Shown here one piece after another: positions 1 through 64,000 of a DNA stretch of 64,000 bases. A model generated the notes under the pieces. It was not told the origin of the DNA. It did not search any database and was given only the letters and a program-made list of their open reading frames with translations. Numbering within the stretch: the stretch's first letter is position 1; each line of letters opens with the position of its first letter. The stretch covers positions 372,001 through 436,000 of the forward strand of contig NZ_JAVJQO010000006.1 of NCBI RefSeq assembly GCF_040218225.1, read 5' to 3'. The DNA is from Gracilimonas sp. (GTDB taxonomy: Bacteria > Bacteroidota > Rhodothermia > Balneolales > Balneolaceae). The position numbers and the translations under genes were made by a program.

Positions 1-2
1 CC

Positions 3-275
3 TACCGATTAGGAAAGCTAAAAGACGAAGGCCGTGATCATCCTTCCATGACTTCCCTCGCCAAGCGAAACAATTGTGGAAAGGCCCTCGAAATTGCCCG
101 TATCTCCCGCGACATGCATGGCGGGAATGGCATTGTGGGTGATTATCGGGTTATCCATCATGTAATGAATCTGGAGTCCGTTAATACCTATGAGGGTACT
201 TATGATATTCATGGGCTCATTCTTGGCCGTGAAATTACCGGCATTCAGGCATTCACTCCTAAAGGGAATGACTAA
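3..275 (+). CDS. Acyl-CoA dehydrogenase, glutaryl-CoA dehydrogenase-like (C-terminal part)
   Basis: The reading frame is open from the left edge, so only the last ~90 residues are present. They form the C-terminal helical domain of an acyl-CoA dehydrogenase. The segments RDMHGGNGI and [10 protein letters not shown] followed by [13 protein letters not shown] are the FAD-binding/tetramer-interface signature of the family, and this wording is closest to glutaryl-CoA dehydrogenase, which oxidises and decarboxylates glutaryl-CoA to crotonyl-CoA in lysine/tryptophan breakdown. The catalytic Glu lies upstream, outside the window, so the substrate call rests on family resemblance only. It stops 2 nt before the start of the YccF-like gene, suggesting co-transcription. 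Confidence 0.85.
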
Positions 276-277
276 CC

Positions 278-652
278 ATGAACATCCTTGGCAATATCAT
301 CTGGTTTATTTTCGGCGGAATATTTGTAGCAATAGAATATGCTATTTCAAGTCTGCTTTTATGTCTGACTATCATTGGAATTCCATTCGGACTTCAGACT
401 TTTAAACTGGCCAGGCTGGCTCTGTTTCCTTTTGGTAAGAAAACAGTGGTGAATGAAAAATCAGATGGTTGCCTTTCTCTTGCTATGAATATTCTCTGGA
501 TTTTAGTCGGCGGAATATGGATCAGCATTACTCACATTGTGTTTGGAGCTATTCTGTTTATAACCATCATCGGAATCCCTTTTGCCAAACAACATTTTAA
601 ATTGGCATCAGTAGCCTTACTACCCTTTGGCAGAGTCATCGTTAAGGATTAA
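278..652 (+). CDS. YccF-domain inner-membrane protein
   Basis: A 124-residue integral membrane protein made of two similar halves, each with a hydrophobic stretch followed by an IGIPFG/IGIPFA motif and a short FKLA...LLPFG tail (about residues 33-52 and 90-115). This duplicated pattern is the YccF (DUF307) signature. No biochemical function is established for the family. The start follows the preceding stop by 2 nt, so it is probably translated from the same mRNA as the acyl-CoA dehydrogenase. Confidence 0.85.
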   Translation: MNILGNIIWFIFGGIFVAIEYAISSLLLCLTIIGIPFGLQTFKLARLALFPFGKKTVVNEKSDGCLSLAMNILWILVGGIWISITHIVFGAILFITIIGIPFAKQHFKLASVALLPFGRVIVKD

Positions 653-739
653 TTTAGTCTTGTTCCAAATTTCGCCTTTATAACTATTTACAAGACCTTA
701 GTTCTACTTTGTTATACATTCCAAAAAAAGGAGGAGACC

Positions 740-1216
740 ATGAAATCAATGAGTTTAAAAATATTTGCCGGACTTTTTTTGATGCTTATAATTCTGCAAT
801 TTTTTGGGCCGGATACTTCTTCGCCGGCTACTGATCCTTCCAAAGATTTCATCACAAACGCACAACCCCCTGAGCAAGTGAGCAGTATCCTCAAAAGTGC
901 TTGTTATGATTGCCATTCTTATCAAACCAAATACCCCTGGTATTCAAATATAGAACCTGTTTCGTGGTGGCTTCAGGATCATATTGACGAAGGAAGAGAT
1001 GAATTCAATATGTCATTGTGGGCTGATTACTCCACCCGTCGCGCTGATCACAAGCTTGAAGAAGCTATAGAGCTTGTTGAGGAAGAAGAAATGCCGCTGC
1101 CTTCATATACCTGGATTCACGGAGATGCCAGACTTACCTCAGAACAAAGACAGACACTAATTGAATGGTTCACCACGCTCAGAACCGAAATTTCTGCAGA
1201 TTCCCTGGATAATTAG
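740..1216 (+). CDS. Exported haem-binding-domain protein
   Basis: A 158-residue protein with an N-terminal hydrophobic signal or anchor (residues ~5-22) and a single CxxCH haem c attachment motif at C55, C58 and H59, followed by YPWYSN and SWWLQDHI, the pattern of the Bacteroidota 'haem-binding domain' family. It is probably a periplasmic or membrane-tethered mono-haem protein needing the cytochrome c maturation system. A clear AGGAGG ribosome binding site lies 7 nt before the ATG, unusually strong for this window. The electron-transfer partner cannot be read from context. Confidence 0.82.
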   Translation: MKSMSLKIFAGLFLMLIILQFFGPDTSSPATDPSKDFITNAQPPEQVSSILKSACYDCHSYQTKYPWYSNIEPVSWWLQDHIDEGRDEFNMSLWADYSTRRADHKLEEAIELVEEEEMPLPSYTWIHGDARLTSEQRQTLIEWFTTLRTEISADSLDN

Positions 1217-1302
1217 ATTCATTTTTTAAAAAACTAAACCATAAGATTAAAGGTTTTTTTCAATTCATTGATTTACTTTAAGCCACAATCTAAAAAACGG
1301 AT

Positions 1303-1803
1303 ATGACGCTTAAAGAGCAGCTTTTAAACAATACAGACGTTTTCATCAATAAGATCAACGAGTTCTCAGAAACTCAATTCAATGTTAAGCCCAATACGGA
1401 TTCATGGTCCGCTGCAGAAGTGCTGGAACATGTATATCGTTCTGAATTTGGAGTTCCTCGCCTTTTTATCGGTGAAACCAGAAAAGTAATGGACAGGAAA
1501 CCCGATGCACTTGTGGCCAAAATGAAAGCTCGCTTTTTAGAGTCTGACAAAAAAATGAAAGCTTCCGGAGTTATCCTTCCTACAGAAGGAAAGAAATCAA
1601 AAAAAGAACTGATTGAAAAATTCCGTATCAACCGTCAGAAAATTGCCGATCTGATCGACGAACTACCTCCTGACGAACTTTGCCTGAAATTTGAGCACCC
1701 TGTATTTGGACTTTTAACCCGTATGGAATGGGTTCACTTTAATATGATTCATAGTCAGCGACATATGAAACAGCTTGAACGCATTCAATCAGGACTTCAA
1801 TGA
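1303..1803 (+). CDS. DinB-family (DinB_2) protein
   Basis: A 166-residue cytoplasmic protein that reads as a four-helix-bundle DinB/YfiT-type domain. The HxxY helix (EVLEHVYRSEFG, about residue 47) and the C-terminal HFNMIHSQRHMKQLERI segment supply the three metal-binding His residues of this superfamily. Members include metal-dependent thiol transferases and proteins of unknown role; no substrate can be assigned. Its stop overlaps an alternative upstream start of the next gene, and it is co-directional with it. Confidence 0.8.
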   Translation: MTLKEQLLNNTDVFINKINEFSETQFNVKPNTDSWSAAEVLEHVYRSEFGVPRLFIGETRKVMDRKPDALVAKMKARFLESDKKMKASGVILPTEGKKSKKELIEKFRINRQKIADLIDELPPDELCLKFEHPVFGLLTRMEWVHFNMIHSQRHMKQLERIQSGLQ

Positions 1804-1847
1804 TATTTACCCAAAATCATTTGCAACAAAAAGGACTATCTTACACC

Positions 1848-2813
1848 ATGAGAGCTGCTTTAACGACTTTTGTACTGCTCATTTTTTCTTTTTCTTTTGA
1901 CAGTTATGCACAGAATAACCAGCTGCCCGGTGGCGAAGAAGTGGTATTTAAAAGTGGTGACCTTGTTCTCAATGGAAGGTTGATTTTACCGGATAGTGCT
2001 GAGAATGTGCCCGTCCTTATCTTTATGGGTGGAATGTATGAATGGGGAGATTTTCATCCTCAGCGAGAGGTTTTTATTCGTGAAAATCTGGAAGCGGTTT
2101 TCCCTCCGGCCGGTGTTGGCATTCTATATTATGATCCGCGGGGAACAGGAGAATCTGATGGACGTTGGGGACGAGCCTCACTAACTGACTTTGCAGACGA
2201 TGCCAAAGCAGCTATTCATTATTTAGAACAACGCAAAGAAGTAGATCCCAGCCGAATTGGTATTATAGGGCTCGGTGAAGATGGCTGGGTAGCTCAGGTT
2301 GTAGCAGCCACGGCACCGGAACGCGTCAAATTAATGGGCTCACTTGCAGGGCCAACTTTTGATCCAAACAGACAGCTCGTTAATGAATATCATAGCGGGT
2401 ATGTCTGTAACGGTCAGGATAGTGCCAGTGCCCATAAAAAGGCAGTTCAGAAAGCCCAATCTCATCAAAACTGGGTTTCCGTGCTTCCGCTTACAAAGCG
2501 CTGGCGTCATATGAATATGAAGATTGGATTTGAGCCAGCCACGTATATCAATACCATTAGTATTCCCGCCCTGTTTGTTTTTGCTGAGAATGACGGACAA
2601 GTTTATCCTGACTGGGCAATGGAAAGCCTTCGAAATATATATCCTGACTCCCTTCCCTCAAATTTCACCGTACAAACAATTGCCGGGGCCAATCACTTCT
2701 TCCACGTTGTACCAAAGTGCTACGACTACCTGGAAGAGAGCCAAAGTGTAGAAAAAAACTTTTCATTCCGTTTTAAAGAGGTTTTTCAGGATTGGGTATT
2801 CGAAAACCTATAG
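1848..2813 (+). CDS. Exported alpha/beta-hydrolase fold protein lacking the nucleophile Ser
   Basis: The frame is open from an ATG at 1800, but the ATG at 1848 starts a normal signal peptide (hydrophobic core then DSYAQ), so 1848 is chosen, giving 321 residues. The fold is clear: an oxyanion-hole strand, YYDPRGTGESDG, a nucleophile-elbow region, an acid-bearing VFAENDGQVYPD strand and GANHFF with the His. At the elbow, where relatives have GHSEGG, this protein has GLGEDG (G143 in place of Ser). The acid and His are kept. Hydrolase activity by the normal mechanism is therefore unlikely; the true role is unknown. Confidence 0.8.
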   Translation: MRAALTTFVLLIFSFSFDSYAQNNQLPGGEEVVFKSGDLVLNGRLILPDSAENVPVLIFMGGMYEWGDFHPQREVFIRENLEAVFPPAGVGILYYDPRGTGESDGRWGRASLTDFADDAKAAIHYLEQRKEVDPSRIGIIGLGEDGWVAQVVAATAPERVKLMGSLAGPTFDPNRQLVNEYHSGYVCNGQDSASAHKKAVQKAQSHQNWVSVLPLTKRWRHMNMKIGFEPATYINTISIPALFVFAENDGQVYPDWAMESLRNIYPDSLPSNFTVQTIAGANHFFHVVPKCYDYLEESQSVEKNFSFRFKEVFQDWVFENL

Positions 2814-2893
2814 AGCAACTTTGAAATTTAGTTGCATTTCCGTTGATTAAGGAACTCGCCTAACTTCTTTAAATAACGTATCGGAGTAGTGCT

Positions 2894-3349
2894 ATGAAAA
2901 CATTTCTAAAATTTCTGGGCCTTGTATTTATTCTCAATATTGTACGCTACCTGATTGGCGGCCCTATTGAAGCCATTGTTTTGATGGAGCCCATGCATGC
3001 TGTACTCCCTCAGTATCCCCAGGTTTTTGATACGGATTTTTCCACGACAGATTTTACCATCTCTTTATTCTACAATTTTATGATGTGGCTGACAGCAACG
3101 TGGGTTTTCTATATTTCTCATCCACAGCTGAAAGGAAACTACATTATCAAAAGCCTCAAAGTTTTTGCTCTTATGGGACTTTTCTTCATCAGCCTGGCTG
3201 CGGTTTATATGAATCACTACACCGCTGATGTCAAGGTTTTTTACTTATACAGCATGCTTGATGCAGTAATTCTCTTCCCCCTGGTAGGTGTGGCAAATGG
3301 ATTTTTATTTCCCAGGATTTTCAAAAAGGAATTATCGGAAGCCGGTTAA
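2894..3349 (+). CDS. Four-TM membrane protein of unknown function
   Basis: A 151-residue protein with about four hydrophobic segments (residues ~5-25, 55-75, 88-108, 118-138) and no motif I recognise. A GGAG sequence upstream of the ATG supports the start. Its TAA overlaps the stop of the convergent minus-strand cyclophilin gene through the palindrome TTAA, so the two genes meet tail to tail with no spacer. Confidence 0.65.
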   Translation: MKTFLKFLGLVFILNIVRYLIGGPIEAIVLMEPMHAVLPQYPQVFDTDFSTTDFTISLFYNFMMWLTATWVFYISHPQLKGNYIIKSLKVFALMGLFFISLAAVYMNHYTADVKVFYLYSMLDAVILFPLVGVANGFLFPRIFKKELSEAG

Positions 3350-5388
3350 TCTCCATTCTGCCAATAAGCTTTCAGCACTTTATCTCCTACCATAATCCGG
3401 TCTACCACCTCCATTCCTTCAACCACTTCACCAATGATGGTGTATCGGCCATTCAGGTGCGGAGCCCAATCATGCATCACAAAATATTGACTACCCTCTG
3501 TATCAGTCCCGGCGCTGGCAATTCCCACCATTCCTCTGTAGTACTCTTTTCCTGACGACTCAGTAGGTACAACATAGTCAGGTCCGCCAAAACCATCTCC
3601 GGTTTCTACATCTCCTCCCTGTATCACAAAGTTTGGTACTACCCGGTGAAAGGCTATAGAATCATAGGCACCTGCCCGGGTCAAACTATCTATTCCGGAA
3701 ATTGTAGCCGGAGCAGAGAGTACATCCATGGCAATTTTGATGATGCCCTCCTGGGTTTCTAAAACCCATACAGGTTCGTAGTCCAGAGCTGCCAATCTTT
3801 CCCAGTTTGGTCTTCGGAAAACCGGCGGTTCTGCTTCAGTATCAGGTACATCCCAACCCTGACTTGCGAGTGTGGAATTCAATGCAGGATTTCCTTTTGC
3901 TGCCAAAGAATCAATTAGAGGCTGAGCCTCACTTTGAAAACGCTCATACAAAAAACCTGCCATCGATTGGTATACCTCAATGTCTTCAGGCAACTGATAG
4001 TTAGTCAGTAAATCCTCAATACGGCTAAAGTCTTCATCCAAAATCAGGTCAGATGACTCCAGGAGTGAAGCTATCACATAAGTAATAGATCGATCTCCTC
4101 TTTCAAGAAAACCAAGTGCTATCTCCCTTACATTTTCTTTTCGGGATGAGGTTTGCTGAGCTTTATCAATTGAACCCCACCAACCTGATAGCGCCTGCGC
4201 AGCAAACAGAGCTTCCATCCTGTTGGCACTACCTGCGTACTCCTGCAGCTTAGCAATGTAAGAATCTGCTTCCAGTGCCTTCTGATAAATATTCAGCTTT
4301 TTAATAAGAAGATACTCCTGATCCCCAGATAAAGACTCCGTTATATCGAGATAATCTTCCACATTGCTTAATGCCATAATCCCTGACAAGCGTACTGAAG
4401 CCTCTTTATCTTCATTCTCAATGATTTTAGCGACAACTACTTCATCAAAAGTGCTTGGCTTTTCTGCATGACCAGCTAACCGATTCAGTGCGACTTCATT
4501 CACCACAGGATTTGAATGGTTAAGCAGCAGAGAATACGCTTCCTCAAGCTTTTCGCTCCATCCTACATTTGAAATCTGATTAGCCAGCTCAACAGCAAGC
4601 TGAACATTCATTTCTGATACATCATCTAAAGGAAGTCGCTCAAAAGTCCATTCAGCGTCACTCTTAAAAGATATTCTTAAGGCATACTGCCGGATATATG
4701 GACTTTCCACCCATTCATATGCTTCCCAGATATTCTTTCGAATCTGCTCATCTTCAATTACCTGCTCTCCTCTGAATAGTCCATAGAAATAAGCCCGGTA
4801 TAAATCTACATCCTCCAATACTGCAGCATATCGTAAAATACTTCTCCGGGAAGACTCCGGGATTTTATAATTCATCATAAGCCGCCCCATAGCCAATGCT
4901 GAACTATATTCGTAGTCAGAATCAGGCCCAATGATTTCATCAAAATTCTGAGTCAACAGATCTAATGATTCCTGATTACCCTGCTGGCCTAGTACCATGC
5001 TAATTCCATTTCTCATTGAAGCCCTGCGATTCCAGAGACTATGAAGCCTCGTTAATTGCTCATCTGTAAGTTCATGTGCGCTTAAAGCCATCCATCCCAA
5101 ATCAGAGTTTGCATACTGTGCTTTAGTTATGAAATCATTCATGTTTTTTACCGGGGTACTAACAAGCGCCCGCCATGCCTGGTCTCTGATATAGGAATCC
5201 GGATGTTCTGTATATCCCAAGAGAGAATCAGCATTTCGATCAAAGACATGCCTGTATAGCTCAGGGTATTCATCCGTTAGAAGCTCTGAATATGCACTTT
5301 CCTGCATGCATGATGCTGCAAAAAGTCCTGTGATACACAGCACCAAAAACATACACATACTTTTTACACATTTGTTATTGAACTTCAT
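3346..5388 (-). CDS. HEAT-like repeat lipoprotein with C-terminal cyclophilin PPIase domain
   Basis: The frame extends to an ATG at 5412, but an ATG at 5388 has GGAG about 7 nt upstream and begins directly with a lipoprotein signal ending AASC, so 5388 is preferred (680 residues). Residues ~30-500 are helical and repetitive, HEAT/armadillo-like (recurrent ALSG..., VRLSGIMALSN, ALFAAQALSGW). Residues ~525-680 form a cyclophilin-type peptidyl-prolyl isomerase with FHRVVPNFVIQGGD, SQYFVMHDWAPHLNGRYT and a GEVVEGMEVVD end. It probably acts as a membrane-anchored periplasmic folding factor or scaffold. It is divergent from lexA. Confidence 0.85.
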   Translation of the reverse strand: MKFNNKCVKSMCMFLVLCITGLFAASCMQESAYSELLTDEYPELYRHVFDRNADSLLGYTEHPDSYIRDQAWRALVSTPVKNMNDFITKAQYANSDLGWMALSAHELTDEQLTRLHSLWNRRASMRNGISMVLGQQGNQESLDLLTQNFDEIIGPDSDYEYSSALAMGRLMMNYKIPESSRRSILRYAAVLEDVDLYRAYFYGLFRGEQVIEDEQIRKNIWEAYEWVESPYIRQYALRISFKSDAEWTFERLPLDDVSEMNVQLAVELANQISNVGWSEKLEEAYSLLLNHSNPVVNEVALNRLAGHAEKPSTFDEVVVAKIIENEDKEASVRLSGIMALSNVEDYLDITESLSGDQEYLLIKKLNIYQKALEADSYIAKLQEYAGSANRMEALFAAQALSGWWGSIDKAQQTSSRKENVREIALGFLERGDRSITYVIASLLESSDLILDEDFSRIEDLLTNYQLPEDIEVYQSMAGFLYERFQSEAQPLIDSLAAKGNPALNSTLASQGWDVPDTEAEPPVFRRPNWERLAALDYEPVWVLETQEGIIKIAMDVLSAPATISGIDSLTRAGAYDSIAFHRVVPNFVIQGGDVETGDGFGGPDYVVPTESSGKEYYRGMVGIASAGTDTEGSQYFVMHDWAPHLNGRYTIIGEVVEGMEVVDRIMVGDKVLKAYWQNGD

Positions 5389-5438
5389 ATTCAAACTCCG
5401 TTTATTACACATGTTTCTTACATTAAATTACAGACGCC

Positions 5439-6095
5439 ATGGATAATGCACATTTGACTCGTAAACAGCACGAATTTTTCACCTTCATTGTCGACTACAA
5501 AAAAGAAAATGAAGTGTGGCCAACATATCGTGAGATCGCGGACCACTTTGGTTATGCATCTCCCAATAGCGTGACCCAAAATATACAGGCACTACTCAAG
5601 AAAGGCTATTTAGTTAAAAGGAATGATGAAGAATATGATCTGCCTTCCGATAAAAAGAGTCTATTGGGTGAGACCGAGGAACAAGAGGGAATTCCAATTC
5701 GTGGACTGATTGCAGCCGGATCCCTTCAGGAAGCGGTAGAAGCTAACCTGGGAAGTATTACACTTGATACGCTCTTTCCAAACCTTGACGACTTATTCGC
5801 TCTTCGTGTGACCGGCTTCAGTATGAAAGATGTAGGTATTTATGATGGAGATTTTGTACTGCTGATGGATACTGATGTGAAAAATGGCGACATCGGAGCA
5901 GTTCTGTACGACGGAGAAACCAGCTTAAAGAAAATTTATTGGGATGATAACGGCTTACGGCTTGAACCTGCCAACGAAGATTATGACGACATATTTATTG
6001 AACCCGATGTATTTGAAGAAGTCCGCATTATTGGAAAATATATCGGTCATGTGAATCGGCAAGGGTTTCAGCGAGCTATTCCTCTGGTTGCTTAA
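5439..6095 (+). CDS. lexA: LexA repressor / SOS-response S24 peptidase
   Basis: A 218-residue LexA with an N-terminal winged helix (residues 1-65, including PTYREIADHFGYASPNSV), a self-cleavage site at A93-G94 and a catalytic dyad at S128 (GFSMKDVGI) and K164 (TSLKKI). RecA-stimulated autocleavage would inactivate it and induce DNA-repair genes; uvrA, a usual member of that regulon, also lies in this window. It diverges from the cyclophilin lipoprotein gene over a spacer of about 50 nt. I could not identify an operator with confidence. Confidence 0.93.
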   Translation: MDNAHLTRKQHEFFTFIVDYKKENEVWPTYREIADHFGYASPNSVTQNIQALLKKGYLVKRNDEEYDLPSDKKSLLGETEEQEGIPIRGLIAAGSLQEAVEANLGSITLDTLFPNLDDLFALRVTGFSMKDVGIYDGDFVLLMDTDVKNGDIGAVLYDGETSLKKIYWDDNGLRLEPANEDYDDIFIEPDVFEEVRIIGKYIGHVNRQGFQRAIPLVA

Positions 6096-6328
6096 GGCAA
6101 CGGAGAATCTTCATTCAGGTGAGTCGGAAGATCTTTATCATCAAGAATAGTTGTCTTCTTGTTCGGCACTTTGAGTTCTTTAGCTATAGTAAGAAATCGA
6201 CCGTTTGCGTCTTTCCGCGCTTCATGTAGCTGTGAATCTTTAATCCAGGCCCGTCCGCCATCTCTCTGCAGCCGTTTTGTATTTTTATACTTAAATGCTT
6301 GTTCGTGAAGCGATGGTAGTTTTTTCAT
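6092..6328 (-). CDS. Small basic protein of unknown function
   Basis: A 78-residue hydrophilic, Lys/Arg/Asp-rich frame without signal peptide or known motif. It fills the space between lexA and rplU and its stop overlaps the lexA stop tail to tail by the TTAA palindrome. Support is only that it fills a coding-sized gap, starts with ATG and has ordinary composition; it could be a spurious frame. Confidence 0.5.
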   Translation of the reverse strand: MKKLPSLHEQAFKYKNTKRLQRDGGRAWIKDSQLHEARKDANGRFLTIAKELKVPNKKTTILDDKDLPTHLNEDSPLP

Positions 6329-6386
6329 TATTTTTGATTGAATTTCATTTTTCTAAATTTAAGTGAAGTTTCTGAATTTATCAGTA

Positions 6387-6394
6387 TAGATTTG
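6387..6394 (+). promoter_or_regulatory. Possible Bacteroidota-type -7 element upstream of rplU
   Basis: TAGATTTG fits the TAnnTTTG -7 consensus described for Bacteroidota primary sigma factor and lies 73 nt upstream of the rplU start. No convincing TTG -33 partner is seen at the expected distance, so this is weak. Confidence 0.25.
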
Positions 6395-6466
6395 CTTTGT
6401 TTTGTCTGATCTAAGCCTTATCTTTTCAAGCTCTGAATTAAACGCAAAGAAAGAAATTAATCGATT

Positions 6467-6982
6467 ATGTACGCTATTGTTGAAATCGGCGGACACCAAT
6501 ACAAAGTAGCTGAAAACGACGTGCTGTTTGTGGATAAGCAAAACGCCGACGGTAAGACGCTTACATTTGATAAAGTGTTGCTGATTAAAGATGACAACGG
6601 AAATGTAAACATTGGAACTCCTGTTGTTGAAGGAGCTGAAATTTCCGCTACGATCCTGGATACGGTTAAAGCTGATAAAGTATTAGTGTTCAAGAAAAAA
6701 CGCCGTAAAGGATACCAGAAACTTAATGGACACCGACAGGTAATGTCTCAGATTCAAATTGAGAGCATTTCTGCATCCGGTTCTACTTCAAAAAAGAAAG
6801 CCGCTAAGAAAGAAGAAGCTCCTGCTCCTAAAGCAGAAGCCAAAAAGTCAGCTCCCAAAAAAGAAAAATCCGTTGATTTAGAATCAATGACAGTAGCTGA
6901 ACTTAAAGACTTAGCAAAAGAAAAAGGCCTGACAGGATACTCAAGTATGAGAAAGGCCGAACTGATTGAAGCATTATCATAA
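6467..6982 (+). CDS. rplU: 50S ribosomal protein L21 with C-terminal Rho_N/SAP-like extension
   Basis: Residues 1-102 are a complete L21 (MYAIVEIGGHQYKV start; KKKRRKGYQKLNGHRQ rRNA-binding segment). A Lys/Ala/Glu/Pro-rich linker (103-135) follows, then a 36-residue helical module (DLESMTVAELKDLAKEKGL...MRKAELIEAL) resembling the Rho N-terminal/SAP/HeH type of nucleic-acid-binding domain. L21 of E. coli is about 103 residues, so the tail is an added domain. It is followed 26 nt later by rpmA, the usual pairing. Confidence 0.93.
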   Translation: MYAIVEIGGHQYKVAENDVLFVDKQNADGKTLTFDKVLLIKDDNGNVNIGTPVVEGAEISATILDTVKADKVLVFKKKRRKGYQKLNGHRQVMSQIQIESISASGSTSKKKAAKKEEAPAPKAEAKKSAPKKEKSVDLESMTVAELKDLAKEKGLTGYSSMRKAELIEALS

Positions 6983-7008
6983 ATTTTCATTACTAAACCC
7001 TTACTGTT

Positions 7009-7266
7009 ATGGCACATAAGAAAGGTCAAGGTTCAACAAAGAACGGTCGTGATTCAAACCCAAAAATGTTGGGTGTTAAAAAATTCGGTGGCGAGTTTGT
7101 ACGTGCCGGAGGAATTATCGTGCGTCAGCGCGGAACCAAATTTCACCCAGGTGAAAATGTAAAACGAGGTGGCGACGATACTCTTTTCGCAACTTCTGAT
7201 GGTACCGTTAATTTTGCTGTTCGTTCAGGTGGACGTAAGCACGTTAATGTAGATCCTATCAACTGA
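7009..7266 (+). CDS. rpmA: 50S ribosomal protein L27
   Basis: An 85-residue L27 beginning [17 protein letters not shown], the family hallmark; the N-terminus reaches toward the peptidyl-transferase centre. The start is mature-like, with no cleavable N-terminal extension of the Firmicutes type. It forms an operon with rplU and ends before a strong intrinsic terminator. Confidence 0.97.
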
Positions 7267-7286
7267 TTTACAGTTATAAGAAATTT

Positions 7287-7322
7287 AAAGCCTCGTACAT
7301 ATTTTTGTACGAGGCTTTTTTT
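7287..7322 (+). terminator. Intrinsic terminator after rpmA
   Basis: A 13-bp perfect stem (7287-7299 with 7306-7318) around a 6-nt loop, followed by a T-run. It closes the rplU-rpmA operon. It ends only about 14 nt before the next start codon. Confidence 0.93.
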
Positions 7323-7335
7323 ATATCTTATCGTT

Positions 7336-7989
7336 ATGAAAAACCCTGAAATACCCGGTCTTGATATCCCTGTAAATAACATCTACTGCATTGGCAGAAA
7401 TTATGCTCAACATGCAAAAGAATTAGGCAATTCTGTTCCTAAAATTCCCATTGTATTCATTAAACCATTAGGCACAATCTGCTACAGCGATACCACCATT
7501 GAACTGCCTGTCCAAAGTAATGATGTCCATTTTGAGGCTGAGATTGTAGTCGCTATTTCAAAAGAAGGCAAGAGCATTTCTCAAGGTTCTGCCCTTAATT
7601 ATGTTGCAGGTTATGGTGCCGGCATCGACTTTACAGCCCGGGATATTCAGTCCATTTCCAAGAAGCAGGGACAGCCATGGACCATAGCAAAAGGTTTCGA
7701 TAATTTTGCCCCCATCAGCACCTTTGTTCCATCTTCCCAAATTGAAAACCCAAATGACCTTGATATAAAGCTTTTTCACAACGGATTTGTAAAGCAACAT
7801 GGAAATTCCTCAGAAATGGTTTTTCCTATAGCCAACTTAATATCCTTTCTTTCCAGCATTTTCACCCTTCATCCTGGAGACCTCATCTTTACAGGCACAC
7901 CTGAAGGTGTTGGTCCGGTTGAATCAGGAGATAAACTGGAAGTGCTGTTAAATAATGGAGCTACAACATTAACGGTGAATATCGGATAG
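7336..7989 (+). CDS. Fumarylacetoacetate hydrolase family protein
   Basis: A 217-residue single-domain FAH-family enzyme. The metal-binding acidic residues appear as the EAE pair at E67/E69 and D98 (GIDFTARD), and the C-terminal FTGTPEGVGPVESGD is typical. Proteins of this size include acylpyruvases, fumarylpyruvate hydrolases and oxaloacetate decarboxylases, so the substrate is open. The start lies just after the rpmA terminator. It ends 3 nt before the start of the M23 gene and probably shares its transcript. Confidence 0.87.
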   Translation: MKNPEIPGLDIPVNNIYCIGRNYAQHAKELGNSVPKIPIVFIKPLGTICYSDTTIELPVQSNDVHFEAEIVVAISKEGKSISQGSALNYVAGYGAGIDFTARDIQSISKKQGQPWTIAKGFDNFAPISTFVPSSQIENPNDLDIKLFHNGFVKQHGNSSEMVFPIANLISFLSSIFTLHPGDLIFTGTPEGVGPVESGDKLEVLLNNGATTLTVNIG

Positions 7990-7992
7990 GCT

Positions 7993-9801
7993 TTGCGGTT
8001 TTTTATCATTTTTATTTTTTCTCTCCTTTTATCCGTAACTGAAGTTCAGGCCCAGGAGTACCTATGGCCTTCAAGTTCTGGTAATTATTTAAGCTCTACT
8101 TTTGGAGAAACCCGTTCTGCACATTTCCACGCCGGACTGGATATTAAAACCTGGGGCAGGGAAGGATATAAAGTTTTTGCAGCTCAGGATGGTAAACTCT
8201 ATCGGCTACTGGTTACGGAAAGGGGCTACGGAAATGCCATTTATCTGAAGCATCCAGATGGAAGGTTCACGGTTTATGCGCACCTTCAACGATTCAACGA
8301 AAAATTTCAGTCTATCGCCGACTCAATCAGATTACAGGACTATTCTTTCGAGATGGATGCTTTCGTAGAAGTATTATCTGTAGATGTAAAGAAAGGAGAA
8401 GTAATTGGATATACTGGCTCCACCGGAATTGGCCCTCCACACCTTCACTTTGAAATCAGAGACTCACTGGACACCCCTGTCAACGCTTTAACTACCAACC
8501 TTTCTGTCAAAGACAACATCCCTCCTGTATTCTCATCACTGATTGTAGAACCTTTGACCAAAAACTCAAGGGTTAATGGAAAACCGGTATCTGATTTTAT
8601 TCGTGTTAACAGTAATAACGGTACTTACCACTTTGGAGAAATAAAACTGACGGGGAAAGCAGGGTTGGCTGTAAATGTCTACGATCAGGCAGATGATGTT
8701 TACAATGCTTATGCAGTCTACTCACTTACTTTGGTCCAAAATGACGACACGCTTTTTCATCAGCAATTAAACAGGTTTAATTATGATGAAAGCAGCGAAA
8801 TGTTTCTTGACCGGATAGCTCCTTTCGGATCTGCGCGACGTGGTCACCAACGGCTTTTCAGGAAAGACGGCAGTAACAACCCCTTTTATTTAATCACCAA
8901 GAAAAGTGCCGAGATAGAAATTCCGGATTCATCTAAGACCTACACGATCATAGCCTCAGACTACTTTGGTAACACTTCAAAAGCGAAGGTTACTTTTGTT
9001 AAAGACAGTAGCATTATACCTTCTCAGCCTTTGATTAATGCCAATACCGACCAATGGTATTGGACGGAAAACTGGGCCTCACCTGACTTGCAAAAGACGC
9101 TCGACTTAACTCGGGGTAACCTTGGATTTCCATGGAATGAATCTCAACAACTTTTGCATGTCGATTCTACGAACCACCTGCAACTCGTACGTATTACTCC
9201 TGAAAAACCTCAAAAAGTTGTTACTCCTGACCGCCAATTAACCTTAAGATTTGGCGAACAGGCTTTTTTTGACACACTAAGTATTGCAACTTACCATACA
9301 ACAGACAGCAACAGGGTCAAAATATCGGTTCAACCTGAAATGCTGCCTACAAAATCTGATTTTGGATTGGAGTTTTTTTTGGGTGACTTCTATGAACCTG
9401 AAAACAATTATAGATTATTTCGGGTAGATGCTTCTGATGGTGAACTCGATTATGTGCCATCGAAGTTAATTGGCAGAACTATTCATGCAAGATTATCTTC
9501 AATGGGAGAATTCACTGTTAAAGCTGATAATAATCCGCCCGAATTTTCGAATTTTCGAATTTATAAAACCGATTATGGCAAGTGGCTGGCCTCCGTTCGG
9601 GTTACTGATGAACTTACAGGTATAGAATCTTCATCAGCCGAATTTTTTATTAATGATAAGAGAGGTATCGCTGAATATGATTATGAAGAGGAGCTATTAA
9701 TTTACTACCTGCCGGACTTTACACCTCAATCTAATAATACCGCTATTGTCAAGATAAAAGATAAAGCCGGAAATACAGCCTCAAAGGTTTTTGAAAATTA
9801 A
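7993..9801 (+). CDS. M23-family (LytM-type) exported endopeptidase
   Basis: A 602-residue exported protein using a TTG start, 3 nt after the preceding stop; the first 20 residues are a good signal peptide ending VQAQ. The peptidase domain occupies residues ~25-160, with zinc ligands H46 and D50 (HxxxD) and H150-L-H152 (HLHFE). The remaining ~440 residues look beta-rich and carry no domain I recognise. M23 enzymes cleave peptidoglycan cross-links or activate other amidases, so a role in cell-wall remodelling in the periplasm is likely. Confidence 0.88.
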   Translation: MRFFIIFIFSLLLSVTEVQAQEYLWPSSSGNYLSSTFGETRSAHFHAGLDIKTWGREGYKVFAAQDGKLYRLLVTERGYGNAIYLKHPDGRFTVYAHLQRFNEKFQSIADSIRLQDYSFEMDAFVEVLSVDVKKGEVIGYTGSTGIGPPHLHFEIRDSLDTPVNALTTNLSVKDNIPPVFSSLIVEPLTKNSRVNGKPVSDFIRVNSNNGTYHFGEIKLTGKAGLAVNVYDQADDVYNAYAVYSLTLVQNDDTLFHQQLNRFNYDESSEMFLDRIAPFGSARRGHQRLFRKDGSNNPFYLITKKSAEIEIPDSSKTYTIIASDYFGNTSKAKVTFVKDSSIIPSQPLINANTDQWYWTENWASPDLQKTLDLTRGNLGFPWNESQQLLHVDSTNHLQLVRITPEKPQKVVTPDRQLTLRFGEQAFFDTLSIATYHTTDSNRVKISVQPEMLPTKSDFGLEFFLGDFYEPENNYRLFRVDASDGELDYVPSKLIGRTIHARLSSMGEFTVKADNNPPEFSNFRIYKTDYGKWLASVRVTDELTGIESSSAEFFINDKRGIAEYDYEEELLIYYLPDFTPQSNNTAIVKIKDKAGNTASKVFEN

Positions 9802-9830
9802 ATTCCCGGCTCCAACGCCTTTAGCTATCG

Positions 9831-10208
9831 TTAAAGATGAGCTATACAGCTAATTTCAACCAGCACATTTTTAGGTAATGTCTTAACAGCAACAGTTTCT
9901 CTGGCCGGAGGGTTTGATGAAAAACGGGCTCCATATACTTCATTCACTGCACCAAAATCATCCATACTTGCCAGAAATATGGTACATTTTAGTACATGTG
10001 AGAAATCAACACCGGCTTCAGTCAAAACCGCTTCAAGGTTATTCATAACTTGAGCAGCTTGTTCAGCGGCTGTTTCTCCAACTAATTCCATAGTTTCCGG
10101 ATTTAATGGAATTTGTCCGGAACAGTAAAGTGTTCCGTTATAAGAAGTTGCCTGGCTGTATGGCCCAATTGCGACTGGTGCTTTATCTGTAGCGTGTATT
10201 TTTTTCAT
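9831..10208 (-). CDS. ridA: RidA-family reactive imine deaminase
   Basis: A 125-residue RidA/YjgF/UK114 protein. The signature near the end, with R103 (PPARETVAVKTLPKNVLVEI), contains the Arg that binds the carboxylate of the enamine/imine substrate, and CSGQIPLNP is the other conserved segment. It hydrolyses reactive 2-aminoacrylate-type intermediates released by PLP enzymes; a PLP enzyme of Cys/Met metabolism is encoded 2.7 kb away at 12878. Confidence 0.93.
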   Translation of the reverse strand: MKKIHATDKAPVAIGPYSQATSYNGTLYCSGQIPLNPETMELVGETAAEQAAQVMNNLEAVLTEAGVDFSHVLKCTIFLASMDDFGAVNEVYGARFSSNPPARETVAVKTLPKNVLVEISCIAHL

Positions 10209-10305
10209 GGATATATTCCTTAATAATTATGATGATACAAAAATCTTAAGCATGTGCGCTAATAAATTGCAGAAAGCAGCACATATGACTATTTTCGATA
10301 ACATA

Positions 10306-10313
10306 TACATTTG
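10306..10313 (+). promoter_or_regulatory. Possible -7 element upstream of the TPR lipoprotein pair
   Basis: TACATTTG fits TAnnTTTG and lies 34 nt before the ATG at 10348 in the divergent spacer with ridA. No clear -33 TTG accompanies it, so chance is possible. Confidence 0.28.
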
Positions 10314-10347
10314 ACCCGATTTCAACCAAATTCAATTTTATAATAAA

Positions 10348-11661
10348 ATGAAAAAGCTACTTAGAAACTTACTTTCAGCGGTTCTTTTTGTAGGGATCCT
10401 TGCTAGTTGCGAAACAACAGATCCTTTGATCGAAGAGGCTCAGAAAAACATTTTCACTCAGAACTATGATTCTGCACTTGCAGTTCTAGACCGTTCGATC
10501 CAACAAAACCCTGAAAGCGGTCTTCCTTATTACTACAAAGCTACAACTTATAAAGAGATAGCATTAACAATTTCTCAGATAAGTGAACGAAAAGAAACGT
10601 ATCAAAACTTTAGAGACGCGGCTGTAACTGCCCGTGAAAAATTTGCTACGATGGAAGAAACTCCTTCTGAGGCAGATGAAGTAAACAATCTTATTCTCAG
10701 CACCTGGGGTTATGAGCATAACAAAGCCATTGAACTCGTAAATAGTGACAGCTTAAAAGCTACCGTTGAAGAACCACTAAAAGTTGCGGTTGCACATCTT
10801 GAAAATGCAGTAATAATAAACCCGGACAGTACCCTTTCATGGGATATTCTTGCTCAGGTTCAAAGCATTGACGGTAATTACCCCGGAGCAATTGAAGCTT
10901 TGAATACTTCAATGGAGATGAAAAGCACCCCTCCCTCTGATGATTACCTCAGATTAGGAGCTTATTACCGTGACAATGAGCAGCCGGAAGAAGCAATTGA
11001 TGTACTAGAAACTGGTGTTGAATCTTATCCGGATAGTGTACAATTGGTACAGGTTCTTGCAGATGTTTACATGCAAGCTGGTCAGCGAGATAAATCAATT
11101 CAAACAATCGAAGCTTTGATTGAACGTGATCCAAATAATGCTCAATACCATTTAGCATTAGGAACTCAGTTACTTCAGGCAACAACTGAAATCTCTGAAA
11201 ATATCACTGGCAACTACGACAAAATTTATGATCTAGACACTGAGCTCAGAAATAACAGAAACAAATCTGCGGCTATCAAAGCATCAATTGATTCATTAGT
11301 GTCTGTAAATGAGGAGTTAACTGCTGAAATGAATCAGTTAAGCGACCAGGCTGAGTCTGAATTGATCAGAGTTACTGAATTACGCCCAAATAGTGCTCAG
11401 GCTTTTCAGTATCTTGGGATTTATTTCACAAATAAGGCAGCAGCTTTATACGAGAAAAGAAACTTTACTCAAGACAATGAGCTAGCCAATCAGCTTGATC
11501 AGCAAGCTAAGGAAGAGCTCAAAGAAGCAATGAAGTACTACGAGAGAGCTGTTGAAATTGAACCGGACAACACTGGCTACTGGCAGTCACTTTCCCGAAT
11601 TTATGTACAGCTCGACATGCAGGAAAAAGCTTCCGAAGCTATGGATAAAGCGGGCATGTAA
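10348..11661 (+). CDS. TPR-repeat lipoprotein (first of a tandem pair)
   Basis: A 437-residue protein with a lipoprotein signal (hydrophobic core ending GILASC) and at least six tetratricopeptide repeats recognisable by alternating small/aromatic positions (for example PESGLPYYYKATTYKE and NTGYWQSLSRIYVQLDMQEK). Around residues 290-340 a coiled-coil-like stretch (LDTELRNNRNKSAA... EELTAEMNQLSDQAESE) interrupts the repeats. It probably scaffolds an envelope complex. The next gene starts 23 nt later and has the same architecture, including the GTQLLQ/GTQLYQ motif, so they look like tandem paralogues. Confidence 0.85.
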   Translation: MKKLLRNLLSAVLFVGILASCETTDPLIEEAQKNIFTQNYDSALAVLDRSIQQNPESGLPYYYKATTYKEIALTISQISERKETYQNFRDAAVTAREKFATMEETPSEADEVNNLILSTWGYEHNKAIELVNSDSLKATVEEPLKVAVAHLENAVIINPDSTLSWDILAQVQSIDGNYPGAIEALNTSMEMKSTPPSDDYLRLGAYYRDNEQPEEAIDVLETGVESYPDSVQLVQVLADVYMQAGQRDKSIQTIEALIERDPNNAQYHLALGTQLLQATTEISENITGNYDKIYDLDTELRNNRNKSAAIKASIDSLVSVNEELTAEMNQLSDQAESELIRVTELRPNSAQAFQYLGIYFTNKAAALYEKRNFTQDNELANQLDQQAKEELKEAMKYYERAVEIEPDNTGYWQSLSRIYVQLDMQEKASEAMDKAGM

Positions 11662-11684
11662 TTTTACATATCAAAAAATTTAAT

Positions 11685-12875
11685 ATGACTATTTCAAATT
11701 TTACCCGGCTGACAGGCTTACTACTGGTAGCCGGGTTTTTTATTTCTTGCAGTTCATCCAGAGTTAACATTGATGAATTGCTTGCAGATAACAAGTATCA
11801 GGAAGCCATTAACGAAATCGACATACGGCTTGCTGAAAACCCAGATCAGCCTTCACTTTATATCCAGAAGGCTAAAATTAATGCCGATCTTGCCCATCAG
11901 GCAGACCCTGAATTAAGGGCTGAATTTTACAGTAATACGACTGATAATTTCGGATTAGCTGTTGAATACGGAGCCGATGAGGCACAGATATCTGTTATTG
12001 ATAGTTTACGGCAGCAATACTGGAAAAAAGAGCATAATGCAGGTCTCCGAATTTCAGAGAATGACGATATTTCTGAACGTTACCAGCGAGCAGCCATACA
12101 TTTTCAGAATGCTCTGATCCTGCAAGAAGATGCCGTTAGTTCTTACAAAAACCTTTCTATAGCCCAATTCAATCTGGGCAGTATAGATGAAGCTATTGGT
12201 ACCCTGGAGACGGCTTTGGAATTCGCAGAAGAAAATCCAGAAGAAATTTATGAGAACCTGGGTTACTTACATCTTGAAAAGGGCGACCCAGAACAGGCCT
12301 CTTATTATTACGAACAAGCAAATACCAATATTCAGGAAGACCTTAATCTGGCCTTTGGTCTGATCAACGCATACATATCCAATGGAAGTAGCGAAAAGGC
12401 CTCTAATATGCTTGAAGGTTTAGTGGCCGAATATCCAAATAATGCTAACCTAAGAAATGTATTCGGAACCCAGCTCTATCAAATAACCTCGGGTATTCTG
12501 GAAGATCTTAAAACGGCCTACTCAAATAATGACACGGTATTGGTAGAGCAAATCAAGTTTGAAGCTGAGGGAATGGGTGATGAAGCAGAAACGCAACTAA
12601 TCGAAGCCTTCAAGAGAGATACGTCGAATACAGAATACATTGAAAGTCTGGCTGTTTTCTACAATAACTTATCAGCTCAGTATTTATCGATTTTACCGGT
12701 AGCTTTTGAGAACGACAGAGCAAAACTGGAATCCAAGGCATATACTTTAATTAACTTCGCGATTGATTATTACGAAAAATTGGTTGTCATTGATCCAAAT
12801 AACGAAGAGTACACTCAAAAGCTCGGCGTTCTAAAAACTCTAGAAAATCGCAGAACTGCATCAGCAGAAAACTAA
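11685..12875 (+). CDS. TPR-repeat lipoprotein (second of a tandem pair)
   Basis: A 396-residue lipoprotein with signal ending FISC followed by SSS, then TPR repeats (QEAINEIDIRLAENPDQPSL, AVSSYKNLSIAQFNLGSIDE, EEIYENLGYLHLEKGDPEQA). It is related in layout to the preceding gene. The codons for the signal peptide contain a perfect intrinsic-terminator-like hairpin (see 11703-11741), so expression may depend on translation reaching it promptly or may be reduced relative to the first gene. The stop lies 2 nt before the next start. Confidence 0.84.
   Translation: MTISNFTRLTGLLLVAGFFISCSSSRVNIDELLADNKYQEAINEIDIRLAENPDQPSLYIQKAKINADLAHQADPELRAEFYSNTTDNFGLAVEYGADEAQISVIDSLRQQYWKKEHNAGLRISENDDISERYQRAAIHFQNALILQEDAVSSYKNLSIAQFNLGSIDEAIGTLETALEFAEENPEEIYENLGYLHLEKGDPEQASYYYEQANTNIQEDLNLAFGLINAYISNGSSEKASNMLEGLVAEYPNNANLRNVFGTQLYQITSGILEDLKTAYSNNDTVLVEQIKFEAEGMGDEAETQLIEAFKRDTSNTEYIESLAVFYNNLSAQYLSILPVAFENDRAKLESKAYTLINFAIDYYEKLVVIDPNNEEYTQKLGVLKTLENRRTASAEN
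11703..11741 (+). terminator. Terminator-like hairpin inside the signal-peptide codons
   Basis: ACCCGGCT at 11703-11710 pairs perfectly with AGCCGGGT at 11729-11736, with an 18-nt loop and six T immediately after (11736-11741). It begins 18 nt after the ATG of the second TPR lipoprotein. The shape is that of an intrinsic terminator or attenuator; function is inferred. Confidence 0.6.
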
Positions 12876-12877
12876 CT

Positions 12878-14014
12878 ATGAAATTTAATACCAAGACTAT
12901 TCATGCCGGCCAGAAACCTGAAGAGACTTCTGGTGCGGTTATGCCTCCTATTTTTCAAACTTCAACTTATGCTCAGGAAGCACCAAATCAGCATAAAGGG
13001 TACGACTATGCCCGCGTAGGAAATCCTACAAGAACAGCTCTTGAGAACATGATAGCCGGACTGGAAGGAGCAGATGAAGCAGCTTGTTTTTCCAGTGGTG
13101 TGGCAGCTATGGATGCTCTGATGAAAATGTTCCGGCCCGGCGACCATGTGGTCACTACCAATGATTTATATGGTGGTTCCTATCGGTTATTTACCAAAGT
13201 GTTCGAACCTTATGGTATTGATTTTACTTTTGTGGATATGACAGACCTCGAAAAGGTCAGAGAGGCCATCACCCCACAAACAAAACTAATGTGGATTGAA
13301 ACTCCAACCAATCCCCTGCTTCGTATTGTAGACATTAAAGCATTGGTTGATATTGCCAAACCCAAAAATATTCTTACTGTGGTAGACAATACTTTTGCCT
13401 CACCATATCTGCAAAGACCTTTAGAATTCGGAGCCGATGCGGTCTTGCACTCGGCAACCAAGTATCTTGCAGGACATTCAGACGTAATACACGGTGCCGT
13501 GGCAAGTTCCCATAAAGAGATCATGGACAACCTTCGGTTTCAAACCAAAACGTCCGGGGCTGTACCTGGTCCTATGGATTGCTATCTGACACTAAGAGGT
13601 ATCAAAACCTTAAGTGTGCGTGTTCAACGTTCTGTTGATAATGCCAAGCAAATTGCCTCCTTTTTAGAAAATCACAGTGAAATTCAATCTGTTTTATACC
13701 CGGGTTTATCCTCCCATCCTCAACATGATTTAGCCAGCAAGCAAATGGATGATTTTGGAGCTATGCTTTCATTTACGCTAAAGAACGACTCTATTGAAGC
13801 AGCAACAAAATTTATGAGCAATACGAACATTTTCACTCTTGCTGAAAGTTTGGGTGGTGTGGAGTCACTAATCAGTCACCCGGCTTCTATGACTCATGGC
13901 TCTATCCCAAAAGATGTTCGGGAAAAAGCGGGTTTACAAGATTCTTTAATTCGTATTTCCGTTGGAATTGAAGATGCCGATGATCTTATCGAAGACCTTA
14001 AACAGGCATTTTGA
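12878..14014 (+). CDS. Cystathionine gamma-synthase/lyase family PLP enzyme
   Basis: A 378-residue enzyme of the Cys/Met metabolism PLP family. Conserved features are YARVGNPTR, the PLP-phosphate-binding FSSGVAAMDA, ETPTNPLLRIVDI, VVDNTFASPYLQRP and the PLP-binding lysine K195 in HSATKYLAGHSD. The sequence does not separate cystathionine gamma-synthase (MetB), gamma-lyase (MetC/CTH-like) or O-acetylhomoserine sulfhydrylase roles. It starts 2 nt after the TPR gene, so it is probably in the same transcript, although that link has no obvious functional logic. Confidence 0.9.
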   Translation: MKFNTKTIHAGQKPEETSGAVMPPIFQTSTYAQEAPNQHKGYDYARVGNPTRTALENMIAGLEGADEAACFSSGVAAMDALMKMFRPGDHVVTTNDLYGGSYRLFTKVFEPYGIDFTFVDMTDLEKVREAITPQTKLMWIETPTNPLLRIVDIKALVDIAKPKNILTVVDNTFASPYLQRPLEFGADAVLHSATKYLAGHSDVIHGAVASSHKEIMDNLRFQTKTSGAVPGPMDCYLTLRGIKTLSVRVQRSVDNAKQIASFLENHSEIQSVLYPGLSSHPQHDLASKQMDDFGAMLSFTLKNDSIEAATKFMSNTNIFTLAESLGGVESLISHPASMTHGSIPKDVREKAGLQDSLIRISVGIEDADDLIEDLKQAF

Positions 14015-14098
14015 TATACCATCATTGGTGAGCCTTTAGTATCTTCCATGCGCTGGAAAAGCGCTTACAGAATATCTAATCTAAAATCTATTTCGATC

Positions 14099-15277
14099 AT
14101 GCGAGACGTTGTAATTGTATCTGCAAAAAGAACCCCCATGGGTGCCTTTGGTGGCAGCCTGTCTTCTTTCTCAGCTCCGGAACTTGGAGCTTCTGCCATC
14201 CTTGAGGCAGTTAAAGCAGGAGGCATTAAACCTGATGATGTACAAGAAGTAGTTATGGGGAATGTGCTTTCAGCTGGTATAGGGCAGGCTCCGGCTCGTC
14301 AAGCAGCCATGAAAGCTGGCTTACACCAACGAACACCTGCTACTACAGTCAACAAAGTATGTGCTTCAGGTATGAAGTCGATCATGATTGCAGCAGACCA
14401 AATTCGTTTAGGTCAAGCTGACATTATTGTAGCAGGCGGAATGGAAAGCATGAGTAATGTTCCATACTACCTTCCCAAACAACGATTTGGTGCAAAATAT
14501 GGGCATGTTGAAGCTGAAGACGGTATCGTAAAAGACGGCTTATGGGACGTATACAATAAATACCTGATGGGTAATGCCGGAGACTTATGCGCCCGTGAAT
14601 GCAATATTAGCCGTGAAGAGCAGGATGAGTATGCAATTAATTCATATAAAAGAGCGATTGATGCAACTGAAAAAGGCTACTTCAAAGACGAAGTAATTAA
14701 AATTAAGGTCAAAGACCGCAAGGGAAATGTCACCGAAGTAGAAAAGGATGAAGAGCTGGATAAAGTCCGGTTTGAAAAAATCCCCGAACTTCGACCTGTT
14801 TTTGACAAAGAGGGCACAGTAACTGCTGCCAATGCTTCCAGTATTAATGATGGTGCTGCAGCAGTTCTCGTTATGAGTGCTGAAAAAGCCAAAGAACTTG
14901 GACTCAAACCTTTGGCAAAAATCTTAAGTCATGCAAGTGCCGCTAAAGCACCCGAATGGTTTACAACGGCTCCAGCCGATGCAATTCCTATTGCACTCAA
15001 AAGAGCTGGGCTTACCAAGAATGATATTGATCTCTTTGAAATCAATGAAGCTTTTTCTGTAGTCGCATTAGCTAACAACCAGATTTTAGAACTTGATCCT
15101 GAAAAAGTAAACATTCATGGCGGAGCCGTAAGTATTGGCCATCCACTGGGATGTTCAGGAGCACGTATCATTGTCACGCTCATTCATGCCTTACGCAGAA
15201 CACAGGGTAAATATGGTTGTGCCGGTATCTGCAACGGCGGAGGCGGTGCTTCTTCTCTTGTTCTAGAAATGCTTTAG
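14099..15277 (+). CDS. Acetyl-CoA C-acyltransferase (thiolase II)
   Basis: The frame is open from 14048, but the ATG at 14099 gives the standard thiolase N-terminus (MRDVVIVSAKRTPMGAFGG) and a normal length of 392 residues, so it is chosen. Catalytic residues are C88 (NKVCASGMKSI), the His of SIGHPLGCSG and the C-terminal Cys of CNGGGGASS. It interconverts two acetyl-CoA with acetoacetyl-CoA, or acts in beta-oxidation. It is followed immediately by a strong terminator. Confidence 0.93.
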   Translation: MRDVVIVSAKRTPMGAFGGSLSSFSAPELGASAILEAVKAGGIKPDDVQEVVMGNVLSAGIGQAPARQAAMKAGLHQRTPATTVNKVCASGMKSIMIAADQIRLGQADIIVAGGMESMSNVPYYLPKQRFGAKYGHVEAEDGIVKDGLWDVYNKYLMGNAGDLCARECNISREEQDEYAINSYKRAIDATEKGYFKDEVIKIKVKDRKGNVTEVEKDEELDKVRFEKIPELRPVFDKEGTVTAANASSINDGAAAVLVMSAEKAKELGLKPLAKILSHASAAKAPEWFTTAPADAIPIALKRAGLTKNDIDLFEINEAFSVVALANNQILELDPEKVNIHGGAVSIGHPLGCSGARIIVTLIHALRRTQGKYGCAGICNGGGGASSLVLEML

Positions 15278-15284
15278 TAAGTTT

Positions 15285-15317
15285 AGCCCACTCTATTTTC
15301 GAGTGGGCTATTTTTTT
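15285..15317 (+). terminator. Intrinsic terminator after the thiolase gene
   Basis: A perfect 9-bp stem (AGCCCACTC with GAGTGGGCT), a 7-nt loop, then A and seven T. Confidence 0.94.
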
Positions 15318-15318
15318 A

Positions 15319-15347
15319 TTGACATTATTATTTCACAAACCTATTAT
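15319..15347 (+). promoter_or_regulatory. Sigma70-like hexamers TTGACA-17-TATTAT upstream of porU
   Basis: TTGACA at 15319-15324 and TATTAT at 15342-15347 are separated by 17 nt, directly downstream of the thiolase terminator and ~200 nt before porU. The spacing is ideal for an E. coli-type promoter, but Bacteroidota-related primary sigma factors prefer other sequences, and the first hexamer overlaps the terminator tail. Confidence 0.35.
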
Positions 15348-15379
15348 ACAGCTGACCTGAAACAAAACGACTCTACTTT

Positions 15380-15498
15380 ATAGAATAAAGCTACTATTCA
15401 ATTATCGTTAACTAAACATCAGCGCAGAGAATAACTCTTATCTTACAGGTCAACTTAAACTCGAAGTACTATATATATTATAGAATAAACTGCTACTA
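15380..15498 (+). repeat. Two-copy direct repeat upstream of porU
   Basis: TATAGAATAAA-g-CTACTA at 15380-15397 recurs as TATAGAATAAA-ctg-CTACTA at 15479-15498, 99 nt apart in the leader of the secretion block. The rest of the 230-nt gap (15318-15546) shows no coding sequence. Confidence 0.5.
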
Positions 15499-15546
15499 AA
15501 CCTTAAGCGTCTACGAACGCTCAACCAGTAAACTATTAGTTCATTT

Positions 15547-18500
15547 ATGCTTAACAAGCTGCTTTTTATCAGTGGTTTGCTTTGCTTATTTATTGCTGAA
15601 CCTATTATAGCGCAGCAACTAAAAGTAGTAGCAGAAACAGATTCATTTACGGATTACGAGTTTTTGAATGAAGACCTGAAAGTCATGTCTCCCTATGGGA
15701 TTATGGCTCCGGTTTCTGGGAATGCCCCTCGCTATCAAATCCTTGAACAAGCTGTTTCAACAAAAAGTGGTAAGGTTTCAGTTGAAAAAGCAGCCGTGCT
15801 GGCCCTTTCTGATGATTCAAAACCTATAATCGAAGTTTCCGATCCGGGTATTTACCGTGGACAAAAAGTAAGTTCGCTAAGTATAAACATTGCCCGGTAT
15901 GGTGAAAACAGTACAAAAATACTCAGGAAACTAAGAATCCGGGTTTACAAAGACGGTGATACCAGATTACCTGAATTAAAAGCAACGAAGCAAGTTAACA
16001 GTTCTTCATTTGAGAATGGTACCTGGTATAAAATCCCCATTAGTAAAAACGGTATTTATGAACTTGATTCAGAATATCTCGAAGAGATGGGTATCGATCT
16101 CAGTTCCGCTGACCCCCGTAATTTCCAGCTTTGGGGAACCGGTGGTTACCAGCTTCCAGAGGCAAATAGTCAGCCACGTCCTTCATTAATACAAATTCCT
16201 ATCATTGTTGAAGGCCAGAATGATGGCGTCTTTAACAATAATGACCGCATTCTTTTTTATGGAAACTCCCCGCATCAGGTACTGAGGGATAGTATTAACT
16301 TTGAACACCGCCTCCACCCTTACAGCAATCAGTCTTTTGTTTTCTTAACGGTTTCGGATTCTCCGGGAGATCGGCTATCTGCGGTTAATAATAACATTTC
16401 CACGCCCTCTACCTCCCGCACAGTAGATTCATTTCTGGATTTCATTTGGAAAGATGAAGAGCTCAATAAAACTGAAGAAAGTATTAAATCAGGAAGATAC
16501 TGGTTTGGGCGACGTTTTGAAGCCTCAAGCAATGGAACTTCTATTCCCATCTTCTCAGATACCCTTGCCGGTATAATTCAGGGAGAGCCAATAACTGTTG
16601 AGGCTCAGTTTGTAAGCAGGTCTACACGTAGTGCAAATTTTGAAATAACAGTGAACGGGCAGCAGGTTCGTACTGTAAATATTCGTGGCCTGTCATGCCG
16701 TAGCTGCGGAAACTGCTACAATTGCAGCGAAGGTGATTCAGGGGTTGAAGGCGCTTTTAAAACCAGCCTTATTCCAACTATTCAAAATGGAATTATTGAA
16801 GCCGAGGCCACTTATAACCATACTGAATCCAGTTCAAGAGGCTTTTTAGACTGGTTTCGAGTAGTGGTTCAACGTGAGCTACAGGCCCAGGAAAACCGTC
16901 TTTACTTCTATTCCCCTGCTAATGGTTCCTCAAACGAACTTGCGCAATATCAGCTTTCAGGTTTTGACAGCCAGCCCGTCATCCTCGATGTGAGTGATGT
17001 AACAAATCCAAAATTACTGAGTTCTTCAGGATCTAACGGCAATTACAACTTCAATTACTATTCGGGTAATGATTTACGTTTCATCGCCCAATCTACTTTT
17101 GATCAGCCTGCGATGGGTTCATTAGTTCAGCCTCAGAATCTGAAAGGAATTACAGATTATCCAGATTACATTATTGTTACTTCTGAAACTTTTCTGGAGT
17201 ACGCCGAGGACCTTGCTTCTTATCGAGCTCAAAATGACGGATTGAACCCCGTAATTGTAACCCAGCAACAAATTCTAAATGAATTTTCAGGGGGTGTTGT
17301 CGACCCTTCCGCCATTCGTGATTATGCCAAATTCCTTTATGACCGCGCACTGAACGACGGACAAGAACCCCCAAAATACTTGCTGCTTTTTGGTGACACC
17401 ACCTTCGACTATAAAAACGTAATAACAAATAGTTTTCAGAATTATATCGTCACTTATCAAAGCAGTGAGTCTCTGGAAAGAATCCGTTCTTTTGCCACTG
17501 ATGATTTCTTCGGCTTTCTTGATGACTCGGAAGGTGATTTTGGAACCGGCAATACCAGTAACTCTCATTACATGGATATTGGGCTGGGCCGCATATCAGC
17601 CCAAACAAGGGCTGAAGCCGCCATTGCTGTACAGAAAATAAAAACCTATGAAGACCCTGCGAATACCGGCAACTGGCAAAATCTTTTGACCTTTGCTGCA
17701 GACGATGATTTCCCCTCTGCTACTGATAGAGATATTCATGTTATTAATGCAGACGAAACCGCAGAACGCATGAATTATATTGAACCTGGTTTAAGAGTTA
17801 AAAAGATCTATGAGTTTGACTACCCGGCAGAAATAACCGGTTCAGGAAGACAAATACCCGGGGCCACTGAAGAATTCATAAGCACCCTCAACGAAGGAAC
17901 GCTGGTGATGAATTACTCAGGACATGGCAATGAACAAACACTTTCAGACGAAGAACTCTTCTTAACCAATTACATACCCAATCTCTCAAACAGGGATCAA
18001 TTAGCCTTATTTGTAACCGCTACATGCCAGTTTGGTAGATACGATGACATTGATGCCCAATCTGGTGCAGAACAATTATTATTTGCCGAAAATGGCGGAA
18101 TCGTGGGTGCTTTTACTACTACCCGGGTTGTCTTCACAGGTGGTAGTCCTTCTGCAGGAAATAATTTTGGACTAAATATCGCATTATCTCAGCGAATGGT
18201 TGAGCGTAATACAGATGGCACGCCTTTAAGGCTGGGTGACATTTTTATGCGGACTAAGAATTCAAGTATTGGAGGAACAACGGTAGTTTCTACGATAAAC
18301 AGTAAGAAATTCATTTTAATCGGTGATCCGGCAACTAAATTCCGGCTACCTGAGCAAAACGCAGAATTAACATCTCTCAACGACTATTCGGAGAACGGAA
18401 CCGATACAACCCTGACCATTCAAGCACTGGATCAGGTCAATCTTTCAGGACAAATAAAAGATCTTCAGGGGAATATCCTTTCAGACTATAATGGGGAAGC

Positions 18501-19467
18501 AGTTGTAACAGTACTTGATGCCCCCCGAGATGTTCCCCTCCCATCAGATCGTTCATGGGTCGCATCCGGTAACTGTAATTTAACCGATTGTAACTACACA
18601 GCCGAGAATGATATTCTTTTCAGAGGTAAAGCGGCTATCACAAATGGTGAATTTAATTCTTCATTTATAGTACCGAAGGATATTAGCTTTTCAGATAATA
18701 ATGGCCGCATTATTTTCTTTGCCAATAATAATGGACAAACAGCTGGCGGTTCGTTTACAAAAGTTCGTTTTAACGGAGTAAATGAAGATGCTATAGATGA
18801 TGGCTCTGGCCCTCAAATGGATGTATTTCTGAATGATGAACGCTTTGTTAACGGAAACCTGGTGAATAGTTCACCAAAACTAATTATTGAACTTGAAGAC
18901 CAATCTGGCATAAACACTACAGGAACAGGAGTAGGACATGAAATAATTGCTACAATCGATACAGAACCACAACAATCGTTCGTCCTCAACGAGTTTTATG
19001 AGGGCAGTTTAAATGATTTCACGCGGGGGCGTATCGAGTACCCTCTGGATCAACTTCCGGAGGGTAGTTATACCCTTAAAGTTCGAGCGTGGGATGTGCA
19101 CAATAATCCTTCTGAAGAAGAAGTTTTCTTTGAAGTAGCATCGAGTGAGGAGTTAAGCGTCAGAAACGTATACAACTTCCCAAACCCGATGAATGATGCC
19201 ACCCGTTTCAGCTTCGAACATAATCAACCCGGTAACCCACTCGACGTTTCAGTTCGTGTTTACACACTGAGTGGCAAACCGGTTCAGCAAATTGAACAGT
19301 CACTCATAACTACAAGTTCTTATGCCAGTATTTCATGGGATGGCCGTGACCGGGATTATGATCGCCTGGGTAACGGTACTTATATTTATGTGCTTCGGGT
19401 TACAGCAAATACCCCAAAAGGAAGACAAACAACAGAGCAAGTCGAAAAGCTCGTAATTATACGATAA
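15547..19467 (+). CDS. porU: Type IX secretion system sortase PorU
   Basis: A 1306-residue exported protein with signal peptide (residues 1-22) and a gingipain-like C25 cysteine peptidase domain around residues 540-930; the catalytic dyad is H793 (NYSGHGNE) and C827 (VTATCQFGRYDD). The last ~85 residues are a type A sorting domain (YNFPNPMND...GNGTYIYVLRV...EKLVIIR), as in the P. gingivalis protein. PorU removes sorting domains of cargo at the cell surface and attaches cargo to the anionic lipopolysaccharide or its equivalent. porV follows at 54 nt, matching their physical partnership. An odd CxxCxxCxxC cluster lies at C384-C393. Confidence 0.93.
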   Translation: MLNKLLFISGLLCLFIAEPIIAQQLKVVAETDSFTDYEFLNEDLKVMSPYGIMAPVSGNAPRYQILEQAVSTKSGKVSVEKAAVLALSDDSKPIIEVSDPGIYRGQKVSSLSINIARYGENSTKILRKLRIRVYKDGDTRLPELKATKQVNSSSFENGTWYKIPISKNGIYELDSEYLEEMGIDLSSADPRNFQLWGTGGYQLPEANSQPRPSLIQIPIIVEGQNDGVFNNNDRILFYGNSPHQVLRDSINFEHRLHPYSNQSFVFLTVSDSPGDRLSAVNNNISTPSTSRTVDSFLDFIWKDEELNKTEESIKSGRYWFGRRFEASSNGTSIPIFSDTLAGIIQGEPITVEAQFVSRSTRSANFEITVNGQQVRTVNIRGLSCRSCGNCYNCSEGDSGVEGAFKTSLIPTIQNGIIEAEATYNHTESSSRGFLDWFRVVVQRELQAQENRLYFYSPANGSSNELAQYQLSGFDSQPVILDVSDVTNPKLLSSSGSNGNYNFNYYSGNDLRFIAQSTFDQPAMGSLVQPQNLKGITDYPDYIIVTSETFLEYAEDLASYRAQNDGLNPVIVTQQQILNEFSGGVVDPSAIRDYAKFLYDRALNDGQEPPKYLLLFGDTTFDYKNVITNSFQNYIVTYQSSESLERIRSFATDDFFGFLDDSEGDFGTGNTSNSHYMDIGLGRISAQTRAEAAIAVQKIKTYEDPANTGNWQNLLTFAADDDFPSATDRDIHVINADETAERMNYIEPGLRVKKIYEFDYPAEITGSGRQIPGATEEFISTLNEGTLVMNYSGHGNEQTLSDEELFLTNYIPNLSNRDQLALFVTATCQFGRYDDIDAQSGAEQLLFAENGGIVGAFTTTRVVFTGGSPSAGNNFGLNIALSQRMVERNTDGTPLRLGDIFMRTKNSSIGGTTVVSTINSKKFILIGDPATKFRLPEQNAELTSLNDYSENGTDTTLTIQALDQVNLSGQIKDLQGNILSDYNGEAVVTVLDAPRDVPLPSDRSWVASGNCNLTDCNYTAENDILFRGKAAITNGEFNSSFIVPKDISFSDNNGRIIFFANNNGQTAGGSFTKVRFNGVNEDAIDDGSGPQMDVFLNDERFVNGNLVNSSPKLIIELEDQSGINTTGTGVGHEIIATIDTEPQQSFVLNEFYEGSLNDFTRGRIEYPLDQLPEGSYTLKVRAWDVHNNPSEEEVFFEVASSEELSVRNVYNFPNPMNDATRFSFEHNQPGNPLDVSVRVYTLSGKPVQQIEQSLITTSSYASISWDGRDRDYDRLGNGTYIYVLRVTANTPKGRQTTEQVEKLVIIR

Positions 19468-19521
19468 CATCGTAACTTAACCCTGAATCTCTTATATTCA
19501 ATTATCTTAAATTCGTTTTTT

Positions 19522-20679
19522 ATGAAAAGGACAGTATCCATAATAGCGGCAGCATTATTCTTAATGCCTGCCATCACATATGCACAGGTTGCCATTACAG
19601 CGGTGCCCTTTCTTCAAATTGAACCGGATTCGCGCGGTGCCGGAATGGGTAACACCGGAGTGGCAATCGCAGACAACGCATCTGCGCTATTTTGGAACCC
19701 GGCTGGTCTGGCCTTCCAGAAAAGCAATAAAAGAGGATCCAATCAAGCCAGTATTACCCACTCTAATTGGCTAGCCAACTTTAATGTAAGTGATCTATTT
19801 TACGATTATGTAGTAGGTAAATATTATGTTGAAGGTATAGGCACCTTTGGAGCACATCTAACTTACTTAAATCTGGGGGAACAGGTAGAAACGGATGAAA
19901 CAAGCCCAGAACCTATTTCAAGATTTAATAGTTATGAAGTAGCTCTTGGTGGTTCTTATGGTTACCAGGTCAGTAAAAACTTTGGTGTCGGAACCAGCCT
20001 CAGGCTTATCTACTCCAGTTTAGCAAGTGGTACTTCCATTGCAGCCCAAAAGGTAAACCCGGGTAGCAGTGTGGCAGTCGATCTCTCTTTCTTATACAAA
20101 ACAGACATTTTTGCACTTGGTGGAAGAGATGCCCGGTTTAGTTTTGGATCAAACCTGTCTAATCTGGGGCCTGGTATTCAATACACCGATAACGCCCAGA
20201 AGGATCCTCTTCCAACCGTACTACGTTTTGGCTGGTCCTTTGATCTCGATCTCGATGATGAAGGTATTAACCGAATTACCGTAGCTAACGATATCTCCAA
20301 GATTATGGCCCGGACTGATAAGTTTGAGGTTCAAAGCGGAGACTCTACCGTTATCGAGACAAGAGCAGTTGGCCCTATTGAGGCACTGTATAAATCATGG
20401 AACAGCTTCGAGCGCTTCGATGGTCAAAACACCGTAGAAGTTGGACTTATGCAACAGTTTATGATTGGAGCCGGAATTGAATATTGGTATGCTGATCAAT
20501 TCGCTCTGCGAGGTGGTTATTATTTTGAAGATCCACAAAACGGTGACCGTGAATACATCACCTTTGGTGCCGGTATCCGTTATAGCTTTCTGGGTGTTGA
20601 CTTCAGTTATATAAAAACGCTTGAAGAAGATCACCCACTTGCCAACACGTTACGTTTCAGTTTGCTTATTGACTTTTAA
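19522..20679 (+). CDS. porV: Type IX secretion system outer-membrane shuttle protein PorV
   Basis: A 385-residue FadL-like outer-membrane beta-barrel with signal peptide (ending AQ) and the PorV N-terminal hallmark FLQIEPDSRGAGMGNTGVA...WNPAGLA. The C-terminus ends with an aromatic barrel strand (LRFSLLIDF). PorV collects cargo from the translocon and delivers it to PorU at the surface, and it is encoded directly downstream of porU. The barrel-forming alternating strands run through the whole length. The next gene begins 3 nt after its stop. Confidence 0.93.
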   Translation: MKRTVSIIAAALFLMPAITYAQVAITAVPFLQIEPDSRGAGMGNTGVAIADNASALFWNPAGLAFQKSNKRGSNQASITHSNWLANFNVSDLFYDYVVGKYYVEGIGTFGAHLTYLNLGEQVETDETSPEPISRFNSYEVALGGSYGYQVSKNFGVGTSLRLIYSSLASGTSIAAQKVNPGSSVAVDLSFLYKTDIFALGGRDARFSFGSNLSNLGPGIQYTDNAQKDPLPTVLRFGWSFDLDLDDEGINRITVANDISKIMARTDKFEVQSGDSTVIETRAVGPIEALYKSWNSFERFDGQNTVEVGLMQQFMIGAGIEYWYADQFALRGGYYFEDPQNGDREYITFGAGIRYSFLGVDFSYIKTLEEDHPLANTLRFSLLIDF

Positions 20680-20682
20680 TAC

Positions 20683-23600
20683 ATGCAGCATTTGAAGTTT
20701 TTCATGAAGAGCATGTTAGTCATTAGCATGCTCTTTCTATTTTGGACCAACGACTCCCACGCACAGCAGATTTCTGTTCAGCGTTCTCATGCTATTTCTG
20801 AGCCACAACCTATAGTTAGTGAGAACCTCAATGCTACAGGAACTCTGAATGTAGTCGCCATCATGGTTGAATTTCAACCAGATAGTAATCGTCTGACCTC
20901 CGGAACCGGTATTTTTGGCCCCGATGGAATGGATGGACTACCCTATCTTTCCAATGCCGAAGATTTTCGGGTTGAACCACTTCCGCATGACCAAGGGTAT
21001 TTTGAAGCCCATCTCGAGTTTGCCAAAAACTATTATGAGCAATCATCAGACGGAGACCTGACTATTGAATACCAGGTACTCCCAACTATCTATCGCCTTC
21101 CAAAAAAAATGGAAGAGTACTCCCCAACCGGCGAAACTTTCACCAACGAAAAAGTAGCTGAGCTTGCACGAGATGCCTGGCAAAAAGTAGAAGCTGAAGG
21201 TGGTTTCAATGAGATTAGCGATGTTCCCGAAGAAACAGCCTTTATCATTTTTCATGCAGGCGTTGGCCGGGATATTGAACTCACCGGCACCAACCTCGAC
21301 ATCACTCCTTTTGATATTCCCTCCCTTTATCTTCGTAAAGAAAATCTTGGGAATCTTCTTGGAGATCCTTCCTTCATTGGCTTTCCCGTTAAAAATGGCG
21401 CTTTTCGTGTAACCAACTCAATGATTATACCCCGCACTCAAACCCGTCGCGGACTAGATATACAGGAAAATGAATTTGCCTTTCCACTTTCAATTAATGG
21501 ATTGTTATGTGCTTCTATTGGAAGTCATTTAGGTTTACCAGATTTATTCAATACTGAAACCGGAGATCCCGCAATTGGTCGTTTTGGCCTAATGGATGGA
21601 GCTGGGTTCTTCTCGTATAATGGGCTTCTTCCTCCCGAACCCTCAGCCTGGGAGAAAATGTATTTGGGATGGGAAACCCCTTTTGAAATTGATGTAAACA
21701 CCGCGGGCGATATACAATTACCTGCCAGCTCGCTGGATCAGCCCAATTCCATCGCTAAATATAGCCTGTCTGATTCTGAATACTTCCTCATCGAAAACCG
21801 TCATCGGGACCCCGATGGTACCGGAATTACGTTAACCATTCGTCAGCCTGATGGAACTGAAGTCCAACAGACATTCACCAATCAGGATGAAGCTTTTGTA
21901 TTCCAGGAATCTGACTTTGACACCTTGTTGCAAGCCGGAACTTTTGTTAACGCTTCCAATTTTGACTTCAGCCTTCCCGGAGGTTTGGATGTTGGTGAAG
22001 ATGAAGATAATCCAGCTGATGACCGGGAGCTTAACGGAGGAGTCCTGATCTGGCATATTGATGAAGCTATGATAAATATGCAGCTTCAGAGTGAACGGGT
22101 AAATGCAGATGAGAAACGGCGAGGAGTTGACTTAGAAGAAGCAGACGGAGCCCAGGATATTGGCCCCGGAGTACCTGGCGCGCTCGATAACAGCGCAGCC
22201 TTTGGCTCAGCATATGACTATTGGTGGAGTGAAAATGACTATCGGGTAATTTTGCAAACTGGTCAGGAGATTAGCTTTTATCAAAACAGGTTTGGAGCCG
22301 ACACTCGGCCTAATAACCGAAGTAACTCAGGAGCCCCTTCCTTTTTTGAGCTATACGATTTCTCTGATAATCTGCCTACGGCTTCTTTTAAGATACGTGC
22401 TGATGAACCTAACTCAGACTTATATACATCGCGATTTTCTGTACAACTGGATTCATCACAGAGCTATTTTACCAGTGATGATCCTTACTATAATTATTTC
22501 CCACTCTCTCTGTCTATTTTCGAAACCGCCTCCGATACTTTCTTGATAGTTCCATCACAGGAGTCAGTAACAGCCCTTTCTATTTCTGATCCTGCCAACA
22601 TGCAATACCAGATTTCAGATGCAGCCATTCAACAACCTTTCATAGGGAATGAATTGGTTATTGCTGAAAAGCCGGAAGAAGGTTCCCCTGATATTGCTGT
22701 AGCTTCTGTTTCATGGAATGAAAATACACAGCTGTTCGATACTACCTGGACTGCCACACTCCCTTCAAACAAGGGATTTCTGAGTTCCCAAACCGGAGCT
22801 AATATAGTGGCTGATTTCACTGATGCTGGCTTAACTGCCGATAATGGAAGTCCGACATCTGAGGGAGCTTCACCCTTTCAACGCTCTGAAGTAATTGATA
22901 GTGAATTTTCAGAAGCCGACGACTCCGGGGTTTCATTTTCATCATTAAGCGGGTTTACATTTTCTCCTGTTTCAGGTGAAAACCGGCTTTACACCGGAAC
23001 TGTACTCCTCGGAAATCGTGTCGTTTTCTATGTGTTTGAAGACAATCGTTTTCTATTTATTGACCCCGAATCGGACCAAAGAGAATTCCCTGTTTTTGAA
23101 GAAGAAGCTGCAGAATGGCCGGCTATTTTAGATGATGCTTCTATCCTGAGGGTTGATAAGAGCAATAATCAGCTTGTTGCAAAAAACCAACTTGGAACCA
23201 CCGAAAATTATTATCCTGTTGACGCACCGGAAGGCGTGCAATTTATAGGAACCCCACTTTATGCTGATTTAATTGCTTCCGGCTCGGAATATGCAACATT
23301 GGTAACAGGACAGGATAGCCTTTCCCTGAATATTTATGCATATAATAATGAGGGGATGCCAATTAGTGGATTCCCATTGTACGTTGGACAAGCCACATCT
23401 GCTCAAAATCAACCTATTCACCCTATTATATATAATGGAGCATTGTATGCTGTCAGCCACGATGGTACGGTAAAATCGTGGAATTTAACCCAGGTTACTG
23501 ATGCCAAATGGGCTTCGCGTTATGGATCTGCTCCTTTTAACAAAGTGTCTGCCCGTGTTGAAAGTAGTCAAGACAATCCTTCTTCAGATTTTGGAATACT

Positions 23601-23877
23601 CAACGAAGTTGAAACTTACAATTGGCCTAATCCGGCAACAGATCACACCAATATTCGTTTTGAACTTGCTGAACCCGGTGGTACCGTCCAGATCACGGTA
23701 ATTACCATGAGCGGACGCATTATCTTCGAGCAATCCGTTACCTCGTCTGGAGGATTTCCACAGGAAGTACAGGTGCAAACAAGCAACTGGGGAAGTGGCG
23801 GATACGTTGCACGTGTGAAGGCAACTGTCGATGGCAAAACAGAAACCAAACTCATTAAAATTGGAGTTGTGCACTAA
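20683..23877 (+). CDS. M6-type metalloprotease-like protein with destroyed HEXXH, T9SS cargo
   Basis: A 1064-residue exported protein with signal peptide (to SHAQ) and an M6 (immune inhibitor A-like) peptidase fold over residues ~55-560. Alignment by eye to the family block C-HExxH-xLGLPDL gives C276-ASIGS-HLGLPDLFNTE: both zinc His and the catalytic Glu are replaced (277-281). Surrounding family motifs survive (GRFGLMDGAGFF, PSAWEKMYLGW, LIENRHRDPDG, GVLIWHIDE). The last ~85 residues are a type A sorting domain (YNWPNPATDHTNIRFEL...GGYVARV). It probably reaches the surface through the T9SS as a non-catalytic protein. Its stop overlaps the next start. Confidence 0.85.
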   Translation: MQHLKFFMKSMLVISMLFLFWTNDSHAQQISVQRSHAISEPQPIVSENLNATGTLNVVAIMVEFQPDSNRLTSGTGIFGPDGMDGLPYLSNAEDFRVEPLPHDQGYFEAHLEFAKNYYEQSSDGDLTIEYQVLPTIYRLPKKMEEYSPTGETFTNEKVAELARDAWQKVEAEGGFNEISDVPEETAFIIFHAGVGRDIELTGTNLDITPFDIPSLYLRKENLGNLLGDPSFIGFPVKNGAFRVTNSMIIPRTQTRRGLDIQENEFAFPLSINGLLCASIGSHLGLPDLFNTETGDPAIGRFGLMDGAGFFSYNGLLPPEPSAWEKMYLGWETPFEIDVNTAGDIQLPASSLDQPNSIAKYSLSDSEYFLIENRHRDPDGTGITLTIRQPDGTEVQQTFTNQDEAFVFQESDFDTLLQAGTFVNASNFDFSLPGGLDVGEDEDNPADDRELNGGVLIWHIDEAMINMQLQSERVNADEKRRGVDLEEADGAQDIGPGVPGALDNSAAFGSAYDYWWSENDYRVILQTGQEISFYQNRFGADTRPNNRSNSGAPSFFELYDFSDNLPTASFKIRADEPNSDLYTSRFSVQLDSSQSYFTSDDPYYNYFPLSLSIFETASDTFLIVPSQESVTALSISDPANMQYQISDAAIQQPFIGNELVIAEKPEEGSPDIAVASVSWNENTQLFDTTWTATLPSNKGFLSSQTGANIVADFTDAGLTADNGSPTSEGASPFQRSEVIDSEFSEADDSGVSFSSLSGFTFSPVSGENRLYTGTVLLGNRVVFYVFEDNRFLFIDPESDQREFPVFEEEAAEWPAILDDASILRVDKSNNQLVAKNQLGTTENYYPVDAPEGVQFIGTPLYADLIASGSEYATLVTGQDSLSLNIYAYNNEGMPISGFPLYVGQATSAQNQPIHPIIYNGALYAVSHDGTVKSWNLTQVTDAKWASRYGSAPFNKVSARVESSQDNPSSDFGILNEVETYNWPNPATDHTNIRFELAEPGGTVQITVITMSGRIIFEQSVTSSGGFPQEVQVQTSNWGSGGYVARVKATVDGKTETKLIKIGVVH

Positions 23878-26800
23878 TGAGAAGTCTTAAACTAATTTCG
23901 GTTTTCTGTCTGCTTTTTGGATTCCTTCCATTGGCCTCTCAAGCCCAAACAGATGTTCAGTTTTATGACTATCCCATGAACCATCTGGATTGGTACACTA
24001 TTGAAAGCGAACATTTTTTAGTGCATTTCCAGGAGGGGAATAGCCGGTCTGCTCAAGTTGTATCCCGCATCGCAGAAGAAATTCACCCCCCCATTACCGG
24101 CCTCTATCAATATACTCCGGATGAGAAGGTAAGTATTGTACTCAAAGATCGGGAAGATTATTCAAATGGAGCTGCTTATTTCTTTGATAACAAAATTGAT
24201 ATCTGGTTACCAGCTCTAAATACCCCTCTTCGCGGAACCCATAATTGGCTGCGAAATGTAATTACGCATGAATACGTGCATATCATTCAGATTCAAAAAG
24301 GAATGAAGCGCAGCCGTAAGATACCAGCTTTCTATTTCCAGTGGTTATCTTATGAAGATGTTCGAAGACCAGATGTTCTATACGGATTTCCAAATGGCAT
24401 CATCACCATGCCTTTTGCAACAGTAAATATTCCAGCCTGGCTGGCTGAAGGAACGGCTCAATATCAAACCGCCGGACTTTTATATGAAACCTGGGACAGT
24501 CACCGGGATATGATCTTGCGTACCCGTATCCTCACTGACACCTACTTCTCGCTTCAACAAATGGGGACTTTCTCATCCAAAACCAGCCTCGAACGTGAAA
24601 CGGTTTACAATCAGGGCTATGCCTTTGTTATTTACCTTGCCAATCGTTTTGGGGATGATATACTCAGAGAAATCACCTCCGCTCTGGGAGAAAAAGGAGT
24701 ATACACGGTTGAAGAAGCTATAGGAATTGCTACTGATATTCCCGGCAAAGAGGTCTTCCAAAACTGGATTGACGAACGTAAAGAGTTTTATGCAAAAGCT
24801 ACAGATAACATCACACCAACCATTTCAGATACCGTTGAAAAATATGGATTCTTTAATTTTTACCCGCAACTATCCCCCGACGGTTCCCGGCTAGCCTACC
24901 TTTCAAATAAGGGCGTTGATTTCGGGTTGCTTTCTTTATACCTGAAGGATGCAAACGGTGATGAAAAAGAAGTGGCTGTAATTGACAACTTTGATTTTCA
25001 TCAGCATAAGGACCATGTAAGTGCGGTAGAACCTATACTCACGTTTCTTGAAACGTCATTTTCATTTTCACCGGATGGTAAAAAAATTACTTATGCCATC
25101 AACAAGAAGAATAAGTATGGTGAACATTACCGCGATATTTTTATTTATGATATCGAAACCGAAAAAAATAAGCGACTAACTCACAGCGCTCGTATAGAAT
25201 CACCAGCCTGGAATAAAGACAGTGACAAAATTATAGCCGTTCAATATTCACAGGGCACTCAAAATCTGGTTCTGCTTCATCCCGAACATCCGGATTCAGT
25301 AACTCAGCTAACAAACTACAAAAACGGCGAAACGATTTTTACTCCAAAATGGGGGCCTACAGAATCAAAAATCTATTTTGCTAAAGCCAGCTCAGGAAAC
25401 CGTGATATCTATATTCTAGATATTGAATCCGGTGTTATTCTCCCCTATCTGGCTGACAAGTATACCGATTACCGTGACCCACATATTGGTCCTGATGGCA
25501 ACTACTTGTACTATTCTGCAAACCCTGAGGGTATTTTCAATATCTTTCGTGTTCCCCTGTCCAGCGGGGAATCACAACAGCTTACCAGTGTAATCGGTGG
25601 TGCATTTATGCCTTACATTGGAAAAGATGGAACGCTGTACTACTCTGAGTATCACGCTGATGGATATAAGATTAAATCATCCGGAGAAAACAAATTACTT
25701 GCACAGCCTCAATTTGGGTTTTATGAACCTCCCTTTCCCGACGGAGTGATGGAGCTTGGTGGTGATTTTGAGTACATCAACAAGCTTAATGATTTTGATG
25801 ACACCGATATCCGTCCTTTTGACGAGCAAGCGCAAGCCATAGCCGACACTGGAAGCTATAACTTTGAAATGTCGACTATTGACGATGAAGGCAGTCGTAC
25901 TTACCGGGAATATGAAGACACCTATTCCGGATTTAGCTTTTTCCCCGTTCTAAGATTTGATAACTATTCACAGGTTAATGGCAACAACGGTTCCTTGATA
26001 AAAAATGGGGAATTTGGACAATTTGGAGAGAACCTCCTTCGGGATGCCAAACCCGGCGTATATTTTTCTTCGCGCGACGTAATTGACAAGCTCAGTTTGT
26101 TCGGTGGATTAATGGTAGGAGTAGCTTCACAGCCTGCCGAGAGCATTGGTGGCTTTTTCCGTCCCGACAGGCTATTTGGATTAGACCGGGATGCATTTCT
26201 TATTGCAGAACATAGGGGACTTCCATTTATCGAACGCAGCTGGTCGCCTACTGTGGCTCTCGAGATTTACAATCTCAGACGTAATGTATCGGATGGATTA
26301 TCAATTGAGGAGTTCCGATGCACATCCTGCGGGCAACCCGATACCTTGTCAGTCGACATAGCTTATGATATCTGGGAAGCTGGTTTGTATTTCAGAAGTA
26401 AACTAAGCCGCCGCAGCTTACTTGAGCTGGGCATCATTTACAGCCCTTATCGAGTCTCTACAGACGACTTCTATTCCCGCGAACTCAAAGCCCAGGTTAG
26501 TGGATCTTCTTCACAATACTTCCGTGGAACTACCTTATCAGCCGCCTATACTTTTGACTATTACATGTATTCAAACGATGCTGACATTGCCCCGCTTGGT
26601 TTAAAGGGATATGCGCGCTACCAATTTCAGCCCTCCAAATTATTGGAAGAATATGAAATCAAGGATGGCTCTCTGTCACCGATATTCAAGACCTCCAACA
26701 ACCATTCTACAGAAATCCACATGCGCTATGGATTCAAAACATTCGGCGATCAGGCTTTCCAGGCTCGTGTTCGCGGATTTCACTACTTCAACAACCCCAG

Positions 26801-27239
26801 AGATTCCTTTTATGCAGATTATGTAGGTGGGTTCATGGGAATGAGAAGCTATCCCTATTTTGCACTTGGTGGAACTACAACCGGCTTCGCCAGTCTCTCC
26901 TGGTTTGCTCCTATTTTTAGAAACATCAATAAACAGGCCGGACCATATATACTGGATAAAGTTTTTGCGCGTTTCTTTTTTGAAACCGGCAACGGGTGGC
27001 AAAGTCCATATGATACCGGAAGCAACCTGAAATCAGGTGTGGGTGCAGAGTTAAGAATGGCATTGAACGGATATTACTTATTTCCTTTGAAGTTTTTTAT
27101 AAGCGGCTCTTATGGATTCAACGAGTTTACACTGACCTTGCCCGAAGACTTTATAACAAATTCTCAAAGTAACAAGGTTACTTATGGGCGTGAATTACTT
27201 ATTCATTTCGGTATAACCTTTGATTTTGAACTGTTATGA
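23877..27239 (+). CDS. Peptidase_MA-like gluzincin / PD40 beta-propeller / outer-membrane barrel protein
   Basis: A 1120-residue exported protein with signal peptide ending AQA. Residues ~30-310 form a gluzincin metallopeptidase domain with H131-E132-xx-H135 (THEYVHIIQ) and the third ligand E191 in WLAEGTAQY. Residues ~320-640 carry TolB/PD40-type propeller blades (LSPDGSRLAYLS, FSPDGKKITYA, IGPDGNYLYYS). The rest is beta-rich and ends in an aromatic-terminated strand (LLIHFGITFDFELL), as in outer-membrane barrels. A CxxC pair lies at C815/C818. It overlaps its neighbours on both sides and is probably a surface or envelope peptidase in the porU-porV operon. Confidence 0.85.
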   Translation: MRSLKLISVFCLLFGFLPLASQAQTDVQFYDYPMNHLDWYTIESEHFLVHFQEGNSRSAQVVSRIAEEIHPPITGLYQYTPDEKVSIVLKDREDYSNGAAYFFDNKIDIWLPALNTPLRGTHNWLRNVITHEYVHIIQIQKGMKRSRKIPAFYFQWLSYEDVRRPDVLYGFPNGIITMPFATVNIPAWLAEGTAQYQTAGLLYETWDSHRDMILRTRILTDTYFSLQQMGTFSSKTSLERETVYNQGYAFVIYLANRFGDDILREITSALGEKGVYTVEEAIGIATDIPGKEVFQNWIDERKEFYAKATDNITPTISDTVEKYGFFNFYPQLSPDGSRLAYLSNKGVDFGLLSLYLKDANGDEKEVAVIDNFDFHQHKDHVSAVEPILTFLETSFSFSPDGKKITYAINKKNKYGEHYRDIFIYDIETEKNKRLTHSARIESPAWNKDSDKIIAVQYSQGTQNLVLLHPEHPDSVTQLTNYKNGETIFTPKWGPTESKIYFAKASSGNRDIYILDIESGVILPYLADKYTDYRDPHIGPDGNYLYYSANPEGIFNIFRVPLSSGESQQLTSVIGGAFMPYIGKDGTLYYSEYHADGYKIKSSGENKLLAQPQFGFYEPPFPDGVMELGGDFEYINKLNDFDDTDIRPFDEQAQAIADTGSYNFEMSTIDDEGSRTYREYEDTYSGFSFFPVLRFDNYSQVNGNNGSLIKNGEFGQFGENLLRDAKPGVYFSSRDVIDKLSLFGGLMVGVASQPAESIGGFFRPDRLFGLDRDAFLIAEHRGLPFIERSWSPTVALEIYNLRRNVSDGLSIEEFRCTSCGQPDTLSVDIAYDIWEAGLYFRSKLSRRSLLELGIIYSPYRVSTDDFYSRELKAQVSGSSSQYFRGTTLSAAYTFDYYMYSNDADIAPLGLKGYARYQFQPSKLLEEYEIKDGSLSPIFKTSNNHSTEIHMRYGFKTFGDQAFQARVRGFHYFNNPRDSFYADYVGGFMGMRSYPYFALGGTTTGFASLSWFAPIFRNINKQAGPYILDKVFARFFFETGNGWQSPYDTGSNLKSGVGAELRMALNGYYLFPLKFFISGSYGFNEFTLTLPEDFITNSQSNKVTYGRELLIHFGITFDFELL

Positions 27240-28204
27240 GACAGATAACTTTAATACTAGCCCTCCTACTCTCCATTCCAGCTGGCAGTATTGCTCAAAC
27301 GCTGAACAGTTTCAGTAATGAGATATTTAAGCAGAAGAAGACGAAAGAAAAGCGTAATCAGGAAATAGATATTTCCGATTTCACTTACCAAAATACCTTT
27401 TCAAACAGTAATTCATCCTTTTTGGAACTCCCCCGCACCAATCCTGCAATTGCATTTGCTGCATCAGCTATAATTCCCGGATCAGGGCAAGCAGCCAATG
27501 GTAAATGGGTTCGAGCCGGAATTTACTTTGCTGTAGAAGCAGTAGGAATCATCTATCACCTCGACCGTAATGCAACTGCCCGCAGACAAGAAAAAGCTTA
27601 TGAAGAGTTTACCCATCAAAACTGGAGCGTACTTGCCTATGCCGAATGGCTGGTAAATTACTCCATGCAAAATAACCTGGATAATGGCTGGGAAAATCTT
27701 CAGGCTCATATTGATGGAAAAAACCCTGACTTTAGTAATACCACCAACGATTGGTCTAAAGTAAACATTGGGCTCTTGCATGAGGTTGAACAAGAAACAC
27801 CCTTTGTTTTTGAAAACAGATATGGCAGTGAGTTTTCGCATTTATTACCTGACTATGGATCGCAGCAATACTATGAACTGATCAGTAAGTACTATCAATA
27901 TCAGCCGGGCTGGCAAGATTGGTATGGACAGGTTACGACAGCCAATAATCAAAACCCTGACTTGTACAGATATATGTGGAATGGGCGGGATGAGCCTTTT
28001 ACTCTTTTCTACCAGGGGCGCGATCGTGCACAGGAATTCAACGACAACTACCGAGCCGCAGGGAACATCCTTAAGCTGTTGGTAGTAAACCATGTTGTCT
28101 CCGCCTTCGACGCATTGTTCACGGTTCAGCTTAAAAACAGCCGAATTGAGACTAATACAAATCTCATGAAGATGGAGCAATTTTCTGTAACCTGGCACTT
28201 TTAA
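27236..28204 (+). CDS. DUF5683-like exported/membrane protein
   Basis: A 322-residue protein with signal peptide (SIPAGSIAQ). The segment NPAIAFAASAIIPGSGQAANGKWVRAGIY, split by a hydrophobic helix, matches the start of DUF5683-type domains (SLVLPGSGQ-like). The C-terminus ends in FSVTWHF, a barrel-like last strand. Function is not known. It overlaps the preceding gene by 4 nt (ATGA), so it is translationally coupled to the peptidase/propeller protein. Confidence 0.7.
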   Translation: MRQITLILALLLSIPAGSIAQTLNSFSNEIFKQKKTKEKRNQEIDISDFTYQNTFSNSNSSFLELPRTNPAIAFAASAIIPGSGQAANGKWVRAGIYFAVEAVGIIYHLDRNATARRQEKAYEEFTHQNWSVLAYAEWLVNYSMQNNLDNGWENLQAHIDGKNPDFSNTTNDWSKVNIGLLHEVEQETPFVFENRYGSEFSHLLPDYGSQQYYELISKYYQYQPGWQDWYGQVTTANNQNPDLYRYMWNGRDEPFTLFYQGRDRAQEFNDNYRAAGNILKLLVVNHVVSAFDALFTVQLKNSRIETNTNLMKMEQFSVTWHF

Positions 28205-28227
28205 CACGTCTATAGTTCCTGTATTTT

Positions 28228-29085
28228 ATGCACATGCTCAAGCAGATTCTTACCAACAAGTATTTTTATATTGGCATTTTTTCGCTGATGCTATTCGGTG
28301 CAACTTTTCTTTATGTAGCCGACAACATCATCATGCCATCTTATACCAATTACAATGAAGGAGTTACGGTACCGGATGTAACCCGCATTTCTTTGGACGA
28401 AGCAGAAGCCTTGTTAACCAATTACGGCCTTCGGTTTGAAGTGGCTGACCGAAGAGCGAATTCGGCTTATCCGGCTAATTATGTAATTGATCAAAGCCCG
28501 GGCGCTGATAACATCGTAAAACCAAATCGAAAGATATACCTTACGGTAAACAATGAGGTAAAACCTCAGGTCGTGGTCCCAAAAGTTGTAGATCTGTCGC
28601 TAAGAAATGCCGAAATCCAGCTTCAGAATTATGGACTTCAGGTAGGAAGTCGCAGTTACGAATCATCCCGGTTTAAAACCATCATCAGACAATCTATAGC
28701 AGGTGGCACCACCGTTGAAAAAGGTACGGTAATCGATCTTGTAGTTGGAGATGGGTTTGGCAGCCGTATCATCACTGTTCCGGAGATTATAGGATTAAGA
28801 CTTCCCGAAGCACAGCTAAAATTACGTGAAGCCGGCTTCAGAGTAGGTGAGGTTCAATTCCGCCCAACCAAAGATGTTGTACCAAATACAGTACTCGATT
28901 TCTCTCCAAAAGCTGAAGAACTCAGGGAAGGTGAAAGCCTGACGCTTGTTATTTCAGAACGTTTTGAAGTCATAGAACAAAGCGAAGGTGGAGCTGTCAT
29001 CATCGACTCTACGGATAATAACTCCGGTGTAAATCCTGATTCCCTTAACAATCAACAAAACCAACCTAATAATCCTGATCAATGA
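28228..29085 (+). CDS. Membrane-anchored three-PASTA-domain protein
   Basis: A 285-residue protein with one transmembrane helix (residues ~12-32) and three successive PASTA domains, each starting with a VPDV/VPKV/VPEI motif and ending in a LTV/DLVV strand (about residues 46-110, 116-180, 185-250), then an Asn/Asp/Gln-rich tail. PASTA domains bind muropeptides or help localise enzymes to the septum; here no kinase or penicillin-binding domain is attached. It overlaps rpe by ATGA. Confidence 0.88.
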   Translation: MHMLKQILTNKYFYIGIFSLMLFGATFLYVADNIIMPSYTNYNEGVTVPDVTRISLDEAEALLTNYGLRFEVADRRANSAYPANYVIDQSPGADNIVKPNRKIYLTVNNEVKPQVVVPKVVDLSLRNAEIQLQNYGLQVGSRSYESSRFKTIIRQSIAGGTTVEKGTVIDLVVGDGFGSRIITVPEIIGLRLPEAQLKLREAGFRVGEVQFRPTKDVVPNTVLDFSPKAEELREGESLTLVISERFEVIEQSEGGAVIIDSTDNNSGVNPDSLNNQQNQPNNPDQ

Positions 29086-29750
29086 ATTTTGAACTCCCTA
29101 TCATCGCACCATCAATTTTAGCAGCTAATTTCGCACGCTTGGGACAAGATATTGATGACGCGGTTCAAGGGGGGGCAAGCTGGATTCATTGTGATATCAT
29201 GGATGGTCATTTTGTACCAAATATCAGCTATGGCCCCGGTGTAGTTAAGGCAGCAAAATCCGCTGCACCCGGAGCCTTTATTGATGTTCATCTGATGATT
29301 GAAAATCCCGATGACTATGTTGAGCCATTTGTACAGGCTGGTGCCGATTTGATATCCGTTCATTATGAAACTTGTCCGCATCTTCACAGGACCATTCAGA
29401 ACATCAAAAAATATGGAATCATGACGGGAGTAGTTGTAAACCCGGCAACCTCACTTCACAATATCGAACCTGTTTTGAATGATGTTGATTTAGTCTTGAT
29501 AATGAGCGTAAACCCAGGTTTTGGCGGGCAAAGTTTTATTGATCATAGTTATGAAAGGCTAAAGCAACTGGCTCAAATCCGTGAAGAAAAAGAGTTGAGC
29601 TTTCTTATCCAGGTTGATGGTGGGGTGAACCTTAAAAATGCCAAAAAAATTGCTAAAGCAGGAGCCGACATCCTGGTGGCAGGCAGCAGCGTCTTTAGTG
29701 CCGAAAATATCACAGCCCGTTTTGAAGAATTGACTGAGAAATTAAGATAA
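29082..29750 (+). CDS. rpe: Ribulose-phosphate 3-epimerase
   Basis: A 222-residue TIM-barrel epimerase that interconverts D-ribulose 5-phosphate and D-xylulose 5-phosphate in the pentose phosphate pathway. Hallmarks are the metal-binding HCDIMDGHFVPNISYGP, DVHLMIENPDDYV, SVNPGFGGQSF and the phosphate-binding VDGGVN...GADILVAGSSVF. It overlaps the PASTA gene by 4 nt, so it is translationally coupled at the end of the operon. Confidence 0.96.
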   Translation: MNFELPIIAPSILAANFARLGQDIDDAVQGGASWIHCDIMDGHFVPNISYGPGVVKAAKSAAPGAFIDVHLMIENPDDYVEPFVQAGADLISVHYETCPHLHRTIQNIKKYGIMTGVVVNPATSLHNIEPVLNDVDLVLIMSVNPGFGGQSFIDHSYERLKQLAQIREEKELSFLIQVDGGVNLKNAKKIAKAGADILVAGSSVFSAENITARFEELTEKLR

Positions 29751-29860
29751 TTCCCTTTCAATCATACCCGTTTAATCAATTCAGAAAACTACCTTTCCGA
29801 GCAGTAGTACATCATTTCTTCTGTTAAATTCTTATCTTAGGTTTATTCTGTCACTCAAAA

Positions 29861-30871
29861 ATTTATACTGCTATAGAAGACGAGAAAACACTTTCAGAAC
29901 AAGTCATAGAAATCAAAGGTGCCGATCCTGTTGCCTTATTTGGACTGCATGATCATAACATCATTGCTTTGGACAAAGCTTTTCCAGAAACCAAATTTAA
30001 TGCCCGGGGCGACCGTGTTAAACTCACAGGTCCCCGTGAAGAAGTAGATACAGCCGCCAAAGTTATTGAAGGAATGATTGAGCTGCTTGATCGAAAAAGT
30101 AAGGTAGCCGAAGATGATGTAAAGACACTGGTGGCGCTCAAAAGTGGGGAAACCACGGCAAACAGGCCCCAAATACGTACGTTGGATGAAACAGGCGACA
30201 CCATCATTCATACCCATAACGGGGAAGCTGTAACGGCCAAAACTCCTGGTCAGCGAAGAATCGTGAGTTCTTCCGCAGAACATGATATTGTCTTTGCGAT
30301 CGGACCGGCCGGTACAGGGAAAACCTATACTTCTGTAGCCCTAGCTGTGCAAGCACTAAAAAACCGTAAAGTCCGGAAAATTATTTTAGCACGTCCCGCC
30401 GTTGAAGCCGGCGAAAATCTCGGTTTTCTTCCAGGTGACCTAAAAGAGAAAATTGATCCCTACCTGCGCCCTTTGTATGACGCGCTTGAGGACATGATTG
30501 ACCGCGATCGTCTGGAACTTCACCTGACTAAAAATGTGATTGAAATTGCCCCGCTGGCTTATATGCGAGGCCGTACACTCAATAACGCATTTGTAATTCT
30601 GGATGAAGCACAGAACGCTACCAATACGCAAATGAAAATGTTTCTGACTCGAATTGGTTTTAATAGCCGTGCCATCATTACCGGAGATATAACCCAAACA
30701 GACCTTCCCCATCGCCAGCAATCAGGACTAATTTCCATACAAAATATCCTGCAGGATATTGATGGCATTGACTTCGTGTACCTGGGTGAAGAAGACGTAG
30801 TGCGCCACAAGCTGGTTCGCGATATCATTAAAGCCTACGATAAGTTTGAGGATAATAAGAAAAAGAAGTAA
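29861..30871 (+). CDS. PhoH-family ATPase, apparent non-canonical (ATT) start
   Basis: A cytoplasmic PhoH-like P-loop ATPase: Walker A GPAGTGKTYTS, Walker B FVILDEAQNAT, and the conserved RTLNNAF and RAIITGDITQTDLPH segments. The first in-frame ATG/GTG/TTG is the TTG at 29969, but family-like sequence (QVIEIKGADPVALFGLHDHN) is encoded upstream of it. The frame is open back to a stop at 29825 with no standard start; an ATT at 29861 is the best candidate. If TTG 29969 is used the protein has 300 residues; from ATT, 336. Neighbouring MBL and PNP genes follow closely. Confidence 0.85.
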   Translation: MYTAIEDEKTLSEQVIEIKGADPVALFGLHDHNIIALDKAFPETKFNARGDRVKLTGPREEVDTAAKVIEGMIELLDRKSKVAEDDVKTLVALKSGETTANRPQIRTLDETGDTIIHTHNGEAVTAKTPGQRRIVSSSAEHDIVFAIGPAGTGKTYTSVALAVQALKNRKVRKIILARPAVEAGENLGFLPGDLKEKIDPYLRPLYDALEDMIDRDRLELHLTKNVIEIAPLAYMRGRTLNNAFVILDEAQNATNTQMKMFLTRIGFNSRAIITGDITQTDLPHRQQSGLISIQNILQDIDGIDFVYLGEEDVVRHKLVRDIIKAYDKFEDNKKKK

Positions 30872-30905
30872 CTGAGTTACTCAGTTGCAAAGAGATAGAG
30901 AAGAC

Positions 30906-31706
30906 ATGCAAACCTACGCTGCCACGCTGTATGAAGGCACATTTTCCGTTGGATTAGATAAGAAATTTGTTAGAATAGATCGGAATGACCCTCCGGCTAA
31001 AGGCGCTTTAAAATTATCCCTGAACCCCGTACTCATCCATACACCTGAACGAAATTATTTATTCGATTGTGGGATTGGTGAATTCGGGGAAGACACTGGT
31101 CCGGAAACTATCCGTCAAAATCTGGATGAACATGGGCTCACTGAATTTGATATCACCGATATCTTTCTGAGCCACCTGCACTATGACCATATTGGCGGAC
31201 TCGCTCATCGTGAAAATGGCTACTGGGAGCTTACATTTCCTGATGCTAAACTCTGGGTATCCAAAAAAGGCTGGGAGAAGGTAATGGCTAAAGAAGAGTA
31301 CTACGATGAAGAGAAAACAGCCTTTGTCTCATTCATCGATGCCAAAGCTGATCTTCATTTTCTGGATGAAGAAGAGCAGCCTTATCCTGACTTGAAGGTT
31401 AAAAAAATTGGCGGGCATACTGAATTCCACCAGGTTCTGCTCTTTGATGATGGCGAACATAAATACCTGCAGGCCGGTGATGTAATTGGAACCAAAGGAG
31501 CCATCAACCGGAAATATGCTGCCAAATATGACTTCGAACCTAAAGTGAGTCAGCAAAAACGTGAAGAATTAGCGAAACTGGCTTTTGATGAGGGATATAC
31601 TATTTTAGCTTATCATGAAGATCAGCATCCTCTGTTCAAACTGACGGATTATAACGAGAAAACCGGGTACAGTACCAAAAACATTGAGTCTTATGTCCCT
31701 GCCTGA
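30906..31706 (+). CDS. MBL-fold metallo-hydrolase
   Basis: A metallo-beta-lactamase-fold hydrolase of 266 residues. The frame is open from a TTG at 30885, but the ATG at 30906 gives a sensible N-terminus (MQTYAATLYEGTFSVGLDKKF). The binuclear metal site is visible: SHLHYDHIGG (HxHxDH), GGHTEFHQVLLF and an Asp in AGDVIG, with a late His in AYHEDQHP. The substrate is unknown; the layout resembles lactonase/glyoxalase-II type enzymes. Its end overlaps the next gene by 14 nt. A 7-bp hairpin without T-run (30870-30886) sits before it. Confidence 0.87.
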   Translation: MQTYAATLYEGTFSVGLDKKFVRIDRNDPPAKGALKLSLNPVLIHTPERNYLFDCGIGEFGEDTGPETIRQNLDEHGLTEFDITDIFLSHLHYDHIGGLAHRENGYWELTFPDAKLWVSKKGWEKVMAKEEYYDEEKTAFVSFIDAKADLHFLDEEEQPYPDLKVKKIGGHTEFHQVLLFDDGEHKYLQAGDVIGTKGAINRKYAAKYDFEPKVSQQKREELAKLAFDEGYTILAYHEDQHPLFKLTDYNEKTGYSTKNIESYVPA

Positions 31707-32484
31707 TTACATCACCAGCATCAAAAAATTTCTGACTGATAATGACTTTCCGGAGCAAATTGATTCGGCGGTTATTTTGGGCTCCGGACTAGGAACTTTC
31801 GGGGAACACATTCACGATGCACTCACTATTGAATATTCCGAGATACCCGGTTTCCCACAATCTACCGTCGTCGGTCATTCCGGCTCTCTGATTTGTGGAG
31901 ACGTGGAAGGAAAGTCTGTACTGGCTTTCTCTGGCCGTTTTCACCATTACGAAGGACACGCTTTTGCCAAAACCGTACTTCCTGTTCAGCTTGCTAAGGC
32001 TTTTGATGTAGATAAACTCATTATTTCGAATGCAGCTGGTGGTATAAACCTTCGTTACCAGGTTGGGGATTTGATGATCATCGATAGCATCATTAAGCAA
32101 TATATGATGGTATCAGAGCCAGCCGTAAATACCTGGGGTTCAAAGTTTGAAGAGTATGCCCGGGAAGTAAAAGCCATTGCCCGCGATCTGAACATTGAAA
32201 CCCAGACAGGAACCTATCTCTACGTAAAAGGACCAAACTATGAGAGTAAAGCAGAGATTCGTGCATTCCGCAAAATGGGCGGGGATGCTGTAGGTATGAG
32301 TACCGCACCGGAATTGATTGAAGCGGCAAAGCTGGGCGTCAAAACAGCAGCTGTTTCCCTGATCACCAATGCCGCTGCCGGAGTTACCAACCAAAAGTTA
32401 GATCACGCCGAAGTGAAAGAAGCGGCGGATCAGAAAAAGGAAGTGTTTGCAGGGTTGGTAAAAGGGTTGATTCGAGAGTTTTAG
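31693..32484 (+). CDS. punA: Purine-nucleoside phosphorylase (class I, trimeric type)
   Basis: A 263-residue phosphorylase that cleaves purine nucleosides with phosphate to the base and (deoxy)ribose 1-phosphate. Family motifs are VILGSGLGTFGE, VVGHSGSLICG, FSGRFHHYEGH, the SNAAGGIN strand and YVKGPNYESKAEIRAFRKMGGDAVGMSTAPE, all typical of the trimeric PNP/MTAP family. A TTG at 31684 is in frame, but the ATG at 31693 is preferred. It overlaps the MBL gene by 14 nt and is therefore coupled to it. Confidence 0.93.
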   Translation: MSLPDYITSIKKFLTDNDFPEQIDSAVILGSGLGTFGEHIHDALTIEYSEIPGFPQSTVVGHSGSLICGDVEGKSVLAFSGRFHHYEGHAFAKTVLPVQLAKAFDVDKLIISNAAGGINLRYQVGDLMIIDSIIKQYMMVSEPAVNTWGSKFEEYAREVKAIARDLNIETQTGTYLYVKGPNYESKAEIRAFRKMGGDAVGMSTAPELIEAAKLGVKTAAVSLITNAAAGVTNQKLDHAEVKEAADQKKEVFAGLVKGLIREF

Positions 32485-32504
32485 GAAAATAGCTGTCAGT
32501 TTAA

Positions 32505-33374
32505 CTAGTCAAAATTACTGCAACCGGGTTGATAGTACTCTTCATTAAAGTCAGGATAAGAAGAGATTAATTCTTCGTCTTCCCATATAGAGGCTATGCT
32601 CAATTCCCGGTTTTCATCAACATAAACGAACTGTCCCGACTCGTTAATCCAGCTGCTTGCGGTAGAGACAAACAAACATGGGTCAGGGAAATTATCTCTT
32701 TGGCCAACCACCGATTCACCTTCTGTAGGATGGATTAGATAAAACTTCTCAGAACAAAATTCTTCACATACACTCACTAATAATCGCTCCCCGCCTATCC
32801 ATGCTGCCCCATCAAAATCATTACCGGGCACATCAAAAATGGTTTGCTGGGTCCATTGCCCGTTTCCTTCTTCCCAAAAAGCAATATCAATGGTGCAGTC
32901 AGACCGTGTCTCAAGTACTGCTAACCGGTCTCCATTAATGGAGGGAATCACATTGATCGTTTGAAAGTCACCAATTTTATCTCCGCATATATCAGTATCA
33001 GCAGGTGAAAAAGTCTGGAGTAACTCACCATCAGAAGTATTAATCACATGGTATTGTTCCGAAAAGCTTCCAGAGACGATATAACCAGCCTCTTTCATAT
33101 AAAACAGATCTTCACCCAGGCCTTCGAAGTTATCCGTTAACTCGAAATCACTGTCAAATTCTTCATCCGTCAAAAAGATAGAATACTGCTTATTTTTTAT
33201 ATCTCCACCTGTGGGTTGATTTCTTCTATATTCATATCTGTTCAGGATAAAAGCAATTTCTGAGTCATCATCACTCCATACGGGCCCAGCAATTCGTTCT
33301 TTCTGTTTCCAATCCGCACAAGACGCGAGAAGAATTGCCGAGAGAGTATAAATCAAGATAGATGGAATTTTCAT
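32505..33374 (-). CDS. Lipoprotein of unknown function, possible beta-propeller
   Basis: A 289-residue protein with a lipoprotein signal (hydrophobic core then LLASC, Cys19). The body alternates short beta-strand-like segments (GPVWSDDDSEIAFIL, ALEDG-like turns, FVYVDENRELSIASI), reminiscent of PD40/WD-type blades, but no firm family can be named. Several Cys residues (CGDKIG, CEEFCSEKF, CLFV) may form disulfides in the periplasm. It is convergent with punA and separated from the upstream acyl-CoA carboxylase gene end by ~150 nt. Confidence 0.65.
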   Translation of the reverse strand: MKIPSILIYTLSAILLASCADWKQKERIAGPVWSDDDSEIAFILNRYEYRRNQPTGGDIKNKQYSIFLTDEEFDSDFELTDNFEGLGEDLFYMKEAGYIVSGSFSEQYHVINTSDGELLQTFSPADTDICGDKIGDFQTINVIPSINGDRLAVLETRSDCTIDIAFWEEGNGQWTQQTIFDVPGNDFDGAAWIGGERLLVSVCEEFCSEKFYLIHPTEGESVVGQRDNFPDPCLFVSTASSWINESGQFVYVDENRELSIASIWEDEELISSYPDFNEEYYQPGCSNFD

Positions 33375-33527
33375 ATCAGGATACCCACAAGACTATTTAC
33401 CGTAAACTTGAAGTCATTCGTTGTAAGCTAGCCATTCCAATGTAGTTGAAAATACTCTTATTTGGAAAGGCTATAGTATTTTTTCTGCAAACTTATTCCA
33501 AAACTGCTACTCTCTCAACTTTTAATA

Positions 33528-35078
33528 CTATAGAGGCAGATTATCATGCTTCTTCTTGGGAACGGTGTCTACCTTATTGTGAGAAACTTCCAGTGCTTTG
33601 ATCAGTTTATCACGGGTTTCTGAAGGCAGAATTACATCATCTATATAACCGCGCTCGGCTGCCTTATACGGATGTGCAAAGTTCTCGCTATACTCGTCTT
33701 CCAGTTCCTTCTGCTTGGCTTCCGGATCATCTGCTTTGGCAATTTCTTTACGGAAGATAATTTCTACTGCACCCTTGGTTCCCATCACCGCAATTTCAGC
33801 TGTGGGCCAGGCTACGTTGTAGTCTGCCCGGATATGCTTGGAATTCATCACGTCATACGCACCACCGTATGCTTTACGGGTGATAACAGTCATTTTTGGC
33901 ACCGTAGCTTCGCAAAAAGCATAAAGCAGCTTAGCACCGTGTTTAATAATACCATTCCATTCCTGATCGGTTCCGGGAAGGAAGCCTGGCACATCTTCAA
34001 ACACAACCAGTGGTATGTTAAAGGCATCGCAGAAACGAACAAAACGAGCTCCTTTCAGGGAAGCATCAATATCTAAAACGCCGGCCAGAGAAAGCGGTTG
34101 ATTGGCTACAACACCAACACTTCGCCCGCCAAGTCTGGCAAAACCGACCACTATGTTATCCGCATAATTCTTGTGAACCTCAAAGAAGGAATCTTTATCC
34201 ATAATCCCATCGATCACATCGTGAATATCGTAGGGCTTATTGGGATTAAGCGGAACCAGGTCTTCAAGCGCTTTTGCTTTGGCTGAATCAGGTTCTTTGG
34301 ATTCAATCATCGGGACTTTTTCCTCACAATTCTGAGGAACATATTTCATTAATTCCCGGATATCATTCAGGCAAACAGCGTCATTCGGGCTTGAAAAATG
34401 TGAAACACCTGATTTCGTGCTGTGTGTAGAAGCACCTCCCAGTTCTTCGGAAGTCACCTCTTCGTGAGTTACCGTTTTTACCACATTAGGTCCGGTTACA
34501 AACATATAACTGGAATTCTCCACCATAAAAATAAAGTCGGTAAGCGCCGGGCTGTAAACCGCTCCACCAGCACAAGGTCCCATCACGGCTGAAATCTGTG
34601 GCACCACGCCAGAAGCCATACTATTTCTCCAAAAAACCTCCGCATAACCACCCAGCGAAGATACTCCCTCTTGAATTCGGGCGCCTCCGGAGTCGTTCAA
34701 CCCAATAATAGGAACACCATTTTTCATGGCCAGGTCCATAATCTTACAAATTTTCTCCGCATGGGTTTCTGAAAGAGAACCGCCAAATACGGTGAAATCC
34801 TGGCTAAAAATATATACAGGCCGGCCGTGAATTTTGGCATGACCGGTAACAACCCCGTCTCCCAGAATCTGCTTTTTATCCAGTCCAAAAGCTGTGCTTC
34901 GGTGCGTCACAAACTTATCGATCTCTTCAAAAGAACCTTTATCAACCAGTAAATCAATACGTTCACGGGCAGTAAGTTTACCTTTGTCATGTTGCTTTTC
35001 GATACGAGCTTCACCCCCGCCTTTAAGTGCTTCTTCCCGGAGTTTCTGTAGTCGTTCTACTTTTGGATTGGATGCCAT
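33528..35078 (-). CDS. pccB: Acyl-CoA (propionyl-CoA type) carboxylase, carboxyltransferase beta subunit
   Basis: A 516-residue carboxyltransferase with the two crotonase-like halves of the family: [58 protein letters not shown] in the N half and [46 protein letters not shown] and [10 protein letters not shown] in the C half. It transfers carboxyl from biotin to propionyl- or acetyl-CoA. Which acyl-CoA cannot be read. No biotin-carboxylase or carrier gene is in the window. It lies 15 nt downstream of the charged protein gene and is probably co-transcribed with it. Confidence 0.92.
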
Positions 35079-35092
35079 AATTAACGTATTGA

Positions 35093-36745
35093 TTAGGATT
35101 TATATTCGTCAAAATAAGTTTGCAGCCGATCGGTAAAATCAATCGCTACTTCAGATGTCATGTCAACCTTATTGGTCGAAAATACATTCTTTTCGATGAA
35201 CTCTGTAGCCTCATCCCAGTTGCCAAGCTCCTGAATTTTTCCCAGAGCCTTTTCATATTTCTTATCAGATCCTTTAAAAATTTCTTCTACAAAAAACCCT
35301 TCGTTGTTTATCAAAAACTCTTTCAGGTCGGGAGTCACATCATTTTCTTCATCTTGTTCATCTACAAGATCATCAACCAGGGTTTCTTCATCGATGAGCA
35401 TGTCGTCACTATCCGAACCTTTGCTCCCCATTAACATATCCATTTGATCAGGACGTATAAACTGCTGCCACATCGGTTGCTCTTCATTGTCATCAGCCTC
35501 TTCCTGTACTAAAGAATCGTCGGACTCATCTTCCCCCACCAACGAATCCAGCACATCCTCTTCTTCCTCTGCTGGTGTTGGCTCTTCCTGCTTTTCTTCT
35601 TTCTTTGGTGCTTTCTTTTTCTTCTTTTTTGATTTCTTCTCTTCCTTTTCTTCTTCCGTAAGATTTTTAAAGGAATGAGCTGCCTGATCAAGCACGGTTA
35701 CCAGGTTTTCACGAAATTTTTTGATTTCATCGGTTTGGTCACCGCTTTTCAACGACTTTGATATCTTCTCAGCATCCGGAACTTCCTCAAACTCTTCAAA
35801 GATTGATTTGTCTTTCTGTTCCGATTTAAAAAGTGCATTAAACGACTCTTCGTCTGTCATTTGCGGACCTTCTTCGCTGTAATCACCAAAGAAGCTATCC
35901 AGCAGTCGCTGTTCTTTCTCGTCGATTTGCTCAATTTCTTCCTCATCAGGATCATCAAAACGATTTTTCTGGGCTATTAGCTCTTCGCGGAACTGATCTC
36001 TGAATTTCTCCTGTAGCTTCACATCCAGTAAATCCGGATAGGATAGAATTTCAATAAACCGCTCTTTGGTGATTTGCTCATCCAGTTCGTTGAATGCTTT
36101 GGCTGTCAGGTACAAACCTTTGTCTTCAAAAAAGAACTGAATCAGTTTAGAATCGATTTCTCCTCCAAAAAGGGTAAACAATAACTCAAGTACCTGAGCC
36201 CATTCTTTAGCAGTATAAGAAGCGACGAGATTTGCATCCAGATTATGAATTAGCAGTTTACAGCGCTTTTTCTCGAGCGTTTTCAGCTTTCGCTTCTTCA
36301 TGTAAAGAGGAATGGCCTTCCCAAAGTGCTTATAAATGGTCAGCTTATCGGTGCGACGGACTAATTCCTCATATTCCAGTTCTTCCTCGCCTTTATAAAT
36401 ATAATCGGCCATGTGTTGGCGGGGCTCAAGATATACCTTCACGATTTCCGTCATAACCCGGCTTGTAACTACATAGAACTTATCTTTGGGAATACGTGAA
36501 TTCGCAAATAACGCTTGCTGGAAATCTTTCCAGGCATCTTTTACCAGCTCCTGATCTATATTTGCCCATTCTGTGTCTTCCAAAACAAACTCTTTCTTCA
36601 GCTTTTCATTGATCTCGATACGAATTCGTTCAACGATAAAGGAAGGAAAGCCTGCTGAAAGACAGTCTTTCAGGGTATAATAGGGCTTATCGGATTTAAC
36701 CGAGCCAATCAGCCGATCGATGATATTTTCTACTGCCTGATGCAT
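35093..36745 (-). CDS. Large charged cytoplasmic protein of unknown function
   Basis: About 550 residues from the ATG at 36745; a TTG at 36796 is also in frame but adds an unlikely start region. No signal peptide. The N-terminal ~300 residues are helical ([48 protein letters not shown]-like). A low-complexity Lys/Glu block with a run of six Lys (around residues 370-400) is followed by a very acidic region and a C-terminal helical part. I recognise no family. It precedes the carboxylase beta subunit by 15 nt, suggesting an operon. Confidence 0.7.
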
Positions 36746-36884
36746 AAATCGTTTTGGTATTTCACTGAAAATAAAGCCTGCCGGCTCGCAATACAATTAA
36801 GGATTTAGATATTCTGTTATAGTTTTCAAATTTTATGAACTGAAAGCTTATTCTTATTAATCACAAACTTGCTACCTTTAGGGC

Positions 36885-37502
36885 ATGATTTCACTCCAGG
36901 TAGAAAAACTAACTAAAAAATTTAACCGTCATACCATTTTTTCGGATCTCAGCTTTGAGCATATCGGAGGAATTCTGGGTATATCCGGAGCAAATGGAAG
37001 CGGAAAGTCTACCTTAATGAAATGCCTGGCATATCTTCTTCGCCCCAATTCCGGCTCTATAATCTGGAAACAACATGAAGAAGCTATGAACCAAAAGCAG
37101 GTAAAAGCTCAAATTGGCTATGCTGCTCCGTACATCAATCTTTATTCCGAGTTATCCGTTATCGAGAATTTAAGGTTTTTAGTTGAAGCCGGTGGGCACA
37201 ATATCAAAAAACCGCAGCTATTAGAGCTTCTGGAAAATGTTCAAATCCCACATCTGAGCGATCAGCTTTTTGGCAGTCTTTCAACCGGACAGCAACAGCG
37301 AGCTAAACTGGCAGCTGCTCTTGTTCGAAATCCTCAGGTATTAATGCTGGATGAACCAGGCTCTAACCTTGATGAAAAAGGCCACACTCTTGTTGCAAAG
37401 ATCGTCAGTGATGCAGCCGAATCCGGAAAGCTTGTCTTTCTGGCCTCCAACGACCCGGCCGAAATTGCCTTGTGCAATAATATTTTGAGCGTTGATGCTT
37501 AA
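36885..37502 (+). CDS. Solitary ABC transporter ATPase, CcmA-like
   Basis: A 205-residue nucleotide-binding subunit with Walker A GANGSGKST (35-43), signature LSTGQQQR (132-139), Walker B VLMLDEPGSNLD and the switch region. The short length and the lack of an additional regulatory domain resemble the haem-exporter CcmA type. No permease or CcmB/C gene lies next to it, so its membrane partner must be encoded elsewhere. It diverges from the charged-protein gene. Confidence 0.83.
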   Translation: MISLQVEKLTKKFNRHTIFSDLSFEHIGGILGISGANGSGKSTLMKCLAYLLRPNSGSIIWKQHEEAMNQKQVKAQIGYAAPYINLYSELSVIENLRFLVEAGGHNIKKPQLLELLENVQIPHLSDQLFGSLSTGQQQRAKLAAALVRNPQVLMLDEPGSNLDEKGHTLVAKIVSDAAESGKLVFLASNDPAEIALCNNILSVDA

Positions 37503-37607
37503 AAAGGAAATCACTTTAAGAACTTTATAACTCTCAACTGTCTGCGAATTCTCTTAACTTTCGCATTATTAAATCAATATTCATCATTTCTAATTCAATT
37601 CTGCAAT

Positions 37608-38708
37608 ATGATCTCACAAAATGATCAGAAACTGGCAACCCTTATTCTTGAGCACAGTACCGAAGTTCAGAAAGGCCAAAACGTGATGGTTCAGCTCATT
37701 GGTTTAAACGGAATTGATTTACTTCGGGCTTTGGTCGAACAAATCCGGGAGAAGGGAGCATATCCTTTTATTGAGATAGAGGATGCCGACACCCAGCGAA
37801 TTTTGATTGAAAATGGTGATGAAGAATTCTGGAAAAATCAGGCTTCTGTAGATCAGCTGCCTCTGATGAAGCAGATGGATGCTTTTATTGGAATTCGGGC
37901 TTCACAAAATATCTATGAAAACTCCCGAGCCAGTAAAGCAGCCAATAAGGCATACTCTGAGCATTTCCTGAAACCGGTTCACTTCGATGAGCGTGTTAAC
38001 AACACAAACTGGTGTATTATGCGCTACCCTTCAGCTGCTTTTGCCATGAACGCCAAAATGCCAACACGTGCTTTCGCTGATTTTTATTACGATGCTTGCC
38101 TGGTTGATTACGCCCAGCTTGAAGAAGCCATGAAACCGCTGGAAAAAAGACTCCGGGCTACCGATGAAATTCACCTTAAAGGAGAAGGAACCGACATCAA
38201 ATTCTCTGTAAAAGGGCAAAACTGGGTTCCTTGCTTTGGTAAACGCAATATTCCTGATGGGGAACTTTTTACTTCTCCCGTACTGGATTCTGTTAACGGA
38301 TTTATTTCTTACGCCCCTTCTGTATACCACGGCAAACCATTTGAGTTTGTAAAACTAGAAGTAAAAGATGGGGTAGTTGTCGATTTTAATTCATCCAATA
38401 ACGAAGCACTTAAAGACATCCTTGATACGGATGAAGGAGCACGACGATTTGGTGAGTTTAGCTTTGGACTGAACCCTGTTATCGAAAGTCCGATGTATGA
38501 CATTCTTTTTGATGAGAAGATTTATGGCTCGAATCACCTAACCTTAGGTAAAGACTATGAAGTAGCTCCAAACGGCAACTCCAGTAATATTCACTGGGAC
38601 TTAGTTTGTATTGGAGCAGATGTTTATCTGGATGGAGAGTTGGTTCGAAAGGGCCGTAAGTTTGTAGCAGATGACCTGAAAGGATTGAACCCTGAAGAAT
38701 TACTGTAG
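37608..38708 (+). CDS. M29-family aminopeptidase
   Basis: A 366-residue member of the thermophilic aminopeptidase T/AmpS family, slightly shorter than the Thermus enzyme (~408). The C-terminal catalytic domain shows the metal-ligand segments DGELFTSPV (Glu), RFGEFSFGLNP (Glu), GSNHLTLG (His) and NIHWDLV (His/Asp). It removes N-terminal amino acids with a broad specificity, in the cytoplasm. The gene stands alone, with a short gene for a LuxR-type regulator 17 nt after it. Confidence 0.9.
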   Translation: MISQNDQKLATLILEHSTEVQKGQNVMVQLIGLNGIDLLRALVEQIREKGAYPFIEIEDADTQRILIENGDEEFWKNQASVDQLPLMKQMDAFIGIRASQNIYENSRASKAANKAYSEHFLKPVHFDERVNNTNWCIMRYPSAAFAMNAKMPTRAFADFYYDACLVDYAQLEEAMKPLEKRLRATDEIHLKGEGTDIKFSVKGQNWVPCFGKRNIPDGELFTSPVLDSVNGFISYAPSVYHGKPFEFVKLEVKDGVVVDFNSSNNEALKDILDTDEGARRFGEFSFGLNPVIESPMYDILFDEKIYGSNHLTLGKDYEVAPNGNSSNIHWDLVCIGADVYLDGELVRKGRKFVADDLKGLNPEELL

Positions 38709-38725
38709 AATCGCGAGTTGTTGGA

Positions 38726-39151
38726 ATGAATAAAACAATACTTATTTACGGTGCGATCCTGGGATTAGGGGTTATCAGCATTGAAGCGATCGAATATTTT
38801 TATGTGGTTGAGATCATTCCAACGCCTGTCTATATCGGGCTTATTGCTATTCTTTTTACTGTTCTGGGTATTTGGCTTGGTAAAAAATTAACGGCTAAAA
38901 CCCCGCAAGAACCTGAAAAACCTTCCTTTAAACGGAATACAAAAGCTATAAAATCGCTTGGTATCAGTGAGCGGGAACTTGATGTTCTGGAACACCTTGG
39001 AAAAGGTCATTCTAATCAGGAAATAGCAAATAAGCTTTTTATTTCCATCAATACTGTAAAAACCCACCTTTCCAGTCTCTACCAAAAGCTGGAGGTCAGT
39101 CGCAGGAGCATGGCCGTAAAGAAAGCCCGTTCTCTGAAGCTTATCCCTTAA
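38726..39151 (+). CDS. Membrane-anchored LuxR-type HTH regulator
   Basis: A 141-residue protein with two predicted transmembrane helices (about 5-27 and 33-55) followed by a linker and a C-terminal LuxR/GerE helix-turn-helix (SERELDVLEHLGKGHSNQEIA...SINTVKTHLSSLYQKL). It lacks a receiver domain, so it looks like a one-component, membrane-tethered transcription factor. It begins 17 nt after the aminopeptidase stop and is probably coupled to it; the target genes are unknown. Confidence 0.82.
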   Translation: MNKTILIYGAILGLGVISIEAIEYFYVVEIIPTPVYIGLIAILFTVLGIWLGKKLTAKTPQEPEKPSFKRNTKAIKSLGISERELDVLEHLGKGHSNQEIANKLFISINTVKTHLSSLYQKLEVSRRSMAVKKARSLKLIP

Positions 39152-39190
39152 AAAATAATCCGCCAACCTTTTCAGACCAGCGGATTTATG
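39152..39190 (-). terminator. Terminator of pckA (bidirectional hairpin)
   Basis: AATCCGC (39157-39163) pairs with GCGGATT (39180-39186) between convergent genes. Read on the minus strand it is followed by a T-rich run (complement of the A-run at 39149-39155), so it fits a terminator for pckA; the plus-strand side has only a short T-run. Confidence 0.75.
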
Positions 39191-39220
39191 TTAGAAGTTT
39201 GATAGTTTATCGAACTCTGA

Positions 39221-40825
39221 TTAAACCTCAGCACCTACTTTTGGTCCAGCCTGTATGATTTCTTTACTGCTTTCAGCTTTGTATTTATCAAAGTTTTTCT
39301 GGAATAGTTTACCAAGTTTTTCTGCCTGAGCATCATACTCACCTGCATTACTCCATGAGTTGCGTGGCTGAAGAATCTCAGAAGGAACTTCCGGGCAGGA
39401 AGTTGGAATCTGGAAACCAAATACTTCGTCTTCCACTGTATCTACATCATTCAGCTTACCTTCATGAATGGCGTTGATGATGGCGCGGGTATTCTTCAGG
39501 TTAATACGCTCGCCACCCTTACCATAGGCTCCGCCGGTGATTCCGGTATTTACCAGCCAGGCTTTTGCATTATGAGTTCGCATTTTCTCAGCGAGCATTT
39601 CTGCATATTTAGCAGGTGGCCACACCAAGAAAGCCGCCCCAAAGCAAGCAGAGAAAGTTGCTTCCGGTTCAGTAATACCTACTTCGGTACCTGCAACTTT
39701 CGCTGTATACCCACTGATGAAGTGATACATTGCCTGTTCCGGCGACAGCTTACTTACCGGAGGTAATACTCCAAAAGCATCATAAGTCAGGAAGATGATG
39801 TTCTTTGGGTGCCCGGCTGTGCAAGGGATTTTGGAATTTGAAATAAATTCAATTGGATAAGATGCCCGGGTATTTTGAGTAATCGATACATCATCATAGT
39901 CTACCTTTCGGGTGTCTGAATCGTAGCCCACATTCTCAAGTACGGTGCCAAATTTTATGGCATTATAGATCTCGGGTTCTTTCTCTTCAGACAAATTGAT
40001 GGTTTTTGCATAGCAACCACCTTCAATATTAAATACACCGTCTTCACTCCAGCAGTGCTCATCATCTCCAATTAATTGTCTGCTATGATCTGCAGAAAGT
40101 GTGGTCTTACCGGTTCCTGAAAGCCCAAAGAAAAGAGCAACATCTTCAGGGTCTTCCCCTTCATTGGCAGAACAGTGCATGGAAAGCACATTCTTTTTAG
40201 GCATCAGATAATGCATTACAGTGAAAATTCCTTTTTTCATCTCCCCGGCATATTCTGTTCCAAGAATCACCATCTCCCCTCTTTTGAAATTGACATCCAC
40301 ACTGGCATCGGAGGTCATACCTTCGGTAAACCGGTTAGCAGGGAATTTTCCGGCATTATAGACTACAAAATCTGGTTCGCCAAAGTTTTCCAGCTCTTCG
40401 GCTGTAGGCCGAATTAACATATTGTGCATGAAAAGTCCATGATAAGGACGCTCGGCTATAATTCTAACTTTGAGTCGATAATTAGGATCCCATCCTGCAA
40501 ATCCATCAATCACATACAGACGTTCCCGTGTATTCAGATAATCGGTAGCTCTTTGATGATTGATATCGAATGTATGCTCATCCAATGCTATGTTTACATT
40601 ACCCCACCATACATCTTTTTCAATTTCAGGAGTATTAACAACCCGCTTGTCGGCCGGACTTCTCCCTGTTCTTTTACCTGAACGAACGACCAACGCACCG
40701 GTATCGGTAATAGCTGAACCTGGATCGTATTTTATGGCATCTTCATAAAACCGGGCTGGCGACGGGTTTCTGATTATATTTTCTACTGATATTTTCTGTT
40801 TCGACAAATCCACTTTATTTCCCAT
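39221..40825 (-). CDS. pckA: Phosphoenolpyruvate carboxykinase (ATP)
   Basis: A 534-residue ATP-type PEPCK that converts oxaloacetate and ATP to phosphoenolpyruvate, CO2 and ADP in gluconeogenesis. Walker A GLSGTGKT lies at 234-241, with the second metal-binding region [16 protein letters not shown] and NFEGGCY-like segment (NIEGGCYAK), and [11 protein letters not shown] and [14 protein letters not shown] follow. Length and motifs distinguish it from the GTP type. The ~240 nt upstream (40826-41066) carries no other gene that I can support. Confidence 0.96.
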
Positions 40826-41066
40826 GACGTTGAGGCTTAAGAGTTCTTCGATTGAGTAAGTAATGGTAATTACGAACCAATCATGAATATTTTATTAACA
40901 AACAGCGAATAGTTTTCAATTTCTCTGACAAATCTCGACAATAACTTCCTTTTATTTCGATAATAGCTTTAAAATAACAAAAAAAGCCAAAATCATACTT
41001 TCGGGTGATGTATTCTTCTTCAAGAATTCCGTATTTGTTGGCACCAATCAATCTAAAACAGATAAC

Positions 41067-41627
41067 ATGAAAAAGATTGTAGCCGTTTTCGGAATTCTTG
41101 CCGGTCTTATAAATGCAGCAATTGCTATGCTCCTTACAACTTTAGCTGGCGATGACATGATCCATGCCAATTCAGAGTGGGTTGGATATCTTGTTATGAT
41201 CATTGCTTTATCCATGATATTTGTAGGCGTAAAACAATATCGCGACAAGCACCTTGGTGGTGTCATTAAGTTTGGGAAAGCCTTTCTTGTTGGTCTCTAC
41301 ATCGCTTTGGTTGCTAGTGCTTTATATGTTGGAAGTTGGGAAGTCTATCTCCAAACATCAGATGTAGATTTCATTGAAACCTATTCAACCTCTATAATTG
41401 AAAATATGAAAGCGGAAGGTGAACCTGAAGCCGAGATACAAGCTATGCAGGAACAGCTGCAATTCTATGCTGATATATACGAAAATACTTTTTTCAGAAT
41501 ACTTATGACTCTCTCAGAAATATTACCGGTAGGTTTAATTATTGCCTTGATCAGTGCTGCATTACTAAGAAAAAGTTCTTTTATGCCTGATGAAGAAAAC
41601 ATTAATACCCAAGCAACCGCCACTTAA
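41067..41627 (+). CDS. DUF4199-type membrane protein
   Basis: A 186-residue membrane protein with four hydrophobic helices (about 4-22, 32-50, 70-92, 145-168) and a soluble loop with a long charged helix between the third and fourth (YSTSIIENMKAEGEPEAEIQAMQEQLQFYADIYE). This layout and the FGKAFLVGLYIAL segment resemble DUF4199 proteins of Bacteroidota, for which no function is established. It is the first of four small co-directional genes ending at 42907. Confidence 0.72.
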   Translation: MKKIVAVFGILAGLINAAIAMLLTTLAGDDMIHANSEWVGYLVMIIALSMIFVGVKQYRDKHLGGVIKFGKAFLVGLYIALVASALYVGSWEVYLQTSDVDFIETYSTSIIENMKAEGEPEAEIQAMQEQLQFYADIYENTFFRILMTLSEILPVGLIIALISAALLRKSSFMPDEENINTQATAT

Positions 41628-41644
41628 ATCAGACAAAGTCTGCC

Positions 41645-42100
41645 ATGAAAATCGAAGCCAGTACCCCAGAGGAATACCTGGAAAAAATACCAGAAGAACG
41701 AAAAGATGCCATGACCAAACTTCGATCTGTCATTCTTGAAAACCTGCCAGAGGGATTTAAAGAAACTATTATTTATAACATGATCGGGTACGTGGTACCA
41801 CATTCTCTTTATCCTGGTGGTTACCATGTTACACCAGAATTGCCTTTGCCCTTTATAAATATCGCTTCTCAAAAAAATCATATTGCCGTTTACCATTCCG
41901 GCATTTATGCAGACGACACATTAATGAAGTGGTTCAAAACTGAATACCCCAAGCATGTAAAAACAAAACTCGATATGGGAAAAAGTTGTATCCGGTTCCG
42001 CAATCCCGATCATATCCCATATGAATTGATCGGCAAGCTTGCAGGAAAAATGACTCCTGAGGAATGGATTGAACTATATGAAAAGAATATAAAAAGTTAA
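41645..42100 (+). CDS. DUF1801-domain protein
   Basis: A 151-residue protein with the DUF1801 pattern: an N-terminal YLEKIPEERKDAMTKLRSVI helix, the core ETIIYNMIGYVVPHSLYPGGYH and the C-terminal IRFRNPDHIPYELIGKLAGK. Members are small YdhG-like proteins that share a fold with iron-binding frataxin-like proteins; the role of this one is unknown. It follows the DUF4199 gene by 17 nt. Confidence 0.8.
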   Translation: MKIEASTPEEYLEKIPEERKDAMTKLRSVILENLPEGFKETIIYNMIGYVVPHSLYPGGYHVTPELPLPFINIASQKNHIAVYHSGIYADDTLMKWFKTEYPKHVKTKLDMGKSCIRFRNPDHIPYELIGKLAGKMTPEEWIELYEKNIKS

Positions 42101-42115
42101 CTAAATCACATTACC

Positions 42116-42466
42116 ATGAACCCGAATAACCATTCTCTATCTCTTGCAGTAAAAGATATCCACGCTTCCAAGGCTTTCTATGAGAAACTGGGCTTTGAAC
42201 CCGTTGAAGGCACCGGACCTATCGAAAACAACTGGATTATTATGCAAAAAGGAAATTCCCTGATCGGTTTATTCCAGGATATGTTTGAGGAGAACATTAT
42301 TACATTCAACCCAACCGATGCAAGAAGTGTGTATCAGGACCTCAAAGAAAAGGATGTAAAGTTCTTGATGGAATCAGAATCGATTCATGATAAAAAAGGA
42401 CCTTGCCATTTTTGTATTGAAGACCCTGATGGAAATCAGATTTTATTTGATCAGCATAACGATTAA
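42116..42466 (+). CDS. VOC-family (glyoxalase-fold) protein, 116 residues
   Basis: A single vicinal-oxygen-chelate unit with two beta-alpha-beta-beta-beta modules: SLAVKDIHASKAFYEKLGFEPVEG at the N-terminus and CHFCIEDPDGNQILFDQH near the C-terminus. Small VOC proteins of this type include dioxygenases, glyoxalases and antibiotic-resistance proteins; substrate undefined. It sits 16 nt after the DUF1801 gene and before a second VOC gene. Confidence 0.85.
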   Translation: MNPNNHSLSLAVKDIHASKAFYEKLGFEPVEGTGPIENNWIIMQKGNSLIGLFQDMFEENIITFNPTDARSVYQDLKEKDVKFLMESESIHDKKGPCHFCIEDPDGNQILFDQHND

Positions 42467-42484
42467 TCAACATATAGAAAAAAT

Positions 42485-42907
42485 ATGAAAAAACGAGTTA
42501 AAGGAATTGGAGGAGTATTTTTAAAGGCGAAAGACCCCAAGGCTACCCGCGATTGGTATAAAGAACATTTAGGTATCGAGAGTGGAAAATACGGAGGTAC
42601 TTTTGAATGGCGCCATGCCGATAACGCCTCAAAGAAAGGATACACTACCTGGAGTATGTTTGACGAAAACACTGAATACACCAATCCCAGCAAAAAAGAC
42701 GCGATGATTAACTACCGGGTAGAAAACCTTGAAGAACTACTCAAAGTTCTGGAAGAAGAAGGCGTGGAAATTGTTGGTGAAATGGAAGTCTTCGAATACG
42801 GAAAATTCGGTTGGATCATGGATCCCAATGGTTACAAAATTGAGCTTTGGGAACCGAATGATGAAGAATATGACAAGATTAAGGGCGAGACTAATTTGTC
42901 CAGCTAA
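42485..42907 (+). CDS. VOC-family (glyoxalase-fold) protein, 140 residues
   Basis: A second VOC protein (GIGGVFLKAKDPKATRDWYKEHLGIE, GWIMDPNGYKIELWEPN) with the double module typical of glyoxalase/bleomycin-resistance relatives. The metal-ligand positions are only partly visible, so activity cannot be stated. It ends the small-gene run and is followed by a long inverted repeat facing clpB. Confidence 0.85.
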   Translation: MKKRVKGIGGVFLKAKDPKATRDWYKEHLGIESGKYGGTFEWRHADNASKKGYTTWSMFDENTEYTNPSKKDAMINYRVENLEELLKVLEEEGVEIVGEMEVFEYGKFGWIMDPNGYKIELWEPNDEEYDKIKGETNLSS

Positions 42908-42912
42908 GCTGG

Positions 42913-42995
42913 AATTCAAAATTAAGAATGTAAAATTAAAAAATTAGGTGAGACGTTTGGCATCAAACCCAATTTTTAATCCGTAATTTTGAATT
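42913..42995. repeat. AT-rich inverted repeat between convergent genes
   Basis: AATTCAAAATTA (42913-42924) is the exact reverse complement of TAATTTTGAATT (42984-42995), with further AT-rich complementarity inside. It fills the gap between the VOC gene and clpB and could serve as a bidirectional terminator or be a copy of a dispersed palindromic repeat. Confidence 0.7.
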
Positions 42996-42996
42996 T

Positions 42997-45636
42997 TTAA
43001 TTTTCTTCCGCCCAGGCTTCTACATCGTCTAAAACTTCAGCAAAGTCGATGCCATCTTTGGCTTTATTAATGGTGGCTTCGTAATGAACCGAGCCTTCTT
43101 CTTCCCGGCTGATTAACTTAGTGGCCAGCTTATTGGTTATGTTTTGCTGAATTACCCTTTTCAGTGGTCGTGCACCATATACAGGGTCGTATCCACGAAC
43201 GGCCAGCCAGTCTTTCACATTATCAGAAACATCCAGCTTCACATTATTCCTTGCTAGCATCTCATCTACCCGTCGTAGTTGTATATCTACAATGGAACGT
43301 ATGTGTTCTTGTCCAAGCGGATGGAACACAATAGTGTCATCCACGCGGTTCAGAAACTCCGGACGTATGGTTTGCTTCAGCTGTTCAATCAGCTTGTTCT
43401 GCAATGCTTCATACTTTTCATCGGTCATTTTTCCACCGGATTTCTCAATTTCATTCGAGATCAGGTGTGAACCAATATTAGAGGTCATAATGATAATGGT
43501 ATTCTTGAAGTCTACCGTCACGCCTTTGTTATCAGTGAGACGGCCTTCATCCAACACTTGCAACAAAATATTAAATACATCCGGGTGGGCCTTCTCGATC
43601 TCATCGAGCAATATCACCGAGTACGGATGTCGCCGGGCGGCTTCGGTAAGCTGTCCGCCTTCATCATAGCCCACGTATCCGGGAGGAGCACCAACTAAAC
43701 GGCTGACGCTGTGCTTCTCCATGTACTCACTCATATCGATGCGAATCATGGCGTTTTCATCATTGAATAAGAAATCGGCCAGTGAACGGGCAAGTTCTGT
43801 TTTACCCACACCAGTTGATCCCAGAAAGAAAAATGAGCCGATGGGCTTTTGTTCATCCTGTAGTCCGGCACGAGAACGGCGTACTGCATTCGAGACAGCT
43901 TCAATCGCCTTATCCTGTCCAATCACTCTTTTATGGAGTTCTTCTTCTAATAAGAGCAATTTTTTACGCTCGCTTTGAAGCATCTTACGAACCGGGATTC
44001 CAGTCCAGCGTGCAACAATATCGGCAATGTCTTCAGCATCTACTTCCTCTTTCAGCAGAGATTGATTTTCCTGCATTTCGTCCAGTTTATTCTTGGATTC
44101 TTCGAGGTCATTTTCCAGCTGAGCAATAGTCCCGTAGCGCAATTCTGCAACTTTCTCGTAATTACCTTGTCGTTCAGCTTTATCTGCTTCGTTGCGGGAA
44201 GTATCTATGGCTTGTTTCAGCTCTCTTACCCTTTGAATGAGTTCGCGTTCCTGCTCCCACTGTACCCGCATGGATTTTCGCTGCTCTTCCAGATCAGCCA
44301 GTTCTTTCTCAATCCCTTTCATTTTGGATTGATCTTTTTCCCTCTTCAAAGCTTCTCGTTCAATTTCCAGCTGACGGATTTGTCGTTCCAGCGCATCCAG
44401 TTCTTCCGGAAGGGAATCAATCTGAAGTCTTAACCGTGAAGCCGCTTCATCAATCAGGTCAATAGCTTTATCAGGCAAGAACCGGTCTCCGATGTATCGG
44501 TGTGAAAGCTCGGCAGCTGCGACCACAGCAGAGTCGGTTATCCGAACCCCGTGATGCACCTCATAACGCTCTTGCAATCCACGGAGAATAGAAACGGTAT
44601 CTTCTACAGAAGGCTCGCCTACAAGCACTGTCTGAAGTCGGCGCTCCAATGCCTTGTCTTTCTCAATGTACTTGCGGTATTCATCCAGGGTTGTTGCACC
44701 AATAGCATGCAGTTCACCACGGGCAAGTGCTGGCTTCAGTATATTTGCTGCATCCATCGCTCCTTCTGTGGCGCCCGCACCTACAAGGGTGTGTATTTCA
44801 TCAATAAACAGAATGATTTCACCATCAGAATCAGACACATCTTTTACGACTGCTTTGAGGCGTTCCTCAAATTCGCCCCGGAACTTGGTTCCTGCTACCA
44901 GCGAGCCCATATCAAGTGCAACAATGCGTTTTGTCTTCAGGCCTTCCGGTACATCTCCGCGAACAATCCGCAGGGCCATGCCTTCAGCAATAGCGGTTTT
45001 ACCTACTCCTGGTTCACCAATTAATACCGGATTGTTTTTGGTTCGACGGGTCAGGATTTGCATTACCCGCCTGATTTCCTGATCGCGCCCAATTACAGGA
45101 TCCAGTTTATTTTTCTCGGCAAGTTCATTGAGATCACGGGCATACTTTTTCAGAGCTCCATACCTGCTTTCTGCATTTGGGTCATCCACGGTTTGGTTGC
45201 CCCGAACATCCTTCAGTACCTTCAGAATATTCTCTTTGGTCACGCCCTGATCTTTGAGTAAGGTCGCAATCTCTCCTTTCACGGCCGTCATTCCAATAAG
45301 GATATGCTCTGAACTGATGTACTCATCTCCGAGCTTATTACCCTCTTTTTGAGCTACATCAAACAACTCTTTACTGGTGTTGGACAAATACTGTCCGGAT
45401 ACGGAAGCTCCCTGCACTTTTGGAAGTCGTTCAAGGGTTGAATCCACTACTTTCTCTATAGCAGCCGGATTTGCGCCCAATTTATTTAATAGCGTATTAA
45501 CAATACTCTCCTGATCGGTCAGAAATGCTTTTAATATATGCGCCGGTTCCATCGCCTGGTTGTTACCGCTCTGTGCTAACTCAAGAGCTTTTTGTACGGC
45601 CTCCTGCGCTTTAAGTGTAAATTTGTTCAGATTCAT
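42997..45636 (-). CDS. clpB: ATP-dependent disaggregase ClpB
   Basis: An 879-residue class I AAA+ Hsp100 protein: N-terminal double Clp_N domain (residues ~1-150), NBD1 with GEPGVGKT, a middle coiled-coil domain (about 410-530, [18 protein letters not shown]...), NBD2 with GSTGVGKTE, and the C-terminal D2-small domain. It lacks the ClpP-binding loop of ClpA/ClpX, as expected of a disaggregase that rescues aggregates with DnaK. A strong AAGGAGA site precedes the ATG, and a TGACAGAATT word lies ~65 nt upstream. It is downstream of degP and hsp20 on the same strand but has its own promoter region. Confidence 0.97.
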
Positions 45637-45700
45637 TTCAATCTCCTTGTTTTATTTATTCTACAGAGATAAAAACCAAAATCGTGCCTATGAAATTTTA

Positions 45701-45711
45701 TTGACAGAATT
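45701..45711 (-). promoter_or_regulatory. TGACAGAATT word upstream of clpB
   Basis: TTGACAGAATT, ~65 nt from the clpB start (on the minus strand AATTCTGTCAA). The same TGACAGAATT occurs upstream of hsp20 at 48412-48421. Reported only as a candidate shared stress-promoter element. Confidence 0.35.
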
Positions 45712-45928
45712 GCAGGACCGAAATCTCTTTCAGGAATTTAGTCATACAATTCGATACAAATATTTTACCAATCGAAGTTTTTTGAGGTGAGCTTGATTGT
45801 ATAAACTGAATAGCAGAAACATTAAGTCTTTGTACTTTAATTAAATTCTGAGCATCAGCTAAAGTCGGCTTTATGGAAGCCAATAATCTTATTGACAAGG
45901 TGCTAAGCTCTTGAAATAACTTAATATA

Positions 45929-45980
45929 AAAAACCCTGAACTGTATCAGAGTTCAGGGTTTGGGTTTTTCGGGGTACAAA
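45929..45980 (-). repeat. Hairpin repeat, copy 1 of 2
   Basis: A stem (AAACCCTGAACT with AGTTCAGGGTTT) and the flanks GGGTTTTTCGGGGTACAAA. Read on the minus strand the hairpin ends in a T-run, so it can act as a terminator. It is ~90% identical to copy 2, with compensatory stem changes (see findings). Confidence 0.75.
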
Positions 45981-46091
45981 TTCTTTTCTAAATCCTTGTT
46001 CTACAAGATACAAAATGTTATAAAAGTATCCGTGTAATTTTTAGTAAATGGATAACAGATACTCATCCTGATTTAGTTCCTTATTTTGAAT

Positions 46092-46143
46092 AAAAACCCT
46101 GATCCGTATCAGGGATCAAGGTTTGGGTTTTCGGGGTACAAAA
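46092..46143 (-). terminator. degP terminator; hairpin repeat copy 2 of 2
   Basis: The stem CCCTGATCC (left) with GGATCAAGG (right, one mismatch) around GTATCAG, read on the minus strand, starts ~20 nt after the degP stop and ends in TTTTTATT. It is the likely degP terminator. The same element recurs ~163 nt further on as copy 1. Confidence 0.78.
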
Positions 46144-46163
46144 AATCAATGTTTTGAACCTAT

Positions 46164-47648
46164 TTATATTTCAAAAGCTATGTATTGTTCCAAATCATTT
46201 CTTTTAACTGTCAGAAGAACGACACTACTTTCTGTTTCTTCGAGTTGTTCATAAAAATCTGAGGTCGATTCTATCGGTGTTTTTCCAACTTCTGTAATAA
46301 TATCTCTGGACCTCAGTCCTCGTTCGTAAGCATTGCTGCTTTCTCTTACTTCAAGAACAATTACTCCTTCTGTTTCGTTTTCAATATCGAGTTGCTGTCG
46401 AATATCTGAATTCAGATCCCGCACCGTAAAGCCAAGTCGCCTGTCCATCTCTTCTTTATTCTGAGGAGCAACAGATGCCGTTTGTTCCTGAGGACGTTTT
46501 CCTAACGTTACGTCAAGAGTCATATTATCCTGATCTCGTATGATTCCCAGGGAAATTTCATCACCTGGTTTAAAAGCAGCAATTCTTGTTCTAAAGCTTG
46601 CCCAATCTTTTACTTTATCGCCATTCAGAGATACAATAATATCTTTCTCTTTTAATCCGGCTGTTTCTGCAGGGCCATCCTTTTCAACACGACCAACCAT
46701 AATTCCCCGGATATCGCCTAATCCCAGACCTTTTGCCATTGTTTGATCAACCTCTCCGGCCATATACATTCCCAGATAACCGCGGGTAACTTCTCCATCT
46801 TCAACAAGGTCATTCATAATTCGCTTTGCCAGATTGATGGGGATCGTAAATCCAATTCCATCATTCCCGCCTGAACGAGATGCAATTGCAGAGTTAATAC
46901 CAACAAGCTCTCCATTTATATCGATAAGAGCACCACCAGAATTACCAGGATTGATGGCCGCATCGGTCTGGATGAAATCTTCATATCCAACCCACTGTTC
47001 CTGGCGATTTTGAATCAATCCAATATTCCGGCCTTTAGCGGATACAATTCCAAATGAAACGGTATGAGCCAGTTCTTCTCTGAGAGGGCTTCCTATTGCC
47101 AATACAAATGATCCTACTTTTAGTTCATCACTGTTACCCATTTGTACAGCAGGAGGATTTTCAACTTCAATTTTCAATACCGCAATATCTGTCTGAGGAT
47201 CGGTACCTATTAGTTCGGCATCTACCTGGTTACCATCAAACAAACGTACCTGAATTTCATCAGCTTGTTCAATAACATGATTGTTGGTAAGGATATAGCC
47301 TTCCTCCGAGACAATAACTCCTGATCCCAAACCACGCTGAATACGTTCTTGCGTTCCTCCTTCATCACGGGGATTTCCAAAAAACTGTGAAAACGGGTTA
47401 ATGACCCTTACTTCCTGAACCCTTTTAGTTGTAATCGTTACTACGGATGGGTTTGTTTTTTCAGCAATATCTACAATAGCATCATTGAAATCTTTCAGTG
47501 AAGCAACCGGCTTACTTTCAGCTGACTCTATTTTTTTTGCTTCAGAATCTGGTAGTGTTCTAGAATTATCGTTGGTAGCCAGATTAAAACCCAGCAGCAC
47601 AATAATTGCTGCCGCCACTCCAAATATATTCTTTACTGTGGTACTCAT
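46164..47648 (-). CDS. degP: DegP/DegQ-type periplasmic serine protease (Do family)
   Basis: A 494-residue HtrA protease; the ATG at 47648 begins an N-terminal membrane/signal helix (KNIFGVAAAIIVLLGFNLA), whereas upstream in-frame starts do not. The chymotrypsin-like domain shows the triad: His in ILTNNHVIEQ, Asp in DPQTDIAVLKIE, Ser in GNSGGALIDI. Two PDZ domains follow (AGLKEKDIIVSLNGDKV and AYERGLRSRDIITEVGKTPI). It degrades misfolded envelope proteins. In the same strand block as clpB and hsp20. Confidence 0.94.
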   Translation of the reverse strand: MSTTVKNIFGVAAAIIVLLGFNLATNDNSRTLPDSEAKKIESAESKPVASLKDFNDAIVDIAEKTNPSVVTITTKRVQEVRVINPFSQFFGNPRDEGGTQERIQRGLGSGVIVSEEGYILTNNHVIEQADEIQVRLFDGNQVDAELIGTDPQTDIAVLKIEVENPPAVQMGNSDELKVGSFVLAIGSPLREELAHTVSFGIVSAKGRNIGLIQNRQEQWVGYEDFIQTDAAINPGNSGGALIDINGELVGINSAIASRSGGNDGIGFTIPINLAKRIMNDLVEDGEVTRGYLGMYMAGEVDQTMAKGLGLGDIRGIMVGRVEKDGPAETAGLKEKDIIVSLNGDKVKDWASFRTRIAAFKPGDEISLGIIRDQDNMTLDVTLGKRPQEQTASVAPQNKEEMDRRLGFTVRDLNSDIRQQLDIENETEGVIVLEVRESSNAYERGLRSRDIITEVGKTPIESTSDFYEQLEETESSVVLLTVKRNDLEQYIAFEI

Positions 47649-47747
47649 ATTTATTTCTGATTTAATTGTTATTAATCGATTGCGGTATTTACAACGCATC
47701 AACTTTTGAAAATTGTGCGCGTCCACAAACCTTTACAATTCAATAGC

Positions 47748-47790
47748 TATAAATAAGAAACCGAAGCTCCACTCAAGGAACTTCGGCTCC
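47748..47790 (-). terminator. Intrinsic terminator after hsp20
   Basis: CCGAAGCTCC (47761-47770) pairs with GGAACTTCGG (47777-47786) with one G-U wobble and a 6-nt loop. On the minus strand the stem is followed by TTTCTTATTTAT. Confidence 0.85.
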
Positions 47791-47810
47791 CTTAACCTAA
47801 TGGATCAGAT

Positions 47811-48239
47811 TTATGAAATCTTGATCTGTTTTTTAACTTTTTCTTCGCTTTTAGCAATGGTAATACTGAGCATACCATTCTCATATTTAGCAGAAATGCT
47901 TTCTTCATCTATGCTATCAGGTAATTGGAAAGAACGGCTGAAAGAACCGAAACTTGATTCTACCCGATGATAGTTTTTACCACTTTCTTCTTTTTCGAGT
48001 TTGCGTTCACCACTTATGGTAAGGTGACCGTTATCGAGATCAACGTTAATATCTTCTTTGCTCATACCTGGCAGAGAAACTGATACTTCAAATTGATTTT
48101 CTGTTTCAGAAATATCTACAGAAGGCATGAATGAATCTTTTCGGTAATTCAGTGAATCATTGAAAAACTCATCTAAGATGTCACTAAATCTTTTTGAATG
48201 AAGATCAACATTGGGTCGGGTATAATTAATAAGTGCCAT
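47811..48239 (-). CDS. Hsp20/alpha-crystallin small heat-shock protein
   Basis: A 142-residue small heat-shock protein; residues ~40-135 form the alpha-crystallin domain (FEVSVSLPGMSKEDINVDLDNGHLTISGERKLEKEE...YHRVESSFGSFSRSFQLPD, ending KYENGMLSITIAK). The I/V-x-I-type C-terminal tail follows. It holds unfolded proteins soluble for ClpB/DnaK rescue, fitting its place in the clpB-degP-hsp20 block. Its upstream gap carries four TGACAG words. Confidence 0.95.
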   Translation of the reverse strand: MALINYTRPNVDLHSKRFSDILDEFFNDSLNYRKDSFMPSVDISETENQFEVSVSLPGMSKEDINVDLDNGHLTISGERKLEKEESGKNYHRVESSFGSFSRSFQLPDSIDEESISAKYENGMLSITIAKSEEKVKKQIKIS

Positions 48240-48542
48240 AATTAACCTCGCATTTAAGTTTTGTTTGTATCGTTAATTCATTCTTAAATATGCAAGGCAT
48301 ATGCCAATGAAGATCACAAATAAATATTCTGACAGACGGGCAAACACTACTGATGAAATTTCAGGCGATATCTAAAAAATGGAAAGGTTGACAGATGAAC
48401 CGTTTGAACCATGACAGAATTCAGACAAAATTGACAGCCAGAACAGATGTCAGGTTTAATTAGTTATTCAGAGCGTAACAATGAATCGTCCGCAGAGTGG
48501 CCTGCACAAAACTAAAAACCCAAATCTTTTCCATTCTTCCTC
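48240..48542. other. Gap upstream of hsp20
   Basis: 303 nt with no gene. It holds the hsp20 promoter region with clustered TGACAG words (48330-48439) and the start of a downstream gene's 3' tail; no riboswitch or small RNA structure was recognised. Confidence 0.5.
48329..48439 (-). promoter_or_regulatory. Four clustered TGACAG words upstream of hsp20
   Basis: TGACAG occurs at 48330, 48389, 48412 and 48432. The last three are 23 and 20 nt apart, about two helical turns. One copy extends to TGACAGAATT as upstream of clpB. Confidence 0.4.
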
Positions 48543-49901
48543 TTAGGAATAACTCTTCTTCCATTCACGAGCAACGAGAAAGGCCATCTCAAGACTTTGC
48601 TCGTAATTGAGGCGCGGGTCACAAAATGTTTCGTAATTACGCTGAAGCTCTTTTTCACCCAGACCTTTGGCTCCGCCTACACATTCCGTGACATTATCAC
48701 CGGTAAGCTCCAGGTGAACCCCACCCAGATAGCTTCCTTCCGATCTGTGAATAGCAAAAGCCGATTGTACTTCACTCAAGATATCATCAAAGTTTCGGGT
48801 CTTAATTCCGCCATCTGTGCTGAACGTATTACCGTGCATAGGATCTGAGCTCCAAACAACAGGAAAGCCTTCACGGCGAACAGCCTGAATTAATTTTGGC
48901 AGCTCTTTTTCAACAATCTCTTTTCCAAAGCGTGTGATGAGTACGATTTTACCAGCTTCATGCGTAGGGTTGAGAGTTTCGATCAGCTTTAACGTATCAT
49001 CAATTTCGTAAGGAGGTCCAACCTTAATACCTACCGGATTATTAATTCCCTTGAAATACTCAACATGAGCTCCATCCAGATCACGGGTTCTGTTCCCTAA
49101 CCAAACCATATGTGCACTCAGGTTGAAATATCCATTTTTACGAGGAACTGGCCGGGTTTGAGCTGAATCATAATATAAATTCAATGCTTCGTGTGAAGTA
49201 TAGAAGTCAACTTTTTGAAGAGTTGAAAAAGTATCCGGAGCGATAGATTCAACAAACCGTACTGCTTTGGTTATTGACTTCACCATGTCCTCGTACTCTG
49301 CGTAATACTCGTTATTCTGCATGAAATCGAGCTCCCACTGCTCTGGATGATGAAGATCAGCAAAACCCTCGTCGGCCAGGGCACGTAAAAAATTCAGCGT
49401 TAATCCAGCTTTATGGTAACCTTCCAGCAAACGTTGTGGGTCCGGCGTACGAATACCCGATTCTGACTCATAACCATTAATCAGGTCTCCGCGATAATTA
49501 TGAATCTCTTCCCCGTTCACCATCTCAAAATCATTAGACCGTGGCTTTGCATACTGCCCGGCAATACGCCCAACTCTTAAAACAGGAACTCCCATTTCAT
49601 GAATCAAAATGAAACTGGTTTGCAACAGCACCTTAACCATATTTACAATCTTAGGCGCTTTGGTCGCATTAAAGCTTTCAGCACAATCTCCGCCTTGCAA
49701 TAAAAAAGCTTTTCCTGCAGCTACATTTGCCAGCTTATCTTTCAGAGCTTCAATTTCCCAGGAAGTTACCAGTGGCGGAAGCGACTTTAATGTTTCAAAA
49801 CTTTTTTCCAGCCTTTCCTGATCAGGATATTCCGGAAGTTGTTTAACTGGTTTATCTTTCCACGATGTTGGCGACCAATTTTTATGTGCTACTTCTTGCA
49901 T
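48543..49901 (-). CDS. 3-deoxy-7-phosphoheptulonate synthase, class II (DAHP synthase)
   Basis: A 452-residue plant/actinobacterial-type DAHP synthase, joining PEP and erythrose 4-phosphate in the first step of the shikimate pathway. Visible motifs are FLLQGGDCAESF, VLRVGRIAGQYAKPRS, FYTSHEALNLYYDSA, NPVGIKVGPPYE and VWSSDPMHGNT. It has no class I-like regulatory N-terminus. It stands alone, 303 nt from hsp20 and divergent from the response regulator. Confidence 0.95.
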   Translation of the reverse strand: MQEVAHKNWSPTSWKDKPVKQLPEYPDQERLEKSFETLKSLPPLVTSWEIEALKDKLANVAAGKAFLLQGGDCAESFNATKAPKIVNMVKVLLQTSFILIHEMGVPVLRVGRIAGQYAKPRSNDFEMVNGEEIHNYRGDLINGYESESGIRTPDPQRLLEGYHKAGLTLNFLRALADEGFADLHHPEQWELDFMQNNEYYAEYEDMVKSITKAVRFVESIAPDTFSTLQKVDFYTSHEALNLYYDSAQTRPVPRKNGYFNLSAHMVWLGNRTRDLDGAHVEYFKGINNPVGIKVGPPYEIDDTLKLIETLNPTHEAGKIVLITRFGKEIVEKELPKLIQAVRREGFPVVWSSDPMHGNTFSTDGGIKTRNFDDILSEVQSAFAIHRSEGSYLGGVHLELTGDNVTECVGGAKGLGEKELQRNYETFCDPRLNYEQSLEMAFLVAREWKKSYS

Positions 49902-50020
49902 GGGTACAATTTTGTTGAGTGAACAGGTAAACTATCGGTTTTTTGACGTTAATGCTTAAAATTCTTACACATTGTTTTGCTCAATGAAATATATTAAGAG
50001 CGAATTCTAAAAAACATATT

Positions 50021-51325
50021 ATGTTAGAAACAAAACCGCGGGTTCTTGTGGTTGATGACCATCCCGCCCTTGTAACGCTTACAAGACATAAATTAATTCA
50101 AAAAGGATACGAAGTATTAACGGCTCAAAATGGGGAAGATGCCTTAGAACTAACGCGCACAGAGTACCCTGATCTCATTCTCAGTGATGTTGATATGCCC
50201 GTGATGGATGGCTTTGAACTCTGCGAGCATATAAAAAAAGATTCCCGGCTTAATAAAATTCCGATTATCCTCGTCACCTCTATGGTAACTACAGAGCATA
50301 TCATGAAGGGAATTGAGGCTGGTGCTGACAATTATCTGACCAAGCCTTTTGACGATGAAACTTTGTACAGCAAAATTGATGAGCTGCTGCTGAACCCTCC
50401 TCCACCGGCTACAGAAAATGATACTGTTAAAGTGGAAATTGAAGGGAAGGAGTATGATATCAAAGCTGATTATTCCCACCTTGTGAACTTACTGATATCC
50501 ACTTATAAGAATACGCTTGCTCAGAATAATCAGCTCAGTAAAATGCAAAGTGGACTGAATGCAGCTAACAAAGAGCTGGAACTGACTAAGAAAGAACATG
50601 AAGAGCTGATACATAATATCTTTCCGGAAAAAATTGCAGAAAACCTCCTGGCTTATGGAACTGTAACTCCAGAGCGCTACCAGGATGCCACAATCATGTT
50701 CACCGATTTTGAAGGCTTTACCAGGGTTGTACCTGACTTGAGTCCGGAAAAGCTGATTGAGAGTCTCTCTTTCTATTTCGACCGGTTCGATGAATACACC
50801 AGTCAGCATAACCTTATCAAAATCAAAACAATTGGTGACAGCTATATGGCTGCTGGCGGCATCCCTGACAGAAATCATTCCCATCCCATTGATTCAATAC
50901 TGGCTGCTTTAAAAATCAGAGACTTTGTTCAAACATTTGGTGAAAAAAATCACTCTGACACTCCTTACCTGCCCATTCGGGTAGGCATCCATACCGGAAA
51001 AGCAGTAGTAGGTGTGATTGGGAAAACCCGTTTTGCTTATGACATTTGGGGTGAAACGGTAAATATCGCAGCCCGGCTTGAGGAGCATTCCAGGGAAAAT
51101 GCCATCAATATTTCTCAATCCACGTATGAAAGGGTTAAAGATTTCTTTGAATGTGAGTCCCGCGGAGAAGTGAGCACTAAGTATATTGGCGATCTGCAGA
51201 TGTATTTTGTGAAGAGAATAAAACCAGAATTGTCAGAGGATGATGAAGGATTATTCCCGAACAGACTTTTTATAAGGGAATATAACAGCATGTTGCGTGT
51301 TAATGGAGATAATGGAGACGAATAA
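50021..51325 (+). CDS. Response regulator with adenylate cyclase output domain
   Basis: A 434-residue protein: receiver domain (residues 5-125) with phosphoacceptor D56 (SDVDMPVMDG) and K108 (LTKPF), a coiled-coil linker (~150-195) and a class III nucleotide cyclase (~220-400). Metal-binding Asps are D229 (MFTDFEGF) and D273 (TIGDSYM); the adenine-specifying pair is K269 (KIKTIGD) and D341 (AYDIWGE), pointing to cAMP rather than cGMP. A kinase partner is not next to it. Phosphorylation would control cyclase activity. Confidence 0.9.
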   Translation: MLETKPRVLVVDDHPALVTLTRHKLIQKGYEVLTAQNGEDALELTRTEYPDLILSDVDMPVMDGFELCEHIKKDSRLNKIPIILVTSMVTTEHIMKGIEAGADNYLTKPFDDETLYSKIDELLLNPPPPATENDTVKVEIEGKEYDIKADYSHLVNLLISTYKNTLAQNNQLSKMQSGLNAANKELELTKKEHEELIHNIFPEKIAENLLAYGTVTPERYQDATIMFTDFEGFTRVVPDLSPEKLIESLSFYFDRFDEYTSQHNLIKIKTIGDSYMAAGGIPDRNHSHPIDSILAALKIRDFVQTFGEKNHSDTPYLPIRVGIHTGKAVVGVIGKTRFAYDIWGETVNIAARLEEHSRENAINISQSTYERVKDFFECESRGEVSTKYIGDLQMYFVKRIKPELSEDDEGLFPNRLFIREYNSMLRVNGDNGDE

Positions 51326-51326
51326 T

Positions 51327-51668
51327 CTACCTTTCTCCCCCTTTTGGGCCATAGAAAAATACCCAGGTAGCAAAGTCTTCCGTAAAATCTTCAAACCGAT
51401 GGATTACCCCGGCTGGTACAAATAACACCTGACCGGGTTTAAATGGATGTCGGGTTTCGCCATTCACGAAGAAACCCGTTCCTGAAATCACCACGTAAAC
51501 TTCATCCCGCTCATGCGGTTGTTGCTCATCCACTATTTCAGGTTTATAGTACTCCACTTCAAGACTCCCGTGTTCGAAAAGCTTGATAAACTTCTTGTCC
51601 GACTTTTTCAGAAGCTCTGCGGCATTATCGGGAGTAATCTTTGAACTTGGTGGTTTTGGTTCTTTCAT
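51327..51668 (-). CDS. Cupin-domain protein
   Basis: A small single-domain cupin of 113 residues; the ATG at 51668 is preferred over the in-frame TTG at 51695. Metal-ligand motifs are visible: HERDEVYVVISGTGFF (first motif) and PGQVLFVPAGVIHRFEDFTED (second). Function is open; such proteins bind small ligands or isomerise sugars. It converges with the response-regulator gene, 2 nt apart at the stops. Confidence 0.8.
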   Translation of the reverse strand: MKEPKPPSSKITPDNAAELLKKSDKKFIKLFEHGSLEVEYYKPEIVDEQQPHERDEVYVVISGTGFFVNGETRHPFKPGQVLFVPAGVIHRFEDFTEDFATWVFFYGPKGGER

Positions 51669-51827
51669 GATTCTTAGGTTTTGATCAATTAGCAAAATTC
51701 ATTCATCAAATTCCATTTCTGTGTCAGGTCTTACTTTCCGGGCAAATCTTTCTAAAAAAGGAATGAAGGAATTCCGGCCTCTGTTTTGTATTTTTCAAAG
51801 TTCTGAAATCTAAAAACACGAGAGACT

Positions 51828-54662
51828 TTGCAACATAACATTGTAGTACGCGGTGCCCGCGAACACAACCTGAAAAATATTGATATCGACATCCCCCGCG
51901 ACCAGCTGGTTGTAATTACCGGTCTTTCCGGTTCGGGAAAATCATCTCTGGCTTTTGATACCATTTATGCAGAAGGTCAGCGAAGATTTTTGGAATCTCT
52001 TTCTGCTTATGCCCGCCAGTTTTTAGGGATGATGGAACGCCCCGCCGTAGATTTTATCGATGGTCTCTCCCCGGTTATCTCCATCGATCAGAAAACAACC
52101 AACCGGAATCCCCGCTCTACGGTTGGTACGGTTACTGAGATTTATGATTTTCTGCGCCTGCTTTATGCCCGTGTCGGCATTCCTTATTCTTACAAAACCG
52201 GCAACGAGATGAAAAAACAGTCAGCCGACCAGGTAGTTCAGGCTGTGATGGATATGCCGGAAGGAACCAAAGCCTATTGTCTGGCTCCGGTGGTTCGCGG
52301 ACGAAAAGGTCACTATAGAGAACTGTTTGAACAGACGATTAAGCAAGGTTTTGTGCAGGCCCGCATCGATGGTGAGTTCAAAGATCTGGAAGACGACATG
52401 AAACTGGATCGTTATAAAACCCATAACATCGAAGTTGTGGTTGATCGGTTTGTAATTTCTGAGAAAAGTGAAAAACGTATTGCAGACAGTATCCGACTGG
52501 CTCTCGAAATGGCCGACGGGAATGTTATCCTGGCAATCAAAGACGGTGAAGAAACTAAAGACAGACTGTTCTCCCAAAAGCTGTTCGATCCTGAAAGTGG
52601 ACTGGCTTATGAAGATCCCGCACCGAACTTGTTCTCATTCAACTCTCCCTATGGAAATTGTAAAGAGTGCGAAGGACTGGGTTACACCTATGATGTAAGC
52701 TGGGATTTACTTGTTCCCAATAAAGAACAAAGCATAGCTAATGGCGGAATACGGTTTCTTGGAGCACCCCGAGATATCTTCGTATTTAAACAACTGAAAG
52801 CCATTCTGGATGAATTTGGAGTCGATTTCGAAACGCCCATCAAAGACTTTTCTGAGGATCTCGTTGATCTTATCATGAATGGAAGCGGAGATAAAAAATT
52901 CTCTGTTAGTTATGATTTCAAAGACAATTCGGTGACTTACAAACATAAGTTTGAAGGACTCCGAAACACCATTATCGACCAATATCATAACAGTAAGTCT
53001 AACAAGCAGCGTGATAAAGCCAAGGCCTTCATGGATAAGGTAACCTGTCCTGAGTGTGATGGCGGCCGGCTCAACAAGGAGGCTCTCTCCTATAAAATTG
53101 ATGGGCATACTATTCACGACCTCGTTCAAAAAGATATTCAGGAACTGCGCGATACACTTTATGGAATCAATCTGAATGAGCGACAGCAGATTATTGGAAA
53201 TCAGGTTTTAAAAGAAATCCGCGACCGCCTCGATTTCCTGCTAAATGTAGGCTTGAATTACCTGAGCCTTGACAGGGAAGCACAGACCCTGAGTGGTGGT
53301 GAAGCTCAGCGCATCAGGCTGGCAACCCAGATTGGAACCCAACTTGTGGGTGTGCTCTATATTCTGGATGAACCTAGTATCGGGCTTCACCAACGGGATA
53401 ACATCAAGTTGATTAAATCTCTCGAAACTCTTCGTGATCTTGGCAACAGCGTGATTGTGGTTGAACACGACCGGGAAACTATTGAGCATGCTGATTTTGT
53501 GGCCGACCTGGGTCCGGGTGCAGGAGTCAACGGCGGGCATATTGTAACAGCGGGCAAACCAAACGAGCTGGATCCGGAATCAAGTACCGCAAAATTCCTG
53601 AATGATGAGGAAGTTATTGAGATGCCAGAAAGCCGCAGAGAAGGAAATGACAAATCTATCAAAATCACCAATGCACGTGGGCATAATCTAAAAAATCAGG
53701 ACCTGGAAGTACCACTTGGTAAATTTATTTGCGTTACCGGCGTGAGTGGAAGTGGCAAAAGTTCACTGATCAACCAAACGCTGGTTCCCATTCTTTCCAA
53801 CTACTTCTACAAATCTAAAACAGTGCCTTTGACTTATGACGGAATTGAAGGCATAGATAATGTTGACAAAATCATCTCCATTGATCAGAGTCCGATTGGA
53901 CGAACTCCACGATCAAACCCGGGAACTTACACCAAGGTATTTGATTATATCCGTCGGTTATTTGCAGAACTTCCTGAATCTAAAATCAGGGGCTACGACC
54001 AGGGACGTTTTTCCTTTAATGTGAAGGGTGGCCGGTGTGAAGAATGTGGCGGAGATGGTGTCCGCAAAATCGAAATGAACTTCCTGCCTGATGTGTATGT
54101 AACCTGCGAAACTTGCAATGGAAAACGCTACAACCGGGAAACGCTCGAAATCTATTACAAGGGTAAAAACATATCTGATGTGCTAAAAATGCCTATTCGG
54201 GATGCTGCCGAATTCTTTGATGCCCAGCCTGCCATAAGCCGAAAACTGGAAACACTGGTTGACGTTGGACTTGGCTATCTCACGCTGGGTCAATCTTCCA
54301 CCACCCTTTCCGGTGGAGAGGCACAGCGCATTAAGCTGGCGCGGGAGCTCTCCAAAGTGGGAACCGGAGATACGCTTTACGTGATGGATGAACCTACAAC
54401 AGGGCTTCATTTTCAGGATGTTCGGATGTTGGTAAATGTAGTGCAGCAGCTTGTAGAAAAAGGAAATACCGTCATGGTGATTGAGCACAATCTGGATCTT
54501 ATAAAAGCCGCCGACTGGATCATAGACCTGGGCCCGGAAGGTGGAGCCGGCGGTGGAGAGATTATTGCAACTGGTACCCCGGAAGAAGTTGCTGAAGTTG
54601 AGAAATCCTACACAGGAAAATTCCTAAAGCAGGAATTTGAACGACTACATGTGATTAATTGA
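51828..54662 (+). CDS. uvrA: Excinuclease ABC subunit A
   Basis: A 944-residue UvrA starting at a TTG codon ([20 protein letters not shown] after the start). Two ABC ATPase units: Walker [10 protein letters not shown] (32-40) and GVSGSGKSS in the second; signature LSGGEAQR occurs in both halves; zinc-binding CxxC pairs include [23 protein letters not shown] and CETCNGK. It recognises bulky DNA lesions with UvrB. It is normally LexA-controlled; lexA lies at 5439. The next genes, downstream, are the AT-rich SEFIR-APAZ and Argonaute pair. Confidence 0.97.
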
Positions 54663-54681
54663 TAGAAGAAACAATCACATA

Positions 54682-54723
54682 ACCAAGAAAAAATGAGAAA
54701 AAATCATTACGTTTTCTCTTGGT
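54682..54723. repeat. Imperfect inverted repeat between uvrA and the SEFIR-APAZ gene
   Basis: ACCAAGAAAA at 54682-54691 and TTTTCTCTTGGT at 54712-54723 form a stem of about 10 pairs with one interior bulge and a ~20-nt AT-rich loop. It lies at the junction where the AT-rich pair begins and may be a uvrA terminator or the leader of the defence genes. Confidence 0.5.
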
Positions 54724-54730
54724 GATCTAT

Positions 54731-56158
54731 ATGAATAAACTCAACCATCTTACAGTTTTTATTGCTTACTCACATGATGATGAACTGCATAAGAAGCAAG
54801 CTCTAAAATTATCCAATCAATTACGTACTGATGGCATAAACTGTACTATTGATCAATATGTTACAGACCCAATAGAAGGGTGGCCGAGATGGATGATCAA
54901 TAATATCAGAAATTCTGACCATGTGCTCCTAATTTGCACCAAAAAATACTATAAAAAGGTATTTGATGATAATGCCGGCAAGGGTGCTAAATGGGAAAGT
55001 CAATTAATTTATGGAGAGCTTTATCAAAAAATTGAAGGAACAAAAAAATTTAAACCAATAATATTTCGAGATGAAGATTCACAGTGGATTCCCGAAATTT
55101 TAGATCAAAAAACACATTACCAATTCCCTAGAGACTATGAAAAGCTTTATCGTGAACTAACCGACCAACCTATTATAAAAAAGCCAAAGCTAGGTTCTTT
55201 AAAAGAATTCGACGACAAACAAGATAAAATTGAACCTAAAGCAGCTGTTTCTGATGGCCTCCCAAAAAACATTGACGAGAATGACTACCAATTCTTTTTA
55301 GAGTTGAGCAGTGACTTTCAACCTCCAGATAAGAAAGAAACAGTAATTTCAAATTTACTACAAATAAAAAACTTTCCTCAGACTTTCTATTTAGCAGATA
55401 CCAATATTAGAAGCTTGAATCATCTTTGGAAAGAACTGGAAAAGATTAATTCAAAAAGTAGCCAAGTTTTTTTATTAAAAGATAAGAAGATATACAGCTT
55501 TAATGATTTAAGAGATACTCCATGGGATAAATTATGTGACCCAGGAACATGCGATAGAATTTATACAAATAATTGGTTGTTCGGAGAAAACTCAGATAAC
55601 AGAAATAAACTATTTGAACTTTTCTATTTGGCTCTTAAAGAGCAATTATATACGAATTATAGAATCAAATATGATGCGTATTTAGACCTCTATTATTTCA
55701 ATTCGATTCCAAATAAGGATGAACGTATAATAAAGTATAACAGCCTAAAGGGAAAAGACACTCCTGTGACTGTTGTTAATAAGCTAAAAGAGAAAGACGG
55801 GCAAAAGTACTTGCGGCACCATGCTTTTGAAACAAAATTCATAAAATACATCGATAAGTTTTTTTTAGAAATAAACCCAACTTACTATTTCAGTATTGAT
55901 GGCAAAAAAACTGATAAGTTTCATGAAGACAAGCTAAAGAAGATAAAAGAAATTGATAAACACGTTGCTGTAAGAAACCAATTATTATTATGGGAAGATG
56001 TCTTAAATAGAACTGTAATAAAAAAAGAAAAAGATTTCTTTAGTTTTGGAAACTTAAATCGCTACAAAACTAATAAAGGAATTGTCGATAAAATTTGGAG
56101 AAAGACAAAACCAAAATCGAATATCCCCTCTGAACAGATAGATATTTTTTCTCCATGA
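54731..56158 (+). CDS. SEFIR (TIR-like) - APAZ effector subunit of a short-Argonaute system
   Basis: A 475-residue protein (ATG at 54731; a TTG at 54719 is also in frame). Residues ~6-150 are a SEFIR domain, the TIR relative seen in bacterial defence proteins: VFIAYSHDDELHK, GINCTIDQYVTDPIEGWPRWM, SDHVLLICTKKYYKKV and the putative catalytic GAKWESQL region (E89). Residues ~200-475 match the APAZ pattern: FYLADTNI, a CDPGTCDRI region, YLRHHAF (361-366), INPTYYFSIDG, AVRNQLLLWEDVLNRT. It stops overlapping the Argonaute start by ATGA. Function inferred: NAD depletion on target recognition. Strongly AT-rich. Confidence 0.78.
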   Translation: MNKLNHLTVFIAYSHDDELHKKQALKLSNQLRTDGINCTIDQYVTDPIEGWPRWMINNIRNSDHVLLICTKKYYKKVFDDNAGKGAKWESQLIYGELYQKIEGTKKFKPIIFRDEDSQWIPEILDQKTHYQFPRDYEKLYRELTDQPIIKKPKLGSLKEFDDKQDKIEPKAAVSDGLPKNIDENDYQFFLELSSDFQPPDKKETVISNLLQIKNFPQTFYLADTNIRSLNHLWKELEKINSKSSQVFLLKDKKIYSFNDLRDTPWDKLCDPGTCDRIYTNNWLFGENSDNRNKLFELFYLALKEQLYTNYRIKYDAYLDLYYFNSIPNKDERIIKYNSLKGKDTPVTVVNKLKEKDGQKYLRHHAFETKFIKYIDKFFLEINPTYYFSIDGKKTDKFHEDKLKKIKEIDKHVAVRNQLLLWEDVLNRTVIKKEKDFFSFGNLNRYKTNKGIVDKIWRKTKPKSNIPSEQIDIFSP

Positions 56159-57567
56159 ATAAACTAACAGTAATCAGGGAGCCCTTACTCGAGTTTCATG
56201 AGAATAAACATGTCGATATAAAATTTGGATTATCTAAATTTGGTCCTTTTGACAAATCATATAGCCAAAACAAGATTATAAAAGTTGGTATTGTTGGAAC
56301 AAGCCATACTATAGACAACATGAGAAAATGGCTTGAAAAACTTAATTCTAAAATCCCATCTAAAAAAGATAACAAGATACTGCACCCCCCTTTTCCTGGT
56401 TTAGAAACAAACCCAGAATTAAATACCAAAATTTCAATTAATTCTAAATATGAAAAAGTTTTAAATCCAGTCGAGCTACAAAAAGCATTAAATCATAATA
56501 ATCATGACATAGTAGCTAAGGATACAGCAACACTATTTAAGAAAACTATCGAAAGTTTATTAGCTAAAACATCAGTTGATTTAATAATTTGCTGTCCTTC
56601 TGAAGAAGTTTATAAAAAGCTTAGAATTGAGAACCCAAAAAACCTAAAGCAAGAAACTTTAGCTGTAGATTTTCACGATCTTTTAAAAGCGAAGTCATTA
56701 GAATTCAATATTCCCACACAATTAATGTGGCCTTGGACTTATACAGAGAGCTTAAGTCCTCCATCTAAAAGTTCCATAAGTTTACAATCAGAATCGACGA
56801 GAGCTTGGAATTTCTATATAGCAACCTATTACAAAACATCAGGTATTCCGTGGAGAATGACCCGTGATCCCGAAGTACCAACAACTTGTTATGTTGGTAT
56901 TAGTTTTTTCCACAATATTAAAAAAACTAAAGTCTCATCGAGTATCGCTCAAGTTTTCAATGAAAAAGGAGAAGGTATAATAATGAGAGGAGAGCCAGTC
57001 AAAATAAATAAAAATGACAAGCAGGTTAATCTCTCTGAAAAAGATGCCTTTAAACTTCTTGATAATGCATTAACTACTTATAAGGATGAGCATTTTAATT
57101 TTCCTGCAAGAGTTGTACTACATAAAAGTAGTGCCTTTAATGAAAATGAATTAAAAGGATTTAAGAGAGTTTTAAAAAAATACTATATAGAATTCTACGA
57201 TTTCCTAAGCATTAGAAGAAGTTCAACTAAATTATTCCGTGAAGGTTATTACGTGCCATTGCGTGGGTCATTTTTACAATTGGACAACAAAAACATGATC
57301 CTCTACACAAGAGGTAGCATAAACCTATACCAAGAATATCCCGGTATGTATATTCCAAAGCCTCTTCATATTCAGTTATTTGAAACACAGAACTCACCTC
57401 TATCATTAGCTACTGAAATACTTGAATTATCAAAGATGAACTATAATAATTCTCAATTTAGTGAATCAATGCCTATTACATTAAGAACTTCTAGAAATGT
57501 TGGGGCTATCATAAAGTATATAACTAAAGGTGGGTATTTACCTCCCAGTTATAGATTTTATATGTAA
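56155..57567 (+). CDS. Short prokaryotic Argonaute (MID-PIWI, catalytically inactive)
   Basis: A 470-residue protein of the size of short pAgos, without N/PAZ domains. MID is about residues 40-230 (nucleotide-binding VDLIICCPSEEVYKKL, TQLMWPWTYTES, TRAWNFYIATYYKTSG), PIWI about 240-470. Where active Argonautes carry catalytic Asp residues, this has VGIS (S250) and VVLHKSS (325-326), so the slicer tetrad is gone, as in short pAgos. The C-terminus LRTSRNVGAIIKYI...YRFYM is typical. It would load a guide and pair with the APAZ protein encoded 4 nt upstream. Start MNKL is identical to the partner's. Confidence 0.82.
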   Translation: MNKLTVIREPLLEFHENKHVDIKFGLSKFGPFDKSYSQNKIIKVGIVGTSHTIDNMRKWLEKLNSKIPSKKDNKILHPPFPGLETNPELNTKISINSKYEKVLNPVELQKALNHNNHDIVAKDTATLFKKTIESLLAKTSVDLIICCPSEEVYKKLRIENPKNLKQETLAVDFHDLLKAKSLEFNIPTQLMWPWTYTESLSPPSKSSISLQSESTRAWNFYIATYYKTSGIPWRMTRDPEVPTTCYVGISFFHNIKKTKVSSSIAQVFNEKGEGIIMRGEPVKINKNDKQVNLSEKDAFKLLDNALTTYKDEHFNFPARVVLHKSSAFNENELKGFKRVLKKYYIEFYDFLSIRRSSTKLFREGYYVPLRGSFLQLDNKNMILYTRGSINLYQEYPGMYIPKPLHIQLFETQNSPLSLATEILELSKMNYNNSQFSESMPITLRTSRNVGAIIKYITKGGYLPPSYRFYM

Positions 57568-57579
57568 AACAAAAAGCAC

Positions 57580-57617
57580 GTTGAAATCTTTTTAGCGAAA
57601 TCTCTTTTTCAACTTTT
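57580..57617 (+). terminator. Weak hairpin after the Argonaute gene
   Basis: GTTGAAA (57580-57586) pairs with TTTCAAC (57607-57613), with a 20-nt loop, followed by TTTTA. It could terminate the SEFIR-APAZ/Argonaute mRNA. The T-run is short. Confidence 0.4.
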
Positions 57618-57660
57618 ACTTTCACAATGGGGTATTTGTTGATTATATTTTAAGTCTGGA

Positions 57661-58215
57661 ATGAATTTCTTCAGAACACATATCACACGAACGCTTAGCG
57701 TTGGCCTGTTGCTTGCCGGAATGGTTTTCTATTTCATGAAGCCGGTAAGTGATAATGCCGACCATGATGCGTTCACTTCTTGGCTGCAATCGAATTTAAA
57801 GTCTAATGGCAATACTTCGGTTGTAGATCAGCTTAAAGAACTTTCTGCCAGTCCTGATGAACTCGAATCTGTTATTCGTCAGGCCTCTGCTTTAGTGAAA
57901 GCACATGCTGATGATTTTGAATTACCGGTTGATGCGCAATCCAAAGACGAAAGTGAAGTATTTCAGGTTTTACTCAAAGAATGGAATGCATATCAGAATT
58001 CGTCTTCAGGGATGGGTAAAGCTGTTCTTATTAAACAAGCCCAACCTCACTCTGTTTTACCTGTTGATGGATTAGCCTTTTATGGAAAGGCTGATGCAAC
58101 ACAACAAACATTTATAATTTCTTCTTCGGGGAAAAGTTTTGAACATCAGTCTGTCACATTACACAACTTTCACATTTCTCCCCTTTCCGGTGGTACCGCC
58201 ATTGGTGCGCCATAG
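57661..58215 (+). CDS. Small exported protein of unknown function upstream of secDF
   Basis: A 184-residue protein with an N-terminal hydrophobic segment (RTLSVGLLLAGMVFYFM) that can be a signal anchor, a helical central part (VIRQASALVKAHADDFELPVDA; FQVLLKEWNAYQN) and a C-terminal tail ending ISPLSGGTAIGAP. No family recognised. The position directly before secD, the size and the Gly/Ala/Pro-rich end fit a translation-arrest secretion monitor (SecM/VemP/ApdP-like), but no known arrest motif such as RAPG/RAPP is present. It could equally be an unrelated envelope protein. A 148-nt spacer with an inverted repeat follows. Confidence 0.6.
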   Translation: MNFFRTHITRTLSVGLLLAGMVFYFMKPVSDNADHDAFTSWLQSNLKSNGNTSVVDQLKELSASPDELESVIRQASALVKAHADDFELPVDAQSKDESEVFQVLLKEWNAYQNSSSGMGKAVLIKQAQPHSVLPVDGLAFYGKADATQQTFIISSSGKSFEHQSVTLHNFHISPLSGGTAIGAP

Positions 58216-58255
58216 ACTCTCTTATCCTTTTTACATAAACACTTTCCAAACTTAC

Positions 58256-58318
58256 AGATAGTTGAAGGTTGGCAGGATGATGGTTGGTAATTTTGTATCA
58301 ATCACTCTGTCAACTATC
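58256..58318. repeat. Inverted repeat in the secDF leader
   Basis: GATAGTTGA (58256-58264) and TCAACTATC (58310-58318) are exact inverted repeats 45 nt apart, in the 148-nt spacer between the small exported protein and secD. It could fold into a leader structure; the secD start at 58364 has no clear Shine-Dalgarno. Confidence 0.5.
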
Positions 58319-58363
58319 AATATCTCATCTTTCAATTTTTCAAACTTCTAAATAACAAATAAC

Positions 58364-60178
58364 ATGCAAGGAAACGGATTTAAAATCGGTTGTATCGTGG
58401 CTTTTCTGGCCCTTACAATTTATTACCTCTACCCAACAGTAGTCTGGTCGTTAGAACAAAATTATATGGAAGAGCTCAGTCCTTCTGAACGGGCTCAATA
58501 TCAGGAAGAAGAACAGCAAAAGCTGGAAGATCTTCGCACAAGAACCCTTTCTCTGGGTCTTGACCTTCAGGGTGGTATGCACGTAACTCTTGAAGTTGGT
58601 GTCCCCCAATTGATCAGAGAGCTAGCTGGCGAAAACGCCGATCAGCTTCTGAACGACGTTATTGATGTGGCTGCTGAAAGGTCGCTCGAAAACGACTCAG
58701 ACTTTATCAATGAGATGGTTGCAGAATTCGAATCTCGAGATCCGGATGCCCGACTTAGCAGATATTACCGAAATGATGCGATGGATATCACACGCCGTTC
58801 TTCTAATGAAGAAATCGCAACTTTTTTAAAAACACAGCGGCAGTCAGCTCTTGACCGGGCCATCGAAATTATTCGTACCCGTGTTGACCGTTATGGTGTA
58901 ACTGAGCCTTCTATTGTGAAGCAGGGAAATAACCGAATCGTAGTTGAGCTTCCGGGTGTGGAAGACAAAGAACGAGTTCGTAGTCTTCTGAAAGGAACTG
59001 CACGACTTGAATTCCGTCTGGCTGCAGATGCCCAGGAGTTCCGTGCTTTTGTAAACTCAGTTTATGAATATTATGACAACTACAGCCAAAGTGCCGACAC
59101 AGCCGATACCGCTGCTGCCAACCAGTTCAATCCGTTGGAAGAAGTCTTGGTACCAGCTCAAAGTCCTTATTTGGTTGGTTACGCAACTCCGGATGATACC
59201 TCCCGGGTTATGGATCTTCTCACAACCGAAGAAGTACAGCGCATACTGCCCAGAAGCACCACAATGATGTGGAGCGCTAATCCTTTTCAGGGACAAGGCG
59301 GTTCTGAGCTTTATCAACTGATTGGTGTTCGTACACAAATCGAGCTTACCGGCGATGTGATTGAAGCCGCAACGGTTCAATTTGACCCCGCTACCAACGT
59401 ACCGGAAGTTTCTATGACCATGAATAGTGAAGGTGCCCGTAAATGGGGCAGAATTACTGGTGCAAACATTGGTAAACCAGTAGCTATCGTATTGGATGGG
59501 TTTGTATTCTCTTATCCAAACGTGCAGACTAAAATCTCAAACGGTCGTTCATCCATCACCGGATTAGATGGAGTTGAAGAAGCCGAGGATTTGGTCAACA
59601 TTTTGCTTTCAGGTGCCCTTCCTGCGCCACTTGAAATCCTTGAGGAACGTACCGTAGGTGCAACCCTTGGGGCAGAATCTATTCAGGCCGGTTTAAATTC
59701 AATCCTGTTTGGATTAGGTGTAGTAGCCATTTTCATGATTATCTATTACCGAACCGGTGGTGGAATTGCTGATCTGGCACTTCTGCTTAACATCATTTTC
59801 ATCCTGGGTATCCTGGCTGCTTTCAAAGCCACGCTCACACTGCCTGGTATCGCAGGTATTGTATTAACGATTGGTATGGCGGTAGATGCCAACGTACTGA
59901 TTTTTGACCGTATCCGTGAAGAACAGCGAACCGGTAAAACGCTCAAGGCCTCCATTGAAGCAGGTTATGCGAATGCGATGAGTGCGATTGTTGATGCAAA
60001 CGTAACCACCTTCTTCGTGGCTATCATTCTCTTCAGTTTTGGAGTTGGCCCGATCAAAGGTTTCGCGGTTACACTGATGGCCGGTATTGTAGCATCACTG
60101 TTTAGTGCTATTGTAATTACACGGGTAGTTGTTGATTACCTGACACAAGCCAAGAAAGCTAGTGTAAGCTTCGGTTAA
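58364..60178 (+). CDS. secD: Protein translocase subunit SecD
   Basis: A 604-residue SecD of the RND family: N-terminal membrane helix, P1 periplasmic domain starting TLSLGLDLQGGMHVTLEV, DRYGVTEPSIVKQGNNRIVVELPG, and five C-terminal helices with ILEERTVGATLGAESIQ and the GMAVDANVLIFDRIREE proton-path motif. It drives late steps of Sec export, with SecF encoded 40 nt downstream. Confidence 0.96.
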   Translation: MQGNGFKIGCIVAFLALTIYYLYPTVVWSLEQNYMEELSPSERAQYQEEEQQKLEDLRTRTLSLGLDLQGGMHVTLEVGVPQLIRELAGENADQLLNDVIDVAAERSLENDSDFINEMVAEFESRDPDARLSRYYRNDAMDITRRSSNEEIATFLKTQRQSALDRAIEIIRTRVDRYGVTEPSIVKQGNNRIVVELPGVEDKERVRSLLKGTARLEFRLAADAQEFRAFVNSVYEYYDNYSQSADTADTAAANQFNPLEEVLVPAQSPYLVGYATPDDTSRVMDLLTTEEVQRILPRSTTMMWSANPFQGQGGSELYQLIGVRTQIELTGDVIEAATVQFDPATNVPEVSMTMNSEGARKWGRITGANIGKPVAIVLDGFVFSYPNVQTKISNGRSSITGLDGVEEAEDLVNILLSGALPAPLEILEERTVGATLGAESIQAGLNSILFGLGVVAIFMIIYYRTGGGIADLALLLNIIFILGILAAFKATLTLPGIAGIVLTIGMAVDANVLIFDRIREEQRTGKTLKASIEAGYANAMSAIVDANVTTFFVAIILFSFGVGPIKGFAVTLMAGIVASLFSAIVITRVVVDYLTQAKKASVSFG

Positions 60179-60218
60179 TCAGTAAAAAGAAATTTAAAAC
60201 GATAAAAGGAATAATATT

Positions 60219-61130
60219 ATGAGATGGTTTGAAACCCCTAATTTTGACTTCAACGGAGCACGGAAGATGGCTTACATCTTCTCAGCTATCCTGTTTTTGG
60301 TTTCGGTTGGAGCAATTCTAACAAAAGGACTCCAGTACGGTATCGACTTTAAAGGCGGTAAGGAGTTTGTGCTGGATTTTGAAAATCCGGTAAGTGTAGT
60401 AGATATGAGATCTGATCTCTCTGAACCCCTCGGGGCTACACCTGAACTGAAACTATTCGGTTCTGAAAGTGAAATCCTGATTCGTACCGACAATGAGCGG
60501 CCCATCAATGAGGTACAACAAATTATCACCTCTTCGATGACTGAGCTGTACCCAGATAATCCATTTACGGTGATCAAAACCGACGTGGTAGGCCCGAGAT
60601 TTGCCGAAGACCTTAAGTCAGGTGCATTGCAGGCTATCATTTACGCTATCGTGATTATCTTTATCTATATTCTCATTCGGTTTCGAAACTGGACGTTTTC
60701 GGCCGGGGCTGTAGCTGCATTGATACACGATGTGGTAATTGTACTGGGTATTTTTACCCTGCTGGCAGATTTAGTCCCATTCAGCCTTCAGGTTGATCAG
60801 GCAATTATTGCCGCCTTCCTCACCATTGTGGGTTATTCACTGAACGATACGGTAGTAGTATTTGACCGTATCCGTGAAAACTCCAACGTGCATAAAGGAA
60901 TGGATTTTATGCCGATGGTAAACAAAAGCCTGAACGATACCCTTAGCCGTACCGTGATAACTTCTATTACCACCTTGTTTGTGGTGACTGTGCTGTTTAT
61001 TTTCGGCGGTGAGGTGTTGAAAGGCTTTTCTTTTGCCCTCTTAATCGGTATTGTACTTGGTACATACAGTTCGCTATTTGTTGCCAGCTCTTTGGTGGTT
61101 GAACTCGAAGCACGTACAAAAAAATCTTAA
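60219..61130 (+). CDS. secF: Protein translocase subunit SecF
   Basis: A 303-residue SecF: N-terminal helix then GIDFKGGKEFVLDF, the VGPRFAEDLKSGALQAI helix start, the SLNDTVVVFDRIRENS motif and the NKSLNDTLSRTVITSITT end. It partners SecD in the membrane and uses the proton-motive force to help translocation. AGGA precedes the ATG. Confidence 0.96.
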   Translation: MRWFETPNFDFNGARKMAYIFSAILFLVSVGAILTKGLQYGIDFKGGKEFVLDFENPVSVVDMRSDLSEPLGATPELKLFGSESEILIRTDNERPINEVQQIITSSMTELYPDNPFTVIKTDVVGPRFAEDLKSGALQAIIYAIVIIFIYILIRFRNWTFSAGAVAALIHDVVIVLGIFTLLADLVPFSLQVDQAIIAAFLTIVGYSLNDTVVVFDRIRENSNVHKGMDFMPMVNKSLNDTLSRTVITSITTLFVVTVLFIFGGEVLKGFSFALLIGIVLGTYSSLFVASSLVVELEARTKKS

Positions 61131-61151
61131 AACAAAAACAACAGGAAATCT

Positions 61152-61493
61152 ATGAGCTTTAATACATCAGAACGCTACAACAGCGTTGTTATCGAATTCA
61201 AAGGAAACGTTATGGGTGGCCCTGATGCGGTTAGTCTGAATGAAAAATTACATGAACTCATCGACAATGATAAAACCAATATCGTTGTTGATCTTGGTAA
61301 AGTTAAGTTCATGAATTCATCCGGGCTAGGCATGTTGATTGGAGCTCTGACTACCATGCGTAAAGCCGGTGGTGATCTTAGAATTGCGAACGCTACCGAT
61401 AAGATCGAAAGCCTGTTGATTGTCACGAAACTGATCACAGTCTTCAAACACTACAAGTCAGTAGAAGAAGCCGCTGAATCTTTTGAAGAGTGA
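61152..61493 (+). CDS. STAS-domain anti-sigma factor antagonist-like protein
   Basis: A 113-residue single STAS domain (SpoIIAA/RsbV-like), with the Ser acceptor region FMNSSGLGMLIGAL at residues ~52-65, where a kinase would phosphorylate Ser. In partner-switching systems the unphosphorylated form releases a sigma factor from its anti-sigma kinase. No RsbW-like kinase or sigma gene is in this window. It follows secF by 21 nt and is probably co-transcribed. Confidence 0.9.
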   Translation: MSFNTSERYNSVVIEFKGNVMGGPDAVSLNEKLHELIDNDKTNIVVDLGKVKFMNSSGLGMLIGALTTMRKAGGDLRIANATDKIESLLIVTKLITVFKHYKSVEEAAESFEE

Positions 61494-61512
61494 TATCCTA
61501 AATTTAAATTGA

Positions 61513-62829
<1,317 letters not shown>

Positions 62830-62838
62830 AAACTGACT

Positions 62839-62874
62839 ATTAGAGATCGCGGGTTTCAGCCCGTGATGACTCTA
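62839..62874. terminator. Hairpin between convergent purA and sulfotransferase genes
   Basis: ATCGCGGG (62846-62853) pairs with CCCGTGAT (62860-62867) with one G-U wobble, with outer TAGAG...CTCTA pairing (62841-62845 with 62870-62874). No strong T-run follows, so it is a possible bidirectional terminator only. Confidence 0.45.
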
Positions 62875-62899
62875 TTCTCTACTCTAATAAATTACTGGA

Positions 62900-63628
62900 T
62901 CAACTACCGGCATATTCCAGCAGCTCATCATACGCTTCCTGACATTCTTCCAACAGGTCTTCCAGTTCTTCCGGGAACGGCTCATTCTTGGATTTATATG
63001 CTCTGAAACCCGTTGAACGGTGAACGTTATGGTACCAGTATTTAGCCCATACTCCATCTTCTTTCCTGGGTCCGGCTGGCCATTTCAGCATAGCTTCATC
63101 AAAAGGAATACCAAGTGTGCCACATAACTCTCTGAGACGTGATTGCGGATATTGCAGAATATCTTTCGAATCTACAATCAGAGGCTTCTGCCCAATATTT
63201 TTCAAATATTTAACCACTTCCAGATGTTTTGCATAACCTACATCCTGCATCGTTGGATTTTTCACCTGCTTGGCATACGATGGCAGCATATCTTTTGGCG
63301 GACGGGTAAGTATGACATTCGTCGTTTTTTCCAGAAAACTCCAGTCTAAATTGACTAAGTGATGAGTCATATTCTTGAAAAAAGCGATTGGGGTATCATA
63401 ATCGCCCAGGATAATTTCATCAACTACTTTCTGTCCGTCGTTCTCCTGGCTTTTCAGAACTTCATCAGCACCGGGATGGTAATTTTTGGCATCTGTATTA
63501 GCCAAATAATGAGCATAAAGCGGCTCATCAAAAACCGTGGAATCTTCGCGCTGGGCGAAAGAGTACATAAGTGCTGTTGAGATATTACGTGGACCACTCC
63601 ACAAACAAATTCGTTTTGTCTTTAACAT
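62900..63628 (-). CDS. Sulfotransferase-like P-loop protein
   Basis: About 242 residues; the ATG at 63628, with CGGAGAA just before it, is chosen over the in-frame TTG at 63655. The N-terminal SGPRNISTALMYSF is a PAPS-binding-like P-loop of sulfotransferase relatives; further segments are VILTRPPKDMLPSYAKQ and the IVDSKDILQYPQSRLRELC region. The acceptor is unknown. An aminotransferase class IV gene lies next to it on the same strand, and I recall that plant BCAT-like proteins combine such domains; that link is a memory, not checked. Confidence 0.8.
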   Translation of the reverse strand: MLKTKRICLWSGPRNISTALMYSFAQREDSTVFDEPLYAHYLANTDAKNYHPGADEVLKSQENDGQKVVDEIILGDYDTPIAFFKNMTHHLVNLDWSFLEKTTNVILTRPPKDMLPSYAKQVKNPTMQDVGYAKHLEVVKYLKNIGQKPLIVDSKDILQYPQSRLRELCGTLGIPFDEAMLKWPAGPRKEDGVWAKYWYHNVHRSTGFRAYKSKNEPFPEELEDLLEECQEAYDELLEYAGS

Positions 63629-63710
63629 TTCTCCGTTTTTTACTTTAACGGTCAATCCGATCCTTCACAAATTATCCTACTCTGCGGACGACCTGTATCT
63701 TTATTAAAAA

Positions 63711-64000
63711 TTATACCTTAACTTCATTCACTCCTTCCTCAATCGCCCTCTCATATAGCTTCTGAAGCCGCTGAGTCATACTTCCGGGAACAGATTCAGA
63801 AATAATTCGTCCATCTATTTCAGTGACGGGAGTGAGCCCGCCAAAGCTTCCGGTTACGAAAGCTTCATCTGCACCATATACATCAAACAATGAAAAGTTC
63901 TTTTGATAACAGGAAATTCCTGACTTTTCACAAACCTCAATTACTTTACCTCGTGTTATCCCGTTCATGCAGTATTGCCCGGTAGATGTCCACACTTCCC
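63711..64000 (-). CDS. Class IV aminotransferase (C-terminal part)
   Basis: The gene runs off the right edge; ~96 C-terminal residues are present. GQYCMNGITRGKVIEVCEKSGI, ADEAFVTGSFGGLTPVTEIDGRII and the GSMTQRLQKLYERAI end are the C-terminal signature of branched-chain/D-amino-acid aminotransferases. The PLP lysine lies outside the window. It is upstream of and co-directional with the sulfotransferase gene. Confidence 0.85.
   Translation of the reverse strand, partial: EVWTSTGQYCMNGITRGKVIEVCEKSGISCYQKNFSLFDVYGADEAFVTGSFGGLTPVTEIDGRIISESVPGSMTQRLQKLYERAIEEGVNEVKV

Follow-up and report, generated by a model that had tools for sequence, protein, structure and literature searches.

A candidate termination-arrest secretion monitor encoded upstream of secDF in Gracilimonas and its relatives

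Within the 64,000-nucleotide stretch of Gracilimonas sp. DNA analysed here (the window), an open reading frame directly upstream of secD and secF (hereafter the uORF) very probably encodes a Sec-dependent monitoring substrate, which would arrest its own translation at termination and so exert feedback on secDF. Synteny with secD, conservation of the C-terminus at the level of the peptide, a preference for TAG as the stop codon and a hydrophobic N-terminal signal are all established here. An earlier note on this DNA had proposed a secretion monitor with the layout of SecM, VemP and ApdP. That proposal is well supported by the order-wide synteny, the conserved C-terminus and a published stalling class of the same layout. 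The likeness to SecM, VemP and ApdP holds for the exported or membrane-anchored product and for its position before Sec genes; the arrest, however, is probably at the stop codon, as in TnaC, rather than during elongation.

The uORF, secD and secF follow one another on one strand, with 148 nt between the uORF and secD (Table 1). The 184 codons of the uORF open with a hydrophobic segment and close with GGTAIGAP-TAG, so that the translation confirms the Gly/Ala/Pro-rich end at the very stop described earlier; the placement directly before secD-secF was likewise correct, as both genes match their Pfam families. The description of the product as a 184-residue protein of no recognised family also holds, in that it reached the cut-off of no Pfam family, gave no PADLOC hit and found no good match in NCBIfam. 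Because the SecD P1-head family has a single match in this genome, the secDF genes are the only copy found here, and not a secondary copy such as the secDF2 that VemP, ApdA and ApdP precede.

Table 1. Features of the uORF-secDF locus in window coordinates, and of the paralogous uORFs in the coordinates of their own loci
Feature	Position	Strand	Basis or remark
uORF for the 184-aa arrest-peptide candidate	57661..58215	+	stop TAG 58213-58215; homologues found
N-terminal export signal or signal anchor, residues 1-28 (M-N-F-F-R-T-H-I, then hydrophobic)	57661..57744	+	sequence, conservation, model
Small helical domain (predicted), residues 30-113; W41 and W108 conserved	57748..57999	+	AlphaFold2, conservation
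Variable tail, predicted disordered, residues 119-173	58015..58179	+	pLDDT, low conservation
Candidate C-terminal arrest motif PLSGGTAIGAP, residues 174-184	58180..58212	+	near-invariant in 57 members, synonymous codons free
TAG stop, inferred to occupy the A site during the stall	58213..58215	+	TAG preference in the family
41-nt G-less, pyrimidine-rich tract immediately 3' of the stop; may load Rho (rut-like)	58216..58256	+	sequence, family bias
Stem-loop, 9-bp arms 58257-58265 (GATAGTTGA) and 58310-58318 (TCAACTATC)	58257..58318	+	inverted repeat; family mid-spacer structure
secD leader, G-poor, A/T-rich, without Shine-Dalgarno	58334..58363	+	sequence composition
secD, presumed regulated gene	58364..60178	+	Pfam match; single SecD P1-head match in genome
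secF	60219..61130	+	Pfam match
Paralogous uORF, [AS]INAP-TAG end	L156:1798-2268	+	before PF00144, not secD
Paralogous uORF, [AS]INAP-TAG end	L155:3628-4086	-	before PF00144, not secD
Paralogous uORF, [AS]INAP-TAG end	L167:1492-1941	+	before PF00144, not secD
Paralogous uORF, [AS]INAP-TAG end	L181:1498-1956	-	before PF00144, not secD

On the 5' side, between uvrA and the uORF (54719-57567 of the window), lie a gene for a SEFIR-domain protein with a short-Argonaute accessory region and then one for a short prokaryotic Argonaute, matched by PADLOC as bSEFIR (1.5e-50) and pAgo_I (1.3e-158). In both of the closest relatives only 63 nt separate the end of uvrA from the uORF, with no such pair between them, and the pair therefore looks like an insertion.

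An AlphaFold2 model of the uORF protein, built on 18 sequences and of modest quality (mean pLDDT 62), has helices at residues 3-26, 30-44, 52-62, 68-81 and 97-113, followed by disorder to the C-terminus. The first of these is a hydrophobic helix after a basic N-terminus, in agreement with the export signal proposed earlier, and R5, H7 and G20 are conserved in this region. The predicted helical domain has a pLDDT of mostly 70-82, while that of residues 119-174 stays below 50. About 156 residues separate the signal from the C-terminus, where the published class uDF_NAP-stop, discussed below, calls for more than 30. A helical domain outside the tunnel, with some 70 unstructured residues behind it, would be suited to force-driven release. 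As the body of the protein is moderately conserved too, it may have a second role besides arrest.

Homology searching recovered the protein in 45 of 57 relatives. A profile search of 244 genomes of the class matched 111, all in the same order except for one weak hit. In every locus of the order whose downstream gene was read, that gene was secD, at a distance of 77-418 nt, and identity in the body of the protein falls to about 25% among homologues. Three genomes of the order that were missed by the profile still have a secD uORF, with the ends GVVIGAP, PIRIGAP and GQSVNAP. Other orders of the class have secD uORFs as well, mostly of about 180 aa and ending in [LMRQ]GP or PRAP, and a uORF ending [GA]P-stop before secD is thereby class-wide. 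Their N-terminal halves align with that of the window family at the profile level (hhalign E=2.6e-6, columns 1-93, probability 89%), which makes it probable that the class inherited the secD uORF from its common ancestor. The uORF is dispensable, since it is missing from some small genomes of the order, and has been lost in at least one of them (G023), where uvrA directly precedes secD. The search returned no plasmid homologues. Two loci of the same class (L139 and L141) have uORFs of only 87 and 74 aa before secD, with ends PLGP/PQGP-TAG and tentative start assignments.

If the C-terminus were the functional part of the protein, as the earlier note supposed, its last 15 or so residues should be the most conserved, and this is what we found. 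Across 52 aligned full-length members, residues 174-184 carry a mean of 3.0 bits per column and the last five 3.5 bits, against about 1.5-1.8 in the body and 0.6-0.75 in residues 141-173. In the 57 members of the order these last 11 residues are near-invariant and follow the motif P-x3-G-[TIV]-[AS]-I-[GN]-A-P-stop. All 57 end in A-P, and position -3 is Gly in 27 (the window among them), Asn in 29 and His in one. The invariant Pro at -1 and Ala at -2 use all four synonymous codons across members, so that, judged by codon usage, selection at the motif is on the peptide and not on the RNA. Scanned as a DNA pattern in 54 genomes, the motif with its stop gave 32 sites, about one to a genome, and the secD uORF accounts for 30 of these, whereas the reversed control pattern gave three sites. 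Compared across homologues in this way, the C-terminal conservation is far beyond chance. Motifs of the RAPP, RAGP or RAPG type are absent from the window protein, as had been noted for RAPG and RAPP, and also from the C-terminal ends of homologues within the order.

The conservation extends to the stop codon, which is TAG in 50 members, TAA in five and TGA in two. The background, 263 other genes called by a crude longest-ORF gene finder in the window and in twenty related regions of up to about 19 kb, has 31% TAG (p=1e-18). Since related sequences are not independent, we also allowed one vote per genus in a tally made by hand, with TAG in 22 of 26 genera (p=3e-8). The GC-richer other orders of the class agree, with TAG in 9/11 uORFs against 24% of neighbouring genes (p=8e-5). 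A neutral stop would have drifted, given the saturated synonymous positions next to it, so the simplest reading is that the stop codon has a role in the arrest. TAG is decoded by release factor 1 only. Arrest would then probably take place at termination, with the P site occupied by proline and the A site by the stop, rather than at a sense codon of the RAPP type.

Arrest of this kind has been described in the same phylum. Screening more than 30,000 genomes, Fujiwara et al. 2024 defined uDF_NAP-stop, 396 uORF sequences located before secDF in three orders of Bacteroidota and sharing a terminal proline (PMC10987492); the main text, as available to us, leaves the three orders unnamed. A representative was found as peptidyl-tRNA at 30-50% in the E. 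coli PURE system and more than 50% in that of B. subtilis. Its arrest needs the stop codon and depends on positions -3 and -1, the former (Asn in the motif name) being sensitive to alanine substitution in the tested peptide, and the toeprint places the stop in the A site (PMC10987492). In the literature searched, no other paper uses the name uDF_NAP-stop. The window lineage (Balneolaceae, Balneolales) belongs to Bacteroidota in GTDB, and its relatives may already figure among the published sequences.

The window gene resembles this class as a small uORF upstream of secDF with an N-terminal localization signal, a conserved proline as its last residue and a presumed arrest while the stop occupies the A site. 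Many members of its order end in NAP; unlike the class, it ends in GAP, together with about half of the order. It fits uDF_NAP-stop in every tested feature except the Gly at -3. This residue does not exclude membership, because the published family is grouped by the shared terminal proline. In other classes of the phylum with a fused SecDF (families f39, f40 and f49), the uORF ends in NAP, QAP, KGP or QGP, is shorter (97-124 aa) and has no TAG preference (2/8). Before the fused SecDF of family f31, two uORFs (L123:1680-2288 and L126:1782-2399) end in EVRAGPTS or EVRAGPVC and look like the RAGP type published as uDF_RQH_Flavobacteriales.

Two further published classes, uA_NSP-stop of Sphingobacteriaceae and uDF_DGMK-stop of Clostridia, also arrest at the stop with a Sec gene downstream, but have other motifs, the former preceding secA and the latter belonging to another phylum (PMC10987492). 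TnaC of Escherichia coli has the same geometry, with its last proline in the P site, the stop in the A site and the release factor blocked (PMC8429421), although it is a 24-aa cytosolic peptide that needs free Trp, uses UGA and RF2 rather than UAG, and is no Sec substrate. Stop-codon arrest is also known for CliM of C. difficile, at Phe-stop (PMC13183943). In both TnaC and CliM the release factor can bind but its GGQ loop cannot be placed (PMC8429421, PMC13183943), and by analogy release factor 1 would be blocked by the window peptide. SecM, VemP, ApdA and ApdP are, like the window protein, exported or membrane-anchored monitors encoded before the gene of a Sec component (secDF for the last three). 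They differ in arresting elongation on internal sense codons, and SecM, ApdA and ApdP carry RAGP or RAPP, of which the window peptide has neither.

For this very peptide we infer arrest, release by force and induction of secDF, along the following lines. The N-terminal signal would bring the nascent chain to the Sec translocon. At the end of translation P-x3-G-x-A-I-G-A-P would occupy the peptidyl-transferase centre and the exit tunnel; the P site would hold prolyl-tRNA and the A site UAG, and release factor 1 would be unable to hydrolyse the peptide. When export is fast, pulling, perhaps with the aid of the small helical domain after its emergence, would break the arrest and the ribosome would depart. 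When export is slow, the ribosome would be held on the stop codon and expression of secD-secF would rise, closing the feedback loop.

The conserved C-terminus could also be read as a tag for function or sorting, carried by an ordinary periplasmic protein that acts alongside SecDF, as the conserved W41, W108, R5 and H7 and the predicted helical domain in the body might suggest. Such a tag explains neither the TAG preference nor the unconserved stretch right before the motif. Four paralogues without the W41 domain (see below) keep the same end and TAG, and the published relatives arrest in vitro (PMC10987492), all of which makes a tag improbable. As for a small hypothetical gene merely placed before secDF by chance, the want of Pfam, PADLOC or good NCBIfam matches is in keeping with it, but it is refuted by the order-wide synteny and the conservation of the end in homologues, and the probability that we leave to it is negligible.

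The arrest could be read out on secD in more than one way. In SecM and one uDF_RQH peptide the mechanism is start unmasking (PMC10987492); here, sequence after the stop would pair with the secD leader and hide the start, and a stalled ribosome would prevent the pairing. In a few members (L032, L017 and L003) sequence close to the stop is complementary to a stretch near the ATG, and a ribosome-dependent opening of about +0.20 is predicted in L032 and L040. We folded 43 spacers by constrained partition function, once free and once with the stop covered by a ribosome footprint, and compared them with dinucleotide shuffles. Without the ribosome, the secD start is already more open than in the shuffles (mean unpaired 0.65 vs 0.53, p=6e-7), and in these predicted folds the footprint leaves the 43-member mean at 0.65 (difference 0.00, p=0.77). 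In the window, the predicted values are 0.87 without and 0.89 with the footprint. A SecM-like hairpin masking the secD start is thus unsupported by the constrained folding, with no ribosome-dependent opening over the 43 members, and we consider start unmasking unlikely, although it may be a lineage-specific mechanism, given L032 and L040.

Across the 43 members, predicted structure in mid-spacer exceeds that of shuffles (p=5e-7). The perfect 9-bp inverted repeat reported by the earlier note in the 148-nt spacer is present, but the best spacer repeat reaches a p of only about 0.025 against shuffles, marginal when taken alone, and we dropped it as key evidence for regulation; among the five closest spacers that could be aligned, similarity is too high for covariation of the stem to be counted. 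It is also true that secD has no clear Shine-Dalgarno, but this carries no weight as a sign of regulation and was set aside, being normal here (an SD-like 4-mer precedes just 7/44 window genes). The spacer contained no intrinsic terminator and matched no known RNA family.

The read-out that we prefer, tentatively and short of calling it probable, is the masking of a Rho-loading site as in TnaC, which fits the sequence better than start unmasking does. After normal termination Rho would load behind the stop and end transcription before or within secD, whereas a stalled ribosome would cover the site. In the window, 41 G-free nucleotides come straight after the stop, and family-wide the first 20 nt are 66% pyrimidine against 54% in other genes (p=3e-5), with an excess of C over G in the first 20-25 nt (p=2e-4). 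Rho is encoded in this genome, and the P-stop geometry is that of TnaC, whose stop is immediately followed by a rut site (PMC8429421). Against this, the composition bias is moderate, a rut site is not provable from sequence, and the spacer has no intrinsic terminator either. Besides the main rho, the genome has a second, weaker match to the Rho RNA-binding domain in a 421-aa open frame (G000:C4:421532-421747).

Related leaders occur away from secDF. Four paralogous uORFs of 149-156 aa, from three genera, end in GISINAP, GIAINAP, SIAINAP and DIAINAP, each followed by TAG. They retain the N-terminal segment, together with an AVLxxQ-like stretch inside the protein, and are without the W41 helical part. 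All four lie 155-263 nt before the gene of a PF00144 lipoprotein (serine beta-lactamase fold), whose close homologues (E <1e-60) number only these four in 92 genomes of the family, every one with its uORF; one of the four hydrolase copies is frameshifted. On sequence comparison, the leader with its candidate arrest peptide seems to have found a second use, in front of a gene that does not belong to the export machinery. CutF offers a parallel: as a nascent chain bound for export it is reported to control an enzyme that is itself exported, but it senses copper and differs in sequence (mBio 2023, PMC9973294).

To the published main text on uDF_NAP-stop, this analysis adds that [GA]P-stop uORFs are class-wide, that TAG is preferred and that four paralogous leaders exist; the negative result for start masking in predicted folds is a further addition. 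The UAG preference gives a simple means of studying how release factors are blocked by nascent chains. More speculatively, and we regard the full combination as doubtful, a UAG (RF1)-dependent termination-arrest peptide would be a portable sensor, present class-wide before the only secDF, copied before a rare lipoprotein of the beta-lactamase fold and read out through Rho rather than by start unmasking. We know of no earlier case of a Sec monitor read out through Rho in the manner of TnaC, if this is what happens here, and if the idea is true, one arrest-peptide lineage would be regulating a gene outside the export machinery. The described picture of export-watching arrest peptides is one of patchy occurrence. 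In these bacteria one lineage persists throughout an order, and more loosely its class, before the only secDF, and it looks like core regulation there; its paralogues before a lipoprotein hydrolase indicate where such sensors may be reused.
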